A DNA stretch of 64,000 nucleotides, taken from the NCBI GenBank assembly GCA_009917405.1, contig QZED01000001.1, positions 1 through 64,000 on the forward strand. Reading direction: 5' to 3'. The position numbers and the translations under genes are program-made. Below the pieces are notes generated by a model. That model did not search any database. It saw nothing but the letters and a program-made list of their open reading frames with translations, and had not been told where the DNA came from. Of the stretch, positions 1 through 64,000 are shown one piece after another (the stretch's first letter is position 1; each line of letters starts with the position of its first letter). The DNA comes from a bacterium c-19. GTDB lineage: Bacteria; Bacillota_I; Bacilli_A; Erysipelotrichales; Erysipelotrichaceae.

Positions 1-60
1 TGAATATAATAAAAGCAGTAAATAACCTTTATATAAAGGATTTTCTACCAACGCTTTGCT

Positions 61-420
61 TTAATGGTTCGTTTTAAAAAAATGCAGGGAAGCTGTGTTT
101 TTGATATAAACTTCTGCTTGTAATACATCAGATCGTTGCTTTAAATATTCGATTAACAAAGAGCCGAAACCCTTTCCTTGTTTACTGCTGATCACATACA
201 CTGCGATATATTTATATTCCGCAATCATCGCAAAGCCAACAATTTGATTCTGTTCACAGATCACATAAGCAGGAGTATCAAACAACTTTTGTTTCACTTT
301 ATGGTATTGCTTCAGCCAAAACGATTGATCGATAAAGCGATGGGAAGACACAATGGCAGTGATCCAAATATCCATTATTTTATCAATTTCATTATGATTC
401 ATCAATCGTATCATATTCAT
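61..420 (-). CDS. GNAT-family N-acetyltransferase, probably C-terminally truncated
   Basis: The 119-residue product reads as a GNAT acetyltransferase (acetyl-CoA-dependent transfer to an unknown amine). The N-terminal part fits the alpha1-alpha2 region and the acetyl-CoA loop is visible as GKGFGSLL (about residues 83-90), with NTASLHFF near the end where the family has its last helix. Most YjaB-type relatives run about 140-150 residues, so roughly the last strand is missing. Past the TAA at 61-63 the same frame stays open for 20 codons to the window edge, so a nonsense mutation or frameshift is possible. Substrate unknown. Family call fairly sure; intactness doubtful. Confidence 0.7.
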   Translation of the reverse strand: MNMIRLMNHNEIDKIMDIWITAIVSSHRFIDQSFWLKQYHKVKQKLFDTPAYVICEQNQIVGFAMIAEYKYIAVYVISSKQGKGFGSLLIEYLKQRSDVLQAEVYIKNTASLHFFKTNH

Positions 421-486
421 TCGCCTTTCTGTATTTGTTTTATCCTATTGCATGTTTTATAAATTGTTTGTATGAATTTCCTGTTT

Positions 487-828
487 TTAATGATTTAATA
501 TCAAAGCGATAAAAATAAGTGGTTCATCACCGATATTCTCAATTCCGTGAGAATTTCCTTTTGCGGTATATGTACAAGCACCGGCATGCAGAATATACTG
601 TGCATCATTATCCGTATACATTGCTGTTCCTTGCATGATATAATACGATTCACTGTCATTTGTATGTGTATGAAATCCGATTGAAGCACCGACATCAAGC
701 GTTACTTTTGCGTACATGGTAGCCTGTTCCTTCAAACATTCATTCGGAAGCAGTCTTTCAATATGCGTAGTTCCTTTTCCGTTTGCTTTTTTCAGATGAT
801 GCTCAGTTTCACGATTGTTTGTGATCAT
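487..828 (-). CDS. Single-domain cupin protein
   Basis: A 113-residue cupin_2-type beta barrel. Cupin motif 1 is visible as G..IGFHTHTND.ES.YIMQG (about residues 47-69), giving the HxH and E metal ligands. Motif 2 lies around G.CTYTAKGNSHGIEN with the fourth histidine (about residue 94). Such small cupins bind a divalent metal and act as isomerases, dioxygenases or sugar/ligand sensors; nothing here points to one. Length is normal for the family. It shares the minus strand with the GNAT gene downstream, 66 nt away, so the two may be co-transcribed. Confidence 0.8.
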   Translation of the reverse strand: MITNNRETEHHLKKANGKGTTHIERLLPNECLKEQATMYAKVTLDVGASIGFHTHTNDSESYYIMQGTAMYTDNDAQYILHAGACTYTAKGNSHGIENIGDEPLIFIALILNH

Positions 829-899
829 AAAATCAGTCCCTTCACTTAGTTATCATAATACAAATAAATAAAAAGTACAAGATAAAGACAAAAAGCTGT

Positions 900-905
900 T
901 ATAAT
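900..905 (+). promoter_or_regulatory. Candidate -10 element (TATAAT)
   Basis: A perfect TATAAT lies 25 nt before the ATG at 931. The -35 region is weak (best TACAAG at 876-881 with an 18-nt spacer). It would drive the small membrane-protein gene. Confidence 0.4.
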
Positions 906-930
906 TAATAGGGAAAAGGAATGAAAATTT

Positions 931-1317
931 ATGCGAAATTACGGTTATGAGATACTGTTATGTGCAATTTGTTATAATACTGTGCTTTTTTTGAGTCTGC
1001 CTGTTTACTTGTTATGGCTGAAGTATGTAGCTTTTGCGGGAATGTTGTTTTATGTTGCTCGTTTTACATGTGTTAGATTCAATCTTCATACGAAAACTAA
1101 TCATCCGTTGTTACAGATGCTCGGGTATACTGTGATGATTGCTTATATATTGCTTTGTATTGATACGTTTGTATTTCATGCATGGCTCTTGATACCCGGG
1201 TTATATCGCTATGCCGTCTTTGACTTTTATTTATTCAGTGCGCCGCTGTTTCTTTTATCAGGGGTTTGTACTGAGTTAAAAAATGTATCGACGGATAATC
1301 AATGCACAGATAGCTGA
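931..1317 (+). CDS. Small multi-pass membrane protein of unknown function
   Basis: A 128-residue very hydrophobic protein with about four predicted membrane segments (around residues 8-28, 30-46, 60-82 and 90-115) and a short polar tail. A purine-rich ribosome binding site (GGGAAAAGGA) lies 9-10 nt upstream of the ATG. I do not recognise the family. It stands alone between the divergent cupin gene and a decayed gene downstream. Confidence 0.6.
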   Translation: MRNYGYEILLCAICYNTVLFLSLPVYLLWLKYVAFAGMLFYVARFTCVRFNLHTKTNHPLLQMLGYTVMIAYILLCIDTFVFHAWLLIPGLYRYAVFDFYLFSAPLFLLSGVCTELKNVSTDNQCTDS

Positions 1318-1379
1318 GATTAAAAAGTTTTTGAAGGAATTAACAACATTTTACATTAATATCAGAAAGAGAATGAATG

Positions 1380-1800
1380 ATGAAAGAAATTTTAGAATTT
1401 GCTGACAGAGAAGCATTCAGAACATGGCTCAGTGAACTTTGCTTATCCGATGAGTGTTTTTAGCTGTTATTGGGAAAAGTTGGCGGTCTAAAGTTAATAA
1501 AAGCGACTTAGGCATTAGAGGAAGTGCTTTGTTTCGGATGAATTGCCGGACAATGAGGGTAAGAACTATATAAAATATTTTCACAGTGTCGTAAACAAAA
1601 AAATAAGCAGTTGGTAGAAGCATTTGAAAAAAGCAGGCGCATGAGTGAATATGGCAGAGCGTAAAAAGTGAAGCCTAGTAAAACGGTTAATGGAACACTT
1701 TAATACTTTAGAGATTACAGATGCTCCTATTTCGCAGCTCGTTTCGGTATTAAAACTGCTTATGAGAATTTTTAAGCGATGTCTTTGTCTCTAAAGAAAA
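1380..1800 (+). pseudogene. Decayed YdeI/OmpD-associated (bacteriocin-protection type) gene
   Basis: One reading frame starting at the ATG at 1380 reads through MKEILEFADREAFRTWLSEL, then GKVGGLKLIKA, ALEEVLCFG, IAGQ, KNKQLVEAFEKS and MSEYGRA. These are the conserved blocks of the YdeI family in the right order, but they are interrupted by TAG, TAG, TGA, TGA, TAA and further TAA codons. The stop types differ and fall both at expected Trp positions and elsewhere, so this is decay and not recoding. Beyond about 1690 the frame is lost and the rest to 2070 holds no convincing coding sequence. Confidence 0.75.
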
Positions 1801-2071
1801 CTTATACAAGAGCTTTTTTTATACGATGAGTGAAGTGGGGAAAACGTGTATCGCATGGATGGAGAGCGATTGAACTTAAATCTAAAGCCGATTTATTTAT
1901 GATTTCGTTTAATCTGTCGTAATAAAAAGAATTCGTATCTATGAATCGATCACCGATTTCTGTTAAATCGTGACCGAACGTCATTTTGTAAATAAAAAAT
2001 TGAAAACGCTATCTTTTGCTGGTAATTATTATTTTTTTATGGTATATTACTATCACAAGAAAGGTGAGAGT

Positions 2072-2572
2072 ATGGATAAATTAGATTCTTTAAAAAAAGC
2101 GATGGAGGAATATCGCACAATTACCGGATTGCGCAGCTATTTGGTGTTAGATACGACAGAAATCAAAAGCGCATCTGAGCGTAATTACTTCTGCAAATGC
2201 CTGAAGTCGAGTACTCAGGCACTGAAACGATGTGAGGAATGCACACAGGAATATTATGCACAGGCACGACAGGCGAATGAGGAATGTATTTATTCGTGCC
2301 ATGCAGGATTGATTAAGTGGGCAGTTCCGGTGAATGATGATGATTTTCATTGTGTAATTATCTCAGAAGGCATTCTGTCACAGCGTCAGCTTGAGGAAGC
2401 GGATGAATGGACCGCATATTTAAGTAAGGAATATGAATTGCCAAAGGATATGATTAAAAACAATTTCCAAGTGATGGCAGTGATGAATGAAGCGCAGATG
2501 AATGCTTCAATTCAATTACTGAAGGACTTGGTTTCCTATCATTTGGCATTGTTTAAGGCTCATAAGGCATAA
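2072..2572 (+). CDS. Stand-alone PocR-type sensory domain protein
   Basis: A 166-residue protein that is essentially a lone PocR domain, a ligand-sensing fold named from the propanediol-utilisation regulator PocR. Visible family features are YFCKCLKSSTQALKRCEECT, the YSCHAGLIKWAVPV block and ISEGIL, with several conserved cysteines (about residues 41-84). There is no HTH, kinase or GGDEF domain, so it may act as a ligand or redox sensor working in trans. I chose the ATG at 2072, 6-8 nt after AAGGTGAGAG, over the longer frame beginning at 1970. It is followed directly by a terminator. Confidence 0.75.
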   Translation: MDKLDSLKKAMEEYRTITGLRSYLVLDTTEIKSASERNYFCKCLKSSTQALKRCEECTQEYYAQARQANEECIYSCHAGLIKWAVPVNDDDFHCVIISEGILSQRQLEEADEWTAYLSKEYELPKDMIKNNFQVMAVMNEAQMNASIQLLKDLVSYHLALFKAHKA

Positions 2573-2576
2573 GAAA

Positions 2577-2612
2577 ACGATAACGATTGCGTTTCGGCAA
2601 TCATTATCGTTT
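2577..2612. terminator. Bidirectional intrinsic terminator
   Basis: An inverted repeat (GATAACGATTGC / GCAATCATTATC around a short loop) ends in a T run on the plus strand and has an A run on the other side. It can end both the PocR-domain gene and the convergent MEMO-AMMECR1 gene. Confidence 0.75.
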
Positions 2613-2613
2613 T

Positions 2614-3915
2614 TTAATATTGTTCCAGTTGAAAACGCTCCATAACATAGTATTCATCAGCGTCAATATTGCCTTTTCTTAAAGCCATGGCAAGCTGCTG
2701 CGCAGGAGTTTGAATTCCCGGGGTATTCGGAAAAACGATGCCTTGTTTTTGATTATTCATTACGATGAGACCGTCGTATTTTACATTGAGATCCTCAATG
2801 AAAAAAATCGGCTCATATTCACTGAGAATATGTATCTTGATTTCACAGCGCAAGAGCTGTTCTTTTGTCAGCGGTGTTTTTTGATTACTGAGAAAACCAG
2901 CTGAAACTGCATGACGGATGATTTCTTCCGCGATTGAAGGATATATAGGATGGGTTGCTCCGGCATATTCATATAATTTATTTTGCAGATAAAGTGAGAC
3001 GATTACACCGCCGCGACGGTTTAATGAGTCATCGAGTTTTTGCAGTTTCTTCATGATTTTACCGTGTTCCCAATAATAAAGCATCGCATGACGCGCCAGT
3101 GCGCAGTAAGGATTTTGATCCTTATTGTGAAAGGCTGCAACCATCCACCCGATTCCGAATGGTGCTTCATAGCTAAAAACGGTACTGCGAAATAAGGTTT
3201 CTTTAATCGCTCCTTTAAATATACAAAGAGCGGGAAGAATTGTCTGTCCGCTTAATTGAATAATATCAGAATTGATATGATCCCATGACTCTAAATCATT
3301 ATCTTTAATTGAGGTTAAAAGAAATTGATCAAAAACACCAGCTTCTTCAGCAAATCCGTAAGGACTTTCAGAACTGAGGCGTTTTGATAATTCACCGCTT
3401 ACAATGATTACAATTCGCCGATCAATATCCTCAGCCGCTGCTGTAATACATTGTCCCAATTGGTCTAATTGCTCTTTATCTACATCGGAGATGGATATTC
3501 GTACAACCCGGTATCCGCTCATATATTGATTGATAAAGAACAGGGGGACCATAGTGCCACTGTCTAATGTTTCCGCATCATCACCGCGTTTTCCGGCGGG
3601 AAGATGATTTCGTCTTGCTAATGAACAGATTTGATTTACTAAGACGCTGTCATATTCAACAGCGATTGCATATTCACGATGATCGTATTTCGCAAAATTA
3701 CCGACTGCCTGTTCTCCCGGTGCAATATGTATATAATCTTTATATCCGGGAGCTTTGGTTGAAATGATTACGATCGTATCGGGATGAAATTCACCAATTT
3801 CCTTTGCGGTTTTATGATAAGCATTGATGGTATCTTGAAGCTGATCGTGTACTTCTTCATGGATCATCGGTAATAAAAGCGGTGAATGCGGAACGATATA
3901 GCCTGCACAAAGCAT
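2614..3915 (-). CDS. Fused AmmeMemoRadiSam protein B (MEMO) and protein A (AMMECR1)
   Basis: A 433-residue two-domain protein. Residues about 1-260 match the class III extradiol dioxygenase/MEMO fold (N-terminal GYIVPHSPLLLP; EAPFGIGWM near 252). Residues about 270-430 match AMMECR1 (ARHAMLYYWEHG, then RGGVIVSLYLQNKLYEYAG, EIKIHILSEYEPI, GIVFPNTPG). In many bacteria and archaea these two proteins are encoded beside a radical SAM partner (AmmeMemoRadiSam system); none is seen nearby. The reaction is not established for the bacterial system; MEMO homologues bind iron or copper. It is a single gene, convergent with the PocR-domain gene. Confidence 0.85.
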   Translation of the reverse strand: MLCAGYIVPHSPLLLPMIHEEVHDQLQDTINAYHKTAKEIGEFHPDTIVIISTKAPGYKDYIHIAPGEQAVGNFAKYDHREYAIAVEYDSVLVNQICSLARRNHLPAGKRGDDAETLDSGTMVPLFFINQYMSGYRVVRISISDVDKEQLDQLGQCITAAAEDIDRRIVIIVSGELSKRLSSESPYGFAEEAGVFDQFLLTSIKDNDLESWDHINSDIIQLSGQTILPALCIFKGAIKETLFRSTVFSYEAPFGIGWMVAAFHNKDQNPYCALARHAMLYYWEHGKIMKKLQKLDDSLNRRGGVIVSLYLQNKLYEYAGATHPIYPSIAEEIIRHAVSAGFLSNQKTPLTKEQLLRCEIKIHILSEYEPIFFIEDLNVKYDGLIVMNNQKQGIVFPNTPGIQTPAQQLAMALRKGNIDADEYYVMERFQLEQY

Positions 3916-4063
3916 CGTATCATCTTCTTTCTGAGTATATGATTATAGTATCATTATATCGCGAAACTATCAAAAAATTATGGGAGAAGCTGTATTTCTG
4001 TCATCATTTTTTAAGGAGCTGCATAGAATAGGATTGAATTATTGAAAAATGGAAAATTTAGGA

Positions 4064-4091
4064 TAGACAAACGGTGATTTTCTGTTATAAT
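4064..4091 (+). promoter_or_regulatory. Sigma-A-type promoter
   Basis: TAGACA (4064-4069), a 16-nt spacer and a perfect TATAAT (4086-4091). It lies 62 nt upstream of the ATG at 4153. Confidence 0.6.
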
Positions 4092-4152
4092 AATGTCAAT
4101 TCAAGATTCATTTTTTTATATTGGGATCAATAATAGATCATACGGAGGAAAT

Positions 4153-4506
4153 ATGAAATTAAAAGAAATGGTATCCATGGATGTTTTAAAAGAGTTTGAT
4201 TTTCATTTAGCCGAATACAATTCATTAACAGGTTTTCAGCGCTACACAAAGCACTATGGTGTTTTTTTAGTAACGATTTGTAATAATCAATTAGAAAAGG
4301 CGATCCATATTACATTAAATACCGATGTGCGAAATGCGATGGAAGGGAATCGTATTGTGGCGAGTGTCCATCAGATTAATCATGATTTATGCCGCATGGC
4401 AAGCAGAGGCTATATTGAGCTGCCGCAACCGAGTGTTGAGCCGATGGAGAATGACTGGGAAATGCAGATGACCGCAAGCAATCCGTTTGCCTTTATGATT
4501 GATTAA
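4153..4506 (+). CDS. Hypothetical 117-residue soluble protein
   Basis: The ATG at 4153 follows TACGGAGGAAAT, a strong ribosome binding site, so I prefer it to the upstream in-frame ATG at 4093, which sits right after the promoter. The product is soluble and mixed alpha/beta, with no signal peptide or recognised motif. It is transcribed from its own promoter and precedes the broken FakA/DegV-like fragment. Function unknown. Confidence 0.6.
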   Translation: MKLKEMVSMDVLKEFDFHLAEYNSLTGFQRYTKHYGVFLVTICNNQLEKAIHITLNTDVRNAMEGNRIVASVHQINHDLCRMASRGYIELPQPSVEPMENDWEMQMTASNPFAFMID

Positions 4507-4562
4507 GCGATCTGTTTCAATTTTTCTTTGATTGATTTAAAAATGAGAGAGGAGATAAGCAG

Positions 4563-4814
4563 ATGATAGAGTTTAGATACGATACCCAGCTGTTGATTGA
4601 AGGTGAAAATCTTGATGAAGGTACAATCAATGAATATTTTGTAAATCATTTTAAGGGTGATTGTTAATTGGCGGTCGGTGATGAGAATTTAATAAAGATT
4701 CATTTTCATACAAACGAGCCTTGGAAGGTACTTGAATATTGTTCATCCTTAGGTGAAATTTACGATATTATAATTGAAGATATGGATAGACAATCGCGGA
4801 ATTTAAAAGGATAA
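4563..4814 (+). pseudogene. Broken stand-alone fragment related to the FakA/YloV (DAK2-phosphatase) middle domain
   Basis: A single frame from the ATG at 4563 reads FRYDTQLLIEGENLDEG...FVNHFKGDC, then TAA (4665-4667), then LAVGDENLIKIHFHTNEPWKVLEY...GEIYDIIIEDM to a stop at 4812. The second half has the D(E/D)xLIKxHxHTNxPxKVLEY block typical of the FakA/YloV family. The interruption falls at a leucine-like position (TTA to TAA would do it) without loss of frame. A long N-terminal kinase domain is absent, so this was either already a short paralogue or a remnant. A ribosome binding site (GAGAGGAGATAAGCAG) is intact. Confidence 0.65.
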
Positions 4815-4847
4815 GCGATGATAGATTGCGCTTCATAAAAAATATAG

Positions 4848-4893
4848 AAAAAGCTTCCTGTTTTGCATATACATGCGACGGAAGCTTTTTTAT
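4848..4893 (-). terminator. Terminator of the leucine operon
   Basis: The inverted repeat AAAAAGCTTCC / GGAAGCTTTTTT brackets a loop of about 20 nt directly downstream of leuB. It has T runs in both directions, so it also separates the plus-strand remnant. Confidence 0.8.
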
Positions 4894-5966
4894 TATTTGA
4901 TATAAGATGCGATTTTATCGCCCATTTGTGAACAGGTAAGCTGCTCGCAGCCTTCTTCCATAATATCAACGGTACGATAGCCTGCGGATAATACTTCGTT
5001 GACGGCGGCAGTGATCACTTCGCTTTCTTCTGCCATATCAAAGCTGTATTTTAACATCATTGCGGCAGCTAAAATCGTTCCGATCGGATTTGCGATATTT
5101 TGACCTGCGATATCGGGAGCGCTACCGTGAATCGGTTCATACATACCGGTATTGCTTTCACCTAAGGAAGCACTTGGTATCAAACCGATAGAACCGGTGA
5201 TCATACTTGCTTCATCGCTCAAAATATCTCCGAACATATTTTCCGTTACGACAACATCAAATTGTGCCGGATTTTTTACAATCTGCATGGCGCAGTTATC
5301 CACCAACATATCGCTGAGTTCTACATCGGGATACTCCTGTGCTACCTCATGAACGATTTTACGCCACAGTCGAGAAGTATCCAAGACATTTGCTTTATCA
5401 ACCGAAATTACACGTTTATTGCGCTTACGTGCTGTCTGAAAGGCAGTATGCGCAATACGTCTGATTTCATGCTCGCGATAAATCATTTGATCGCATGCGA
5501 CAAGCTCATTGTTTTCTTCATAGGTTTTTTTATCACCGAAGTAAACACCGCTGATCAGCTCACGGACAACCATGAAGTCAATGCCTTGATCTACGATATC
5601 TTTACGCAGTGGAGAGGTGTGCGCAAGCTGTTTTAAAATACTTGCAGGTCTTAGATTGGCATAAAGACCCATGCCCTTACGAATCCCGAGCAATGCTTTT
5701 TCCGGACGAATTGCTGGGTCGACTTGATCCCATTTAGGTCCGCCTACAGCGCCTAACAATACGCTGTCGCTGTTAATACAAGCCTGTAGTACTTCATCAG
5801 TCAAAGAGGTGCCGTAGGCGTCAATCGCACAGCCTCCTGCCAAAACCTCTTGATAATGAAATGTATGATGATATTTTTCAGCGATGCGCTCCAATACCTT
5901 GATTGCTTCATTGACGATTTCAGGTCCGATGCCGTCCCCTTTAATCACTGTAATATGCTTTTCCAT
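4893..5966 (-). CDS. leuB: 3-isopropylmalate dehydrogenase
   Basis: At 357 residues this is the usual LeuB length. LeuB oxidises and decarboxylates 3-isopropylmalate with NAD+ to 2-oxoisocaproate. Visible signatures are GDGIGPEI (about 10-17), LLGAVGGPKWD, the arginine-rich RPEKALLGIRKGMGLYANLRP, the catalytic YR...(R)IA and K (VDKANVL, about 195), DNCAMQ, and the metal/NAD block NMFGDILSDEASMI...GSIGLIPSASLG, then EPIHGSAPDIAG. It is the last gene of the minus-strand leu operon, 2 nt after leuD, and followed by a terminator. Identity is secure. Confidence 0.97.
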   Translation of the reverse strand: MEKHITVIKGDGIGPEIVNEAIKVLERIAEKYHHTFHYQEVLAGGCAIDAYGTSLTDEVLQACINSDSVLLGAVGGPKWDQVDPAIRPEKALLGIRKGMGLYANLRPASILKQLAHTSPLRKDIVDQGIDFMVVRELISGVYFGDKKTYEENNELVACDQMIYREHEIRRIAHTAFQTARKRNKRVISVDKANVLDTSRLWRKIVHEVAQEYPDVELSDMLVDNCAMQIVKNPAQFDVVVTENMFGDILSDEASMITGSIGLIPSASLGESNTGMYEPIHGSAPDIAGQNIANPIGTILAAAMMLKYSFDMAEESEVITAAVNEVLSAGYRTVDIMEEGCEQLTCSQMGDKIASYIK

Positions 5967-5968
5967 TG

Positions 5969-6460
5969 TTATTGATCTCCTTTGGCAATGCTTTTTAACA
6001 GGCCGCCCTGCGCAATGATTTTTTTTATGAAATCAGGGAAAGGCTGTGCCTGATAAGATTCGTTTTTTGTATGATTGTAAATGATACCCTGATCGAAATC
6101 AATTTCGATTTCATCTTGATTATCAATGCGTTCCGCCGCTTCTTCACATTCTAAGATGGCTAAGCCGATATTAATCGCATTGCGATAAAAGATACGGGCA
6201 AAGCTTTTGGCAATTACGCAGTCAATACCGCTTGCCTTGATTGCGATAGGAGCGTGTTCTCGTGAGGAGCCGCAGCCGAAGTTTTGTTCTGCGACCATAA
6301 TGTCACCTTGTTTGACCTTTTTGGTAAAGTCTTCATCGATATCACACATGCAGTGAGATGCTAATTCTTTTTCATCACTCGTATTTAAATAGCGTGCCGG
6401 GATAATCACATCGGTATCTACATTATCACCGTATTTATGTGCTGAACCATGTGCCTTCAT
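5969..6460 (-). CDS. leuD: 3-isopropylmalate dehydratase small subunit
   Basis: A 163-residue short-type LeuD (archaeal/clostridial HacB-like). With LeuC it isomerises 2- to 3-isopropylmalate. [14 protein letters not shown] lies near the N-terminus; the substrate-binding [12 protein letters not shown] follows at about 62-73 and [14 protein letters not shown] at about 85-98. The start at 6460 follows AAAGGAG and overlaps the leuC stop region; an eight-codon longer reading from 6484 lacks a ribosome binding site. Translationally coupled to leuC. Confidence 0.96.
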
Positions 6461-6461
6461 T

Positions 6462-7724
6462 TTACATTTCTCCTTTCGGACCATCGATATAGCCGGCTAA
6501 TGCACTGTACGCAGCTACAGCCGGGGAAGCGAGGTAAATCTCGCTGGTAGTGTGTCCCATACGACCGACAAAGTTGCGGTTTGTGGTTGCGACACAGCGC
6601 TCGTTTTCCGCTAAAATACCCATATAACCGCCGAGACACGGACCGCAGGTAGGGGTGGATACGATACAGCCGGCATCGATAAATGTATCGATATAGCCGC
6701 GCTTAATGCACTCCTTATAAATGCTTTGCGTTGCCGGAATAATAATTACACGTACATCTTTTGCGACTTTTTTTTCTTTTAAAATATCAGCCGCAATCTG
6801 CATATCGGAAATGCGTCCGTTGGTACAAGAGCCGATGACTACTTGATCAATCATGATTTTTTCATTAATCTCATCAATCGTCTTAGTGTTTTCCGGTAAA
6901 TGCGGAAACGCTACGGTAGGGCGAATTGCGCTTAAATCTATGTCAATGACCGTATCATAAGCGTTCATATCCGGTGTATAAATCTGATAAGGGCGATTGA
7001 CGCGATCCTTCATATAGGCGATTGTTATATCATCTACTTCAAAGATGCCGTTTTTGGCACCTGCTTCGATTGCCATATTCGCAATCGTCAAACGATCGTC
7101 CATTGATAAAGAGGCAAGTCCTTCGCCGCCGAATTCCATGGACTGATACAAAGCACCGTCAACGCCGATTTTACCGATGATATGTAAAATGACGTCCTTG
7201 CCGCTGACTCCGGCACTTAATTGATTGTGCAGCTCAAAGCGAATGGCGCTCGGTACCTTAAACCAGCAGCTTCCGCTTGCCATTCCGGCAGCCATATCAC
7301 TGGAGCCGACCCCGGTAGAGAAGGCTCCCAGCGCACCGTAAGTACATGTATGAGAGTCTGCGCCGATGATACATTCACCGGCAGCGACTAAACCTTTCTC
7401 CGGCAATAAGGCATGTTCGATTCCCATTTCACCGACATCATAGTAATGCTCAATTGTAAAGCGGCGGGCAAAGCTGCGGCAGGTTTTGCATTGTTGGGCA
7501 GCCTTAATATCTTTATTGGGCGCAAAGTGATCCATTACCATCGCAATTTTATGCTCATCAAAGACTCCCTGAAAACCATGCTTGTCAAATTCCTTGATTG
7601 CGACGGGAGAGGTGATGTCATTTCCTAATACAAGATCAAGCTTTGCATCGATCAGCTGTCCCGCTTTCACCTCGGATAATCCGGCATGTGCAGCCAGAAT
7701 TTTTTGTGTCATTGTCATTCCCAT
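6462..7724 (-). CDS. leuC: 3-isopropylmalate dehydratase large subunit
   Basis: A 420-residue HacA/LeuC-type aconitase-family subunit carrying a [4Fe-4S] cluster. Cluster cysteines are visible in [10 protein letters not shown] (about 300) and in PTCGPCLGG (about 361-364); [23 protein letters not shown] (about 127-149) is the conserved active-site block. The ATG at 7724 has GAAAAAGGAG 8 nt upstream; the track-length reading from 7760 would overlap leuA needlessly. It sits 4 nt after leuA and works with leuD. Confidence 0.96.
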
Positions 7725-7728
7725 GCTG

Positions 7729-9405
7729 TTATTCTCCTTTTTCCTTTTGCTGAATTGCACGATTTAAGGCACTGCACAGTGCACGCAGGGAAGCAGCGAT
7801 AATATCGTCATGAATACCGACGCCCCATTGTTCCTTTTGCGTACAATCTAAGATTTTTACATAAGCAACCGCCTTTGAGGAAGAGCCGCTTGTAAGCGCA
7901 TGCTCACTGTAATGCTGAATTTCAAAGGTGCGGTTCAAATGCTCACGCAGCGCATTGGCAGCCGCATCCAAACGACCGTTTCCGTCACCGTTGATTTCCA
8001 TTTCTTGATCATCGTAGGTAATGTGCAGCTGTGCATGCAGATGATCGCTGCGTTGAAAGTGATAATCTTGTAAGGTAATCGGTGTTTTTACATTCATATA
8101 TTCATTCGTAAATAACTCGTAAATTTCATTCGGCAACAGTTCCTTATGCGCGTGATCACTGACGGATTTCATATAATAGCCGACATTTTCACGCATTTCC
8201 GGCGGTAAGACAATACCGTAGCTTTCCTCAAGCACGTAATTGACTCCGCCTTTGCCGGATTGAGAATTAATACGGATGACATCGGTTTCATACTCACGCC
8301 CGACATCTTTCGGATCAATCGGCAGATATGGTACATCCCATATTGTTTTCTTTTGTTCCTCACGCATATGCATGCCTTTGGCAATCGCATCCTGATGGGA
8401 ACCGCTGAAGGCAGCGAATACCAGCTTGCCGGCATACGGCTGTCGCATTGATACGTTCATGCGGGTATTTTGTTCATATACCTCAACGACATGCGGCATA
8501 TCATGGAAGTTCAGTTTCGGATCGACCCCCATCGCGTACAGATTCATTGCCAAGGTAACGATATCGACATTACCGGTACGCTCACCGTTGCCAAACAGCG
8601 TTCCTTCAATGCGGTCTGCGCCCGCAAGCAAGCCCATTTCACTGTCAGCCACTCCGCAGCCGCGATCATTATGCGGATGCAGGGAAACGATGACTGCTTC
8701 ACGACGATTCATATGCTTGCACATATATTCAATCTGTGATGCATATACGTGCGGCATTGACATTTCAACCGTTACCGGAAGATTAATAATACATTTTTTA
8801 TCCACGGTCGGCTCCCATACATCGATGACGGCGTTGCACACTTCTAATGCATATTCCACTTCCGTTCCGGTAAAGCTTTCCGGTGAATATTCAAACGTAT
8901 AATCCGCACCGCATTCTTCACTTAATTGCTTTAACAGCTTCGCACCGTCAATCGCAATCTGCTTAATTTCTTCTTTGCTTTTCTTGAACACCTGTTCACG
9001 CTGTGCTTTGCTTGTGGAATTATACACATGCACCACGGCATTTTTACAGCCTTGCAATGCCTCAAAGGTTTTGCGAATAATATGCTCACGAGCCTGTGTC
9101 AAAACCTGTACCGTCACATCATCGGGAATTAGATTCTGTTCGATCAAAGTTCGTAAAAACGTATATTCGGTCTCACTTGCGGCAGGGAAGCCGATTTCTA
9201 TTTCCTTGAAGCCGATTTCAACTAACAGCTGAAAGAAGCGCAGCTTTTCCTCTAAGCTCATCGGTACGATCAAGCTTTGATTCCCGTCACGCAGATCAAC
9301 ACTGCACCAGATCGGTGCTTTTTCTACGTATTCTTTTTTTGTCCATTCCAAACATGCTTCCGGGGGCATAAAATATCCCCTTTGATACTTCTGATACCCT
9401 TCCAT
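7729..9405 (-). CDS. leuA: 2-isopropylmalate synthase
   Basis: A 558-residue long-type (yeast/actinobacterial-like) LeuA that condenses acetyl-CoA with 2-oxoisovalerate, the committed step of leucine synthesis. It has the DRE-TIM catalytic start ([11 protein letters not shown], about residue 34), [15 protein letters not shown], the metal-binding HPHNDRG (about 243), GNGERTGN, and a C-terminal LeuA dimer/regulatory domain from about 420. The ATG at 9405 is preceded by AAAGGAGG at ideal spacing. First gene of the operon, directly behind the T-box. Confidence 0.96.
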
Positions 9406-9427
9406 CGTTTTTTCCTCCTTTATAAAA

Positions 9428-9464
9428 CAAAAAGCCTTCCTCTCCAAGAGACGAAAGCTTTACT
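9428..9464 (-). terminator. T-box attenuator hairpin of the leu operon
   Basis: In the transcript direction, AAAGCTTTCGTCTC pairs with GAGAGGAAGGCTTT and is followed by a T run. The upstream T-box sequence can form the competing antiterminator. Confidence 0.8.
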
Positions 9465-9681
9465 TACGCGGTACCACTCTGATTGGCAAACTGCCCACTC
9501 AACCCATGAAAAACATGGCCGTTTGATAACGTAAGAGGTCTTACGGTACAGCCTACTGAAACTTCAGCCATACAACTAGCGAGTGAGTAGATAAAGGCTT
9601 CATTCTGTTTTACACCAACCAACAGATCTCTATGAATTAGCGTTTTATCCGATCTCGCATCAAGCGTTTTTATTTGTATTG
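9428..9681 (-). promoter_or_regulatory. T-box riboswitch leader, leucine-type
   Basis: The leader carries the canonical T-box core (AGAGTGGTACCGCG, reading down from 9480) followed by the terminator. Upstream are the Stem I elements AGAGA and GTTGGTTGGTG. The distal Stem I strand reads ATCTACTCACTCG, which offers a CUC leucine specifier, in keeping with the downstream leuACDB. When uncharged tRNA-Leu binds, antitermination should switch the operon on. The specifier assignment is by eye. Confidence 0.9.
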
Positions 9682-9686
9682 CTATT

Positions 9687-9715
9687 AGAATACAAGGATT
9701 TGATGAAAATGTCAA
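9687..9715 (-). promoter_or_regulatory. Promoter of the leu operon
   Basis: On the minus strand TTGACA (9715-9710), a 17-nt spacer and TATTCT (9692-9687): a near-consensus sigma-A promoter placed just before the T-box leader. Confidence 0.85.
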
Positions 9716-9774
9716 TCGTTTTCAGAAAAATTATGAAATAAATTACAGCGACTTTAAATAAAACGCAGAACAGA
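9687..9774. repeat. Imperfect direct repeat, left copy (leu promoter region)
   Basis: This stretch, which includes the leu promoter, recurs in degraded form at about 13659-13745 in the same orientation. Blocks such as GAATA.AAGGATTT.ATG, AATCGTTT and AATTACA are shared, roughly three quarters of bases by eye. Confidence 0.6.
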
Positions 9775-9857
9775 AGGGGAGTGATACAAAGATTTCAACA
9801 TTTCTGCGGCTTCAATCACTGATTGATTCAATCTGATACTTGATCTAATATCAATAT

Positions 9858-10202
9858 AATCACTCTATATCAAAGCTTTCTGTTTTTAAATCATAATAAT
9901 ATCTGCCGCTCGTAGCAGTAAACTTTAACACACAATAATCAGGATCAATGACTCCTTTTTTATAAAACATCGTATCGCCTTTTTCTTATATCATGTTTTT
10001 AGTCTCTTGGTCGGTTAAGACTTCCATTTTACCTTTCAGCATAACACCGACATACTTAATCAATCCTTTATGAAAAATATATGCTTGCATTTGGATTGTT
10101 TCTATATTGAGCGACTCTCATAGATGATGTATTTGTAGAAAAGTAAAATTCTTTCAGTCCATTTCTTTTTCTCGGACTCAGCATTGCTTTTACATTAGGA
10201 TA
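9858..10202. repeat. Direct repeat of PPOX-gene sequence, left copy
   Basis: Nearly identical to 10946-11292. It differs by a handful of substitutions and a 2-nt deletion (in the run after CCTTTATGA). It is the body of the decayed PPOX copy. Confidence 0.9.
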
Positions 10203-10264
10203 TGATCCTCATTTATGCTTTTTAACAATAATGCTTTTATTTCTTCAAAAGTATATTTTGCCAT
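9860..10264 (-). pseudogene. Decayed, chimeric copy of the PPOX-family gene
   Basis: Starting from an ATG at 10264 with a good ribosome binding site (TTAGGAGTGGG), the first 16 codons read MAKYTFEEIKALLLKS, unlike the neighbouring intact gene. The sequence then joins, out of frame, the part coding PNVKAMLSP and follows the intact gene at 10948-11367 almost base for base. A Trp codon has become TAA within NMIWEKGD, and a 2-nt deletion adds a frameshift. The result is a broken gene with a foreign or diverged 5' end and an internal deletion. Confidence 0.85.
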
Positions 10265-10288
10265 CTAATCCCACTCCTAACTTGTAAT

Positions 10289-10918
10289 TTATTTTTCTTC
10301 ATTGTTCTTAAAATATTTATATCCTAATATACAAATTGGTAAAAAATAAGCACACCAAATTTCTAATAAAATCGTTCCTACAGCATCCCCTGTATTTGTA
10401 TTAAATATTGGAAACATCGGAACAATAAAACAACTAGGAAAAAACATTCCGTGTACCAGTAATAATTTTTGCAACATCTTATTTTTGTTATTTGTTGTAT
10501 CTACTAAAAATGATAAAAAGAATGTCGATAATGCCATAAATCCATATCCCAATAAATCATAATTAAAAAATAAACTTCCTAATTTACTGTAATCTATTAT
10601 GGATAAAGTTTCATTACTTAAATTTGAATTTAAACTAATTGTTGTGCATTGTGCATAATAAACAATAAAGATAAGAATAGCATAAACTATTCCAAAAGCA
10701 ATCCCTGAAATACCTAATGCTTTTTTATTGTTATCTTTATTGACAGAATACAAAGAACAAGCAAATATAATATATCCTATTGCTAAAAATATACAAGAAA
10801 AATAACTTATAAATGCTCCACTATTTTCCTTTATTAAACTAACTATCATTGATAGAGCAAATACTAATACTGAAATTCCTGTTAGTAATGCTCCATATTT
10901 CCCAATTTTTCTGTTCAT
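10289..10918 (-). CDS. Six-helix membrane protein, DUF4386-like
   Basis: A 209-residue integral membrane protein with about six hydrophobic segments (near residues 8-30, 37-58, 68-92, 115-140, 155-178 and 182-202). Its layout recalls the DUF4386 group but the call is weak. The ATG at 10918 has AGAGGTG upstream; the longer reading would begin inside the PPOX gene. It lies between the intact and broken PPOX copies on the same strand, so it may have moved together with one of them. Base composition is strongly AT-rich. Confidence 0.55.
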   Translation of the reverse strand: MNRKIGKYGALLTGISVLVFALSMIVSLIKENSGAFISYFSCIFLAIGYIIFACSLYSVNKDNNKKALGISGIAFGIVYAILIFIVYYAQCTTISLNSNLSNETLSIIDYSKLGSLFFNYDLLGYGFMALSTFFLSFLVDTTNNKNKMLQKLLLVHGMFFPSCFIVPMFPIFNTNTGDAVGTILLEIWCAYFLPICILGYKYFKNNEEK

Positions 10919-10945
10919 TTCAACACCTCTGAAACTTGTAATGTG

Positions 10946-11292
10946 AATCACTCTATATCAAAGCTTTCTGTTTTTAAATCACAATAATATCTGCCGCTTT
11001 CAGCAGTAAACTTTAACACACAATAATCCGGATCAATGACTCCTTTTTTATAAAACATCGTATCGCCTTTTTCCCATATCATGTTTTTAGTTTCTTGGTC
11101 GGTTAAGACTTCCATTTTACCTTTCAGCATTACACCGACATACTTAATCAATCCTTTATGATAAAAATATATGCTTGCATTTGGATTGTTTTTATATTGA
11201 GCGACTCTCATAGATGATGTATTTGTAGAGAAGTAAAATTCTTTCAGTCCATTTCTTTTTCTCGGACTCAGCATTGCTTTTACATTAGGATA
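10946..11292. repeat. Direct repeat of PPOX-gene sequence, right copy
   Basis: The intact counterpart of the copy at 9858-10202. Together the two repeats flank the DUF4386-like membrane gene. Confidence 0.9.
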
Positions 11293-11367
11293 ATTTTCAT
11301 CATCGACGGAGCATATAAAACAGACCTTTTGTTTACCGATCCATGATTCTGTTTTTTTTAAATCCAT
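10948..11367 (-). CDS. Pyridoxamine 5'-phosphate oxidase-family (split-barrel flavin-binding) protein
   Basis: A 139-residue small PPOX-family protein of the general-stress/NimA-like type, predicted to bind FMN or F420-like cofactors in a split barrel. The N-terminal pattern FICSVDDENYPNVKAMLSP followed by LKEFYFSTNTSSMRVAQYKNNPNASIYFY is typical of the family, as is VMLKGKMEVLTDQETKNMIWEKGD. The substrate is unknown. A second, broken copy lies 680 nt downstream. Start ATG at 11367; the ribosome binding site is modest (AAAGGATAAC). Confidence 0.85.
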   Translation of the reverse strand: MDLKKTESWIGKQKVCFICSVDDENYPNVKAMLSPRKRNGLKEFYFSTNTSSMRVAQYKNNPNASIYFYHKGLIKYVGVMLKGKMEVLTDQETKNMIWEKGDTMFYKKGVIDPDYCVLKFTAESGRYYCDLKTESFDIE

Positions 11368-11445
11368 AATTGTTATCCTTTATAATTTAGCGCTTATATA
11401 TGTCCCGAATTAACCATAAAAATAACATAGCTTTCAAATTATAAT

Positions 11446-11613
11446 TTAATCCTCTATTTTCATAATAATATCGTATGCATCGGAACATTCTTGTATTGAT
11501 AGTTTTGTTTCATTAGCAAGAAATTTTATAGCTTCATCTCTAGCAGAAAAAGCTTTTAATAAATTTTTTACTTCTTTAAATTTTTCAATTGCTTTTTCAA
11601 CTTCATTATTCAT
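11446..11613 (-). CDS. Hypothetical 55-residue acidic helical protein
   Basis: Starting MNNEVEKAIEKFKEVKNLL and ending IIMKIED, this small protein is charged and predicted all-helical with heptad-like spacing. A GAGATGAG purine stretch precedes the ATG. It follows a 55-residue glycine-rich membrane mini-protein by 27 nt on the same strand. No family recognised. An immunity or antitoxin partner role is possible but speculative. Confidence 0.5.
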   Translation of the reverse strand: MNNEVEKAIEKFKEVKNLLKAFSARDEAIKFLANETKLSIQECSDAYDIIMKIED

Positions 11614-11640
11614 ATTCTCATCTCACTTTCATAATGTAAT

Positions 11641-11808
11641 TTATGCCTGTTTTTTACTCATCGATTTTCCGATCCAACCACCTGATATTGTACAACTCAA
11701 GCTTATTAAACTCGAAAAAATACTTCCCGTTAAATAAACACATATTCCTGTGCCGATTGTACCCGCTATTGTGCCTGCTGTAAAACCAATCATTGCAAAA
11801 TCTTTCAT
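11641..11808 (-). CDS. 55-residue glycine-rich membrane mini-protein
   Basis: The product begins MKDFAMIGFTAGTIAG and is one long hydrophobic stretch with GxxxG-like spacing (TAGTIAGTIGTG; later SGGWIGKS), ending in a lysine-rich SMSKKQA. Composition recalls class II bacteriocins, small toxins and phage holins, but no double-glycine leader is present. The ribosome binding site is weak (GCGGTGATC). The competing longer frame at 11654-11851 on the same strand is charged and lacks family features, so I prefer this one. Function unknown. Confidence 0.5.
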   Translation of the reverse strand: MKDFAMIGFTAGTIAGTIGTGICVYLTGSIFSSLISLSCTISGGWIGKSMSKKQA

Positions 11809-11869
11809 ATATGATCACCGCTGAAAAGTCCGATGGATCTTTCAGTTTCATTATATCAAAAAAAGAACA

Positions 11870-12185
11870 AATTATAAATACGATGTTGATTTGTATTATC
11901 AGATTTATAGAGCAAAATCCGTAAATTTTGGGTGATTATTGTTCTTTGCAGATTTTAGACGTAAATTTTATAAAAAAGGTCTTGTTTGTGACGCGGCGTA
12001 ACGATGTATAATACATGTTAGGAGGTTTACAGATAAATTTTAATCTGTCTTCCAAATGTTAGTTATATCCGAGACTTGTTGTCCTATACTTTGATCTATA
12101 TCATCGGTATCTACAATTTCTTTTGAATCTTGAAGCATTTTATCATACAATTTTTACATGTTAAATGCTCATTCGTACCATTTTT
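11870..12185. other. Gene-poor stretch with orphan promoter-like and Shine-Dalgarno signals
   Basis: On the plus strand TATAAT (12007-12012), inside the near-palindrome ATGTATAATACAT, is followed by AGGAGG (12020-12025) and an inverted repeat (ACAGAT / AATCTGT), but no reading frame follows. On the minus strand a 32-codon frame (12138-12040, MLQDSKEIVDTDDI...) looks like the tail of a lost gene. I see nothing else. Confidence 0.4.
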
Positions 12186-12707
12186 TTAGTTCATATTTTT
12201 TATATAATTTAATACTCTGGTTGTTAATGGCTTGAAGATTAAATATATTAGATACCCGATAAATCCACCTATCACATTTGTTATTAAGTCCGTTATATCT
12301 GATGATCTAAAATCATTTATCAATGGTTGCAGCAATTCTATGAATAAACTTAATAAAAAAGTATATAAAACAACTTCTAACACTTTAACATTTTCTTTTT
12401 TTACTAAAGGCAATAAAAATCCAAAAGGAATTGTCATTATAATATTTAATACGACTTGTCTGGCAAAATCACCGCTGCCATTTAACACATCAATAAAAGG
12501 AATTAAATTCATTGAAGTATACGGGTGATTAAATATAAATGGCAAAGCAGTTATTATCGGCATTAAAGTAAAATATAATACAAATGATAAATATATATAC
12601 ATTGTAGTATTAACAAGTAATACATCTTTTCCTTTTGCTTTCCATTTTTTATATAGTATAAAAACATATAAAATTATCAATACAATAAAATCTGTTATTT
12701 CCTTCAT
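12186..12707 (-). CDS. VanZ-family membrane protein
   Basis: A 173-residue protein with four to five membrane segments and the VanZ pattern. MNLIPFIDVL (about 67), the QVVLNIIMTIPFGFLLPL block (about 85-102), and SLFIELLQPLI...RSSDITDLITNVIGGFIGYLIY (about 115-155) match the family, whose founding member gives low-level teicoplanin resistance by an unknown route. No van genes are nearby. The ATG at 12707 follows GTGAGGTAAAT. Likely a stand-alone accessory gene. Confidence 0.85.
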   Translation of the reverse strand: MKEITDFIVLIILYVFILYKKWKAKGKDVLLVNTTMYIYLSFVLYFTLMPIITALPFIFNHPYTSMNLIPFIDVLNGSGDFARQVVLNIIMTIPFGFLLPLVKKENVKVLEVVLYTFLLSLFIELLQPLINDFRSSDITDLITNVIGGFIGYLIYLIFKPLTTRVLNYIKNMN

Positions 12708-12802
12708 ATTTACCTCACTTTCAAATTCCGGTTAGTTGTTATTTTGCCTGTATCTATAAAGGTAGCAATTCTTTCAGACAGCTCCGATTTACAAACCGGT
12801 AT

Positions 12803-13327
12803 TTATCTATTTATCAATTCAAGAGTTTTTTCAAATGAAATACATTCTGCGAATCTTCCGTTCCACAGGAGCTCATTATAATATCTATAAGAATTTTCTG
12901 CTGTCATATATTTATTATCAATCGTACTGTTTGTATTAGCTGGTACAATCATTTTAAGCCCATGTTCAAAACCACATTTCACTGTTGCATCTATACAGTA
13001 ATCTGTTTGCAGCCCTACAATAATAACTGTATCTTCGCCTTTTTCACGCAGGTAATCCAACAACCCCGTATCTCTAAAAGCACTGTTTACATTTTTGTCA
13101 AAAACAAGCTCATTTGTCATTGGCTGAAATTCTTCGTATATTTCATAGCCTAATGTGCCTTTCGTTAATTTCTGTCCGACACCATCATCATGTCTAACAT
13201 AAATAACTTCTATATTATTATTGCGTGCCTCTTTGATTAGTGTTTTAATACGATATATAAAAGTCTGAAATTGATACAAGTCATCAGTCATAATTAAATT
13301 TTGAGTATCAACAACTAACAATATCAT
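12803..13327 (-). CDS. Isochorismatase-family cysteine hydrolase
   Basis: A 174-residue cysteine hydrolase of the isochorismatase/nicotinamidase superfamily. The catalytic triad is visible: Asp in LLVVDTQN (about residue 7), Lys in FDKNVNSAF (about 77) and Cys in GLQTDYCIDAT (about 108). Substrate (amide, carbamate or nicotinamide-like) cannot be set from sequence. The ATG at 13327 is preceded by CAGGGAGGTAATAAA, so the longer 13399 reading is rejected. Single gene, next to VanZ. Confidence 0.9.
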   Translation of the reverse strand: MILLVVDTQNLIMTDDLYQFQTFIYRIKTLIKEARNNNIEVIYVRHDDGVGQKLTKGTLGYEIYEEFQPMTNELVFDKNVNSAFRDTGLLDYLREKGEDTVIIVGLQTDYCIDATVKCGFEHGLKMIVPANTNSTIDNKYMTAENSYRYYNELLWNGRFAECISFEKTLELINR

Positions 13328-13399
13328 TTTATTACCTCCCTGATTGTGGTTTACCGTAATAAGTGAATTGCACAAACAAAAATTGCACCTATGAATCAC

Positions 13400-13766
13400 T
13401 TCTGTCTTTTCAACAACCAGCTGTTTGTCTGTGAATTAATTATAGCATTTTTACTCAATAATAGTTAATATAATTTCTGATTAATTTAAAACATTGCTTC
13501 TATAGTAGATGTATAAGCAGAGAAGGATATAAATAAAGACAGAAATAAAGCAGAATCTAAAATAGATAAAAGGGAAAGAGCAAGCTGCCGCAAAAGTTAA
13601 TTTGTGCTTTTAAACTATGAAAAGCAAAAGCATTTATCATGTAAGCGATATTGTTAACGGAATATAAGGATTTAATGAAATGCCGATCGTTTCAAATAAA
13701 TCGTGAATTGAATTACAACTGTTCAAAAGAAAATAAACAGAAAAGTGCAGAGAATTTCTAAATATA
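13400..13766. other. Gene-free stretch holding a decayed copy of the leu promoter region
   Basis: No reading frame is supported. It contains the repeat at 13659-13745; the rest shows no clear structure. Confidence 0.5.
13659..13745. repeat. Imperfect direct repeat, right copy (decayed leu promoter)
   Basis: On the minus strand the -35 equivalent reads TCGGCA instead of TTGACA and the -10 reads TATTCC instead of TATTCT, with the sequence between and beyond well matched to 9687-9774. The promoter is probably dead. Confidence 0.6.
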
Positions 13767-14201
13767 TTATTTTATGATGAAATCGCTCAAAATTCTATAT
13801 ATGCAATAAGCTGCCCATAATATCCATGTAATTGCCCATTCTTGCGTGATAATACTGATTATTAAGTATACGCATGCGACAGTAAGTGCGACTGTCCAAT
13901 TCATAATTTTCTTGTTTCTTGTAATTGTTTTATTAGAAGCAACGATTAGATCAGATAGTACTCGTTCAACCTTTTCACTTTCTTTAGAATCAGTTCTTTC
14001 TCCGTTAAATAGTTCTATAATAGATATATTTAAACATTTAGCTAAAGGCTCAATCAATGAAATATCAGGGAAACCGATGCCGCGTTCCCACTTAGAAACG
14101 GTCGCACTTGATATATGCAGTTCATTTGCTAATTCTTTTTGAGTTTTATTACTTTGTTTACGAAGATAGGCAATTAAGCTGCCTGTTTTTTTAGCGTCCA
14201 T
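13767..14201 (-). CDS. XRE-family transcriptional regulator with C-terminal membrane anchor
   Basis: 144 residues: an N-terminal Cro/C1-type HTH (about residues 6-62; TQKELANELHISSATVSKWERGIGFPD is the recognition region) followed by a linker and two hydrophobic segments (about 100-118 and 122-138). Membrane-anchored XRE regulators of this build often control neighbouring membrane or peptide genes. The ATG at 14201 sits 9 nt after AAAGGA; the first ATG at 14210 would be directly on the Shine-Dalgarno. Divergent from the carboxypeptidase gene. Confidence 0.8.
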   Translation of the reverse strand: MDAKKTGSLIAYLRKQSNKTQKELANELHISSATVSKWERGIGFPDISLIEPLAKCLNISIIELFNGERTDSKESEKVERVLSDLIVASNKTITRNKKIMNWTVALTVACVYLIISIITQEWAITWILWAAYCIYRILSDFIIK

Positions 14202-14450
14202 ATGAATCATTCCTTTCTTCTGTTGCTTTTATTATACACATTTATCATGAAAAGACTATCAACGCTTCGTTGAAAGTATGATTAATGTTATAAATAAGAA
14301 AGCATGAATTCCTATCAGCTGATATTTAATAAAACGATTCTTGTTGCACTGCGTATATTTGATGATCATATTTTCACGATAAAACAGCTTTCGATAAAAA
14401 TTTATTCTAAATATCAATGTTCAATCATACGCTTTATTGAGGTAGATAAG

Positions 14451-15644
14451 ATGAGAAAAATACTTAGTTTATTCATAGCCGTTTTATTAGGCTTATCCGT
14501 TGGTTTAATGAATGTGCAGGCAGAAACAAAGGAATCTGAAAAGAATGCGGAAGCGAATGAAAACAGTGCAGATTTAGCGAAGAATGCCAAAGCAGCGTAT
14601 TTGATTGAATATACAAGCGGTAAGGCGATTTATGCGAAAAATGAGCACGAAAAGCTATATCCTGCATCCATGACCAAAATGATGGGGTTATTATTGATTT
14701 ATGAAGCTTTGCATGACGGGAAATTAAAATGGGACGATGTGGTTTCGACAAGTGAACATGCCGCAAGTATGGGCGGCAGTCAAGTATTCCTTGAAGTTAA
14801 TGAACAGATGAGTGTAAAGGATATGATTAAGAGTATCTGTATCGCATCGGCAAATGATGCGATGGTTGCGATGGCAGAAAAGATCGGCGGGACGCATGAG
14901 CATTTTGTGCAGTTGATGAATGATAAAGCCAAACAGTTGCAGCTGAAAGAAACACATTTTGTCAATGCGACCGGTTTACACGATCCCAAGCATTATACAA
15001 GCGCTCATGATATGGCAATCATTGCCAAAGCCTTGATCAAAGAAGGCGGCAAGGAGCTGCTTGACATCACTTCTACGTATGATGCATATATTCGTGAAAA
15101 CAGTGATAATAAATTTTGGCTGGTAAATACAAATAAGTTAATTAAGCAATATCCCGGTGTTGACGGCTTGAAAACCGGCTTTACACAAGAGGCAATGTCT
15201 TGTATTACGGTAACGGCGCAGAAAGATAATCTGCGTTTAATCAGCGTTGTGATGGGGGAGCCATCCTCTAAACAGCGCAATGCGGAGATTAAAACGATGC
15301 TGGACTATGGATTCTCGCAGTTTGAACAAGGTCTTTTATATCCGGCAAATACGGTGATAGAGACGAAACAAATGGATAACGGGAAGCCGGATCGTGTGAA
15401 TCTTATTACAATGCATGATATTCGCTATGTATATGAAAAGGGTACACAGCCAAAAGAAGTCGATCGAAAAATAACAATTACTAAACCGAATTTACCGTAT
15501 TTGCGTGGCGAGGTGATCGGCAAGGTTACGATTACGATGGATGACGGTTTTGTGGCAGAAAGTGATTTGAGTGTGGAAGCCGACGTACAACCGTTAGAAT
15601 ATCTTGATTTATTTATTAAGAGCTTTGGTGATTTTCTGATCTAA
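14451..15644 (+). CDS. D-alanyl-D-alanine carboxypeptidase (penicillin-binding protein 5/DacF type)
   Basis: A 397-residue exported S11-family peptidase that trims the terminal D-Ala from peptidoglycan stem peptides. A signal peptide (MRKILSLFIAVLLGLSVGLM, cleavage near VQA) is followed by the three penicillin-binding motifs: SMTK (about 74), SAN (about 137) and KTG (about 240), then a PBP5 C-terminal beta domain. The ATG at 14451 follows GAGGTAGATAAG; the upstream extension to 14304 lacks a ribosome binding site and would bury the signal peptide. The dacA/dacF paralogue cannot be told from sequence alone. Confidence 0.93.
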   Translation: MRKILSLFIAVLLGLSVGLMNVQAETKESEKNAEANENSADLAKNAKAAYLIEYTSGKAIYAKNEHEKLYPASMTKMMGLLLIYEALHDGKLKWDDVVSTSEHAASMGGSQVFLEVNEQMSVKDMIKSICIASANDAMVAMAEKIGGTHEHFVQLMNDKAKQLQLKETHFVNATGLHDPKHYTSAHDMAIIAKALIKEGGKELLDITSTYDAYIRENSDNKFWLVNTNKLIKQYPGVDGLKTGFTQEAMSCITVTAQKDNLRLISVVMGEPSSKQRNAEIKTMLDYGFSQFEQGLLYPANTVIETKQMDNGKPDRVNLITMHDIRYVYEKGTQPKEVDRKITITKPNLPYLRGEVIGKVTITMDDGFVAESDLSVEADVQPLEYLDLFIKSFGDFLI

Positions 15645-15709
15645 ATGCATTTATTATGTTATTTGATTGTCTTGTTAAAACGAAAAGTTATAATGAATTG
15701 ATATATTTG

Positions 15710-15762
15710 CAGGAAGCTGCTTTCTTAAGGAATATTCTTGAAAGCTGTTTCTTGCTTTTTTA
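15710..15762 (+). terminator. Terminator after the carboxypeptidase gene
   Basis: A long imperfect stem (GCAGGAAGCTGCTTTC with GAAAGCTGTTTCTTGC) is followed by TTTTTT. Confidence 0.65.
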
Positions 15763-15801
15763 TGTTATGTAAAATTCTTTTGTGTTTGAATGATCGTATG
15801 A

Positions 15802-15831
15802 TTGCACACAACTTTATGCTTATGTTATAAT
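15802..15831 (+). promoter_or_regulatory. Sigma-A-type promoter
   Basis: TTGCAC (15802-15807), an 18-nt spacer and TATAAT (15826-15831), 42 nt before the ATG at 15874. Confidence 0.75.
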
Positions 15832-15873
15832 GAAATGGGTAAGTAACGATTACAGTAAGGAATCGGTGATACT

Positions 15874-16509
15874 ATGGCATTAGAAAATTTATACCAATGC
15901 ACACCATCACAACTGCAGACTTTACCGGAAAAACTGGCTGATGCATTTTACAACAGTCCGTTATTTCAAACTGCTTTTCCTAATGAGAAGCAGCGTAAGG
16001 AATGTATGGTATTTTACTTTAAACAATATTTATATACAATAGCGCCTGAAGCGCTGTTTTTGGCTGACAGTGAAGAAATGAATACGATTATGATTGTTTG
16101 TGATTCTCGACGTTTTAATCAAAAGGAATATTATAAACGGTTATGTAAGATGAATCTGCGCTTTGTACGTTTTGTGAGAAAGCTCGGTTTAAAGCATTGC
16201 ATATACTTGATCAAGCATTGGGACATGTTTTCCAGCCGATGGATGAAGGACTTTGAGCGATCTGAGCATTTTCATTTAGATATGATGATAACTGATGCAG
16301 GTCAGCGGCATCAAGGAAATGCCGAACGGATGGTAAGAGAACTGATCGATGAAGGCGATATTATGAATATGGATGTCAGTGCCGAAGTCTATCAGAAGAA
16401 AACTGCACTATGGTTGGAAAAACTGGGGTTTGTATTAATGAATACGATCGTTGATGAAGAAAATGATCTGTATCAATACTGCTTGATCAATCAGCAGCAT
16501 AAGGAGTAA
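15874..16509 (+). CDS. GNAT-like acetyltransferase
   Basis: A 211-residue protein whose layout (N-terminal helical pair, HFHLDMMITDAGQRHQGNAERMVRELI in place of the acetyl-CoA loop, and YQKKTALWLEKLGFVLMNTI near the end) fits the GNAT fold in a diverged form. The usual Q/RxxGxG/A loop reads RHQGNA, so the cofactor site is probable but not certain. It starts an operon with the following unknown gene (2-nt gap) behind a good promoter. Substrate unknown. Confidence 0.7.
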   Translation: MALENLYQCTPSQLQTLPEKLADAFYNSPLFQTAFPNEKQRKECMVFYFKQYLYTIAPEALFLADSEEMNTIMIVCDSRRFNQKEYYKRLCKMNLRFVRFVRKLGLKHCIYLIKHWDMFSSRWMKDFERSEHFHLDMMITDAGQRHQGNAERMVRELIDEGDIMNMDVSAEVYQKKTALWLEKLGFVLMNTIVDEENDLYQYCLINQQHKE

Positions 16510-16511
16510 TT

Positions 16512-17558
16512 ATGGATACAAGATATCGAGTAAAGAATTTTTGGAAATATTTTACAGGTGTCCAAAAAGAGATTGAAGATGCCTTTCAAAATCAAGATGA
16601 GAGTCTGATTGAAGAACTGCGTAAAGAAATCAGCCAACAGGTTCAAAGCGTATGCGATGCAAGTGCAGAGCTGGAATGGCAAGACGGATTTTTTGAACTG
16701 GCATTTCACGGTGGTGTGAATAAGACAAAGCAGTATATTTGTGCGCTGTTAAAAAAGGAGGCTCCCAAGCAACTCGTTAATGATTGGATTATCAGCAGCT
16801 TTCGTCAGCCGTTATCGCAAAGTGCGCTTCATGCGAAGATTCAGCTTGATGATGAGGTTTACAGCGGCAGTGACTTTATGATCTATTATGAAATTCATAA
16901 GGATGCCAGATGTATTACGACTGAGGTTTACAGTAAAGCACTGAAAGGCTTAGAGGAAACAAAGCAGCGAAATATTGTGATGGCAATGCTAGAGCTTTTT
17001 ATTGGTGAAATTGAACTGGAAGCACGCATCGGTGATATTCAAATCTTAGCGGAACCAAAAAGTGATGCCGAGAATTATTGTTTGTTACCGAATTTTTATG
17101 AAGATATATGCGATATTGTGATTGATGAAGGTTGGACGGAATACAGTGAACCGTGTGCAATCTACGCTGCCTATAAGCTGGATCAAATTATTGTTAGTGA
17201 AACGCTGCGTAAGGATATGAAGCTAATTATTACGACTAATCCGCAGCTTCAAAGCGAGCTTTTGAATAAGGAAAGCGACAGCTGTGAGGAAGCAAGACGC
17301 TTCGGCAGTGAATACGGTTATCTTTATTATGAGATTGAGCAGGAAAAGGAACAGATTGCATTGGTTCGTCAACAGTTGGAACAAGAGCTACAGGGGTTAT
17401 TTTACGAAGCAGGTATCGCCCGTATGATCGGCGGCGCTGTCGGTACCCATTATGCGTATGTGGATTGTATCGTATTTGATCGAGATGCTTTTCAGATTTT
17501 ATTGTCCAAGCTGAATGAGCATTTAAGCTTCCCGCTGTATTATCAAAGCTTCGTATAA
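16512..17558 (+). CDS. Conserved hypothetical 348-residue protein
   Basis: A soluble acidic protein without signal peptide or membrane segment. I do not recognise it securely; the size, the N-terminal helical charged region and the C-terminal IARMIGGAVGTHYAYVDCIVFD block resemble uncharacterised clostridial DUF families. It begins 2 nt after the GNAT-like gene, so co-expression is likely, and it ends at a strong terminator. Confidence 0.6.
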   Translation: MDTRYRVKNFWKYFTGVQKEIEDAFQNQDESLIEELRKEISQQVQSVCDASAELEWQDGFFELAFHGGVNKTKQYICALLKKEAPKQLVNDWIISSFRQPLSQSALHAKIQLDDEVYSGSDFMIYYEIHKDARCITTEVYSKALKGLEETKQRNIVMAMLELFIGEIELEARIGDIQILAEPKSDAENYCLLPNFYEDICDIVIDEGWTEYSEPCAIYAAYKLDQIIVSETLRKDMKLIITTNPQLQSELLNKESDSCEEARRFGSEYGYLYYEIEQEKEQIALVRQQLEQELQGLFYEAGIARMIGGAVGTHYAYVDCIVFDRDAFQILLSKLNEHLSFPLYYQSFV

Positions 17559-17571
17559 AAGGAAACAGGAA

Positions 17572-17597
17572 CGGTTTCAAGAGAAACCGCTTTTTTA
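17572..17597 (+). terminator. Intrinsic terminator
   Basis: CGGTTTC-AAGA-GAAACCG followed by CTTTTTT, closing the GNAT-like/unknown operon. Confidence 0.85.
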
Positions 17598-17690
17598 CTG
17601 ATGATATTCCGATCGCACCGCTAGGATTGGCTTTTCAAGTGCTGCGAAAAATGATAAAATACTGTTCATAAGAAAGATGAGGAGCATTAC

Positions 17691-18224
17691 GTGAAAAAAC
17701 TATTTACTCCGGATTGTTATATCCGGTCTTTTCGAGATTTAAATCTGAAACGATTATGTCGCATGGGTATTCAAGTACTTGTATGCGATATTGATAATAC
17801 ACTGGTTGCACATGATGAGGCATTACCGAATGAAGCGGTAAAGAAATTTATTAAAAAGGCAAAAGCCGAAGGGTTGAGGGTTGTTTTAGTGTCCAATAAT
17901 GTAAAGGAACGCGTTGATACATTTGCGCAGGATTTAGCGGTCAAAACATATCCGTTCGCACAAAAGCCGTTAAAGAAAACCTATCGGAAAATGATGAAGG
18001 ACAGCGGTTGTAAGGCGCAACAGATTGCGGTACTCGGAGATCAGTTGTTGACTGATATGCTGGGCGCAAACCGCATCGGTTTTTATACGATTCTAACAAC
18101 ACCGGTGGCACAAAAGGATTTGAAATGTACAAAAATTAATCGTTTTTTTGAAAACATGGTATTTCACGTATTAGCTTTGCAAGGCAAACTGCACAGAGGA
18201 GAATATGATGAACAAACGATGTAA
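17691..18224 (+). CDS. yqeG: YqeG-family HAD-IIIA phosphatase
   Basis: A 177-residue HAD hydrolase of the YqeG family. Motif I is CDIDNTLVAHDE (about residues 31-42), the threonine/serine motif II is VLVSNN (about 65), the lysine is AQKPLKK (about 90) and motif IV is AVLGDQLLTDMLGANR (about 112-127). It heads the conserved yqeG-yqeH-yhbY-nadD-yqeK-rsfS-yqeM cluster, and overlaps yqeH by 20 nt. Substrate unknown; relatives include phosphatidylglycerophosphatase-like enzymes. Confidence 0.93.
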   Translation: MKKLFTPDCYIRSFRDLNLKRLCRMGIQVLVCDIDNTLVAHDEALPNEAVKKFIKKAKAEGLRVVLVSNNVKERVDTFAQDLAVKTYPFAQKPLKKTYRKMMKDSGCKAQQIAVLGDQLLTDMLGANRIGFYTILTTPVAQKDLKCTKINRFFENMVFHVLALQGKLHRGEYDEQTM

Positions 18225-19287
18225 AGGTTGCGGGGCAATTCTGCAGCAGGAACACAAGGATCAAATTGGTTATACTCCGAAGCATGATGTTGAATACTGT
18301 CAGCGTTGTTTTCGTATTTCACATTATGATGACGTGACAATTTCAATGAAAACAGGAATTGATCCGGATACGGTATTGCATAAAGTGGAAAAACTGGATG
18401 CACTCATTTTATGGGTTGTGGATTTGTTTGATTTGGAAGCGAATTTGATTGCCGGTTTGAATCGTCATCTGCATGGAAAAACGATCGTACTGGTCGCTAC
18501 GAAACGAGACTTACTGCCGGAAACCACGGGAAATCAAAAATTGGCAGATTTTATTACGGCACGCTGCCGTGAATTCGGAATCACTATTTCCGGTCTTGTT
18601 ATTTGCGGTGATCTGGTGAAGCATGCATTTGATCAAGAGAATCATTCATTGAGTGAGGTCCATAAAGCGATTGCGTATTATCGAAACGGACAGGATGTTG
18701 CCGTGATCGGAATGGCAAATGCAGGGAAAAGCACACTGTTAAACGGCTTGTTAAAAAACAATACGCTGACGACTTCGAGGCATCCTGGAACGACATTAGA
18801 TCTTGTGGCGATGGATATGGGTGAGTATACGTTATATGATACACCGGGGCTGACTCGCAAAGACAGTTATTTAACGATCGCAGATGATTCACTGCTGAAA
18901 CAGTTGATTCCCGATCGACGCTTGAAGGCAAGAAGCTATCAGCTTTATGAGGATCAATCGATTGCGGTTGCCGGCTTGGCTCGTTTGGATCTGATTGGTG
19001 GAACCAAGGTAACCTGTGTCGGTTATTTCGCATCAGGCTTGAAATTGCATCGCGGGAAGGCGAGTAGTGCGGATGCGCTGTGGAAAGCTCATATGGGTGA
19101 GCTGCTGGCTCCTGCACTTCACAGTGATCCCGCGTCAATGAAGTGCTACAGCTATACCAAAGGAAAAGACAAGGTAGATGTTGTAATACACGGCTTAGGT
19201 TGGTTCTGTATCAGCGGTGATGTGAAAGAAATACATATTTATGTAGATCAAGAGGTTGATGTGACCTTTAGAAAGGCAATGATATAA
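18205..19287 (+). CDS. yqeH: Ribosome biogenesis GTPase YqeH
   Basis: A 360-residue circularly permuted GTPase needed for 30S subunit assembly in Bacillus. An N-terminal zinc finger (CKGCGAI...CQRCFRI, Cys at about 6, 9, 33 and 36) precedes the permuted order G4 (TKRDLL, about 98), G1 (GMANAGKST, about 171), G2/G3 (TSRHPGTT, DTPGL). An AGAGGAGAAT ribosome binding site serves tandem ATGs at 18205 and 18208. It ends by overlapping the yhbY start by one base. Confidence 0.95.
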   Translation: MMNKRCKGCGAILQQEHKDQIGYTPKHDVEYCQRCFRISHYDDVTISMKTGIDPDTVLHKVEKLDALILWVVDLFDLEANLIAGLNRHLHGKTIVLVATKRDLLPETTGNQKLADFITARCREFGITISGLVICGDLVKHAFDQENHSLSEVHKAIAYYRNGQDVAVIGMANAGKSTLLNGLLKNNTLTTSRHPGTTLDLVAMDMGEYTLYDTPGLTRKDSYLTIADDSLLKQLIPDRRLKARSYQLYEDQSIAVAGLARLDLIGGTKVTCVGYFASGLKLHRGKASSADALWKAHMGELLAPALHSDPASMKCYSYTKGKDKVDVVIHGLGWFCISGDVKEIHIYVDQEVDVTFRKAMI

Positions 19288-19571
19288 TGTTGAATAATAA
19301 AGAAAAACAATTATTACGTAAAATTGCGCAGAAACAGCGAGCGCTGTTTCAAATCGGTAAAGATAATATCAGTGAAAATATGATAAAGTCGATTTCAGAT
19401 TCATTAGAGGCTCATGAACTAGTAAAAATATCTATATTGAAAACGGCAACGATTCCAATAAGAGAAGCAGCTTATGATATTGCAGCGGCCACTCACAGTG
19501 AAATCATTATGATTATCGGCAGAACAATGGTTTTGTATCGCCGCAGTAAGAAAAATCTGATGGAGCTGTAA
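19287..19571 (+). CDS. yhbY: YhbY-type CRM-domain RNA-binding protein
   Basis: A 94-residue single CRM (YhbY) domain, associated with pre-50S particles. Visible family features are LNNKEKQLLRKIAQ at the N-terminus, FQIGKDNISENMI, the ALEAHELVKI-like SDSLEAHELVKISIL, and IGRTMVLYRRSK at the C-terminus. Translationally coupled to yqeH (TAATG overlap) and 1 nt from the next gene. Confidence 0.93.
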   Translation: MLNNKEKQLLRKIAQKQRALFQIGKDNISENMIKSISDSLEAHELVKISILKTATIPIREAAYDIAAATHSEIIMIIGRTMVLYRRSKKNLMEL

Positions 19572-19572
19572 T

Positions 19573-20628
19573 ATGAAGATCGCTATTATCGGCGGAAGCT
19601 TTGATCCGATTCATTTCGGACATACCGCAATGGCACGTTATGTATTGAAGCATCGTTTGGCAGAAGCGGTGTGGTTTATGGTGACAGCCAAAACACCTTT
19701 AAAGGATCGCAGTCTGACTGACAATGAGCTGCGCAATGATATGGTGAAAGCAGCCATCGCTTATGACAAGCGGTTTAAAATCTGTTTGATGGAGCAGCAA
19801 CGGGATGGCATTTCTTATACGCTTGATACCGTAAGGGAATTAAAAAATCGTTATCCGCAGCATTCTTTTGTGTGGTTAATTGGCAATGATCAAGCGATGC
19901 AGCTGTCAAAGTGGAGAGGTATTGATGAATTGTCAAAACTGATCGAATTTTATGTATTTCCCCGTCATAATGAAACGATTTCATGTGCCTATCCGCATCA
20001 ATTGATGAAGATGGAGTTAATCGATGTATCCAGCAGCGAAATTCGCAGCGGACAGCGCTTATGGCTTGTATCCAAGGGAGTTAAAGCTTTGATGGCAAAG
20101 CATTATTTGTATCTTGACAGCTTTGCCGCAGCACGTATGAGTGAGCGCCGTTTTGCACATTCTAAAAGCGTTGCTAAGCTTTGTGTCACATTGGCACAGT
20201 GTCACGGTGTCGATGTTTTACAGGCATACTGTGCCGGTATTTTGCATGATGTATGCAAGGAATGGGACAAGCAGCGTTTGAACTGTTATTTACAGCAGTT
20301 GGATCCAAGGACATTGCAGGAACGCCCGACTGTTTGGCACGGCTATGCGGCAGCCTATTATGTATCGAAAAGCCTCGGCATTCATCAGCGGGGAATTCGC
20401 GCAGCGATTTATCATCATGTGAAGGGCAGTGATCAAAGTAAGCTGTGTATGATCGTTTATGTCAGTGATAAATTAGATCCTTCACGCGGTTATGACTCAT
20501 CGGAAACAATTGCGTTATGTAAAAAGGATTTAGCTGCTGGTTATCGGCTAGCGTTAAAACAGCAAGCAGAATATTTAATGAAGGAGAAACAAAATAAACA
20601 TGAATCAAGAACTGAAAGTGGTAATTGA
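19573..20628 (+). CDS. Fusion of NadD (nicotinate-nucleotide adenylyltransferase) and YqeK (HD-domain Ap4A hydrolase)
   Basis: 351 residues. The first about 188 are NadD, with GGSFDPIHFGH (7-17), a lysine-rich loop and VSSSEIRSG (about 156), which makes deamido-NAD from NaMN and ATP. Residues about 190-345 are YqeK, with the HD metal motif ILHDVCKEW (about 222-230) and HVK...DK; YqeK homologues hydrolyse symmetrical Ap4A. In Bacillus they are separate neighbouring genes; here no stop or start lies between them. It overlaps rsfS by 29 nt. Confidence 0.93.
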   Translation: MKIAIIGGSFDPIHFGHTAMARYVLKHRLAEAVWFMVTAKTPLKDRSLTDNELRNDMVKAAIAYDKRFKICLMEQQRDGISYTLDTVRELKNRYPQHSFVWLIGNDQAMQLSKWRGIDELSKLIEFYVFPRHNETISCAYPHQLMKMELIDVSSSEIRSGQRLWLVSKGVKALMAKHYLYLDSFAAARMSERRFAHSKSVAKLCVTLAQCHGVDVLQAYCAGILHDVCKEWDKQRLNCYLQQLDPRTLQERPTVWHGYAAAYYVSKSLGIHQRGIRAAIYHHVKGSDQSKLCMIVYVSDKLDPSRGYDSSETIALCKKDLAAGYRLALKQQAEYLMKEKQNKHESRTESGN

Positions 20629-20938
20629 CGCGTTAGCGGAAAAAAAAGCGCAAAATATTGTTGCGTATGAATATCAACCCTTGAATCCGTATATTGATTA
20701 TACCGTGATTGCCTCAGCAGGCAGTGTCAGACAAGCAGCCGCATTGGCGGAAAATGTAATTGATCGCGCGCATGAAGCGGGAATTGCGGTAAAAAGCAAA
20801 GAGGGCGATAAGGAAAGTCCGTGGATCTTAGTGGATTTACATTCAATTATTGTTCATATCTTTTTAACCGAGGAACGTGCGGTATATCGCTTGGAACAGC
20901 TGTATGCCGATCTGGTAAGCGTGGATGTATCATGTTGA
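20600..20938 (+). CDS. rsfS: Ribosomal silencing factor RsfS
   Basis: A 112-residue RsfS/Iojap protein, which binds L14 and blocks subunit joining under nutrient limitation. The family pattern is clear: LAEKKAQNIVAYE, YTVIASAGSVRQAAALAENV, then GDKESPWILVDLHSIIVHIFLTEERAVYRLEQLY. Its ATG at 20600 lies inside the end of the nadD-yqeK gene, preceded by AAGGAGAAACAAA. Confidence 0.95.
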   Translation: MNQELKVVIDALAEKKAQNIVAYEYQPLNPYIDYTVIASAGSVRQAAALAENVIDRAHEAGIAVKSKEGDKESPWILVDLHSIIVHIFLTEERAVYRLEQLYADLVSVDVSC

Positions 20939-21654
20939 TGTATGATCAACTGGCAACTTATTATGATGCTTTGGTAAAAGATGAGGAAGCAACTGCGGCA
21001 TGGATAAGCTTTGTGAATAAGTATGCTTACGGAAATACTTTTTTAGAAGTCGCAAGCGGCAGCGGTGAAATTATATTGGCATTGGCTGATCAAGGCTATC
21101 ATATGACAGCCGGTGATCTCAGTGTGAAAATGCTGCAGCGTGCGCAGGTAAAGGATCACAGTGAAAAAGTTGAATGGCATTGTTTTGATATGCGTGATTT
21201 ACGGCAGTTCACTGTCTATGATTCAATTCTCTGTTTTTGTGACAGTATTAACTATTTAATTGAATGCGAAGACTGGCGCTTATTTTTTCAAGAGGCGTAT
21301 GCGCATTTAAAGGAAAACGGAGTACTTTTATTTGATATGCATACAAAGGATCGATTGATGGAATTTGCCGAAGAATATTGTGAAGCAGGATATATCAATC
21401 AGACTGCGTATGAATGGACAATCAGTGCCGAGGGTGATCTGCTATATCATAATTTTGTGTTTTATGATGATGGTGCGAAGCCAAGTCTTGAGCAACATGT
21501 ACAGCGCGTGATGTCATCCGATTGGGTTACTGCATGTTTGAAGGAAATCGGTTTTCAAGTCAAGATCGTCACTGATTTTACGAAGCCCGGCTGCCAAAGC
21601 GGCGAAAAATATTTTTATATATGCAAAAAGATAAGTAAAGGAGAAAAAAGATGA
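20932..21654 (+). CDS. yqeM: Class I SAM-dependent methyltransferase, YqeM type
   Basis: A 240-residue methyltransferase; the SAM-binding region runs FLEVASGSGEIILALADQGYHMTAGDLS (motif I about residues 31-40, acidic loop D about 56), and CFDMRDL gives the post-II acidic region. The methyl acceptor is unknown. Its place behind rsfS is conserved with Bacillus yqeM. The ATG at 20932 overlaps the rsfS stop; a second ATG at 20938 is equally possible. It overlaps mtnN by 4 nt. Confidence 0.9.
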   Translation: MLMYDQLATYYDALVKDEEATAAWISFVNKYAYGNTFLEVASGSGEIILALADQGYHMTAGDLSVKMLQRAQVKDHSEKVEWHCFDMRDLRQFTVYDSILCFCDSINYLIECEDWRLFFQEAYAHLKENGVLLFDMHTKDRLMEFAEEYCEAGYINQTAYEWTISAEGDLLYHNFVFYDDGAKPSLEQHVQRVMSSDWVTACLKEIGFQVKIVTDFTKPGCQSGEKYFYICKKISKGEKR

Positions 21655-22334
21655 TAGCGATTATTGCGGCAATGCAGTCAGAAGTTGATGAAATGCTGAA
21701 GCTTATAAAGAATGCGAAAAAAGTTTGTAAAGATGAAATAACTTTTTGGGAAGCACAGGTGAATCAGCAGTCTGTTGTAATCATGTTAAGTGGTGTCGGT
21801 AAAGGGCATGCTGCGATTGCCGCTACTTGTCTAATTCATCATTATCAGCCGCAGTATATAATCAATATCGGTACGGCAGGTGGCTTATGTGCCGAAGAAG
21901 AGGTGCTGGATGTGGTGATCGCTTCCGAAGTTGTCCAGCATGATTATGATACGAGCGCACTTGACGGTCAAAGCGGTCTCGGTCTTTTGTTTCAAGCTGA
22001 TGCAGCGTTATGTGATCTTTGCAAACATGTATGTGAACAGATGAAGGTTCGTTATCATTTCGGACTTATTGCCAGCGGGGATCAATTTATCTCCGGCGAT
22101 GAATCGGTACAGCTGTTAAAGCAGCGCTTTCCAAAGGCGCTTTGCGCTGAGATGGAAGCAGGTACAATTGCACAGACTGCTGCTCATTTTCATATTCCTT
22201 TTGTTATTTTGCGTTCCCTTTCGGACATTACAGTTCATCAAAATAATCATTTGACATTTCAGGAATATGTTTGTGTGGCCGCATCACGAAGTGCGCGAAT
22301 GTGCTTAGAAATTATTAAAGAAATTGCCTGCTGA
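21651..22334 (+). CDS. mtnN: 5'-methylthioadenosine/S-adenosylhomocysteine nucleosidase
   Basis: A 227-residue Pfs/MtnN nucleosidase that splits MTA and SAH in methionine salvage and, through SAH, AI-2 formation. IAIIAAMQSEVDEM at the start, SGVGKGHAAIAATCLI (about 46-61), NIGTAGGL (about 75), SGDQF (about 143) and CAEMEAGTIAQTA (about 164-176, substrate-binding E-M-E) are all present. It is the last gene of the yqeG cluster; pairing it with the methyltransferase just upstream (which makes SAH) is sensible. Terminator follows. Confidence 0.95.
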   Translation: MIAIIAAMQSEVDEMLKLIKNAKKVCKDEITFWEAQVNQQSVVIMLSGVGKGHAAIAATCLIHHYQPQYIINIGTAGGLCAEEEVLDVVIASEVVQHDYDTSALDGQSGLGLLFQADAALCDLCKHVCEQMKVRYHFGLIASGDQFISGDESVQLLKQRFPKALCAEMEAGTIAQTAAHFHIPFVILRSLSDITVHQNNHLTFQEYVCVAASRSARMCLEIIKEIAC

Positions 22335-22353
22335 AGCGGGCATTTCTTTTTTT
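22320..22353 (+). terminator. Terminator of the yqeG-mtnN operon
   Basis: GAAATTGCCTGC-TGAA-GCGGGCATTTC followed by TTTTTTT; the stem begins within the last codons of mtnN. Confidence 0.85.
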
Positions 22354-22411
22354 ATCACAAGACAAATAAATAAAAATCATGTATAATAAAGAAAGAAGCG
22401 GAAGTGAAATT

Positions 22412-22891
22412 ATGGAACATGAACGAAAGCGATTCTCTTTTCGTCAATTACTTGTCACGCTTGGATTATTGTGTGTCCTGCTGGCATTGATTTGGCTAGA
22501 GATCAGTGTCTTTATCAGCGGTCCTGCAATTCATTATGATGACAAAATAGCAGCACAAAAAGATACGATTTTGAAGCAACATCAAACCATTAAACAATTA
22601 GATCGTCATGTGTTTGCCTATGTAATTTACAGCGGCGCAAACCAAGAAAATTATTATTGGTTTAATGAAAGCGGGGAGCTGTTGACATGGCGTGCTTTAA
22701 ATAAAATCGATCAGGAGCGTGCTTTAAATATTGCGAAGAACAGCTATCAGATGGAAGAATGTCAAATAGCAATCGGTTACGGATATGAGAATCCCGTATA
22801 TCGTATTGAAAATAATGAGTTTGAATTATATTTAGATATTGATTCATGTAAACAAGTATTTTTTCGCAAGAAGGTTGAGGGAACAAAATGA
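22412..22891 (+). CDS. YpmB-like membrane-anchored protein (DUF5590)
   Basis: A 159-residue protein with one N-terminal membrane segment (about residues 13-33) and an extracellular PepSY-like region, as in Bacillus YpmB. The conserved YYWFNESGEL...W and the later RIENNEFELYLDIDS fit. In Bacillus ypmB also lies upstream of dnaD-nth. The ATG at 22412 follows GGAAGTGAAATT; the frame from 22379 lacks a site. The gene overlaps dnaD by 4 nt. Function unknown. Confidence 0.75.
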   Translation: MEHERKRFSFRQLLVTLGLLCVLLALIWLEISVFISGPAIHYDDKIAAQKDTILKQHQTIKQLDRHVFAYVIYSGANQENYYWFNESGELLTWRALNKIDQERALNIAKNSYQMEECQIAIGYGYENPVYRIENNEFELYLDIDSCKQVFFRKKVEGTK

Positions 22892-23418
22892 AATGGTGGA
22901 ATGAGAAGTTTATCAATCGCAGAGATTATTTGTTGGATCACTTTGAGGATTTAAGCTTATCTTGTGAAGAGTGTATGGCAATTCTGTTGATTGATTTTAT
23001 GAATGAACATAATATACCGATTGCACATGGTATTTTAGCTAATAAAATGAAGCTTGAGGAAGCACAGATTGATGATTTATTATCAAGATTAACGCAAAAA
23101 GGGTATTTGGATATAGTTTATGAAAATAAAAAAATTGCCTTTTTGATAGATGGTGTATTTGAAGATCGTGCCAATAAAACGGTGAGTTTTGATCAATCTT
23201 TGTTTGATGTGTTTGAAAGTGAATTCGCTCGTCCGCTGACGCAGCCGGAATTGCAGCGCTTAAGCGACTGGCTGAAACAGTATGAACAGAAATTGATTCT
23301 GTATGCCTTAAGAGAGGCATTGATGTATAATAAGCGCAGCTTTGACTATATTGAGCGTATTTTAATGGAATGGAAAAAACGTAATTATACGGCAAAGGAT
23401 TATGAGGAAGGCAAATGA
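22888..23418 (+). CDS. dnaD: Primosome protein DnaD
   Basis: 176 residues with the two DnaD parts: an N-terminal winged-helix DDBH1 domain (about 10-95) and a C-terminal DDBH2 helical domain (about 105-165; FESEFARPLTQPELQRLSDWLKQY...IYALREAL...SFDYIERIL, followed by W). It helps load the replicative helicase in Firmicutes. Overlaps the genes on both sides by 4 nt, indicating coupled translation with ypmB and nth. Confidence 0.93.
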   Translation: MKWWNEKFINRRDYLLDHFEDLSLSCEECMAILLIDFMNEHNIPIAHGILANKMKLEEAQIDDLLSRLTQKGYLDIVYENKKIAFLIDGVFEDRANKTVSFDQSLFDVFESEFARPLTQPELQRLSDWLKQYEQKLILYALREALMYNKRSFDYIERILMEWKKRNYTAKDYEEGK

Positions 23419-24065
23419 TGACAACAGATGAAATCTTAGATGAATTGGAACGGCGCTATCCCAATGCACATTGTGAATTGATTCATCATAATGTATTTGA
23501 GTTGATTGTTGCGGTAGTGCTTTCAGCACAGACCACTGATGAGGCAGTGAATAAAATTACGCCGGCATTATTTGATGCTTTTCCGACACCGCAGGATTTG
23601 GCAAATGCGGATATCAAGGATATTGAGGCAAAAATCAGAAGAATCGGGCTTTATCGCAATAAGGCAAGAAGCATCAAGGCTTTGTCGGCAGCGCTTTGCG
23701 AACAAAACGGGGAAGTTCCTAGCTCCATGAAGGAGTTGACGGCATTGGCAGGAGTAGGGCGTAAAACAGCCAATGTGGTGCGTAGCGTTTGGTTTGATAT
23801 TCCTTCCTTTGCGGTGGATACTCATGTGGAGCGAATTGCGAAGCGTTTGGGACTTGCGAAGGTGTATGATAATGTGGAAACAGTGGAAGAAAAACTGAAG
23901 CGCAAGATCAAACGGGAAAGGTGGAATCGCGCACATCATCTGTTTATCTTTTTTGGTCGTTACTGTTGTACGGCGCGAAATCCGCAATGTGAAGGGTGTG
24001 CATTTGCGAGCTTTTGTAAGCGGGATAAATTAGCGGCTTACAGAGAACAAAAAGTGAAATTATAA
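23415..24065 (+). CDS. nth: Endonuclease III (base-excision DNA glycosylase/AP lyase)
   Basis: A 216-residue Nth. The helix-hairpin-helix LAGVGRKTANVV (about 111-122) carries the catalytic lysine, the catalytic Asp is in SFAVDTHVERIAKRLG (about 137-140), and the [4Fe-4S] ligands follow C-X6-C-X2-C-X5-C at the C-terminus (CTARNPQCEGCAFASFC). It removes oxidised pyrimidines. Last gene of ypmB-dnaD-nth, convergent with ponA. Confidence 0.96.
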   Translation: MMTTDEILDELERRYPNAHCELIHHNVFELIVAVVLSAQTTDEAVNKITPALFDAFPTPQDLANADIKDIEAKIRRIGLYRNKARSIKALSAALCEQNGEVPSSMKELTALAGVGRKTANVVRSVWFDIPSFAVDTHVERIAKRLGLAKVYDNVETVEEKLKRKIKRERWNRAHHLFIFFGRYCCTARNPQCEGCAFASFCKRDKLAAYREQKVKL

Positions 24066-24100
24066 AAAAAGCGTCAGTTCGGTTGAACTGATGCTTTTTT
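24063..24100. terminator. Bidirectional terminator between nth and ponA
   Basis: AAAAAAGCGTCAGTTC-GGTT-GAACTGATGCTTTTTT, with T runs on both strands. Confidence 0.9.
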
Positions 24101-26930
24101 AGTCTTTGTCGTCTTTATCCTTAAGCGGATGACGTTTTAACTCAGTCAATGCTTCTTGCAACAGACGCAGCTGTTCATCGATTTCTTCCTGTGTGACATC
24201 TGTTTCATAAGTCAACAGGGCTGCGTTATTACTGGCAATCTGCAGCTTGTTTACATATTCATATTCATATTTTGCGGTATCGATATAAGTGTTCGCTTCT
24301 TCAATAAGACTGATTAAGGTAGTAAAATCAGCTTCTTTTTGTTTCTCAGGCACTTCTATTTTTGTACAGATTTCATTAGAACGCTTTTTATCATTTTCAT
24401 ATCCGTAATATCCGCATACCTCGATATTCTGTCCCTGATAATCTTCTTTTAAAGTTTGTTTGGGTTTAGGGTCATTTGCGGTAATCGTCTGAACGGTTGC
24501 TCCGTTTACCTTAATATCGGCTTTATAAACAACACGTCCGAATACAAACACCGGACTGTAATAAACATTACCGGTAAATTTGATTCCTAGTACATTATAT
24601 TCTTTGGTATGTGAAGCAGCGCTCGTTTTATCTGCTTCCGGATAACCGGCGAAGCTTAGCGTTAGGCTTCCGTCATCCTTGTTTAAAGTGGCTTGGAAGC
24701 TTGACAGTTCTTTAAGATCATCGGCGGTTAAGGCTGCAAGCTTTGCTTTATCACTGCGAATCATACCGCTGATCACCATATCAGAAGGGATTCCCTCAGT
24801 CGGTGCCGCATAAGGATATTTTCCTTTGACATGAGAGATGGTGCTGATGCCACCCGGATTCTTTACGGATCCCATATCTTGTTTTTTCGATAACGTATCA
24901 AATAATGCACGATTTATATGTCCCGGTACATTTCGATTCAATAATTCTGAATTGATGTAATCATAGCCGTTATGACCTTCCCATGTTGCGACTACATAAT
25001 TGCCGCAATAGTTGACCATCCATTCATCACGAATAGAGCCTTCCGGAATACCTTGTGACACACCGGAATCGCCCCAGTCACTTGTACCGGTTTTTCCGTA
25101 TACCGGATAACCCACCTGCGGCCACAACTGACTCATAAACACATTAGTGTTGGCAGCGGTATGCAGAATATCAGACATCAGGTAAGCGGCCTGTGCTGAA
25201 ATCGTCTGTACTTGATCATATTCAGCGACGATGGTTTTCTTTTTTGGATCATCTGGGAATTCAATTTTGGTGATGATGTGCGGTTCAATGTATTTGCCGT
25301 CATTCGCAAAAATTGCATATGCAGCAGCCAGTGTTTTCGTTGACACAGTCATATTGCTACCGCCGATACCGTATTGCAGGTTAAAGCCTTGAACTATTTC
25401 TTCTTCAAAACCAAGTTTCCGCAGATAATCCTTAATATTATCTTCACCCCATGCTTTTACGACTTCGATTAACGATTGGCTTGCGGTAGTATTATAGGAA
25501 TTGGAAACTGCTTCGGCAAACGGAACATCTCCTTGATATCTGTTATTGGAATTTTTAACGGCACGGCCATTTCCGTAAATATCGGTCGGGATATCGGCAA
25601 ATGTATGAGAAGTCGCATAACCGAGAAGATCAAACCCCGGTGCGTAGTCCAGTACGGGTTTAATTGTAGACCCTGTCTGATGACGTTCATTTACTTGATT
25701 TTTTGATTGTGAATCATCAAGGCTGAAGCTTCTTCCGCCGATCAACGCAATAATTTCACCGGTTTTGGTATTCAATACAGTAGATCCGACATCAAAGTTA
25801 TCTTTATTAGGGAATGCATAGACAGATCCGTCTGCCTGCGGCACTCCGTCACTTGAAATGATCTTATCGGCTGTTTGTTGTACCTCACTATTAATGGAGG
25901 TGTGTACGATTGCACTGGTTGTATATATATCAATATCATATTTTTCTAAAGCTTCTTTTCTTACAAGATCAAGAATTGTATCGTTAGAATCACTGTGGAA
26001 GAATCGCTCTCCCTTTAATTGAAATGCTAATTCAGTATTTTTTGCTAAATGATATTCTTCTTCACTGATATAACCGTGATTCAACATTTGATACAATGTA
26101 TCGTTTCTTCGCTCAATCGCATAATCATAAAAATTGATCCATTTTTGCGAAACTTCACTCCACTGGGTACCTTTATACGGATTAAAAAGGTTAGGAGCAT
26201 TCACGACTCCGGCCAAAAAGGCGCTTTCCGAAAGATTTAACTGTGATACATCTTTGCCGAAATAGTATTCTGAGCCTTTTTGAATTCCGCGTGCGGAATT
26301 ACCGAAATTAACTTTATTCAAATAATTGATCAGAATTTCCTCTTTAGACATACTGTTTTCTGCTTGCATACTTAAGAAGATCTCCTGTACTTTCCATTCG
26401 ATTTTCTGCCAGCTGCTGGCATTTGTTTCATCGTAATCGGGATCACCCTTGCGCACATTGTCCACCATCTGCATCGTTAAGGTGGAACCGCCTTGTCCTA
26501 AATCACCGTTACGTAAATTATTGATGGCAGACATCGCAAAACGGGGTAAGTCAAAACCGTTGTGTTTAAAGAAACGGGAATCCTCGATCGCTAAAAAGGC
26601 ATCAATCGTTGTCTGCGGTACTTGATCATAGGTGATACTCTGGCGATTTTCCAGTCCGACTTCCACTAAGATATCGCCTTCACTGGATAAGATCGGTGTG
26701 CTATCCTGACTCTGAAATTTATATGATGCCAATGATTTCGCATCTTTCATAATATTTGCAATCATAACAAAGATGCATACACCGCTGATAATAATCAAAG
26801 ACAGAATACAAACGAGAATGGAATTTAAAATTTTTCGTTTATTCATTTTCGTTTCTTTTTTAGCGGTTTCTTTCGGCTGCTTGGGTTTTCTTAGTTTAGT
26901 TGCAGCGCTTTTTTTAGCAGTTTCTTTCAT
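24099..26930 (-). CDS. ponA: Bifunctional class A penicillin-binding protein 1A
   Basis: A 943-residue peptidoglycan synthase. A lysine-rich cytoplasmic tail and one membrane segment (about 34-56) precede the GT51 glycosyltransferase ([14 protein letters not shown] about 92-105; [10 protein letters not shown] about 130), then the transpeptidase with STIKP (about 420), SNSYN and GKTGTSDW (about 613), and a long C-terminal tail with a helical region. The ATG at 26930 overlaps the recU stop as ATGA, at 10 nt from AAGGAGG; the GTG at 26936 is too close. recU-ponA order matches Bacillus. Confidence 0.95.
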
Positions 26931-27514
26931 TCGCACGCTTCCTCCTTAAAATAACATTGATCGACAACATCAAGATAATGTAAACGTGGTGTATATCCTT
27001 GCTTGATCAGATGTCCGTTGGTTTTAATATCTGTATAGGGAATTGATTTGCTTTCCTTTTGAAAATAGTGTTTTATAATATATTCGGCATCGATTAAATA
27101 GGTTTCATCAAATGTACAAAAGCGAATAATCACAAATCCGATTCCGCCGTGATCCAATACCCGTTGGAGATGCTTGACTTGATGGGGATGAATGTTTTTG
27201 AGTGGAAATGAGGATTTTGATTTTGTTTCCTTTGCTTCAAAATCGATTGCCTTACCGCGATAAATTCCATTGTAATCGGTTGTACTCGGTGTTTTGTAGT
27301 AGGCTTCCACAATTTTAGCAGAACTGCGTTGTGGGTAGTCAACACGGACAATTTGTACCGGAATCGGTTTTTTATGAATTAATGCCCGCTCTGTCTCTAA
27401 ATAGTATTCATTGCTTTTATTTAAATCATCCTCTAAAGACATTCCTCGACCCATATAGTTATCTTTAACTTCATGGCGTATCGGAAGACTTTTTTTATTT
27501 GGATAGCCTATCAT
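26927..27514 (-). CDS. recU: Holliday junction resolvase RecU
   Basis: A 195-residue Firmicute RecU. The catalytic core includes [16 protein letters not shown] (about 25), the metal ligands within [19 protein letters not shown] (D and E-x-K about 79-97), and [24 protein letters not shown] (about 110-133). It resolves recombination intermediates and is co-transcribed with ponA. ATG at 27514 with AAAGG at 8 nt; the GTG three codons earlier is less likely. Confidence 0.95.
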
Positions 27515-27788
27515 TATTATCACCTTTCTTTATTATAGCATAACTGTTAAAAGATAGGTAGAAAAACAATTTTAATTCATGATGATTTGTAAGAAAAAGA
27601 CGAGACGTTTCTGTATAAATTGATGATGTCAGATCTGCACATTGTCGGTTTTTCAGACACTGTTTCAATTTACGATGATTTAAACATAAGCCAACTCAAT
27701 AAAACTGCATAAATTTTCATAGAAATTTCATTTTGTACTTGCTTTTTTACGGTTTTTTTGAGAAACTTATACTTAGAAGGTGAAGTAG

Positions 27789-28100
27789 ATGGAGAAAAGA
27801 TTCAAACTGAGTGTAGAGGATGTGCTGGAAAAGCAATTCAACATTGATTTTAAAGGATATTCCTCCGGTGAAGTAGATGAATTCCTCGATTTGGTAATCG
27901 CCGATTATCAGCAGTACAATAAAATGATTGAGGAATTAGGAGATCATTTACAGGAATATGAACGTCAAATCAATACGTTAAAGGCAAAGGTTGTTGAATT
28001 AGAGGGCAAACAGGGCCTCAGCACAAATGAGCCGAACGGGAACAACCTCGATATTTTAAAGCGGCTGTCTCGTCTGGAAAATGAAGTTTTTCGTCGTTGA
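27789..28100 (+). CDS. gpsB: Cell-division protein GpsB
   Basis: A 103-residue DivIVA-family protein with the N-terminal membrane-binding domain (LSVEDVLEKQFNIDFKGYSSGEVDEFLDLVIADY, about 7-41), a central coiled coil (about 42-72) and the short C-terminal trimerisation segment ILKRLSRLENEVFRR. GpsB links PBP1A to the division site; its gene lies divergent to recU-ponA and just before rnpB, as in Bacillus. An AGAAGGTG ribosome binding site precedes the ATG. Confidence 0.94.
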   Translation: MEKRFKLSVEDVLEKQFNIDFKGYSSGEVDEFLDLVIADYQQYNKMIEELGDHLQEYERQINTLKAKVVELEGKQGLSTNEPNGNNLDILKRLSRLENEVFRR

Positions 28101-28105
28101 TTCAT

Positions 28106-28464
28106 TCATATAAGTGATGCGGTCGCTGATTGTAAAATCAGAGGAAAGTCCATGCTCGCACAAGCTGCGATTGCTTGTAGTGATTGCGCCGGATGAAACA
28201 ATAAGTCCGGGCAGAGAATTCTGACGGCTGTCTTTTGATCCTAAGGTTTTGCTAAGGATGAAAAGCTTTAAAAGTGCCACAGTGACGATGCTGTCGGGAA
28301 ACCGGCAGAGTGGAACGCGGTAAACCCCGTAAGCGAGAAACCCAAATTCGGTAGGGGAGTCTGAAGCTGATGAAAGATACGGAAATCGGCTTTGGAATCT
28401 GTAAGACAGATAGATAAATGGCTGCACCTCTTTTGAGGAACAGAACATGGCTTACCTTATATGA
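28106..28464 (+). ncRNA. rnpB: RNase P RNA, bacterial B type
   Basis: The highly conserved core GAGGAAAGTCCATGCTCGCA begins at 28141. Later GAGAATTCTGACGGCTG, the AAACCCAAATTCGGTAGGGGA segment (CR IV/V region) and the closing GAACAGAACATGGCTTACC are all present in order. The ends pair (CATATAAG at 28107 with CTTATATG at 28456). A terminator follows. It processes tRNA 5' ends with the RnpA protein. Confidence 0.97.
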
Positions 28465-28469
28465 ATCCA

Positions 28470-28494
28470 CAGGAGCACTGCTCCTTTTTTTTGT
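28470..28494 (+). terminator. rnpB terminator
   Basis: AGGAGC-ACT-GCTCC followed by eight T. Confidence 0.9.
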
Positions 28495-28781
28495 GCATTG
28501 ACGTATTTGTGTTTTTGCCTATCTTAATTTATATTATTGATTCAGCTTAATAGAGTGGTTTATCACTGTTTGACAGTACTCGACAGATGATAATATTTTT
28601 TAAAAGAGCGCTTGCGTTTACAGTTAGTGGAAACCGCTGCTTATGTAAAGCTTGTGTTATCAAATTCGCAGTTTTTTCGCTTTGAAAACAGACTGTCTTT
28701 TTTTTATATGCTTTGTCGAAACTGTAATCAGAAGATGAAATTCATGATAAGATGAACACGCAGAAAGGACTGATTATTTTG

Positions 28782-29099
28782 ATGAAACATCAAATGATAG
28801 GAAATACACTGTACTTTTATTTTTACGGTGATTTCGATAATCTGGCGGTACAGAGAATCAAAGAAACATGTATTCAGTTGATTGATCATTTTGAACCATC
28901 CGCAGTAAAGATGGATTTTGAAGAGGTCAGCTTTATCGACAGTACCGGAATCGGCTTTGTACTGGCAAGATATAAGCAGTTAAAAAAACTTGGAAGTGAA
29001 TTGATCTTATGTAATCTATCAAGGGCAAATCAAACTTTATTTCATATGTCCGGTATTTTTCAGATCATTTCTTATGAGAGAAGCGGGGTAAAATTATGA
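28782..29099 (+). CDS. spoIIAA: Anti-sigma F factor antagonist SpoIIAA
   Basis: A 105-residue STAS-domain protein. The phosphorylated serine is in FIDSTGIGF (about residue 54), the site used by SpoIIAB. Gene order spoIIAA-spoIIAB-sigF is that of the classical spoIIA operon, which sets forespore-specific sigma F activity. Start uncertain: ATG at 28782 is 13 nt after AAAGGA, and an ATG at 28752 is possible. It overlaps spoIIAB by 4 nt. Confidence 0.93.
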   Translation: MKHQMIGNTLYFYFYGDFDNLAVQRIKETCIQLIDHFEPSAVKMDFEEVSFIDSTGIGFVLARYKQLKKLGSELILCNLSRANQTLFHMSGIFQIISYERSGVKL

Positions 29100-29536
29100 A
29101 TGAGATGACATTGAGATTTCTGAGCAATCCGGTCAATGAGCCGTTTGCGCGTACGAGCATCGTGGCTTTTTTAATGCCGCTGAATCCGAGTGTTGAGGAG
29201 ATTATGGAAATAAAAACGATGATTGCGGAGGCTGTAACCAATGCGATGATCCATGGTTATGAAGGGCATGAAGACGGTTGGATCGAAATTAAAGCAGTTT
29301 ATGATGAAGCCGGCATACTGGATCTAACGATCAAAGATGAGGGATGTGGTATTGAGGATATTGAGCTTGCGATGCAGCCGCTGTATACCAGCAAGGCGTA
29401 TTTGGAACGATCAGGGATGGGAATGACGATTATGGATACCTTTGCAGATGATTTCAAAGTAAACAGCAGCGAAGGCAACGGTTGTATTGTACAGATGCGT
29501 AAACAGCTTCATGGACAAACAGAACCCGCTCACTAA
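29096..29536 (+). CDS. spoIIAB: Anti-sigma F factor/serine kinase SpoIIAB
   Basis: A 146-residue GHKL-fold kinase. The N box EAVTNAMIHGYEG (about 43-55), the DEGCGI (G1, about 80) and SGMGMTIMDTFAD (G2, about 104-116) nucleotide motifs are complete. It binds sigma F and phosphorylates SpoIIAA. The 3' end overlaps the sigF start by 26 nt. Confidence 0.95.
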   Translation: MNEMTLRFLSNPVNEPFARTSIVAFLMPLNPSVEEIMEIKTMIAEAVTNAMIHGYEGHEDGWIEIKAVYDEAGILDLTIKDEGCGIEDIELAMQPLYTSKAYLERSGMGMTIMDTFADDFKVNSSEGNGCIVQMRKQLHGQTEPAH

Positions 29537-30242
29537 TGAAGAGCTGATTGCCAAAATTAAACAGGGGGATGAAGAGGCAAAGGACGAGTTTGTAAGACGC
29601 AATACACCGCTGATTTATGCATTGCTGAAACGATTTCATAAGCCGAAAGGAACAAATGAGGATCTCTTTCAGATCGGCTGTATTGGTTTAATGAAAGCTT
29701 TGAATCACTTTGATTTCAGTTATCAGGTGAAGTTTTCAACTTATGCTGTACCAATTATATTGGGTGAGATCAAGCGCTACTTTCGCGATGAGGGAAGTAT
29801 GCGTATTTCACGTTCGCTGAAGGAAGGCTATTTGGCGATGGTCAAGGCAAAAGAAGAGCTTGTACAAGTGTTAGGCAGAGAAGCAACGTATCAGGAAATA
29901 GCCGATCATTTGCATTTGGATGTTGCCGATGTAATATTAGCATTTGAAGCGAATCAGTTCGTTTATTCCTTAGATGAAACGATTTATGAAAATGACGGAT
30001 CACCGATTCATTTGGAGGATAAAGTCACAAAAGAGAAGCAGCGTGATCTCGTATTGGAATTGGCATTAAAAAAAGAGATGAAGCGACTGGATGAGCGAGA
30101 ACGCTTGTTAATCTATTATCGTTATGAAAAGAATATGAAGCAGGAAGAAATCGCAAAGCGGCTTCAAGTTTCGCAGGTTCAAGTATCACGATTAGAAAAG
30201 AAAATACTGGCAAAGTTAAAGGAGCGACTTGTCAGCGGATAA
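29511..30242 (+). CDS. sigF: RNA polymerase sigma-F factor (SpoIIAC)
   Basis: A 243-residue SigB/F/G-type sigma factor. Region 2 runs LIYALLKRFHKPKGTNEDLFQIGCIGLMKALNHFDFSYQVKFSTYAVPIILGEIKRYFRD (about 27-86), region 3 ISRSLKEGYLAMVKAKEEL..., and region 4 ends in EEIAKRLQVSQVQVSRLEKKIL. The ATG at 29511 is chosen because homologues start MDK.N.L; it lies within spoIIAB and has no strong Shine-Dalgarno, so translational coupling is likely. It is the first forespore sigma factor. Confidence 0.95.
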   Translation: MDKQNPLTNEELIAKIKQGDEEAKDEFVRRNTPLIYALLKRFHKPKGTNEDLFQIGCIGLMKALNHFDFSYQVKFSTYAVPIILGEIKRYFRDEGSMRISRSLKEGYLAMVKAKEELVQVLGREATYQEIADHLHLDVADVILAFEANQFVYSLDETIYENDGSPIHLEDKVTKEKQRDLVLELALKKEMKRLDERERLLIYYRYEKNMKQEEIAKRLQVSQVQVSRLEKKILAKLKERLVSG

Positions 30243-30253
30243 GCTTTTTGTAG

Positions 30254-30289
30254 AAGATATGAGTTCTGAATGGATTCATATCTTTTTTT
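30254..30289 (+). terminator. Terminator of the spoIIA operon
   Basis: AAGATATGA / TCATATCTTTTTTT around a 13-nt loop. Confidence 0.8.
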
Positions 30290-30373
30290 GAAAATGAAAT
30301 TCATTTAGATGTTAAAGGAAACTTTGTACCAGGAATTACTGAGAAAAAAGATAAAAAGGGAAAATGATTGCAT

Positions 30374-30797
30374 AATCCAGAGGGTGCTTGCAATATAACT
30401 CGTGATTTACCTGTTATGAAATTATATGATGGAACAGCATCTATGGCGTTGGAAACCGGTGCAGATATTATTCCTATTAGAATTGAGCAATATAATAATG
30501 ATTTTTTTGTCTGTATAGGGGAAATATTGTTACAAAAGAATTAACCGGAATTAAGGTAAAGAATTAACCTTATTATTAAGGGATGAAATGGCAACACAAA
30601 AATGGAATATTTGGGATTATAGGCCTATTGAAAAAAGAGATATTGTAGCTCAAACTTCATTAGAAAAGTTCCAGCAGGAAATTATTGAGCGATGTGAATA
30701 TGATTTTAATATTCAAGATGTTTTAGACACTATGTATAAAGATCCTTCAATTGTAAATTCCGAAGAAGTTAAATTACAAAACAAATATGTTAAATAG
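30374..30797 (+). pseudogene. Remnant of a PlsC-type lysophospholipid acyltransferase
   Basis: One frame from 30374 reads NPEGACNITRDLPVMKLYDG, then TASMALETGADIIPIRIEQY, then NNDFFVCIGEI, which is the middle of a PlsC-family acyltransferase (the FPEGT block and after). The reading then shifts: in another frame LLLRDEMATQKWNIWDY to NKYVK (stop at 30797) supplies the C-terminal tail typical of the same clostridial subfamily. The N-terminal half with the HX4D motif is missing. The 69-codon piece from 30588 may be translated but is not a whole gene. Confidence 0.75.
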
Positions 30798-31097
30798 ATT
30801 CTGTTCAACCTAGATACACTCGAGATGGAGTGAATGTAAAAACTGGGTGAGGATGAAATCTAAATGTATAAAATGATATTTCCCGTATTCTGATTCCCAT
30901 TGAAAAATGTTAATTAAGTTTAAATCAAAGATTTAGAAAATTTCATTAAGAGTGTGAATTAATAAAAAATGTTTTTATCCTGTTTTCATGAGAAGAATAG
31001 AAAATCGGAACCATCAGCTTGAAAACGCTTCGATTTAATTTATCCGACAATAAAGATAAAAAATATTTGAAAAACAATAGGAAAGAAATGGTTTTGA
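30798..31097. other. Gene-free stretch
   Basis: No reading frame, hairpin or repeat that I can support. Confidence 0.4.
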
Positions 31098-31126
31098 TTG
31101 CGTTGAAGTGCTTTTTATGCTATATT
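31098..31126 (+). promoter_or_regulatory. Sigma-A-type promoter
   Basis: TTGCGT (31098-31103), a 17-nt spacer and TATATT (31121-31126), upstream of the gene starting at 31158. Confidence 0.6.
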
Positions 31127-31157
31127 ATTATATGTTTGTGTAAGAAAGGAAGATCGT

Positions 31158-31886
31158 GTGGAATACTATTACGAGGATATCCTGAAGCAGCTTCACAAAC
31201 TGATGGCAGAGCATAAGGAACAAGAAGCATTTGCAATCTTGGAACAGGAGCTTTCGATGCCTTATATACCGAAGGATGTCGAGCCTGAGCTGATTAGGCT
31301 TTATAATGAATGCCGCAGTGAATTACGAGCGCAGAAAAAACAGCGATCCTATGATGAGGAAGATATTGAGGCGTTATTGAACGGCAATCTTGAGGAACAG
31401 TTTATGGCTGTTGAACAGTTGAAAAAAAGTAATATCCGCAATCACTTGGAAATCATTGAAGCTTATTTATGCAAAGAACCGCATGTACTTGTAAGCTCTT
31501 ATCTAATCGATGCGATGATGGAACAAAAAATTGCCGATGAAATTCATATGACTTATCAAAATATGGATATTAGCTTTTTACCTTGTTATATTGAAGCACC
31601 GATGCGTTCCAAAGGAGCAATCATCGCTGTCAATGCCTTATGTGAATGGTTTGAGGACGAGGATCCGACCTTCTTAAAAATGTGTATTGAATCGCTGATT
31701 CAGGAATGTTATCTGCATTTGCCTTTCAATATTGATGAAGATGAGGGAATTGCACTGGCGCTGTCGATTGTTTTATATGTCAAAGCGGCAAGCGGTACTC
31801 AGGCTTCGTTCGATGCGTTTTTGCAGGAGAAAGGGATACAGCAGGATTACGGCTTCGCATTATTGTTAAATAAGCATGGTATCTGA
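31158..31886 (+). CDS. Conserved hypothetical protein, TPR/DUF3196-like
   Basis: A 242-residue acidic, all-helical protein. A GTG start at 31158 lies 8 nt after AAAGGA. The repeat-like helical N-terminus (EQEAFAILEQELSMPYIPKDVEPELIRLYNECRSEL) and overall size resemble the DUF3196 helical-repeat family of Mollicutes and Erysipelotrichia, a weak assignment. It directly precedes tig (51-nt gap), so a link to protein folding or simply a shared operon is possible. Confidence 0.65.
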   Translation: MEYYYEDILKQLHKLMAEHKEQEAFAILEQELSMPYIPKDVEPELIRLYNECRSELRAQKKQRSYDEEDIEALLNGNLEEQFMAVEQLKKSNIRNHLEIIEAYLCKEPHVLVSSYLIDAMMEQKIADEIHMTYQNMDISFLPCYIEAPMRSKGAIIAVNALCEWFEDEDPTFLKMCIESLIQECYLHLPFNIDEDEGIALALSIVLYVKAASGTQASFDAFLQEKGIQQDYGFALLLNKHGI

Positions 31887-31937
31887 GATACATTGTGTTT
31901 ATGATAAAAGAGAAAAATTATACAGGAGGAATAAACG

Positions 31938-33218
31938 ATGAATTCAAAATGGGAATTAAAGGAACATTCAACTGGAGATTTAACGGTAACTATTGAGGGT
32001 GAAACATGGGAAAAGGCACAGAAGAAGGCATTTGCTAAATTAGCTAGAAATGTACAGCTTCCGGGCTTTCGTAAAGGTAAAGTACCTGCCAATGTATTAA
32101 AGCGTACCGTGAATCCGCAAAGCGTGATGTATGAAGCCATCGATGAAATTGCCAATGATGCTTTTTTAGATGCAGTCAAGGAACAGAATTTGGATATTGT
32201 AGGCAGAGCAAGTCTTGATATTGACGATATTAGTGAAACAAAGGTAACGATGCGTTTTACGGTAGCGATCAAACCGGAAGTGAAGCTGGGCGAATATAAA
32301 AACTTAGATGTGAAAAAGGAAGCTGTGACAATTACCGATGATGAAGTAAATGCACAGATCAAACGCATTCAGGAACGCAACGCAGACTTTGTCATTCGTG
32401 AAGATGAAGAAGCGATTGAAAATGGCGATACAGCAGTGATCGATTTTGAAGGAAGTAAAGATGGTGTTTTATTTGAAGGCGGCAGCGGTACTTCTTATCC
32501 TCTTGAAATCGGCAGCGGTTCTTTCATTCCGGGATTTGAAGAACAGTGTATCGGTATGAAGAAAGGCGAGACAAAGGTAATCGACGTTACTTTCCCGGAA
32601 AATTATCAAGCAAGTGAACTGGCAGGACAAAATGCACAGTTTAAAGTGACTGTTCATGAAATCAAATATAAGCAATTAAATGATTTCGATGATGAAATGG
32701 TAAAGGAACAAAACATCGAGGGTGTGGAAACAGTTGATGCGTTTAAAGAATATACGTTAAAGAATCTGACGGAACAAAAGGAACAACAAGTAGATGAAGC
32801 ATTTACCAATGAACTGTTGACAAAGGTCGTAGACGGTGCCGAAATTGATATTCCACAGGTGATGATCGATGAAGAATGCGATAACTTGGTGAATGATTTT
32901 GCTCAAAGATTAAAATCTCAGGGCTTTGAAATGGATACTTATTTGAAGCTGACTAATATGAGTGAGGAAAGTCTGCGTGAGCAATTCGCAATCGATGCGA
33001 AAAATAAAGTTTCTGCACGTTTGGTATTAGAAGCAATCGCCGATGCGGAAAATATTGTAATCAGCGAAGAAGATATTAATACTGAAATAGAAACGATTGC
33101 GAAGACATATAATATGGAAAGTGAACAAGTAAAACAGTTCATCCCTAACGAAAGCGTTTCTTATGACTTAAAGATGCGAAAAGCATTGGAACTGGTGAAA
33201 GAAACAGCCGGCAAGTAG
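31938..33218 (+). CDS. tig: Trigger factor
   Basis: A 426-residue ribosome-associated chaperone. The ribosome-binding signature GFRKGKVPANVL lies at about 43-54, the FKBP-type prolyl isomerase domain at about 155-240 (NGDTAVIDFEGSKDG...FEGGSGTSYPLEIGSGSFIPGFEEQCIGMKKGE), followed by the helical C-terminal chaperone arms. The ATG follows ACAGGAGGAATAAACG. Ends at a terminator before lon. Confidence 0.97.
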   Translation: MNSKWELKEHSTGDLTVTIEGETWEKAQKKAFAKLARNVQLPGFRKGKVPANVLKRTVNPQSVMYEAIDEIANDAFLDAVKEQNLDIVGRASLDIDDISETKVTMRFTVAIKPEVKLGEYKNLDVKKEAVTITDDEVNAQIKRIQERNADFVIREDEEAIENGDTAVIDFEGSKDGVLFEGGSGTSYPLEIGSGSFIPGFEEQCIGMKKGETKVIDVTFPENYQASELAGQNAQFKVTVHEIKYKQLNDFDDEMVKEQNIEGVETVDAFKEYTLKNLTEQKEQQVDEAFTNELLTKVVDGAEIDIPQVMIDEECDNLVNDFAQRLKSQGFEMDTYLKLTNMSEESLREQFAIDAKNKVSARLVLEAIADAENIVISEEDINTEIETIAKTYNMESEQVKQFIPNESVSYDLKMRKALELVKETAGK

Positions 33219-33227
33219 TCAATTGAA

Positions 33228-33254
33228 AGACGCAGGCGAAGGCAGCGTCTTTTT
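33228..33254 (+). terminator. Terminator after tig
   Basis: AAAGACGC / GCGTCTTTTTT around an 11-nt loop. Confidence 0.85.
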
Positions 33255-33284
33255 TGACCTTTATAATGAAAGGAGTGCGAAACT

Positions 33285-35609
33285 ATGAGTGATCATACAA
33301 ATCAAACAAAACAGCTTCCCTTGGTATGTACCCGTGGTGTTGTGGTTTTTCCCGGTCAAGAAGTAATCATTGATGTAGGAAGAAGCAAATCGGTACATGC
33401 GGTTGAGGATTCACAAAATGATTTTGAAGCGAGAATTGTTTTAGTTGCACAGAGGGATTTGAGTGTAGAAAACCCGACTGTAGAGGATTTATATCAGTTT
33501 GGAACCTATTGTGCCATCAAACATATTCGCAGAATGGACGGTTATTTAAGAGTAAAATTTAAGGGGTTAGAGCGTGCGGCAATAACCTCAGTAGTTGACA
33601 GTGATACCGGAATGCTTGCGGATGTGGAAATAAAAGAAGATGCTGCTCAGGATTCTTTGGAAGAGATTGCGCTTGTGCGTAAACTTGCTAAGCAGTTTGA
33701 AGCGATAGACAGTACACATATTAGTATTCCGAAAGAAATGATGAATAATTTAGCTAAGGGCGGCAGCGCAGCGCAAATGACCGATATGATCGGACAGTTG
33801 TTTCCCTTTACATTAGAACGTAAACAAGAATTGTTGGAAACACTGGAAATCAATGAGCGTTTGTTAATAATCTTACAGGAATTGGAAAGTGAGAAAGAAC
33901 TATCATTGCTTGAGAATAAAATCAATGAAAAAGTTAAAACGCGTATTGAGGAAGGGCAAAAAGAATATTATTTGCGTGAGAAGCTGCGTGCGATCAAAGA
34001 GGAACTCGGTGATGTACCTGACGCAGATCGCGATGCCGATGAAATTCGCAGACGTATCGAGGAAAATCCTTATCCGGAAGCGATCAAGGAAAAATTAAAG
34101 GAAGAATTGGCACGCTATGAACTGCTTCCGAATGCCAGTGGTGAATCAGGTGTTATTAAAACTTATATTGACTGGGTGCTGTCATTGCCGTGGTGGGAAG
34201 AATCGAAGGATAACGATGATTTAGCAACGGCGGAACAAATATTAGATGAAGATCATTACGGTTTGGAAAAAGTGAAAGAGCGTATTTTAGAGTATTTGGC
34301 AGTAAAACAAATGACCAATTCTTTAAAAGCACCGATTTTATGCTTGGTCGGTCCGCCGGGTGTCGGAAAAACCTCATTGTCTAAATCGGTAGCACGTGCA
34401 TTGAACCGTAAGTTTGTAAAAATTTCATTGGGCGGTGTTAAGGATGAAAGTGAAATCAGAGGTCATCGTCGAACATATTTAGGTTCTATGCCGGGACGTT
34501 TTATTCAAGGAATGAAAAAGGCCGGCACTTTAAATCCTGTCTTCTTAATTGATGAAATTGATAAGATGGCTTCGGATTATAAAGGAGATCCTGCAAGTGC
34601 TATGCTTGAGGTACTGGACCCTGAACAAAATGCAATATTTTCAGATCATTATTTAGAAGAGCCGTATGATTTAAGTAAAGTATTATTTATTGCGACAGCG
34701 AATTATTTAGAGGATATTCCTGCTGCTTTAAGAGATCGTTTAGAGATCATTCAGCTTTCTTCTTATACCGAAATGGAAAAGCTCCATATTGCCAAAGCGC
34801 ATTTATTGCCGAAGCAGCTTCAGGAAAACGGCTTAAAGGCAAGTCAGTTAAAAATCGATGATGATATGATGATGTACATCATTCGTTATTATACAAGAGA
34901 AGCGGGCGTTCGTTCGTTAGAGCGCACGATCGCAACCTTGGCGCGAAAGAGTGTTTTGGCGATTTTAAAGAATCATAAGCGCTCTGTGAAGCTGACTAAG
35001 AAGTTGATTCATGAATGGCTTGGGCATGAAAAATACGATTACGGGAAACGTGAAATGAGAAATCAGGTTGGTACGGTTACCGGATTGGCTTATACGGCAT
35101 TCGGCGGTGATGTATTGCAAATTGAGGTCACTCATTTTGACGGTAAGGGCAAGCTGGTAATTACCGGACAGCTAGGAGATGTCATGAAGGAAAGTGCTAC
35201 GATCGCCTATGATTATGTGCGAGCCAATGCCGATAAATATAAGATTAAACCGGATCTGTTTGAGAAGAACGATATTCACATCCATGTGCCAGAAGGGGCA
35301 GTTCCCAAGGACGGACCGAGTGCCGGTGTCACCTTAACGACAGCTTTAGTATCATCATTAAGCAACGTGAAGGTAAAGGCAGATGTCGCAATGACCGGTG
35401 AGGTTACTTTACGCGGCAATGTATTGGCAATCGGCGGATTGAAAGAAAAATCAATGGCTGCACATCGTAGCGGCATCAAAACAGTAGTGATTCCGAAAGC
35501 GAATGTGAAAGATATTGATGAAATTCCGCAAACCGTTAAGGACGCGATTGAGTTTGTGCCGGTGGAGAAAATTTCACAAGTATTAGATGTCGCGCTGGTA
35601 AAGGAGTAA
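33285..35609 (+). CDS. lon: ATP-dependent protease Lon
   Basis: A 774-residue bacterial LonA: N-terminal LAN domain (about 10-200), AAA+ domain with Walker A GPPGVGKTS (about 356-364) and Walker B PVFLIDEIDKM (about 419), and the S16 protease domain with the catalytic Ser in PKDGPSAGV (about 679) and Lys in GGLKEKSMAAHRSG (about 722). Unlike Bacillus no clpX or lonB lies between tig and lon. It overlaps ysxC by 1 nt. Confidence 0.97.
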   Translation: MSDHTNQTKQLPLVCTRGVVVFPGQEVIIDVGRSKSVHAVEDSQNDFEARIVLVAQRDLSVENPTVEDLYQFGTYCAIKHIRRMDGYLRVKFKGLERAAITSVVDSDTGMLADVEIKEDAAQDSLEEIALVRKLAKQFEAIDSTHISIPKEMMNNLAKGGSAAQMTDMIGQLFPFTLERKQELLETLEINERLLIILQELESEKELSLLENKINEKVKTRIEEGQKEYYLREKLRAIKEELGDVPDADRDADEIRRRIEENPYPEAIKEKLKEELARYELLPNASGESGVIKTYIDWVLSLPWWEESKDNDDLATAEQILDEDHYGLEKVKERILEYLAVKQMTNSLKAPILCLVGPPGVGKTSLSKSVARALNRKFVKISLGGVKDESEIRGHRRTYLGSMPGRFIQGMKKAGTLNPVFLIDEIDKMASDYKGDPASAMLEVLDPEQNAIFSDHYLEEPYDLSKVLFIATANYLEDIPAALRDRLEIIQLSSYTEMEKLHIAKAHLLPKQLQENGLKASQLKIDDDMMMYIIRYYTREAGVRSLERTIATLARKSVLAILKNHKRSVKLTKKLIHEWLGHEKYDYGKREMRNQVGTVTGLAYTAFGGDVLQIEVTHFDGKGKLVITGQLGDVMKESATIAYDYVRANADKYKIKPDLFEKNDIHIHVPEGAVPKDGPSAGVTLTTALVSSLSNVKVKADVAMTGEVTLRGNVLAIGGLKEKSMAAHRSGIKTVVIPKANVKDIDEIPQTVKDAIEFVPVEKISQVLDVALVKE

Positions 35610-36199
35610 TGATGCAGGTTCAAAAGGCAGAACTTGTCATCAGCGCACCTAATCGGGAATCATGGCCTGAAAGCGCGCTTCCTGAACTTGTGCTTGCAGG
35701 TCGCTCCAATGTCGGTAAATCAAGTTTTATCAATGCGATCACCGGTCGTAAAAAACTTGCTTATGTCGGTAATACACCGGGAAAAACAAGGCTGTTGAAT
35801 TTTTTCAATATCGATGATCGTTATATGTTTGTCGATGTTCCCGGATACGGGTTCGCGAATCTCTCCAAAGCCCAGCTTATCGCATTCGGCGAAATGATGG
35901 AAGATTATTTTGCGAATCGTATTCAGAAAAAAGGTCTGTTAATGCTTGTCGATGCTCGTCATTTACCGAGTGAAGATGACTTGGGCATGCTGGAATATGC
36001 CCGCTATTATGAAATACCGGTTTGTATTGTGGCGACAAAGACCGATAAGGTACAGGCATCAAAGCGTTATCATATGTTAAAGCAGATCAGAAACGCGCTT
36101 AATTTAAAGAGCGATGAAGTTTTAATCCCATTTTCTGCGCAGACTAAGGAAGGCGTAGATGAGGTGTGGGAACAGATTATAAAAATAATGGAGACTTAA
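35609..36199 (+). CDS. engB: Ribosome biogenesis GTP-binding protein YsxC/EngB
   Basis: A 196-residue GTPase of 50S assembly. G1 is AGRSNVGKSSFI (about 31-42), G2 TPGKTR (about 59), G3 DVPGYG (about 76), G4 TKTDK (about 144) and G5 SAQTKEG. AAGGAGTA overlaps the lon stop and serves tandem ATGs at 35609/35612. Coupled to lon as in Bacillus. Confidence 0.96.
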   Translation: MMQVQKAELVISAPNRESWPESALPELVLAGRSNVGKSSFINAITGRKKLAYVGNTPGKTRLLNFFNIDDRYMFVDVPGYGFANLSKAQLIAFGEMMEDYFANRIQKKGLLMLVDARHLPSEDDLGMLEYARYYEIPVCIVATKTDKVQASKRYHMLKQIRNALNLKSDEVLIPFSAQTKEGVDEVWEQIIKIMET

Positions 36200-36214
36200 C
36201 GGTCTCCTTTTCTT
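36190..36214 (+). terminator. Terminator after engB
   Basis: GGAGAC-TTAAC-GGTCTCC followed by TTTTC. Confidence 0.75.
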
Positions 36215-36595
36215 AAATACAGCTACCAGTGTATCATTATCTAATTTGATGCGGTTGATCTTAAGATTCTTACTGTAATGAGACCGTAACAGAAATCTAC
36301 CGCAGATCAAGGTGAAGAACAAGCGGAACAGAAAGAAGAGAATAATTCGGGAATTATATTCGATGCGAATGATTATGCGGGAATCAGCATTGATGATTTA
36401 AAGCTTAAAATGGGGGAACTGCTCAGTATCAAAGATGCAGAGAATGCTCATGTACGGTAAAAAAGCAAGCAAATGAAAATAAGAGATAGAAATAGCGTAC
36501 AAAGGAACAAGAAAATCCAGTAATATTTGTATCTTGGTTATAGAGAGATTTTTTTTAGCGAAAGATTATGCTATAACTTATTATGGGGTGACAAA
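36215..36595 (+). other. Stretch with an orphan coding remnant
   Basis: A frame open from 36290 to the TAA at 36458 reads as a polar tail (ADQGEEQAEQKEENNSG...) followed by GIIFDANDYAGISIDDLKLKM and GELLSIKDAENAHVR. It has no start codon or ribosome binding site and looks like the C-terminal or middle part of a lost gene; I do not recognise the family with confidence. The rest holds nothing clear. Confidence 0.4.
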
Positions 36596-37045
36596 ATGAA
36601 AATAAAGACAGAACAGGATTTATCTTGTAACGAAATAGAAGTAATAATTAAATATCCTCAGAAGGACAAGCAAGTTAATCGTATTATAGATTTTTTGCAG
36701 TCATTTGATATGCAGATAAAATGTGCTGGCGATAATGTCGAGCAAATGATAAATATTTTAGATATTTACTACATAGAGAACGTTGACAAAAAGACTTTTG
36801 TATATCTTGAAAATGCAGTGTACCGTACAGATTTTCGGTTATATCAGCTAAAAGATAAATTAAGAGCATATGATTTTGTGTAAATCAGTAAATCAAGTAT
36901 CTTAAACATCAACACATTGGCAAGTATTAGACCTCATTTCAATAGCAGAATGGAAGCAACATTAAAAAATGGTGAGAAAGTTAATATTTATCGTAATTAC
37001 TTGAATGTAGTAAAAAAGGCATTGGGAGGAGATAAAGAAGTATGA
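36596..37045 (+). pseudogene. LytTR-family regulator interrupted by an in-frame TAA
   Basis: From ATG 36596 the product is a small LytTR DNA-binding regulator of the type paired with DUF3021 proteins. It has a short N-terminal cap, MINILDIYYIENVDKKTFVYLENAVYRTDF...LKDKLRAYDFV, then TAA (36881-36883), then in the same frame ISKSSILNINTLASIRPHF...SRMEATLKNGEKVNIYRNYLNVVKKALG to TGA at 37043. The stop replaces the Q of the usual F.QISKS.I.N motif (CAA to TAA). Everything else is intact, including the ATGA overlap with the DUF3021 gene. Confidence 0.85.
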
Positions 37046-37440
37046 AAAAGAATATTGTAAATATTTTGGCTACAACAGGAATTTCCTTGCTGCTGCTTTC
37101 AGTCGTTGCTCTATTTTTTCATGCGAGCTGTATTTATTTGGAAACAGTGTTTCAGGCTTTTTGTATAAACATTATTACTCATATAGGAATAATGATTATT
37201 CAAAAAAGCGAATTAAGAAATATTTTTGCTGAAATGGTACTGGAAATCCTATTTATAGTGGGCGAACTTCTTGTGTTTGGGCGATTGTTTCATTGGTTTA
37301 CAAGTTTATCATTTTTACTGCTTGTTTTTATGGGAGTTGTAATATATATCATTTCATATTTTTTGAATTTGCTACAAATGAAACAAGAAGCAAAAGAAAT
37401 CAATTCGTTAATTAAAAACCGAAATAAAAATCAAGACTAA
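37042..37440 (+). CDS. DUF3021 membrane protein
   Basis: A 132-residue protein with four membrane segments (about 8-28, 36-52, 66-90 and 94-112), a lysine-rich tail and the DUF3021 layout. Such proteins are encoded beside small LytTR regulators and act as membrane-bound inhibitors of them (LytTR regulatory systems). Here the regulator upstream is interrupted by a stop, and the ATG overlaps the end of the regulator frame. Confidence 0.85.
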   Translation: MKKNIVNILATTGISLLLLSVVALFFHASCIYLETVFQAFCINIITHIGIMIIQKSELRNIFAEMVLEILFIVGELLVFGRLFHWFTSLSFLLLVFMGVVIYIISYFLNLLQMKQEAKEINSLIKNRNKNQD

Positions 37441-37721
37441 GAAAGACAACCACCAAAACTATTCAGAGGAAAAGGAAAATGGAAAAAAGAAGAACAATAC
37501 GTGTTATCAGTTTGATATTTATTATGTTAATGAATGGTGACAGAAACAGGGGCAGATGAATTGATGATAATTAGAATAACTCTATCAAATATTTTATCTT
37601 TGATATTTGTTTTGGTTATCTTTCAAAAAAAGATACATAGGAAACGACGTATACAAACGTAAAAAATAAAAGTAACCATAAACCATGCACCGCCCTATTA
37701 GGAGAAAGGGGGGGAACTTCC

Positions 37722-38164
37722 ATGAATTGCACAGAATCATATAAAGAGCATATCGAAACACATTTAACGCCTTTTGCAAAGTAGTTATATACTATGTAGC
37801 TATCAACGCATGGCGTGACAGGGATAAAAGGCGGCAAAGGGAAATATCCTTTGAAAATCTCACCGAAGAAAAGTTTTACCCGTTCAGTACAACAGATGAA
37901 TATTTTATAGACCCCTTTAAGCAGTACCCTGGTACGATATGCGGGCAGAGGGTTATCCATACGAACGGGGAGCTTGCCGAAGCCCTGTCCTCTCTGCCGG
38001 AGAAAAAGAGGGGAATTATCTATCTTTACTTTTTCGGGCGCTACACACCGCAGGAAATCGGGGAACTATACGGACACTGCCGAAGTACAGCATGGCATTA
38101 CATACAAAGTGCTTTACAAATGTTGCATGAAAAAATGGTGGTGCTTTTCCATGAGGAATCCTAA
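37722..38164 (+). pseudogene. Frameshifted sigma-70-like factor of a conjugative element
   Basis: After an excellent ribosome binding site (GGAGAAAGGGGGG) the ATG at 37722 gives MNCTESYKEHIETH, then one base is missing near 37765. From there a single open frame gives NAFCKVVIYYVAINAWRDRDKRRQREISFENLTEE...SLPEKKRGIIYLYFFGRYTPQEIGELYGHCRSTAWHYIQSALQML to TAA at 38162. This is the small region-4-type sigma factor found in Tn916/Tn1549-like elements. The stretch 37800-38150 is visibly richer in G and C than its surroundings. No integrase, excisionase or relaxase is seen. Confidence 0.8.
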
Positions 38165-38273
38165 ACTTGTATGGCAAAACAAATAGAAGAATAAATGATT
38201 CAAGAACTTAAAGCGCAGAAAAAGCAGTAGTAATCTTGCTTATTGTCGTTTCGTTATTTTTTAACCATTACTT

Positions 38274-38313
38274 AAAATGTGCCGAACTCGATCTGAGAAA
38301 GGTACATTTTTTT
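38274..38313 (+). terminator. Possible terminator
   Basis: AAAATGTGCC pairs with GGTACATTTTTTT across an 18-nt loop (one mismatch). Confidence 0.55.
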
Positions 38314-38404
38314 ATGAGAAGCTTTTACTGCATGCTTAACTTTTTAGATGGTTTATAATCTGCTTTGATAACTCTTATATTGAATGCACGATCAAAAATT
38401 GAAT

Positions 38405-38434
38405 ACATATTTATATACAGATTGACATATATAT
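38405..38434 (+). promoter_or_regulatory. Candidate sigma-E-like (mother-cell) promoter
   Basis: ACATATT, about 14 nt, then CATATATAT resembles the sigma-E pattern (ATATT / CATACANT). It lies just upstream of the SpoVID-like gene. AT-rich DNA makes chance matches likely. Confidence 0.3.
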
Positions 38435-38454
38435 CAATAGGAGGATTTTTTAAT

Positions 38455-39156
38455 ATGAAAAAAATGAAAATAGAAAAACAGCTGATATTCGCTGATCAGA
38501 TTCAGCAGGTTAATTCGTTAAAGGTAAGTGAGCATTTAAACTATCGTCATGAAGAAGATGGTATCAGAGCGATGGGGCCGCTTTATATCGAAGGGGAATA
38601 TACAGGGACGGACGGTACAGAAAAATTTCGTGAAGCGCTGGAAATGGACGTATTGGCACCGAATCATAAGTTGAACGGAGCGCCTTTTTCATTGAGCATC
38701 GAAGATTATCAAGCAAATGCAAACGGCGATACGATACAAGTTACAATTACGCTGGCGATTCAAGGGATTACTGACGAGCAAGCTGCGAATCAAGAACCGC
38801 CACAACAGAAAGCTTCTCAAGGAACTGCTGTTTCAGTGCCTAAGAAGTCATCTTCGCCGTCGCAACAATCTGAGAAACAAGTCATAGTGTCAGAGAAAGT
38901 ACCGGAGCAGCCAATCCAATCCGATATTGAGGATCAGAGTGAGAATGAAAAAGAAAGTATTGCAGTCGATGATTTCAATGACTTATTTCAAGATACGGAA
39001 AGCACATACACAAGCTATCGTATCATTGTCGCAAAACCAAATGATACGTATGCGACGATTGCGAATCGCTGTGAGGTAGACGAACAGCAGTTAAGAGATA
39101 CGAATAAAAATAAAGAAATTTCTGCCAAAACTCCGGTTATTTTACCGTTTCAATAA
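38455..39156 (+). CDS. SpoVID-like spore morphogenetic protein with C-terminal LysM domain
   Basis: 233 residues: an N-terminal beta-rich domain (about 5-110), a low-complexity Gln/Ser/Pro/Glu linker (about 118-185) and a C-terminal LysM (about 187-233, YRIIVAKPNDTYATIANRCEVDEQQLRDTN.NKEI...PVILPF). This is the layout of SpoVID, which ties the coat to the forespore surface, and the position between ysxC and valS matches Bacillus spoVID. Primary similarity outside LysM is low. The ATG follows AGGAGG at 10 nt; the longer frame to 38365 is not needed. Confidence 0.7.
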   Translation: MKKMKIEKQLIFADQIQQVNSLKVSEHLNYRHEEDGIRAMGPLYIEGEYTGTDGTEKFREALEMDVLAPNHKLNGAPFSLSIEDYQANANGDTIQVTITLAIQGITDEQAANQEPPQQKASQGTAVSVPKKSSSPSQQSEKQVIVSEKVPEQPIQSDIEDQSENEKESIAVDDFNDLFQDTESTYTSYRIIVAKPNDTYATIANRCEVDEQQLRDTNKNKEISAKTPVILPFQ

Positions 39157-39163
39157 AAAGCAG

Positions 39164-39192
39164 TTGAAATGACTGTCATAGTTTGATACAAT
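39164..39192 (+). promoter_or_regulatory. Promoter of the valS T-box transcript
   Basis: TTGAAA (39164-39169), a 17-nt spacer and TACAAT (39187-39192). Confidence 0.8.
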
Positions 39193-39198
39193 ACTACC

Positions 39199-39418
39199 TG
39201 TAAATGCAGAGAAGAGAAGGAGTATTTTCAACTTTCCTGTGTAGAGAGTTCCTGTTCGGTGAAAAGGGATCAGGCGGTTGTTAAGAAGTAGTCTCGGAGC
39301 AGTTTCACTGAACTTGAGTAAGTGATTCCGTAATGATACGTTACATCAAAGAGGCAATCATTCGATTGTGAAAATAGGTGGTACCACGTGTTATAGCGTC
39401 CTTGCGGGCGCTTTTTTA
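39199..39418 (+). promoter_or_regulatory. T-box riboswitch leader, valine-type
   Basis: Stem I (GCAGAGAAGAGAAGGAG ... with AGAGAG and GGTGAAAAG), a specifier region reading AGAAGTAGTCTCGG that offers GUC or GUA (valine), the T-box core AATAGGTGGTACCACG (from about 39376) and an attenuator AGCGTCC-TTGC-GGGCGCTTTTTT (39394-39417). Uncharged tRNA-Val should relieve termination of the downstream GNAT-valS unit. Confidence 0.92.
39394..39417 (+). terminator. Attenuator of the valS T-box
   Basis: AGCGTCC-TTGC-GGGCGCTTTTTT; part of the riboswitch. Confidence 0.85.
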
Positions 39419-39452
39419 TTTTAAGCTTAAAAGCGAAATCAGAGGTGAGCAG

Positions 39453-40004
39453 ATGTCTGAAATAGTCACAGAGCGGCTGATATTAAGAGACATGGAGCGA
39501 AGCGATGCGCTGGATCTTTTGTCGCTTTACAGTGATCGACAGGTAATGTTTGGACAAAGTGTTGCAGAGCCGCTTGATACGGCAGACGATGTCTTAGCGC
39601 TGATAGACTGCGAAACGGCACATCAAAGAGCAGATCTGCCTGGGGTGAAGGTCATTGAACGTAAGTGTGATGAATCGGTGATCGGTGTAATCAGTGTCAA
39701 TGAAACCGTTGATAACACTGTGGATATTGCGTACTATCTGAAAAAAAATGTGTGGCATCACGGTTATATGAGTGAAGCGCTGAAGGCTTATTGCGACGAT
39801 GTATTTCATCACTATGATATTCATTTGATCACTGCACAATATCGATGTGACAATGTCAAAAGTGCATCGGTATTAACGGCATGTGGATTTCACAGAATCA
39901 ATGAGTCAAAACAGATGCTTATGAATGATTACAAGCTTCATGATACCTTCATTGCTGGATTGAATTTTGAAGATTTCAAAAAGGTTTCACAAGGTATAAA
40001 ATGA
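39453..40004 (+). CDS. RimJ/RimL-type GNAT acetyltransferase in the valS operon
   Basis: 183 residues with the RimJ/RimL layout: TERLILRDMERSDALDLLSLYSD at the N-terminus, DIAYYLKKNVWHHGYMSEALKAYCD (about 90-115, acetyl-CoA site in diverged form) and ITAQYRCDNVKSASVLTACGFHR (about 129-150). It probably acetylates an N-terminal amine of a protein or small molecule; substrate unknown. It lies between the valine T-box and valS with no terminator to valS 56 nt on, so both are under tRNA-Val control. AGAGGTGAGCAG precedes the ATG at 39453. Confidence 0.85.
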   Translation: MSEIVTERLILRDMERSDALDLLSLYSDRQVMFGQSVAEPLDTADDVLALIDCETAHQRADLPGVKVIERKCDESVIGVISVNETVDNTVDIAYYLKKNVWHHGYMSEALKAYCDDVFHHYDIHLITAQYRCDNVKSASVLTACGFHRINESKQMLMNDYKLHDTFIAGLNFEDFKKVSQGIK

Positions 40005-40060
40005 ATTGATAAAAGTTAAAAATCAATTAGTTGAAGAATGATAAAAACAGGAGGATGAAT

Positions 40061-42685
40061 ATGAAAAAAGAATTAGCGCCTAAATACGATCACAAAAAGG
40101 TAGAGCATTACTATGAGGAATGGTGTAAAAACGGATATTTTACTGCCGGAGATAAAAGCAAAGATCCGTATTGTATCGTGATTCCGCCGCCGAATGTGAC
40201 CGGTAAGCTGCACTTAGGTCATGCATGGGACACGACGATGCAGGATATGGTTGCCCGCTATAAACGAATGCAGGGATATGATATGTTGTGGCTTCCCGGA
40301 ATGGATCATGCCGGAATTGCGACACAGGCAAAGGTAGATGCACGATTAAAAGAAGAAGGAATTTCTCGATACGACATCGGAAGAGAGGCGTTCTTAAAAA
40401 GAGCTTGGGAATGGAAGGATGAATATGCCGGTCATATTCATGAACAATGGGCGAAGCTGGGATTATCACTGGATTACAGCCGTGAGCGCTTTACTTTGGA
40501 TGAAGGACTTTCCAAAGCAGTTCGCAAGGTGTTCGTGGATCTATATAAAGAAGGCTTGATTTATCAGGGAGAGCGTATTATTAACTGGGATCCGCAGGCT
40601 AAAACGGCGCTTTCCAATATTGAGGTTATTCATAAAGAAATTGAAGGCTGCATGTACTATTTTAAATATGAAGTACAGGAAACCGGTCAACAGCTTGTGA
40701 TTGCGACGACAAGACCAGAAACGATGTTTGCCGATCAGGCGATCTTTGTCCACCCTGAGGATGAGCGCTATACAGATTTAATCGGTAAGCATGCGATCAA
40801 TCCGGCTAATGGTGAAGCACTGGTGATTATGGCGGATGATTATATCGATCGTGATTTCGGTACAGCGGTAATGAAGTGTACGCCGGCACATGATCCGAAT
40901 GACTTTGCCTTGGCAAAGAAATATGACTTGCCGATGCCGGTTTGTATGAATCCGGACGGTACGATGAATGCAATGGCTAAGCAATATGAGGGTATGGATC
41001 GCTTTGCCTGCCGCAAGGCGCTTGTGGCACAGTTTGAAAAAGACGGTGTTGTCGATCATATCGAAAAGATTATGCATCAGGTAGGACATAGTGAGCGTAC
41101 CGGTGTGATTGTTGAGCCGTATTTATCGAAACAGTGGTTTGTAAAAATGGAGCCGTTAGCTCAGGAAGTGCTGAAAAATCAATCGGATGAAGCAGAAAAA
41201 ATTCATTTTTATCCGCAGCGCTTTGAGAAAACGTTCCGTCAATGGTTAGAAAATATTGAGGATTGGTGCATTTCCCGTCAATTATGGTGGGGACATCGAA
41301 TCCCGGCTTGGTATCATAAGGAAACCAAGGAAATATATGTCGGAATGAGTGATCCTCAGGACTTGGAAAATTGGGTACAAGATGAGGATGTTTTGGATAC
41401 TTGGTTCTCTTCAGCATTGTGGCCGTTCTCCACGCTCGGATGGCCGGAAGCGACTGAAGATTTAGATCGCTATTTCCCGAATGATCTGTTGATCACCGGA
41501 TATGATATTATTTTCTTCTGGGTTGCCAGAATGGCTTTTCAAACACGCTATTGCATGAAAGCAAGACCGTTTAAGGATGTGCTGATTCACGGTCTAATTC
41601 GTGATGAAAAGGGCAGAAAAATGAGTAAATCGCTCGGCAACGGTGTTGATCCGATGGATGTAATCGATCAATACGGGTTGGATTCACTGCGTTTCTTTTT
41701 GACAACGAATTCGACACCGGGACAGGATCTTCGCTTCTCGCCCGATAAGATGGAGTCCAGCTGGAATTTTATCAATAAAATTTGGAATGCGTCACGCTTT
41801 GTATTGATGCAGCTGGATGACGATATGGAGATCAGCGACATTGACTTTACACATGCATCAATGATCGATAAATGGATCATCAATCGTTTTAATCAAGTGT
41901 TGAAGAATGTCACGGAAAATATGGAGAAATATGAGTTTGCCCTAGTCGGTAATGAATTATATGGCTTTGTATGGGATGATTTCTGTTCTTGGTATATTGA
42001 ATTATCGAAGGCAGGCTTACAGAGCGAGGATCAAAATGTCGCTAACGCAACAAAATCAACGCTGACAGCGATTTTAAACGGTATTGTGCGTTTACTGCAT
42101 CCGTTTATGCCGTTTGTTTGTGAGGAATTGTTCTTATCTCTGCCGCATGAGGAAGCCAGCATCAATCTTGCCAAATGGCCTGAACCGATTGCGGTATCAA
42201 TCGATCAAAAGGATGCGGAAGGCGTATCACAGCTGATTACGATGATTGAGGCAGTGCGTGAAATTAAAACAACCTATCAGCTGAAGCCGAGTACTGACAT
42301 TCAAGTTGTAATCACCGATGCGCAAGATGTGATTGTGCCTTGTGCTGCGAATATCAATGCGATCTTACAGAAGATGTGTCATGCGACATGGGTTGATCAA
42401 CTGCCTGATGAGGAAATGGTTGTCAGATCGATTCGCGGCGGTTCTTTAAAGGTTGCGCTGGCAAGTATCGTCGATGTGGAAGCGGAAATTGCCAAACTGT
42501 CTAAAGAGGTACAGCGTCTCATGCAGGAAATTAAACGCAGTGAGGGAATGCTGAATAATCCGGGCTTTGTGCAAAAGGCACCACAGGCGAAAGTAGACGC
42601 TGAAAAGGCAAAGCTTGAAGATTATCGCAAGCAGTATGAGATTGCCGAAAAGCAGCTTCGTGCTTACGAGGCAAAGCGCGGTTAA
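40061..42685 (+). CDS. valS: Valyl-tRNA synthetase
   Basis: An 874-residue class Ia synthetase. HIGH appears as PNVTGKLHLGHAWD (about 44-57), KMSKS as GRKMSKSLGNGVDP (about 522-535), with the editing CP1 insert between, the tRNA-binding helical domain after, and the C-terminal coiled coil (about 810-874, VEAEIAKLSKEVQRLMQEIKRSEGML). ATG at 40061 behind CAGGAGGATGAAT; the 10-codon longer reading overlaps the ribosome binding site. Confidence 0.97.
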   Translation: MKKELAPKYDHKKVEHYYEEWCKNGYFTAGDKSKDPYCIVIPPPNVTGKLHLGHAWDTTMQDMVARYKRMQGYDMLWLPGMDHAGIATQAKVDARLKEEGISRYDIGREAFLKRAWEWKDEYAGHIHEQWAKLGLSLDYSRERFTLDEGLSKAVRKVFVDLYKEGLIYQGERIINWDPQAKTALSNIEVIHKEIEGCMYYFKYEVQETGQQLVIATTRPETMFADQAIFVHPEDERYTDLIGKHAINPANGEALVIMADDYIDRDFGTAVMKCTPAHDPNDFALAKKYDLPMPVCMNPDGTMNAMAKQYEGMDRFACRKALVAQFEKDGVVDHIEKIMHQVGHSERTGVIVEPYLSKQWFVKMEPLAQEVLKNQSDEAEKIHFYPQRFEKTFRQWLENIEDWCISRQLWWGHRIPAWYHKETKEIYVGMSDPQDLENWVQDEDVLDTWFSSALWPFSTLGWPEATEDLDRYFPNDLLITGYDIIFFWVARMAFQTRYCMKARPFKDVLIHGLIRDEKGRKMSKSLGNGVDPMDVIDQYGLDSLRFFLTTNSTPGQDLRFSPDKMESSWNFINKIWNASRFVLMQLDDDMEISDIDFTHASMIDKWIINRFNQVLKNVTENMEKYEFALVGNELYGFVWDDFCSWYIELSKAGLQSEDQNVANATKSTLTAILNGIVRLLHPFMPFVCEELFLSLPHEEASINLAKWPEPIAVSIDQKDAEGVSQLITMIEAVREIKTTYQLKPSTDIQVVITDAQDVIVPCAANINAILQKMCHATWVDQLPDEEMVVRSIRGGSLKVALASIVDVEAEIAKLSKEVQRLMQEIKRSEGMLNNPGFVQKAPQAKVDAEKAKLEDYRKQYEIAEKQLRAYEAKRG

Positions 42686-42818
42686 TTACGATTTCTCATC
42701 GGAATGAATTCATTTATAACAAAGAGTAATGAAAAGAATCGTTATATCACTTGTAAAAAATGGGTGATGACTATTGAAATAAATGCTTATATTTTCATGA
42801 AAAATCGTGAAAAAGCTA

Positions 42819-42847
42819 TTGACGAACGAATAAAAAGGGTGTAACCT
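42819..42847 (+). promoter_or_regulatory. Promoter of ilvE
   Basis: TTGACG (42819-42824), a 17-nt spacer and TAACCT (42842-42847). Confidence 0.7.
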
Positions 42848-42877
42848 AAAGAAAATTAAAAGTTAGGAGTGATATTT

Positions 42878-43954
42878 ATGAAAATAACGATTGAAGAAGC
42901 AAAGGTGAAAAAGGCGAAACCGCAGCCGGGAACACCGTTAGGCTTTGGCAAATATTTTACCGATCATATGTTTTTAATGGACTGGACAAAGGAAAATGGA
43001 TTTGAAAATGCCCGTATTGTTCCTTACGGACCGATTTCCATGGATCCTGCCAGCATGGTACTTCATTATGCACAGGAAACCTTTGAAGGAATGAAAGCCT
43101 ATCGTGCGAAAGACGGACGCATTTTATTGTTCAGACCGGAAATGAATGCGAAGCGTTTTATTAACTCAAATCGTCGTTTATGCATGGCTGAGGTACCTGT
43201 GGAAGATTTTGTGGAAGCAGTCAGAGCTGTGGTTGAATATGAACAGGATTGGGTACCGAGTGAGGAAGGAACTTCCCTTTATATTCGTCCGTTTATGTTT
43301 GCGACAGAAGCGGCTGTCGGTGTTCATCCGGCCGCAAGCTATACCTTTGCGATCATTCTGTCACCGGTCGGTGCTTACTATCCGCAAGGGGTAAATCCGG
43401 TGAAGATTTATGTGGAAGATGAGTTTGTCAGAGCGACCAAAGGCGGTACCGGCTTTACGAAATGCGGCGGAAATTATGCATCAAGCATCGCTGCACAGGT
43501 AAAGGCGGAAAAGCTTGGTTATACACAGGTTCTGTGGTTAGACGGTGTGGAACGCAAATATGTTGAGGAAGTAGGAACGATGAATGTTATGTTTAAAATA
43601 AACAATGAAATCATTACGGCTCCTTGTGACGGTACAGTGCTTCCGGGCGTTACCCGTGATTCCATCATCACCTTGTTAAAGGAATTGGGATATACGGTAC
43701 GTGAGGAACATTTGGCTATTGATGATCTGATGGAAGCAGCGCAAAACGGTTCATTAGAGGAAGCCTTCGGTACCGGTACAGCGGCGGTAATTTCCCCGGT
43801 CGGCGAATTAAACTACAAAGGCAATATCGCGGTGATCAATGATTTTAAAACCGGAGCGTTGACCCAGAAGCTTTATGATACCTTGACCGGTATCCAATGG
43901 GGCAATATCGAGGATACACACGGATGGGTTCATGATATTGCGAAAATGAAATAA
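42878..43954 (+). CDS. ilvE: Branched-chain amino acid aminotransferase
   Basis: A 358-residue fold-type IV PLP transaminase of the longer (Bacillus/eukaryote-like) BCAT class. HYAQETFEGMKAYR (about 60-73), LYIRPFMFATE (about 128), the PLP lysine in GFTKCGGNYASS (about 195) and YVEEVGTMNVMF (about 226) are visible. It catalyses the last step of Leu, Ile and Val synthesis and the first of their breakdown. It is not in the leu operon and shows no T-box. ATG at 42878 behind TTAGGAGTGATATTT. Confidence 0.96.
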   Translation: MKITIEEAKVKKAKPQPGTPLGFGKYFTDHMFLMDWTKENGFENARIVPYGPISMDPASMVLHYAQETFEGMKAYRAKDGRILLFRPEMNAKRFINSNRRLCMAEVPVEDFVEAVRAVVEYEQDWVPSEEGTSLYIRPFMFATEAAVGVHPAASYTFAIILSPVGAYYPQGVNPVKIYVEDEFVRATKGGTGFTKCGGNYASSIAAQVKAEKLGYTQVLWLDGVERKYVEEVGTMNVMFKINNEIITAPCDGTVLPGVTRDSIITLLKELGYTVREEHLAIDDLMEAAQNGSLEEAFGTGTAAVISPVGELNYKGNIAVINDFKTGALTQKLYDTLTGIQWGNIEDTHGWVHDIAKMK

Positions 43955-43964
43955 TTTTATTCGG

Positions 43965-43995
43965 ATATGTTGAAAACTCACATATCCTTTTTTCT
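43965..43995 (+). terminator. Terminator after ilvE
   Basis: GGATATGT / ACATATCCTTTTTT around a 9-nt loop. Confidence 0.85.
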
Positions 43996-44107
43996 CGAAT
44001 CACTCGTACAGCTCGCATTTCATTGAGATTTCGGCAAAGGATAATGCTTGAGAGCGATATTTAACAGTGTTATACTATTAATGTACAATAACAGGAAGGA
44101 AGATACT

Positions 44108-45184
44108 ATGACAAAAATTGATATTATCTCCGGTTTTCTGGGAGCCGGTAAAACGACTTTAATTCGTAAGCTGATTCAAGAGGCATACGGGAATGAAAAA
44201 TTGGTTTTGATTGAAAATGAATTCGGTGAAATCGGAATTGACGGCGGTTTTTTAAAGGAAGCCGGGATTGCGGTAAAGGAAATGAACAGCGGCTGCATTT
44301 GTTGTTCCTTGGTCGGTGATTTTGCGCAGAGCTTGTCGATGGTTATGGATCAGTATGCGCCTGATCGCATTATTATTGAACCAAGCGGTGTCGGAAAGCT
44401 TTCCGATGTCATTCAGGCAATTAAGGATCTGAAGGATGATAGACTGCATTTACAGTCTTATACAACAGTTGCGGATGCGAAAAAGGTAAAAACGTACAGT
44501 AAGAACTTCGGTGAATTCTTCAATAATCAGATCGCTTATGCAAAAACGATTGTATTAAGCCGTACTCAGCTGCTTGATCAAAATGCCTTAGATGAGGCAG
44601 TAGCGCTGCTTCAGAAGCAGAATCCGCAGGCAAGCTTGATCGTTACACCGTGGGATGATTTAGACGGTGCAAAGATTCTTAAGGTGATGGAACAGAAAAG
44701 CGATATGGCAGCGGAAATGATGGAAGAAATGAAAGCACATGAGTGCTGTTGTAATCACGATGAACATGGACATCATGAGCGTGAAGAATGTTGCTGTCAC
44801 CATCACGATGATGAACATCATCATTCTCACGAACACAAGCATCATGAACATTGTCATCATGATCATGAGGAATGTGACTGCCATCATCACCATCATGCAG
44901 ATGAGGTATTCACCAGTTGGGGCAGAGAAACAGCGAAGCTTTACACCAAAGCGGAAATTACTTCGATCTTGGAAGCGTTAAGCAATGAAGAAAGCTATGG
45001 CAAGATACTTCGAGCAAAGGGAATGCTGAAAGGAGAACATACGTGGTATTATTTTGATATGGTACCGCAGGAGTATGAGATTCGTGAAGGAACTCAGGAA
45101 ACAATCGGTAAGCTGTGTGTTATCGGTTCTGAACTAGAAGAAGCAGCTTTATCGAAGCTGTTCGGATTGGTGAGTGAATCCTGA
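44108..45184 (+). CDS. CobW/COG0523 G3E GTPase with histidine/cysteine-rich metal-binding segment
   Basis: 358 residues. Walker A GFLGAGKTT (about 9-17), the metal-binding CxCC motif in NSGCICCSLVGD (about 61-72), Walker B/DxxG region IIEPSGVG, and a C-terminal CobW_C domain (about 285-358). Between them, about residues 213-270 are extremely rich in His and Cys (runs such as HHHSHEHKHHEHCHHDHEECDCHHHHH), a probable zinc (or Ni/Co) store. COG0523 proteins deliver metals to target enzymes. ATG at 44108 behind GGAAGGAAG; the stop overlaps the next gene's start. Confidence 0.92.
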   Translation: MTKIDIISGFLGAGKTTLIRKLIQEAYGNEKLVLIENEFGEIGIDGGFLKEAGIAVKEMNSGCICCSLVGDFAQSLSMVMDQYAPDRIIIEPSGVGKLSDVIQAIKDLKDDRLHLQSYTTVADAKKVKTYSKNFGEFFNNQIAYAKTIVLSRTQLLDQNALDEAVALLQKQNPQASLIVTPWDDLDGAKILKVMEQKSDMAAEMMEEMKAHECCCNHDEHGHHEREECCCHHHDDEHHHSHEHKHHEHCHHDHEECDCHHHHHADEVFTSWGRETAKLYTKAEITSILEALSNEESYGKILRAKGMLKGEHTWYYFDMVPQEYEIREGTQETIGKLCVIGSELEEAALSKLFGLVSES

Positions 45185-46122
45185 TGGAAGTACCTGTTTA
45201 TTTATTCACCGGCTTTTTAGACAGCGGAAAAAGCACGTTTATCCAAGATACATTGCGAGATCCGCAGTTTCATAATCAAGAGAAGACGTTACTACTGCTT
45301 TGTGAAGAAGGTGAAGTATCTTTTGATTCTTCGGTAATGGCTGATTATCATGTAGATATTGTAACGGTGGAAAAGGAAAGTGATCTTACCTATGAATTTC
45401 TGTGTGAACTGCAGCGCCGCTATCAGCCGCAGCGAGTGATGATTGAGTTTAACGGCATGTGGAAGGTAACGGAATTTCTTGAAGTTGAATATCCAATTGA
45501 ATGGATTCTTGTTCAAATCATGACGACGATTGATGCTTCTACGTTTGCGTTATATATGAATAATATGCGATCCCTTGTCTACGAACAAGTTGTACATAGT
45601 GAATTGATTATTTTTAATCGCTGTGACAATAGTACTAAGAAAAGCTTTTTACGCGGCAATGTAAAGGCAATCAATGCCAAAGCACAAATTATTTATGAAG
45701 GTGTTGACGGCACAATCAATCAATTAGCGGATGATGTACTGCCGTTTGATAAAAACAGTGATATGCTTACTATTGAAAGCGGTGATTACGGTTTATGGTA
45801 TATGGATATTATGGAAAAGCCGCAAAGCTATGAAGATAAAAGAGTAACTTTTGAAGCACAGGTCGTTGAAGTCGATCGTTTTCATCAAGATGTATTCTTA
45901 ATCGGTCGTGAAGCGATGGTTTGCTGCGCCGATGATATTCAGATGATCGGTTTTGTTGTTCATTATGCGAAGAGTACACAGTTGAAAAGCGGACAGTGGG
46001 TTCGTCTACAGGCTAAGGTTCATTGTGAGTATGATCAACAGTATGACGGTATTGTTCCAGTATTGTATGCAGTATCTGTGAATTCCTGTGAAGCACTCGA
46101 TGATTATGTAAATTTTAGTTAA
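45184..46122 (+). CDS. CobW-like GTPase fused to a YcgQ/DUF1980-type C-terminal domain
   Basis: 312 residues. The N-terminal 175 or so is a COG0523 GTPase (GFLDSGKSTFI Walker A about 10-20; VMIEFNG; NRCDNS in place of NKxD about 142), but the CxCC metal motif of the family is missing. Residues about 205-312 match the C-terminal domain of YcgQ/TIGR03943 proteins (FEAQVVEVDRFHQDVFLIGREAMVCCADDIQMIGFVVHY...GQWVRLQAKVH). YcgQ-YcgR pairs with COG0523 proteins in Firmicutes and is linked to zinc stress. Overlaps the first CobW gene by 1 nt. Confidence 0.85.
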   Translation: MEVPVYLFTGFLDSGKSTFIQDTLRDPQFHNQEKTLLLLCEEGEVSFDSSVMADYHVDIVTVEKESDLTYEFLCELQRRYQPQRVMIEFNGMWKVTEFLEVEYPIEWILVQIMTTIDASTFALYMNNMRSLVYEQVVHSELIIFNRCDNSTKKSFLRGNVKAINAKAQIIYEGVDGTINQLADDVLPFDKNSDMLTIESGDYGLWYMDIMEKPQSYEDKRVTFEAQVVEVDRFHQDVFLIGREAMVCCADDIQMIGFVVHYAKSTQLKSGQWVRLQAKVHCEYDQQYDGIVPVLYAVSVNSCEALDDYVNFS

Positions 46123-46465
46123 TCAATAAAAAAAGCAGAGCATCAATTCTGTTCATAGTTATTTCATATTTCCGTCTAAAGTCTTTGTCATATTGATAAA
46201 GGCTTTTTTACTGCCGGGCGATAATTTACGGTAGAATAAGATTAGATTTTGTTCATTGATGTTTTGAATAAATTCATTTCAATTACCAACAGATAGGATG
46301 CTAGTCTTATCTTCTTTTTTATTGTATTATGCAATGATGAAGTCATTAGAGGGAAGTGGCATATTCTAATCTTTTAGTCGCTTATGAATAATATTTAGTT
46401 CTTTTTAATTCTGTTGTGATTATTACAAACAGAAACAGCTTTTTTCAAAAAATCGGCACAGGCAC
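46123..46465. other. Gene-free stretch before ppdK
   Basis: No reading frame supported. AT-rich, with short T runs but no convincing hairpin; promoter and operator signals lie at its right end. Confidence 0.4.
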
Positions 46466-46467
46466 TA

Positions 46468-46481
46468 GGAAAACGCTTTCA
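46468..46481 (+). promoter_or_regulatory. Candidate cre (CcpA) site
   Basis: GGAAAACGCTTTCA fits the catabolite-responsive element consensus (TGWAANCGNTNWCA) with one mismatch at the first base. It lies in the -35 region of the ppdK promoter, a position that would cause repression by CcpA. No ccpA gene is seen here. Confidence 0.5.
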
Positions 46482-46488
46482 AAAAGTG

Positions 46489-46494
46489 TATAAT
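46489..46494 (+). promoter_or_regulatory. -10 element of the ppdK promoter
   Basis: A perfect TATAAT 35 nt before the ppdK ATG; the -35 (TAGGAA) is poor, as expected for an activated or repressed promoter. Confidence 0.6.
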
Positions 46495-46528
46495 ATATCC
46501 ATGTGAATATATAAGAGGAGGAAAAGCA

Positions 46529-49156
46529 ATGGATAAGAAATATGTATATTTGTTTTCTGAAGGAAACGAAAATATGCGTGAATTGCTTGGCGGTAAAGGT
46601 GCCAATTTAGCAGAAATGATGAATTTGGGCATGCCGGTACCGTATGGCTTTACTATCACAACAGAAGCATGTAATCGCTATTATGATGACGGAGAAGCGA
46701 TTAACGATGCGATCAAGGAAGAAATTTTTAATTATTTAGGTAAACTGGAAGAATTGGCGGAGAAGCGTTTCGGTGATGCGAAAAATCCGCTGTTGGTATC
46801 AGTTCGTTCCGGTGCGCGTGCTTCCATGCCGGGTATGATGGATACGATTTTGAATTTAGGTATGAATGATGAGGTAGTAAAAGGTGTCGCTGCATTATCA
46901 GGTAGTGAACGTTTTGCATATGATTCCTACCGTCGTTTTATTCAAATGTTTGCCGATGTCGTAATGGGATTAAATAAAGCACGCTTTGAAGAAATTATTG
47001 ATGAGATGAAAGAGCAAAAAGGCGTTAAACAAGATACGGAATTAGACGGCGAGGATATGAAGGCACTGGTGAAAAGCTTTAAGGAATTTTATCAGGAAGA
47101 ACTTCATGAAGAATTCCCGAGTGATCCGAGAGAACAGCTGTATCGTGCAGTAGAGGCTGTGTTCCGTTCATGGAATAATCCGCGTGCGATCTTCTATCGT
47201 AAAATGAATGATATTCCGGGTAGCTGGGGAACAGCGGTAAATGTTCAGATGATGGTATTCGGTAATATGGGTAACGACTGCGGTACCGGAGTTGCCTTCA
47301 CTCGTAATCCGAGTACCGGAGAAAATAAGCTGTACGGTGAATTCTTGATGAATGCACAGGGTGAGGACGTTGTTGCCGGTATTCGTACTCCGCAGACGAT
47401 TGATCAGTTAAAAGATGTAATGCCGGATGCGTTCGATGCTTTTACAAAAATCTGTGCCAAGTTGGAATCTCATTATAAGAATATGCAGGATATGGAATTT
47501 ACAATTGAACGTGGTAAATTATTTATGCTACAGACAAGAAACGGAAAGCGTACGGCGGCAGCGGCATTAAAAATTGCATGTGATATGTTTGATGAAGGCA
47601 TGATCACCAAAGAGGACGCCTTGATGATGGTGGAACCGAAACAGTTGGACAGCCTACTTCATCCGCGCTTTGACGAAGGTAAATTGAAAGCAGCGAAGCC
47701 AATCGCGTCAGCACTTCCGGCATCTCCGGGTGCTGCCTGCGGACAGATTGTGTTCACTGCCGAAGAAGCGATCATTGAAACTGAAAAAGGCAATAAGGTT
47801 GTGTTAGTACGTTTGGAAACTTCACCTGAAGATATTGAAGGTATGCATGTTTCCGAGGGTATTCTGACAGTACGCGGCGGTATGACTTCTCATGCGGCAG
47901 TCGTTGCGCGCGGCATGGGTACTTGTTGTGTATCCGGATGCGGAGAAATTAAAATTAATGAAGCAGATCGTTCCTTTGAGGTAAACGGAACAACCTATCA
48001 TGCTGGAGAATATATTTCTTTAGACGGATCAACCGGAAATATTTACGGTGAAGCGATCCCGACCGTACCTGCGGCAATCTCAGGTGATTTTGAACGCTTT
48101 ATGAATTGGGCTGACGAAGTTCGTGTGTTAAAAGTAAGAACGAATGCCGATACACCGAAAGATGCGGCACAGGCAGTGAAGTTCGGTGCTGAGGGCATCG
48201 GTTTGGTACGTACGGAGCATATGTTCTTTGAAGGCGATCGTATCAAAGCAGTCAGAGAGATGATTGTATCTAAAAATGAAGAACAGCGCCGCAATGCATT
48301 AAGCAAGCTGTTGCCGATGCAGCGAGGTGATTTCGAGGGTATTTATGAGGCGATGGAAGGTCGTCCGGTAACTATTCGTTATTTGGATCCGCCTTTGCAT
48401 GAATTCCTGCCTACAAGCGCACAGGATATTGAACAGCTTGCACAGGAAATGAATATCAGTGTGGAAGAACTGCGCAGTGTTGTTGTCTCCTTACATGAAT
48501 TTAATCCGATGATGGGACATCGCGGTTGCCGTTTGGCAGTTTCTTATCCGGAAATCGCAGAAATGCAGACAACGGCAGTGATTGAAGCAGCTATCAATGT
48601 CAACCGTAAGCATCCGGATTGGAAGCTTGTTCCGGAAATTATGATTCCGCTTGTCGGTGATATTAATGAATTAAAGTATGTAAAAAATGTTGTTGTTAAA
48701 ACAGCAGATGCGATAATAGAACGTGAAAATGTCACTATGGAATATCATGTAGGTACCATGATAGAAATTCCGCGCGCTGCGTTATTGGCAGATGAAATTG
48801 CACAGGAAGCAGAGTTCTTCTCCTTTGGTACAAATGATTTGACACAGATGACTTTCGGCTTCTCCCGTGATGATGCCGGTGCTTTCTTAAATGATTACTA
48901 CGAAAAGAAAATCTTTGAACAAGATCCGTTTGCCCGTGTCGATCAAAGAGGTGTCGGTAAACTGATTAAATTAGCCGTAGAAGGCGGAAAAGCAACTCGT
49001 CCAAATATTAAACTGGGTATTTGCGGTGAACACGGCGGTGATCCAAGTTCCATTGATTTCTGTCATCGCATGGGCTTGACATATGTATCCTGCAGTCCGT
49101 TCCGTGTACCGATTGCAAGACTTGCGGCAGCTCAGGCGGCTATTACAAATAAATAA
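46529..49156 (+). CDS. ppdK: Pyruvate, phosphate dikinase
   Basis: An 875-residue PPDK interconverting pyruvate, ATP and Pi with PEP, AMP and PPi. ATP-grasp N-terminal part (GGKGANLAEMMNLGMPVPYGF, about 18-38; SVRSGARASMPGMMDTILNLG), the phosphohistidine domain with GGMTSHAAVVARGMG (about 449-463), and the PEP/pyruvate barrel (FGTNDLTQMTFGFSRDD about 769; catalytic Cys in GICGEHGGDP about 830). Ribosome binding site AGAGGAGGAAAAGC. Single-gene unit under a possible cre site. Confidence 0.97.
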   Translation: MDKKYVYLFSEGNENMRELLGGKGANLAEMMNLGMPVPYGFTITTEACNRYYDDGEAINDAIKEEIFNYLGKLEELAEKRFGDAKNPLLVSVRSGARASMPGMMDTILNLGMNDEVVKGVAALSGSERFAYDSYRRFIQMFADVVMGLNKARFEEIIDEMKEQKGVKQDTELDGEDMKALVKSFKEFYQEELHEEFPSDPREQLYRAVEAVFRSWNNPRAIFYRKMNDIPGSWGTAVNVQMMVFGNMGNDCGTGVAFTRNPSTGENKLYGEFLMNAQGEDVVAGIRTPQTIDQLKDVMPDAFDAFTKICAKLESHYKNMQDMEFTIERGKLFMLQTRNGKRTAAAALKIACDMFDEGMITKEDALMMVEPKQLDSLLHPRFDEGKLKAAKPIASALPASPGAACGQIVFTAEEAIIETEKGNKVVLVRLETSPEDIEGMHVSEGILTVRGGMTSHAAVVARGMGTCCVSGCGEIKINEADRSFEVNGTTYHAGEYISLDGSTGNIYGEAIPTVPAAISGDFERFMNWADEVRVLKVRTNADTPKDAAQAVKFGAEGIGLVRTEHMFFEGDRIKAVREMIVSKNEEQRRNALSKLLPMQRGDFEGIYEAMEGRPVTIRYLDPPLHEFLPTSAQDIEQLAQEMNISVEELRSVVVSLHEFNPMMGHRGCRLAVSYPEIAEMQTTAVIEAAINVNRKHPDWKLVPEIMIPLVGDINELKYVKNVVVKTADAIIERENVTMEYHVGTMIEIPRAALLADEIAQEAEFFSFGTNDLTQMTFGFSRDDAGAFLNDYYEKKIFEQDPFARVDQRGVGKLIKLAVEGGKATRPNIKLGICGEHGGDPSSIDFCHRMGLTYVSCSPFRVPIARLAAAQAAITNK

Positions 49157-49162
49157 GCAAAT

Positions 49163-49198
49163 GAAAACGATAGGAAGTGATTCTTATCGTTTTTCTTA
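49163..49198 (+). terminator. Terminator after ppdK
   Basis: AAAACGATA / TTATCGTTTTTC with a short loop. Confidence 0.75.
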
Positions 49199-49228
49199 TG
49201 TAAGGTCGAAATTTATAAAAGGCTGATC

Positions 49229-49514
49229 AAATGGACGTTTAACGGCACTAAGATAACCGTCACTGACATTAAGACGGAAGGTGTAATACTGTAAATAAAG
49301 TATGCTTAATACCCGCATTATATTGTAACAGGCTGTTATCGTGTGGTATTATAAAAAGGATTTTAAACAGATATATGCTGAACCGGAAGGGGATGCAAAG
49401 CCAACAGAGCCTGAGAAATGTATTAGATATGAATGTGAAAGAGCTGCGGAGGGAATTAAGGACAGTGAATACGGCACTACGTTTTTAATACTGTCTACAA
49501 CCGAAAAAGACTGA
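49229..49514 (+). pseudogene. Possible decayed lipoprotein-like gene (DUF5067/DUF4352-like)
   Basis: One frame gives KWTFNGTKITVTDIKTEGVIL then a stop; a second frame gives QAVIVWYYKKDFKQIY then an acidic stretch ending YGTTFLILSTTEKD. The pattern (ligand-like strand, VILD.., AVIV.YY) recalls DUF5067/DUF4352 lipoprotein domains, but the match is weak and frames are broken. The remainder to 49822 shows nothing further. Confidence 0.3.
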
Positions 49515-49822
49515 TAAGCCGATGAAAGAATTCTTTCATGATTATTCTTAAAATTTTGATGGTGGAATTATGAGTTATTGATCAAAAACAAGAGAAGTCT
49601 TCAATATCTTTTCATATCCGGATACATTGATTGAATGCTTCTTTCCCACAATGAAATACTATAAAACAAAATCATTTACTGCCGTTAATCAAGGAATGAC
49701 TCAATAGAGCCGCAGATAAATAAGATCATTTTTACAGCTTTTAAAGCCTATAAATACGCATGTCAAAGACTTTTGACAGACAAAAATGCTTCTTTCATAT
49801 AGAATGTAATCGGAGGTGCAGG

Positions 49823-50404
49823 ATGGATACCGGAGTGAGAATCAAACAATACAGAGAAAGACAAGGCATTACGCAAGAAGAGCTTGCGTTAAAAGTTTTT
49901 GTTTCAAGACAGACTATATCAAATTGGGAAACGAATAAGAGTTATCCTGATATAAAAAGCTTGACTCTGTTATCTAATATCTTTCATGTATCTTTAGATG
50001 ATTTCATAAAAGCTGATATAGAGGAGATGAGAAAGATAGTTGATAAAGATAAAATAAGAGAATTTAATATAATGAGTTATATTTTCCTGGCAGAAATATT
50101 AATTGTAATGATCAGTGCATATCCGTTATTCAGTCTAGACGGATATATTGGTGTCGCTGTTTGGCTTTTGTTTTTTGTGATAACATTCGCTACAGCAGCA
50201 ATCATTGAAAAGTTTAAAAAGAATAATGACATTCAAACGTATAAAGAGATAATTGCTTTTGTGGAAAATAAACCATTAACTTATGAAGAATCGCAACGTG
50301 AAATAGGGAAAAGAATTTATCAAAAAATCCTGTTAGCTCTTCTGGCAGGTGTAATAACTTTAATTACTGTTATTATTGTAATGGTCGTTGTAAATCATAT
50401 TTGA
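49823..50404 (+). CDS. XRE-family regulator with membrane segments
   Basis: 193 residues. The HTH covers about 1-62 (RIKQYRERQGITQEELALKVFVSRQTISNWETNKSYPDIKSLTLLSNIFHVSLDDFI), then about three hydrophobic segments (near 88-106, 112-130 and 168-190). This build is common for regulators of small membrane peptides or transporters. The ATG at 49823 follows GGAGGTGCAGG; the upstream frame from 49760 lacks a site. It is followed after 11 nt by a 38-residue membrane peptide. Confidence 0.85.
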   Translation: MDTGVRIKQYRERQGITQEELALKVFVSRQTISNWETNKSYPDIKSLTLLSNIFHVSLDDFIKADIEEMRKIVDKDKIREFNIMSYIFLAEILIVMISAYPLFSLDGYIGVAVWLLFFVITFATAAIIEKFKKNNDIQTYKEIIAFVENKPLTYEESQREIGKRIYQKILLALLAGVITLITVIIVMVVVNHI

Positions 50405-50415
50405 GGAGGCATAAA

Positions 50416-50532
50416 ATGGAATTTTGGATTATATTTATATTATTGGCATGTTTGGGCGGAAGCTGTTCATTAGCCGGTACTTGGTGGACTAAAGAATGGT
50501 GGAGCAAAAGGAAAGAAAAGAAGTATAAATAA
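50416..50532 (+). CDS. 38-residue membrane peptide downstream of the XRE regulator
   Basis: MEFWIIFILLACLGGSCSLAG is a hydrophobic N-terminal half, followed by tryptophan-rich TWWTKEWWSK and a lysine tail. GAGGAGGCATAAA, a strong ribosome binding site, precedes the ATG. Too short for family assignment. Position and composition suggest it works with the regulator, or is a small toxin-like or regulatory peptide. Confidence 0.6.
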   Translation: MEFWIIFILLACLGGSCSLAGTWWTKEWWSKRKEKKYK

Positions 50533-51107
50533 GTGATTATCAGGCAGTATGACTGAAATGAAACGGATAAAATCAGAAATTGCTTCTACGGTGGGTTCAT
50601 GCACTGTTGTATGTGATTTCTTTTTTTAATGCAGATGAGTATAATACACGATAAAAAGGTAATTTGTTGAAGTATGAATTTATATTTTTCTTACAGCAGA
50701 TAAGATCATTATACATTAAGTCGGGAAGTGTACATGAAAAATTGTAACCCCTAACATTCTTTACCAAGATTCGCTTAAAAAACTGTTCATAAAGGGCTGT
50801 TTGTGCTATAATCAACTGTGATGAGTATGGTAAATAACGGTCTTAATTTATCACATTCAAGAAAGATTAAATTTCTGTAAATTGTTTATAATCGTGTACA
50901 TTTTGAAACAGCTGTTTTTTTAACAAAAGCACTGTTTTTTTTATATATAGCTTATGCTTTCAACGATATAAGCAAAGCAAAGTTTATTAAAGTACACCTT
51001 TATAAACATTGCAGAGGAAAGGAGAGGGTAAGGATTATATTTATTTACGATCGAAAGATAAAAAAACTTCATGAAAAGATGTCTGATACGGACAAAAGGA
51101 GGGAAAC
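50533..51107. other. Gene-free stretch upstream of the surface-protein gene
   Basis: A TATAAT is present at about 50807-50812 and oligo-T tracts at 50920-50942. No coding frame or clear hairpin. It is unusually long for this window, so it may hold regulatory sites for the surface protein. Confidence 0.4.
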
Positions 51108-53885
51108 ATGAAATTTTCTTTTAAATCAAGCTTAAAAGCGTTGCTTGCATGTGCGATGATGTTGCAGATTGGTGTGATCAGTGCGAAGGCTGCGGATTTG
51201 CCTCAAATTGAGGCTGCTAACATTGCTAATGTGGAATCAGATAAAACCGGTGCCGGTCACTCTACATCAAAGCTAATCGATGGAGATAAAACTACTAATG
51301 GCAGATGGGAAACTGATTATTCTCAGGATGTTACGAATAGAATGCCGGTTACTATCACTTTTACTTTAGATGGTGCATACAATGTGGGAAAAGTTATATT
51401 GTATACAGATACCAATAAAGGTGCCCCAACAGATTTTACTGTTTCTACAAGTATGGATAACGCTACATGGACTGCCGGCACTCAAAAAACTCTAGCACAA
51501 AGCGACATGGCTGAAACCGGCGCAACTCCACTTATTGTTGAATTTACTCCGGAGGAGGCTAAGTATGTAAGGATTGTTGTCAATCATACTACAGCTACAG
51601 CAAACGATTATAATCCGGCCGATGGCTTTTTAAAACTGGCTGAAATTGAATTGTTTGGTGAAGCGTCAGCAACAGTTGATAAAGGGGCTTTACAGGCTCT
51701 TTACGACGAAGCAGCAGAAATCACAGCTCAGGGCTTTTATACAAATGAAAGCTGGGCAACATTTACTGCCGCTAAAACAGCAGCAGATACTGTATTAAAG
51801 GATGACGCTGCTACACGTGAACAAGTAGATACAGCTAAAGCAAATTTACAGAGTGCTCTTAACGGTTTAACTGAAACACCGATCAGTAAAATTGCGAATA
51901 CAAGTATTACTAATATCGAAGCAAATCAAGCTGATACAGGAAATGATCCGAATACACTTCATGACGGAAATACCACTAACAGATGGCAGACACCTTATTC
52001 ACCGCTTGAAACAGTGAGAGTGCCAGTGATTTTCAATGTTACTTTAGATACTACATATAAAGTAGGAAAAGTTTCTTTATATACTAATAACGGAAATACA
52101 GGCGCACCGTTAAGTTATCAACTAGAAACAAGTACAGATAACACTACTTGGAATGCAGCACATTCGGTTACATTTGAACAAAATGCAATTCCGTCAACAG
52201 GGTATACTCCGTTGAGTATTCGCTTTGCACCGGAAACAGCTAAATATGTAAGAATCACTGTTACCGCTACTTCTGCTACAACTTCTAATCCGGTTAATAC
52301 TTTCTTGCAGTTAACAGAAATTGAAGTGTTCGGTGATGTAGATATGACAGAATTAGCTACAACAATCACTGATTCAGAAGCAAAAGCTGCTCAAACAAAT
52401 GTTTATACCAGTGTAAGTATTGCGGCACTACAAACTGTTATCGATGCTGCTAAGCTATTGCAGAATAATGGCAGTGCAACAGCTGCACAAGTTACTGCAC
52501 AAATTACTGCTCTACAGGATGCAATCAAAGCTGCTGAAGCAGTGTATAATGATGCACAGGCAGTACAGGCAGATGCGGATGCACAGATAGCTAAGTTGAC
52601 TGAAGCTGTAGGTAAGTTGGTTAATAAGGCAAATGTTTCTGCTTTAGATGCTGCGATTAAAGCTGCTCAGGAAGAGGTTGCTAAGACTGATGTTTATACT
52701 GAAGCGAGCATTAATGCTGTTCAGGATATCATTGATGAAGCAACTGATCTGATGAATGATGCAAATGCTGCGCAGGATGCAGTTGATGCTGAAGTAACAA
52801 AGCTGAATGATGCAGTTGCTGCAATGGACAAGATCGGTAAGGAAGTTGATAAAACACCGTTAACTAATTTAATTACTGAGGCAAAAGAATTAGTTGTAAA
52901 AACTAATCTTTATACATCGGAAAGTTTGGCAGATTTACAAGCAGCTATCGATGTAGCAGAAGCAGCTTTTGATACAGTAGATTCAACTGTTGCTGTTCAA
53001 GAGCAGGTACAGTTACTGCAGGCAGCGATCGACGCGTTAGAGGAAAAAGGTACAACACCTACTCCTACACCTGTAGATAAGAGTGAATTAGTAGCTGCAA
53101 TCAATGATGCAAAGAAAGAGGTTTCCAAGACAGATGTTTACACGGCAGAAAGTCTTGCAGATTTGAAAGATGTAATTAAAGTTGCAGAAGCAGTAATGAA
53201 AAGTGAAGATGCAACAGAACAAGATGTAACAGCTGCAATCGCTGCAATCGAATCTGCAATCGAAACATTAGTAGAAATTAAAGATGAAGAACCTTCTCCA
53301 ACACCTGATAAAGCATTCCAAGCTACTGATAAAGATACTAATGTGAGAATATATGCAGAAGCCGGTGTAGTTGACCCGAATGCAAAATTGGTTGTAAAAC
53401 CAATTAACGTAGCCAATGCGAATGATAAGGTCGCTGCAGCTTTAAAATCTTTAGGCGGTAAACAACTTGCTTATGATGTTACATTACTTTTAAATAATGT
53501 TGCTATTCAACCTAACGGAAGACTATATATCTATTTCGATGTACCAAAGGAATTCTTTGCTTATAAGAATTTCAAAATGTATCATATTTCAGATGACGGC
53601 AAAATCGAGGAAGTCATATTCAACGGAGCAGGTACTGTTGAAAACGGTGGCGGTGTTAATTTCCAAGCCGATCACTTAAGTATCTTTGTTTTAGTTGCCG
53701 GTGCTGAAGAGGCAATCACTCCAAGCAATCCTATTGATAAAAATCCGGTAAAACCAAACACTCCGATTAAGAATACAGCCGATGTACCGAGCACAGCGGG
53801 TAACGCAATGGCAATGAGCTTTGTCATCTTACTTGCAGGAGCATTTGCAGTTCTTTCTTACAAGAGAAAAAACAATAATGCTTAA
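51108..53885 (+). CDS. Large cell-surface protein with two F5/8 type C (discoidin) domains and FIVAR repeats
   Basis: 925 residues. A signal peptide (cleavage near AKA-ADLP, residue about 28) is followed by a discoidin/CBM32-like domain (about 35-185), a FIVAR repeat (about 193-256), a second discoidin domain (about 257-411), four more FIVAR repeats (about 412-725; each with KTDVYT.ES...L...I..A), Thr/Pro linkers, a beta domain (about 735-880) and a C-terminal anchor: VPSTAGN, a hydrophobic stretch and KRKNNNA. It probably binds host or plant glycans at the cell wall. The sorting signal is not LPxTG. GGAGGGAAAC precedes the ATG. Confidence 0.85.
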   Translation: MKFSFKSSLKALLACAMMLQIGVISAKAADLPQIEAANIANVESDKTGAGHSTSKLIDGDKTTNGRWETDYSQDVTNRMPVTITFTLDGAYNVGKVILYTDTNKGAPTDFTVSTSMDNATWTAGTQKTLAQSDMAETGATPLIVEFTPEEAKYVRIVVNHTTATANDYNPADGFLKLAEIELFGEASATVDKGALQALYDEAAEITAQGFYTNESWATFTAAKTAADTVLKDDAATREQVDTAKANLQSALNGLTETPISKIANTSITNIEANQADTGNDPNTLHDGNTTNRWQTPYSPLETVRVPVIFNVTLDTTYKVGKVSLYTNNGNTGAPLSYQLETSTDNTTWNAAHSVTFEQNAIPSTGYTPLSIRFAPETAKYVRITVTATSATTSNPVNTFLQLTEIEVFGDVDMTELATTITDSEAKAAQTNVYTSVSIAALQTVIDAAKLLQNNGSATAAQVTAQITALQDAIKAAEAVYNDAQAVQADADAQIAKLTEAVGKLVNKANVSALDAAIKAAQEEVAKTDVYTEASINAVQDIIDEATDLMNDANAAQDAVDAEVTKLNDAVAAMDKIGKEVDKTPLTNLITEAKELVVKTNLYTSESLADLQAAIDVAEAAFDTVDSTVAVQEQVQLLQAAIDALEEKGTTPTPTPVDKSELVAAINDAKKEVSKTDVYTAESLADLKDVIKVAEAVMKSEDATEQDVTAAIAAIESAIETLVEIKDEEPSPTPDKAFQATDKDTNVRIYAEAGVVDPNAKLVVKPINVANANDKVAAALKSLGGKQLAYDVTLLLNNVAIQPNGRLYIYFDVPKEFFAYKNFKMYHISDDGKIEEVIFNGAGTVENGGGVNFQADHLSIFVLVAGAEEAITPSNPIDKNPVKPNTPIKNTADVPSTAGNAMAMSFVILLAGAFAVLSYKRKNNNA

Positions 53886-53902
53886 TCAGCATTAAGCTTC
53901 AC

Positions 53903-53931
53903 GAAAAGGTGATCTTAGGATCATCTTTTCT
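53903..53931 (+). terminator. Terminator after the surface-protein gene
   Basis: GAAAAGGTGATC / GGATCATCTTTTC followed by TTT. Confidence 0.75.
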
Positions 53932-54132
53932 TTATAAGTCTGAGGTAATACTTGAACCTTATCTATAATACACCTAAGCCTTCAAGACAAATTCCGATGA
54001 AAATCAAAAGAAAAATCAAACAATTGATGAGGCAAAGCGCAGGCAGTCAATCCTTCTTTTTTTTGAATAACTGTCAGGGTAATCATTCCTATTTCGCTTT
54101 ATTCATGATAAAATGATAGTCGAGGTGATTTT

Positions 54133-55974
54133 ATGGCTTTTTTACCTACAAGTCGCGCAGAAATGCTTGAACAAGGCTTTGAACAAGTTGATTTTATATA
54201 TGTTTCTGGTGATGCGTATGTCGATCATCCATCCTTCGGTGTTGCGATCATCACAAGAACGCTTCAAGCCTTTGGCTACAGCTGTGCGATACTGGCTCAG
54301 CCCGATTGGCATAAGGACGATGAGTTTACACAGTTCGGTGAACCGCGTTTAGGCTTTTTGGTAAGCAGTGGTAATATCGATTCTATGGTGAACCATTATT
54401 CTGTAAATAAAAGACGCCGCGATAAAGATTCCTACAGTGATGACGGCGTTATGGGAAAACGCCCGGATCGTGCGGTGATTGTATATACACAAATATTAAA
54501 ACGCCTATTTCCGCAGAAACCGGTGTTGATCGGCGGTATTGAGGCAAGTTTGCGACGATTGGCACATTATGACTATTGGGACGATAAGGTTAGGAGATCA
54601 ATATTGATCGATTCGCAAGCCGATCTATTAATGTACGGTATGGGCGAGAATACGATTATCGAGGTTGCGGATGCGCTGAACAGCGGTCTTGCCGCAAAGG
54701 ATATATGTTTTATTAGAGGAACTTGCTGGAAAACAAAAGATATTCAATACGTAACTGATGCATTGACCCTACCGTCATTTGAAGAAATCGCATCTGATGT
54801 TTATGCATATGCGAAAAGCTTTAAAATCCAGCATGAGAATATTGATGCGATTGCGGCACAAGTATTGATAGAACCGTATGACGGGTGGTATGTTGTTCAA
54901 AATCAACCGCCACTTCCGTTGACCCAGGAAGAAATGGATTTTACTTATTCACTTCCGTATGAGCGAACCTTTCATCCGAAATATCACTATATACCGGCGA
55001 TTGAGGAAGTACAATTTTCCATTGTATCCAATCGCGGCTGTTTCGGTTCCTGTTCTTTTTGTGCCATCACGCATCATCAAGGCAGGGTAATCTCCACACG
55101 CTCTAAGGAAAGCATTGTACAAGAAGCGAAAACAATCACTGAGATGCCAAATTTTAAAGGCTATATTCATGATGTAGGCGGACCGACAGCCAACTTTTCA
55201 CGCCCTGCCTGTGATAAACAAAAACAGTTCGGTGCCTGTAAAAAGAAGGAGTGCTTATTTCCAAAACCATGTGGCAATATGTCGGTTGATCATTCTCGCT
55301 ATGTAGAAATTCTGCGTGCTGTGCGTGCATTGCCGAAAATCAAAAAGGTATTTATCCGTTCCGGTATTCGCTATGATTATCTGATGTATGATGAAGATGA
55401 TACATTCTTTAATGAATTGATTCAGCACCATATATCAGGGCAGTTAAAGGTAGCTCCGGAACATATCAGCGCGAAGGTACTCGACAAAATGGGAAAACCA
55501 CGCAAAGAACTGTATTTAAAATTCGTACAGCGCTATGAAGAAAAGAATCGACAGTTTCAAAAAAATCAATTTCTTGTACCGTATTTAATGAGTTCTCATC
55601 CCGGCAGTGATTTAGAAGCGGCAATTGAGCTTGCCTGTTATTTGAAAAAAATTCACTATATACCAAAACAGGTACAAGACTTTTATCCGACACCGGGAAC
55701 ATTATCCACTGCGATGTATTATACGGGAATGGACCCGCGAACAATGAAGAAAGTGTATGTAGCGAAAACTTATGAAGAGAAAGCGATGCAGCGGGCATTA
55801 ATGCAGTTTACTTATCCGCAGAATTATCATTTGGTGGAAAAGGCACTTCGTCAGGCAGGCAGAGAAGATCTGATCGGATTTCAGCCGAAGTGTTTGATCA
55901 AGCCGCAAAACCAAAATCAAAATCGTCGTTATCAAGCGAAATCACGCTTTGAGCGAAAGAAGTTCAAGCGATGA
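54133..55974 (+). CDS. YgiQ-family radical SAM protein
   Basis: A 613-residue protein with an N-terminal B12-binding-like/DUF3362-type region (FLPTSRAEMLEQGF...DFIYVSGDAYVDHPSFG) and a radical SAM core carrying the CxxxCxxC motif SNRGCFGSCSFC (about 300). DVGGPTANFSRPAC and later cysteines (QKQFGACKKKECLFPKPC) are typical of YgiQ. A basic C-terminal tail follows. The reaction is not known. GAGGTGATTTT precedes the ATG. It overlaps the next gene by 4 nt. Confidence 0.93.
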   Translation: MAFLPTSRAEMLEQGFEQVDFIYVSGDAYVDHPSFGVAIITRTLQAFGYSCAILAQPDWHKDDEFTQFGEPRLGFLVSSGNIDSMVNHYSVNKRRRDKDSYSDDGVMGKRPDRAVIVYTQILKRLFPQKPVLIGGIEASLRRLAHYDYWDDKVRRSILIDSQADLLMYGMGENTIIEVADALNSGLAAKDICFIRGTCWKTKDIQYVTDALTLPSFEEIASDVYAYAKSFKIQHENIDAIAAQVLIEPYDGWYVVQNQPPLPLTQEEMDFTYSLPYERTFHPKYHYIPAIEEVQFSIVSNRGCFGSCSFCAITHHQGRVISTRSKESIVQEAKTITEMPNFKGYIHDVGGPTANFSRPACDKQKQFGACKKKECLFPKPCGNMSVDHSRYVEILRAVRALPKIKKVFIRSGIRYDYLMYDEDDTFFNELIQHHISGQLKVAPEHISAKVLDKMGKPRKELYLKFVQRYEEKNRQFQKNQFLVPYLMSSHPGSDLEAAIELACYLKKIHYIPKQVQDFYPTPGTLSTAMYYTGMDPRTMKKVYVAKTYEEKAMQRALMQFTYPQNYHLVEKALRQAGREDLIGFQPKCLIKPQNQNQNRRYQAKSRFERKKFKR

Positions 55975-56453
55975 AAGTAAAGCAGCTTACTAAAATAGCT
56001 TTAATGGCAGCTTCTATGGTATGCGTCTTTCAAGCATTTTCTCATATCTTATATTTAGAGCTGATTACTTTTACTATCGTATGTTTTTCGATGAATACAG
56101 GCTATAAGGAAGCGGTATTATCCTGTGTGATTTTTGCCTGTTTAAATATGTTGTTTCTCGGTATCACACCATGGACCTGCATGTATCTTATGATCTATCC
56201 GATCTATGCATGGATCATCTCATTAAATCAAAGCTTTTTCAGAAGGCATTTGTTTTGTCTTTGCTTAGTTTGCGGCTTTCTGTCGTTTCTGTGCGGACAG
56301 CTGTTGGATCTGCCGTTTTTATTATTCAGTAAGCATGTGACTTTGCTATATTGGATCAGTGGGTTAAAAGCAAGTTTGATTCAAGGAATTTTATCCTTCT
56401 TAGCGTGTCTGTTTCTCTATGAGCCTTTAAGTAAACGAATGAAGTGGATGTAA
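55971..56453 (+). CDS. ECF-type transporter S-component-like membrane protein
   Basis: A 160-residue protein with five to six membrane segments and a short basic N-terminus (KVKQLTKIALMAASMVCVFQ), as in substrate-binding S components of ECF vitamin transporters. No energising genes (EcfA, EcfT) lie nearby, so it would share a common module. It overlaps the radical SAM gene and is followed by a DUF4430 gene 53 nt on. Substrate not determined; the DUF4430 link points to a cobalamin-like or other vitamin. Confidence 0.7.
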   Translation: MKVKQLTKIALMAASMVCVFQAFSHILYLELITFTIVCFSMNTGYKEAVLSCVIFACLNMLFLGITPWTCMYLMIYPIYAWIISLNQSFFRRHLFCLCLVCGFLSFLCGQLLDLPFLLFSKHVTLLYWISGLKASLIQGILSFLACLFLYEPLSKRMKWM

Positions 56454-56506
56454 CAAAACGAATGTCAGTGATGATTCGTGTTAAATAAAAAAAGAAAGAG
56501 GTTATT

Positions 56507-56914
56507 ATGAATAAAAAAATGAAATGGATTGCGGCAGGCATTGCCGTTGTATTGTTAGTCGTATTAGCAGCTGCTTGGGGAATGAAGGGAAGTCCGGTGG
56601 CTGGTCAGAAACATATTATTCTACATATTAAAGGTATTGAGAATCAAAAAGATGTAGAAGTGGATACCGATTGTGAAACCTTGGCAGAGGCTTTGAACGA
56701 ACAAAAGGATTTACAAGTAAAAATTGACGAAGGTCCTTACGGTGCTTATTTAGTGTCACTGATCGGCGAAACTGCGGCTAAGGATCAAGGCTGGGTTTAT
56801 GAATCACCCAATAATGAAGTGTGCCTGTCGATGGAATACTGTCCGGCATTGGAACAGGTCATGATTCAGGATCAAGATGAATTTATTTTTTCACTGATCG
56901 GCGGTTTTGAATAA
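56507..56914 (+). CDS. DUF4430 exported protein (transcobalamin-like domain)
   Basis: 135 residues: a basic N-terminus and one membrane segment (about 7-25, uncleaved anchor or signal) followed by a DUF4430 domain (about 40-133). Recognisable are the strand pair KHIILHIKG..., CETLAEALNEQKD, YGAYLVSLIG, GWVYESPNNEV and C.SMEYCPA...DQDEFIFSLIGGFE. DUF4430 domains resemble the C-terminal part of transcobalamin and occur with ECF S components. A GAAAGAGG site precedes the ATG. Confidence 0.85.
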   Translation: MNKKMKWIAAGIAVVLLVVLAAAWGMKGSPVAGQKHIILHIKGIENQKDVEVDTDCETLAEALNEQKDLQVKIDEGPYGAYLVSLIGETAAKDQGWVYESPNNEVCLSMEYCPALEQVMIQDQDEFIFSLIGGFE

Positions 56915-56930
56915 TCGCCGTTTTTTTATC
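56901..56930 (+). terminator. Terminator after the DUF4430 gene
   Basis: CGGCG / CGCCG followed by TTTTTTT; the stem begins inside the last codons. Confidence 0.7.
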
Positions 56931-57058
56931 GGAAAAGCATGTAAACTATCTTTGGGAAGTTGTTTTTAAGAAACGTACAGAAAAAGTGATTCAGTCATTT
57001 TCATTGAATCAAAATTGTGATAAAATAAGGCATGGCTGATTGAAAAGAGGGATCTTAC

Positions 57059-57520
57059 GTGGATAAGGAAACACAAAAAGAGCTGACATTGTTAGAGGAG
57101 AAAAATGCAAGAATTTTTCAGGTGATGGGTTCGTTAAAGCTGTTGAATCATCAAGTGAAACCGTTTGTGAAGCGCTTGGAAGCCATTTCCGAAGAAGATG
57201 CATTTGCCTGTGCAGCTTTAAATGAATCATTTCAAACAATGATTCATGATGTACGTTTCTTTAAGGCAGAACATAAAAGCTTGATTAAGCTGGGATTGCA
57301 TATACCTTCGGTCGATCAATTTGCCCAAAATGCCGATCGCTTATTTCAAAAGAAAGCGGGAGAAGCATATACCATTTTGGAAATGCGCAGGATCTCCGTG
57401 TATATTTATCGAATGGCAGATGCGATGCTGACACAGCTGTCGGCAGAAAAAAATGCGAATGAAACTCGGATTCATGCCATCCATGCGAAAAACGGCAAAT
57501 ATTATTTTAATCGTAAATAG
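57059..57520 (+). CDS. Hypothetical 153-residue helical protein
   Basis: A GTG start at 57059 follows AGAGGG at 7 nt. The product is soluble, all-helical and rich in Lys and Glu, with no signal peptide or recognised motif. It ends at a terminator, so it is probably monocistronic. Function unknown. Confidence 0.55.
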   Translation: MDKETQKELTLLEEKNARIFQVMGSLKLLNHQVKPFVKRLEAISEEDAFACAALNESFQTMIHDVRFFKAEHKSLIKLGLHIPSVDQFAQNADRLFQKKAGEAYTILEMRRISVYIYRMADAMLTQLSAEKNANETRIHAIHAKNGKYYFNRK

Positions 57521-57521
57521 G

Positions 57522-57546
57522 CATTGTTACTGACAATGTTTTTTTA
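57522..57546 (+). terminator. Intrinsic terminator
   Basis: CATTGT-TACTG-ACAATG followed by TTTTTTT. Confidence 0.8.
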
Positions 57547-57609
57547 TGCGATTGAAAATGGGCATTCATACAGCCTGAAATCCTTGAAATCCATACTCTA
57601 GCCTAGGGG

Positions 57610-59670
57610 GTGGAATTTATCGCAACAGGTTATTTACAGGTTCAGACATCACTGGGAGATCAGGCATCGGCGATTAAACAGGCGATGGTCAGAGTCTATA
57701 AGGTAAATGATGATGAAGTAGTTTTTGAAGATTTTTTTATGACAGATGATACAGGAAAAACTGAGATGATTGCTTTGTTTGCACCGGAGCGCTCTTTGAG
57801 TCTGAGTGAAAGTAACGCAAACAGGCCGTATGAGACGTACAATGTTCAAGTGCGGGCAAACGGCTTTGAAATGGAAGAAATACTCGGTGTGCAGGTGTTT
57901 GCCGGTGAGTACAGCTACTTAAATGTAGAGCCGATCCCAACGCGTTTGCAGCGAAGCGCACAACGTAATATCGATGTGATTCCCGATCATCACTTGATGA
58001 CAAATGAAGGCGGAAACAACGTCGGTCAAACACCGCCGAATACGACTGCGCGTATTTTGACACAGGTCGCGATTCCGACCAATATTACCGTACATTTGGG
58101 AAGACCGGATCGTGATGCGGAAAATGTGACGGTGCCGTTTCTGTATTATTTAAAAAATGTTGCCAGTTCAGAGATTTATCCGACTTGGCCTTATGAGGCA
58201 TTAAAGGCTAATATTTGGGCACAGATGTCATTGGTATTGAATCGTATTTATACTGAATGGTATCGATCAAAAGGATACAGTTTTGATATTACCAACTCTA
58301 CTGCATTTGATCAGGCATTTGTGAAAAATCGCAATATTTATGATTCGATAGCGGAAGTGGTCGATGAAGTATTCGGAGATTATATTCAGAAGCGTAATTA
58401 TATGGAACCGTATTATGCGGAATATTGTGACGGAAAAAATGCTCAATGTCCCGGATTGAAACAATGGGGAACATTGGATTTAGCGAATCAAGGATATTCG
58501 GCGCTGCGGATATTGCGCTATTATTACGGTGATGAAATTAATATTCGCTCTACCGATAATATTCAGGACATTGTCTCATCTTATCCCGGTGCGCCGCTAA
58601 GAGTCGGGTCCAGCGGACAGCAGGTCAGACAGCTGCAGGAACAGCTGAATGCGATTGCGATTAACTATCCGAATATACCACCGATTTTTCCGGTTGACGG
58701 AAATTTCCAAGCTTCTACTGAGGCAGCGGTCAGAGCGTTTCAGCGCCAGTTTGACCTAGGGGTAGACGGTGTTGTCGGAAAGGCGACTTGGTATCGAATC
58801 AGTTATATTTATGCGGCAGTGCGCAAGCTGGCAGAGTTAAAATCGATCGGACAGATTCAAAATTTATACAGCGGTGAATGGCCCGGCGTTACGCTTCGTG
58901 AAGGCAGTAAAGGCGTTGATGTACAGCTGCTTCAATACTATCTTGCGAGCATCGGGGTATTTTATAAGGAAATCGGTGAAGTTACCATCGACGGTCGTTT
59001 CGGACAGGGACTTGAGCAAGCGGTTATTGCATTTCAAAAGCGCTTTGGTTTGATTCAGGACGGTATTGTCGGCAGAGCAACGTGGGATCGCATCTATGCG
59101 GTATTTACGAGCATCGATCAGGCAATCGTTCCTGACGGAAGTGCGCCTAGTTATCCGGGCAATCCGATTATGAGAGGGGCAAGCGGAACAAATGTTACGG
59201 CGATTCAAAGCGCTTTGAATACTGTCTCCTCTCAGTACAGTGAGATCCCGGTAATCGTAGTTGACGGTATATTTGGCAGTGCTACACGCAATGCCGTAAT
59301 TGCGTTCCAACGTAAATTTAATTTACCGGCTGACGGCATCGTAAATCAGGAAACATGGGATTTATTGTTTACGACGGCGAATGAAATTGATAACGGCGAT
59401 CTTCCGAGTACTTCAACACCGCCTTTCCCAGGAACGGTTTTGCGCGTCGGATCACGCGGCAATGATGTGCTGTTAATTCAACAGCGTTTAAAAGCAATAT
59501 CAATTTATTACACTTCGATACCGGATCTTGCGGCTGACGGCATTTTCGGCAATGGCACAAGGGCAAGTGTAACAGCTTTTCAACAGCTGATGGGGATTCC
59601 CGCCGACGGTGTCGTGGGTCAACAAACATGGCATTTGATCAATCAAACGTATCAAGAACTCATGCAGTAG
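57610..59670 (+). CDS. SleC-like spore cortex-lytic enzyme (SpoIID-like domain plus four peptidoglycan-binding repeats)
   Basis: About 686 residues. An N-terminal beta domain (about 1-120) resembles the SleC pro-region. A SpoIID-like lytic transglycosylase domain (about 155-315) has IPTNITVHLGRPDRDAENVTVPF, NVASSEIYPTWPYEALKANIWAQMS, RSKGYSFDITNSTAFDQAF and CPGLKQWGTLDLANQGYSALRIL. Four PG_binding_1 repeats follow (about 328-400, 428-500, 517-590, 610-683; each with a DG.FG..T...V..FQ core). No signal peptide is seen. The first in-frame GTG (57610) is itself part of the strong Shine-Dalgarno, so the true start may be the ATC at 57619. Confidence 0.88.
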   Translation: MEFIATGYLQVQTSLGDQASAIKQAMVRVYKVNDDEVVFEDFFMTDDTGKTEMIALFAPERSLSLSESNANRPYETYNVQVRANGFEMEEILGVQVFAGEYSYLNVEPIPTRLQRSAQRNIDVIPDHHLMTNEGGNNVGQTPPNTTARILTQVAIPTNITVHLGRPDRDAENVTVPFLYYLKNVASSEIYPTWPYEALKANIWAQMSLVLNRIYTEWYRSKGYSFDITNSTAFDQAFVKNRNIYDSIAEVVDEVFGDYIQKRNYMEPYYAEYCDGKNAQCPGLKQWGTLDLANQGYSALRILRYYYGDEINIRSTDNIQDIVSSYPGAPLRVGSSGQQVRQLQEQLNAIAINYPNIPPIFPVDGNFQASTEAAVRAFQRQFDLGVDGVVGKATWYRISYIYAAVRKLAELKSIGQIQNLYSGEWPGVTLREGSKGVDVQLLQYYLASIGVFYKEIGEVTIDGRFGQGLEQAVIAFQKRFGLIQDGIVGRATWDRIYAVFTSIDQAIVPDGSAPSYPGNPIMRGASGTNVTAIQSALNTVSSQYSEIPVIVVDGIFGSATRNAVIAFQRKFNLPADGIVNQETWDLLFTTANEIDNGDLPSTSTPPFPGTVLRVGSRGNDVLLIQQRLKAISIYYTSIPDLAADGIFGNGTRASVTAFQQLMGIPADGVVGQQTWHLINQTYQELMQ

Positions 59671-59726
59671 GATGAAAACACAAAAGAATTGATGAATGTT
59701 AAAAAGAATTGCGGTGTATCTGCTTG

Positions 59727-59759
59727 AAAAGACTATGACTGAGGTTGTAGTCTTTTATA
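59727..59759 (+). terminator. Terminator after the SleC-like gene
   Basis: AAAAGACTAT / GTAGTCTTTT around a 10-nt loop. Confidence 0.7.
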
Positions 59760-59863
59760 TTTTGAAGCACTGATCGATTCAGTTAAGTTCTTGTTGCTTT
59801 GTTAGCGTATTGATGATTTTTTATGCTATAATAAAAATATAAAGCAAGCATAGGAGGGCGCAT

Positions 59864-60847
59864 ATGCCGAATATTATTACTCATAAGCTTTTTGCACAAA
59901 AAGTATTTCAAAACTGTGATAAGCAAGATATTAAGAATATGATAGAAAAACATCTGCAATTATTTTATATTGGTTCTAACGGACCTGATTTTTTGTTTTT
60001 TTATCATATGCAGCCAAAGGAAATGATGAAGGAACATTCCTTGAACCATATCGGTAGTGCGCTGCATGCCGGCAATGTCAATGCATTTTATGAAAGTGCG
60101 GTCAATACGATTAAGCAAGAACAAGATCCGTTTACCAAGGAAAGCGAGCTTGTATACCTGTTCGGACATCTTTGTCACTGGGCGTTGGATATGAGTGTGC
60201 ATCCGTATATATTTTATCGCACCGGTCATAATACACGCTTAAGCAGCAGCTATCATCATCGGTTTGAATCCATGCTCGATGCGATTATGCTGAAACATTT
60301 TTATCATATGGATATCAGTGAATATCACTGCTCAGCAATCTGCGAGTTTGATCGTGAAATGTTGAAAGCGATCGCTCGCATTTATGTACCGGCGGTAAAA
60401 GCCGCATTAAATGAACAAATTCATGTTAATCAGCTGCGCAATGCATTAATAAGTTGGCGAAAAGTTCAGGAATTGCTGTATGATCCAAAACAGAATAAAA
60501 AAAGTGTACTTCAAAAAGTGGAGCATATCATAAAACAGCCGTGGCTTGTATCGGGCAATGTGATTCCCACACAAATTGATGAGACATATGATGTCATGAA
60601 TTGGAATAAACAAACATGGTGCCACCCATGTGATCAAACCCAAGTCAGTAATGCTTCTTTTTTAGAAATGTTTGAAAATGCGATTTCATTAGCAATAAGT
60701 GTATGGAAAAAAGCCTACGGCTGTATTGAATATGATGCGGATATTCATGCATTGCTCAATGAAATTGATGATCGTGCATATGATACAGGGAGAAAGGGGA
60801 ATGCGGAAATGAAATATTTCGCTTGTATCTATGATGAAACTGTTTGA
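59864..60847 (+). CDS. Zinc-dependent phospholipase C-family protein
   Basis: 327 residues with the zinc-dependent phospholipase C-like fold: MPNIITHKLFAQKVF, then IGSNGPDFLFFYH (about 35-47), and histidines in LFGHLCHWALDMSVHPYIFYRTGH and SSYHHRFESMLDAIMLKHFY (about 98-150) as likely zinc ligands. No signal peptide, so intracellular action is likely; the physiological substrate is unknown. The ATG follows GGAGGGCGCAT. The gene overlaps the M19 dipeptidase by 17 nt. Confidence 0.85.
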   Translation: MPNIITHKLFAQKVFQNCDKQDIKNMIEKHLQLFYIGSNGPDFLFFYHMQPKEMMKEHSLNHIGSALHAGNVNAFYESAVNTIKQEQDPFTKESELVYLFGHLCHWALDMSVHPYIFYRTGHNTRLSSSYHHRFESMLDAIMLKHFYHMDISEYHCSAICEFDREMLKAIARIYVPAVKAALNEQIHVNQLRNALISWRKVQELLYDPKQNKKSVLQKVEHIIKQPWLVSGNVIPTQIDETYDVMNWNKQTWCHPCDQTQVSNASFLEMFENAISLAISVWKKAYGCIEYDADIHALLNEIDDRAYDTGRKGNAEMKYFACIYDETV

Positions 60848-61769
60848 TTTACACGGTGATACCGGCTATGCGGTTATGAAGCTGAGAGCGCAGGGGAAAC
60901 AGAATATTATCAATGACTTTCAGTTGAAAAAGCGAGTACAGGGCGGATTTCAATGGTTGTGTAGCGCATCGTATTTTGAGGGCAGTGAAACATGGGAAGA
61001 CATGCAGGCAATGATTCTTGCACTGCGGGAAGAAATTGCTTTGTGTACCGATGTTAAGCAGGTTCATCAGGCTGTTGATCTTGAACCGTCCGCACAGCTG
61101 CAAATGATCTTAAGTGTAGAAGGAATGTGCGGTATCAGGGAAGATGCAGAAGCTAAAATTGACTGGTTGTATGAACATGACATCAAACTGGCATCACTAG
61201 TTTGGAATGAGAAAAATGCCTTGGCAAATGGTGTAAAAGGTGATTTTAACAGCGGTTTAACCGATATGGGAAAATGTGTTGTGAAACGTATGAGTGAGCA
61301 CGGAATGATGATCGATGTTTCACATGCCAATGAAAAAACTTTTTGGGATATTATGAAATACGCCCAGACACCCGTCATTGCATCACATTCCAACGCACGT
61401 GCATTATGCGATCATCCGCGCAATCTATATGATGAACAGCTGCGGGCAATCGCTGATCGCGGTGGTTTGGTCGGAATCGTTTGTGCCGGTGCTTTTGTGC
61501 ATCGGGAGCGAGACAAACAGACTGTTTCACAGCTTGTGAAGCATATTCAATATTTAAAGCAGTTGATCGGAATTGACCATATTGCTTTGGGATGCGATTT
61601 TATGGATGATTATGATAACGCACAGGATACAATGTTAACGGACTTGAACAGTCCGAAAGGTGCACAGCGCATCATCATAGAAATGCGCAAACAAGGCTTT
61701 AATGAAACAGAAATTAAACAGATTGCTTATAAAAATGCCTATGAATTTTTTCAGCGGCATTTAGACTGA
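60831..61769 (+). CDS. Membrane dipeptidase-like (M19) peptidase
   Basis: A 312-residue M19 renal-dipeptidase-family zinc hydrolase that cleaves dipeptides, often with a D-amino acid at the C-terminus. The metal-binding blocks are MMKLFDLHGDTGYAV (HxD, about 7-9), the Glu of ILSVEGM (about 93), MIDVSHANEKTFWD (about 162) and HSNARALCDHPRNL (about 182-195), then IDHIALGCDFMDDY (about 245). Starts within the upstream gene (tandem ATG 60831/60834) and lies 14 nt before the translational GTPase gene. Confidence 0.93.
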   Translation: MMKLFDLHGDTGYAVMKLRAQGKQNIINDFQLKKRVQGGFQWLCSASYFEGSETWEDMQAMILALREEIALCTDVKQVHQAVDLEPSAQLQMILSVEGMCGIREDAEAKIDWLYEHDIKLASLVWNEKNALANGVKGDFNSGLTDMGKCVVKRMSEHGMMIDVSHANEKTFWDIMKYAQTPVIASHSNARALCDHPRNLYDEQLRAIADRGGLVGIVCAGAFVHRERDKQTVSQLVKHIQYLKQLIGIDHIALGCDFMDDYDNAQDTMLTDLNSPKGAQRIIIEMRKQGFNETEIKQIAYKNAYEFFQRHLD

Positions 61770-61783
61770 CGAAAGAGGGTGAA

Positions 61784-64000
61784 ATGGTGATTCTCGGTTT
61801 ATTTGCACATGTCGATGCGGGCAAAACAACATTGAGTGAGGCTTTGCTGTATCAATGCCATGCTTCCGATCACTTCGGCAGAGTCGATCATCAAGATGCT
61901 TTTTTAGACTATGAGGAACAGGAGCGTAAGCGGGGAATCACCATTTACACCAAAGAAGCACACTTTACATGGAAAGAGCGTGAATTCACGTTGATAGATA
62001 CGCCGGGGCATGTTGATTTTGCAGCACAGACAGAGCGAGTGCTTCCGATATTAGATGCGGCGATTTTTATTGTCAGTGCGACACAGGGAGTACAGGCACA
62101 CAGCGAAACACTTTGGCAGCTGTTGAAAAAACATCATATTCCAACTTTTCTGTTTGTGAATAAAACGGATATTACCGATTTATCACATGAGCAACTAATG
62201 CAGGAATTAAAAACATTTCTTGATGTGAAATGCATTGATTTCAGTCAAGAGGCTGAATTGCACGAGGCGATTGCGATGTGTGACGATGAACTGTTGGAAC
62301 GCTATATCGAGAACGAGTCATTTTCAACGAAAGAAATCACCGCATTGATTCATCAGCGTCGAATCTTTCCGTGTTTTTTCGGTTCGGCATTAAAGCAGTC
62401 AGGAATTGATATACTATTAGATGCATTAACTGCTTACAGCGAAGAAGGGAAGTATGCACAGGAGCTGTCAGCCTATGTATACAACATCTCTTACGATGCT
62501 TCGGGAACTCGTTTAACACATGTGAAAATTAACGGCGGCAGTATTGTCAATAAGCAGTTATTGTTTGATGAAAAAATCGATCAGATCCGCTGTTATCACG
62601 GAAATGATTATACTTGTGTGAATAGTGCTGTAGCAGGACAGGTCGTTGCATTGTGTGGACTTAAGCATACAAAAATCAAAGATTCGTTACATTTTCAAAG
62701 TGAGGATTCTGCGGCTTGTATATCGGCTGCTTTTCTTTATCGCTTAGTACCGCCTGCGAACGTGGATGATGCCGAGATGATGAAAAAGCTGCAATGGCTT
62801 ATCGAAGAGGAACCGACTTTGCAGCTTCATTATGATCGGCAGTTGAAAGAGATCCGTTTACAACTGTACGGCGAAGTTCAAAAGGAAGTGCTGATCGAGC
62901 GCATCAGACAGCGAACTGGAGTGATGGTCAGCTTTGAAGAAGGCAGTATTGCTTATCAGGAAACGATCGCTTATCCGATGGAAGGCGTCGGACATTATGA
63001 GATGTTAAAGCATTATGCCGAGGTGCATTTACGCCTGATTCCGTTAAAGCGCGACAGTGGATTAAAGTTTGACAGTATGTGTCCGTCTACGATGATTCCG
63101 TCCGCGTCTCAGCGAATGATTCTTCATTATCTTCAAACTTCATCTTTGACTGGTGTCATCAACGGCAGTCCGCTCACTGATATGGAAATCGTGTTAGTAA
63201 GCGGCAAGGTTCATGAGAAGCACACATCAGGAAATGATTTACGGGAAGCGACACTGCGGGCGTTAAAACAAGGCTTACAGATGGGAAAAAGTCTGCTTTT
63301 GGAGCCGACAGCACACTTTCGCTTGTCGATACCGGCGTCTGCGTTTGCTCGTGCCGTGTATGATTTGGAACAGATGCAGGCAAAATGGGATTCGCCTATC
63401 GAGATAAAGGATCAGCTGCGTATCAGCGGCAAGGCACCGCTTTCGCAAATACATAATTATTCATTTACCTTACGCTCTTACACAAAAGGCGAGGGAAATT
63501 TGTTCTTGAGTGTGATCGGCTCACAGACTGTCAATGATCAGGCAATGCTTGATCGCATGACGCATGAATACGCCAAAGAACATAAGCACTTAAGCAGTTC
63601 ATTGTTTTTGATACAGGGAGCGCCGACTTATATTCCTTATGATCAAGTGATTCAATACGCAGATGTTAAGCTCATGGAATCGATTGAAGATGACAGTGTG
63701 AAGTCACACAGTGTACATCGTCAGATCAAAATTGATGATGATGAATGGAAGCGAGTAGTCGCTAAGCTGCATCAGCCGCGGAAGCAATACCGAGAGCGTA
63801 TCGTTCATCAAGCAGCACTGCCGCAAAAACAGCGAAGCGTATCAAAGCCAAAACCGCCGTGTTTAATTGTCGACGGTTATAATATGATTTTCTCATGGCC
63901 GCAGTTAAAAGAAATGGCACAAAGCTCGATAGAGAGTGCACGATCTGCATTGATTTCGATGCTTGCCAATTATCATGGTTCACAAAAAGGCGAACTGATC
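61784..64000 (+). CDS. TetM/EF-G-like translational GTPase with C-terminal NYN/YacP (Rae1-like) ribonuclease domain, runs off the right edge
   Basis: At least 739 residues, open to the window end. The G domain has AHVDAGKTT (about 7-15), RGITIYTKEA (about 50), DTPGHVDF (about 73), NKTD (about 127) and FGSALKQSG (about 200). Domains II-V follow as in Tet(M)/Tet(O)-type ribosomal protection proteins (YQETI.YPMEGVGHYEMLKHYAEV about 388; TGVINGSPLTDMEIVLVSGKVHE about 458; GQ.HNYSFTLRSYTKGEG-like SQIHNYSFTLRSYTKGEG about 557). After a basic linker (about 660-690) a new domain starts, PPCLIVDGYNMIFSWPQL (about 689), the catalytic-Asp signature of NYN/YacP nucleases. ATG at 61784 behind GAAAGAGGGTGAA. 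Confidence 0.88.
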   Translation, partial: MVILGLFAHVDAGKTTLSEALLYQCHASDHFGRVDHQDAFLDYEEQERKRGITIYTKEAHFTWKEREFTLIDTPGHVDFAAQTERVLPILDAAIFIVSATQGVQAHSETLWQLLKKHHIPTFLFVNKTDITDLSHEQLMQELKTFLDVKCIDFSQEAELHEAIAMCDDELLERYIENESFSTKEITALIHQRRIFPCFFGSALKQSGIDILLDALTAYSEEGKYAQELSAYVYNISYDASGTRLTHVKINGGSIVNKQLLFDEKIDQIRCYHGNDYTCVNSAVAGQVVALCGLKHTKIKDSLHFQSEDSAACISAAFLYRLVPPANVDDAEMMKKLQWLIEEEPTLQLHYDRQLKEIRLQLYGEVQKEVLIERIRQRTGVMVSFEEGSIAYQETIAYPMEGVGHYEMLKHYAEVHLRLIPLKRDSGLKFDSMCPSTMIPSASQRMILHYLQTSSLTGVINGSPLTDMEIVLVSGKVHEKHTSGNDLREATLRALKQGLQMGKSLLLEPTAHFRLSIPASAFARAVYDLEQMQAKWDSPIEIKDQLRISGKAPLSQIHNYSFTLRSYTKGEGNLFLSVIGSQTVNDQAMLDRMTHEYAKEHKHLSSSLFLIQGAPTYIPYDQVIQYADVKLMESIEDDSVKSHSVHRQIKIDDDEWKRVVAKLHQPRKQYRERIVHQAALPQKQRSVSKPKPPCLIVDGYNMIFSWPQLKEMAQSSIESARSALISMLANYHGSQKGELI

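Follow-up and report, generated by a model that had tools for sequence, protein, structure and literature searches.

The window analysed here, that is, the whole stretch of 64,000 nucleotides at the start of contig QZED01000001.1 from the Erysipelotrichaceae gut bacterium c-19, ends inside a gene that joins a translational GTPase (trGTPase) of the Tet/EF-G type to a Rae1-like NYN nuclease. The open reading frame of 853 amino acids starts at 61784 on the plus strand, runs past the window and reaches its stop at contig position 64345, with zero internal stops. The genes and domains concerned are:

59864..60847, plus strand: Zn-dependent phospholipase C-like gene, overlapping the dipeptidase gene; near the fusion in close relatives only
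60831..61769, plus strand: M19 membrane dipeptidase gene, ending 14 bp before the fusion; adjoins the fusion in close relatives only
61784..64000 (window end; continues to contig position 64345), plus strand: fusion gene, trGTPase (Tet/EF-G type) and NYN_YacP, from ORF and Pfam
61787..62437, plus strand: G domain, aa 2-218 (GTP_EFTU, Pfam 4.9e-49)
62465..62689, plus strand: EF-G domain II, aa 228-302, aligned and in place, under the Pfam cut-off
62744..62938, plus strand: EF-G domain III, aa 321-385 (Pfam EFG_III)
62945..63283, plus strand: EF-G domain IV, aa 388-500 (Pfam EFG_IV)
63203..63244, plus strand: domain IV tip loop, aa 474-487, GKVHEKHTSGNDLR, counterpart of Tet(M) loop III YYSPVSTPADFR
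63296..63541, plus strand: EF-G domain V, aa 505-586 (Pfam EFG_C)
63659..63862, plus strand: linker rich in K and R, aa 626-693; largely disordered by prediction (pLDDT < 50), apart from one short helix
63863..64000, plus strand: first 46 residues (aa 694-739) of the NYN_YacP (Rae1-like) nuclease domain, aa 694-828 (Pfam 1.1e-43)

The original prediction had read a single stop-free frame with a GTPase followed by a nuclease, and had considered that a stop or frameshift near 63700-63850 might betray two joined genes. Neither is present there, and the EF-G/Tet-type domains and the NYN_YacP domain are all in place. The fusion recurs in dozens of independent assemblies; hence, an assembly artefact or a sequencing error joining two genes was ruled out. 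Directly after the ATG at 61784 comes a GTG (61787) at which translation may really begin; the nearest relative starts one codon later. The nearest named match is 92% identical.

The G domain carries the P-loop AHVDAGKTT, RGITI, DTPGHVDF with the catalytic His76, NKTD (NKxD) and SALK, and these intact motifs together with domains II-V place the protein in the EF2/EF-G superfamily. Across 41 fused proteins the P-loop, switch and NKxD/SAL motifs hardly vary, His76 included, and among the domains of the fused family conservation is highest in domain IV. Within the window, the NYN domain shows D697 and N700 of DGYN. When the contig was extended past 64000, the complete domain was recovered with all the catalytic residues (D697, N700, D743, D772, E776 and D794). 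It scores 149.5 bits against PF05991 (curated cut-off 24.6), so that the nuclease call is supported far above chance; the last 49 in-window codons already match the Bacillus subtilis YacP/Rae1 structures 5mq8 and 5mq9 (E 3e-9), and the full NYN part does so across 136 residues (E 1.6e-26). The suggested structure prediction gave usable domains in an AlphaFold model with 7 alignment rows; their arrangement is unreadable because the pTM is 0.37 and the linker is disordered. A Foldseek search with the whole chain of this low-confidence model contributed just an EF-G match at 2e-40.

The genome (2.24 Mb, 184 contigs) has a single copy of the fusion, which is its sole YacP domain. That copy lies on a 257-kb chromosomal-type contig, and just two plasmid and two phage-collection records cover most of the query; a mobile or phage gene was therefore rejected. 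Two records from the human gut labelled "Bacteriophage sp." (L247:5427-7955, MT835563.1, marked UNVERIFIED; MT835514.1:15288-17765) code for the fusion and may be either bacterial contigs or phage-borne copies. Proteins of the same architecture could be collected by the dozen, as the original prediction had proposed; their genomic context showed no conserved operon, the commonest neighbour cluster being present in 6 of 39 fused loci. Shortly upstream in the window (57610-59670) lies a protein of 686 aa that combines four peptidoglycan-binding repeats with a stretch resembling SpoIID and by its sequence looks spore cortex-related.

The GTPase half and the Tet proteins

Over the GTPase part, the c-19 protein is about 28-29% identical to Tet(M) and Tet(O), with which it has five EF-G-like domains in common. 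In a GTPase tree built without Otr(A), TetB(P) and Tet(Q), its subfamily forms a separate sister clade of Tet(M/O/S/W), with deep nodes that are not firm. Against the NCBIfam models, the fusion reached 367 bits for NF012153 (tet_protect, cut-off 775), 235 for NF033148 (M_W, cut-off 1100) and 271 for Otr(A) (cut-off 900), whereas a genuine Tet(M) scored 880 (tet_protect) and 1340 (M_W). The fused members scored, a set without the Agathobacter rectalis plasmid protein mentioned below, all remained at or below 55% of the Tet cut-off. The subfamily further differs from the Tet proteins in its C-terminal extension (SVFCxHGAG..V.W..V..YMH) and in the extra nuclease.

The tip of domain IV is also different: Tet(M) has YYSPVSTPADFR where the fused family has the consensus GRAHxKHTEGGDFR, and the loop III motif YSPVST is absent from the c-19 tip, which has GKVHEKHTSG in its place. 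Tet factors bind the A site, and Pro509 of Tet(M) overlaps tetracycline (PMC7456112). It was reported that the Tet(M) triple mutant S508A/P509A/V510A is still active (PMC4750697); hence, the tip difference is suggestive against a Tet function, and the letters alone do not exclude resistance.

The combination of a Tet-like trGTPase with a NYN domain was already published in 2015, and the c-19 fusion is a further member. As described in that paper, the Tet proteins of ten Clostridiales have a YacP-like NYN domain, and a resistance mechanism was suggested in passing as a possible role of this architecture (Atkinson 2015; PMC4342817). The comparison, made by description, shows the same EF-G-like Tet-family GTPase followed by a YacP-like NYN domain in Clostridiales; in contrast to those ten species, the fusion is here found to be widespread in Clostridia and Erysipelotrichales, the stand-alone yacP is replaced and the GTPase falls in a separate sister clade. 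A literature search, with subscription papers partly outside its reach, found no later work on the Tet-NYN fusion and no report of function tests on these fusions. What is new here is the evolutionary and functional reading, namely, distribution, slot loss, tail erosion and the GTPase clade.

That the fusion is a protein protecting against tetracycline or another ribosome drug, which gained an RNase for resistance as proposed in 2015, appears very unlikely. The sister-clade position, a tip loop of equal length, the activity of the Tet(M) mutant and the annotation of a fused plasmid homologue as tetracycline resistance fit such a protein; against it stand the low model scores, a mostly chromosomal, single-copy and, in Erysipelotrichales, lineage-wide occurrence, the replacement of the housekeeping yacP (see below) and a start only 14 bp behind the preceding gene, which leaves no space for a tet-type leader. 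The fusion gene is thus probably not a tetracycline-resistance gene. The original prediction had called the GTPase Tet(M)-type, which, given the tet_protect score, the separate clade and the lack of Tet tip residues, does not hold in the narrow sense; its own doubt about a link to tetracycline was sound on the missed cut-offs, the clade and the tip.

Unfused members of the same subfamily occur in Clostridia, in Ligilactobacillus salivarius and on an actinobacterium-like viral contig. They have the same C-terminal extension, at which the chain stops without a NYN domain, and the tip HxKHTxGGDFR is present in most and divergent in L. salivarius. In the tree, an unfused Clostridia clade comprises about 20 genomes, at least 7 of them without a YacP match, and both halves are found as separate genes in one genome in, e.g., G616, G565 and G662. 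Since unfused relatives occur in genomes without a YacP match, the GTPase has a function of its own. The L. salivarius and actinobacterium-like members nest among the fused GTPases, which is read, from the tree, as apparent loss of the NYN domain. A scan of viral contigs for NYN found none; its matches were confined to Tet, EF-G and three relatives without the fusion. In L. salivarius, the unfused GTPase gene is carried by the megaplasmid pMP118 (L141:3520-5911), where it adjoins a divergent rpsN (ribosomal protein S14). This protein (L141:3977-5911), which scores less than half of the curated Tet cut-off, and the fused protein of an A. rectalis plasmid (L143:5974-8775) are both annotated as tetracycline resistance proteins of the TetM/TetW/TetO/TetS family.

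Distribution of the fusion and the trmH-sigH slot

The overall comparison covered about a thousand genomes, including 296 of the same class as c-19 and 293 of Clostridia; in Clostridia, frames of at least 800 aa were counted as fused and those of at most 220 aa as stand-alone. In the families of Erysipelotrichales (f1 and f2), the frames with a YacP match are, with few exceptions, about 820-890 aa long and thus fusions; G053 (615 aa) and G238 (160 aa) are short, and the exceptions are broken or split frames. A phylum-level sample gave the same picture. YacP was found in 193 of the 293 Clostridia genomes. Among the 149 of these that were listed, 82 were fused and 62 stand-alone, six were partial and one, G721, had both forms; three further genomes have a second YacP match beyond those listed. 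The single genome with both forms compares with 17 expected if the two were independent (P(≤4) about 4e-6, with kinship ignored). Three more fusions occur in family f9 of the same class as c-19, and the GTPases of two of them (L112 and L113, genomes G039 and G057) nest among those of Clostridia in the GTPase tree. Hence, the f9 fusions look like transfers from Clostridia, and it is likely, as judged from the tree, that the whole fusion moved horizontally into this family.

In 8 of 9 loci with a stand-alone yacP, the gene is flanked by trmH and sigH, and the ancestral operon is taken to be cysS-mrnC-trmH-[yacP]-sigH. In the c-19 genome, cysS-mrnC-trmH-sigH-secE-nusG is intact, yacP is missing and the trmH-sigH gap is 11 bp. 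(Pfam recognises only sigma region 4, and not region 2, in the SigH-like gene of this genome, L195:6735-7343.) The same adjacency of trmH and sigH without yacP was observed in 18 of 21 fusion genomes (c-19 and 17 of 20 others with an mrnC locus), with a gap of at most 20 bp in 10 of the 21, and tblastn for NYN at the mrnC loci of all 21 detected none. Slot occupancy differs between stand-alone and fusion genomes with a Fisher p of 1.5e-6. With the slot empty and a NYN domain on the GTPase, the domain was lost from the old slot and persists at the GTPase end. Replacement of the stand-alone yacP by the fusion is thus well supported.

The nuclease half

The nuclease active site is conserved with very few changes. 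D697, N700, D743, D772 and E776 are kept in all 52 fused sequences, which include a few near-copies, and D794 in 51 of them (one E); the catalytic residues are conserved in the stand-alone set too. The C-terminus is different: stand-alone YacP ends in a basic tail, typically LEKIRRxK, with a mean charge of +4.3, whereas in the fused proteins the mean is +0.1 and the motif is gone. B. subtilis Rae1 is an endoribonuclease of the ribosomal A site, and its allele R166P, with an exchange close to the C-terminus, has lost function (PMC6613710); R166 falls within the LEKIRRxK-type motif, a placement read off its position rather than from a full-length B. subtilis alignment. The c-19 domain has the NYN fold family (PF05991; 5mq8, 5mq9) and the catalytic residues in common with B. 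subtilis Rae1, and differs in being fused to a GTPase, in lying outside the trmH-sigH slot and in its eroded basic tail. Because of this erosion, the c-19 protein was classed as a fused variant and not as an ordinary Rae1. On the short predicted helix of the linker, a motif of the type EELxxIFxRTYG with basic residues recurs in fused members and is absent from the unfused GTPases.

In a NYN tree, the fused domains group apart from the stand-alone ones, including B. subtilis Rae1, with one exception, G657. The solo NYN gene of this genome (L121:9787-10308; L074/L121) groups near the fused domains, although its LEKIR tail is preserved, and it is found elsewhere than in the trmH-sigH slot; an unfused GTPase (L234) is encoded in the same genome. 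This gene may be close to the pre-fusion state. When the fused rows were constrained together, the likelihood was better than in the free search, and the AU test does not reject one fused clade. The tree is thus compatible with a single fusion event, which is favoured when the fused rows are held together and is not proven.

It was considered whether the two halves act separately and the fusion merely secures co-expression, the NYN domain maturing rRNA or tRNA or cutting mRNA in trans while the GTPase has its own job. This is unlikely. Unfused GTPases do occur both with stand-alone YacP and without any YacP match, the linker is long and, in the model, disordered, and a role of NYN domains in rRNA/tRNA maturation is an older proposal by Anantharaman and Aravind, as cited in PMC4342817. 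The erosion of the Rae1 basic tail, however, is restricted to the fused clade, which has the conserved basic linker motif; both are what one would predict had the fusion partner taken over targeting. Moreover, the fusion stays joined in most lineages, and clear losses are few (the Lactobacillus and actinobacterium-like members).

A possible mode of action

The fusion is probably the housekeeping Rae1/YacP endoribonuclease of the lineage, a single-copy chromosomal gene for an enzyme that would act on mRNA at the ribosome and in which ribosome targeting would have passed to a Tet-like, though not Tet, trGTPase. Against this reading count G721, which has both a fusion and a stand-alone YacP, the many genomes of the same family with no YacP at all, and the unfused GTPases in genomes without a YacP match. 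The sequence shows the fusion itself, intact active sites, replacement of yacP, loss of the basic tail and separateness from Tet; we infer ribosome binding, an mRNA substrate, gating by GTP and the order of steps. The earlier idea of a ribosome-docked RNA cutter agrees with the replacement of stand-alone Rae1 and the intact active sites in both halves.

In the proposed mechanism, the GTP-bound N-terminal half would enter the factor site when the A site of a ribosome is vacant or slow, and the conserved domain IV tip would probe the decoding centre. GTP hydrolysis would then move or release the factor. In EF-G and Tet factors the A site is occupied by domain IV, so a fully bound GTPase would leave the NYN domain no access to it, and the mechanism needs an extra step: the nuclease, on its basic, flexible linker (about 65 residues), would stay at that ribosome and cut the mRNA in or beside the A site once domain IV has left, upon which decay would begin.

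A related proposal is that the fusion serves ribosome rescue or no-go decay when ribosomes collide or stall for long, with stall sensing by the GTPase and mRNA cleavage by the nuclease of the same chain; in yeast, Hbs1/Dom34 with Cue2 would be the analogue. A trGTPase is indeed combined with an A-site-type nuclease, and Rae1 activity has been hypothesised to increase on stalled ribosomes (PMC6613710). Such a role is highly improbable: apart from the GTPase there is no sign of a stall sensor, and no conserved operon with rescue factors. By sequence, it is hard to separate from the Rae1 reading preferred here.

If the fusion is a Rae1 with a motor, it would provide a natural single-chain system for studying the route of Rae1 to the A site and would predict a trGTPase whose output is mRNA cleavage. 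The public annotation of some fusions as tetracycline-resistance genes would inflate resistance counts in gut metagenomes. Tentatively, the fusion could be a GTP-clocked, ribosome-delivered mRNA endonuclease, in which binding and GTP hydrolysis license cleavage by the tethered nuclease; it would then represent a new functional class of trGTPases and, in many gut Clostridia and Erysipelotrichales, the standard form of Rae1.
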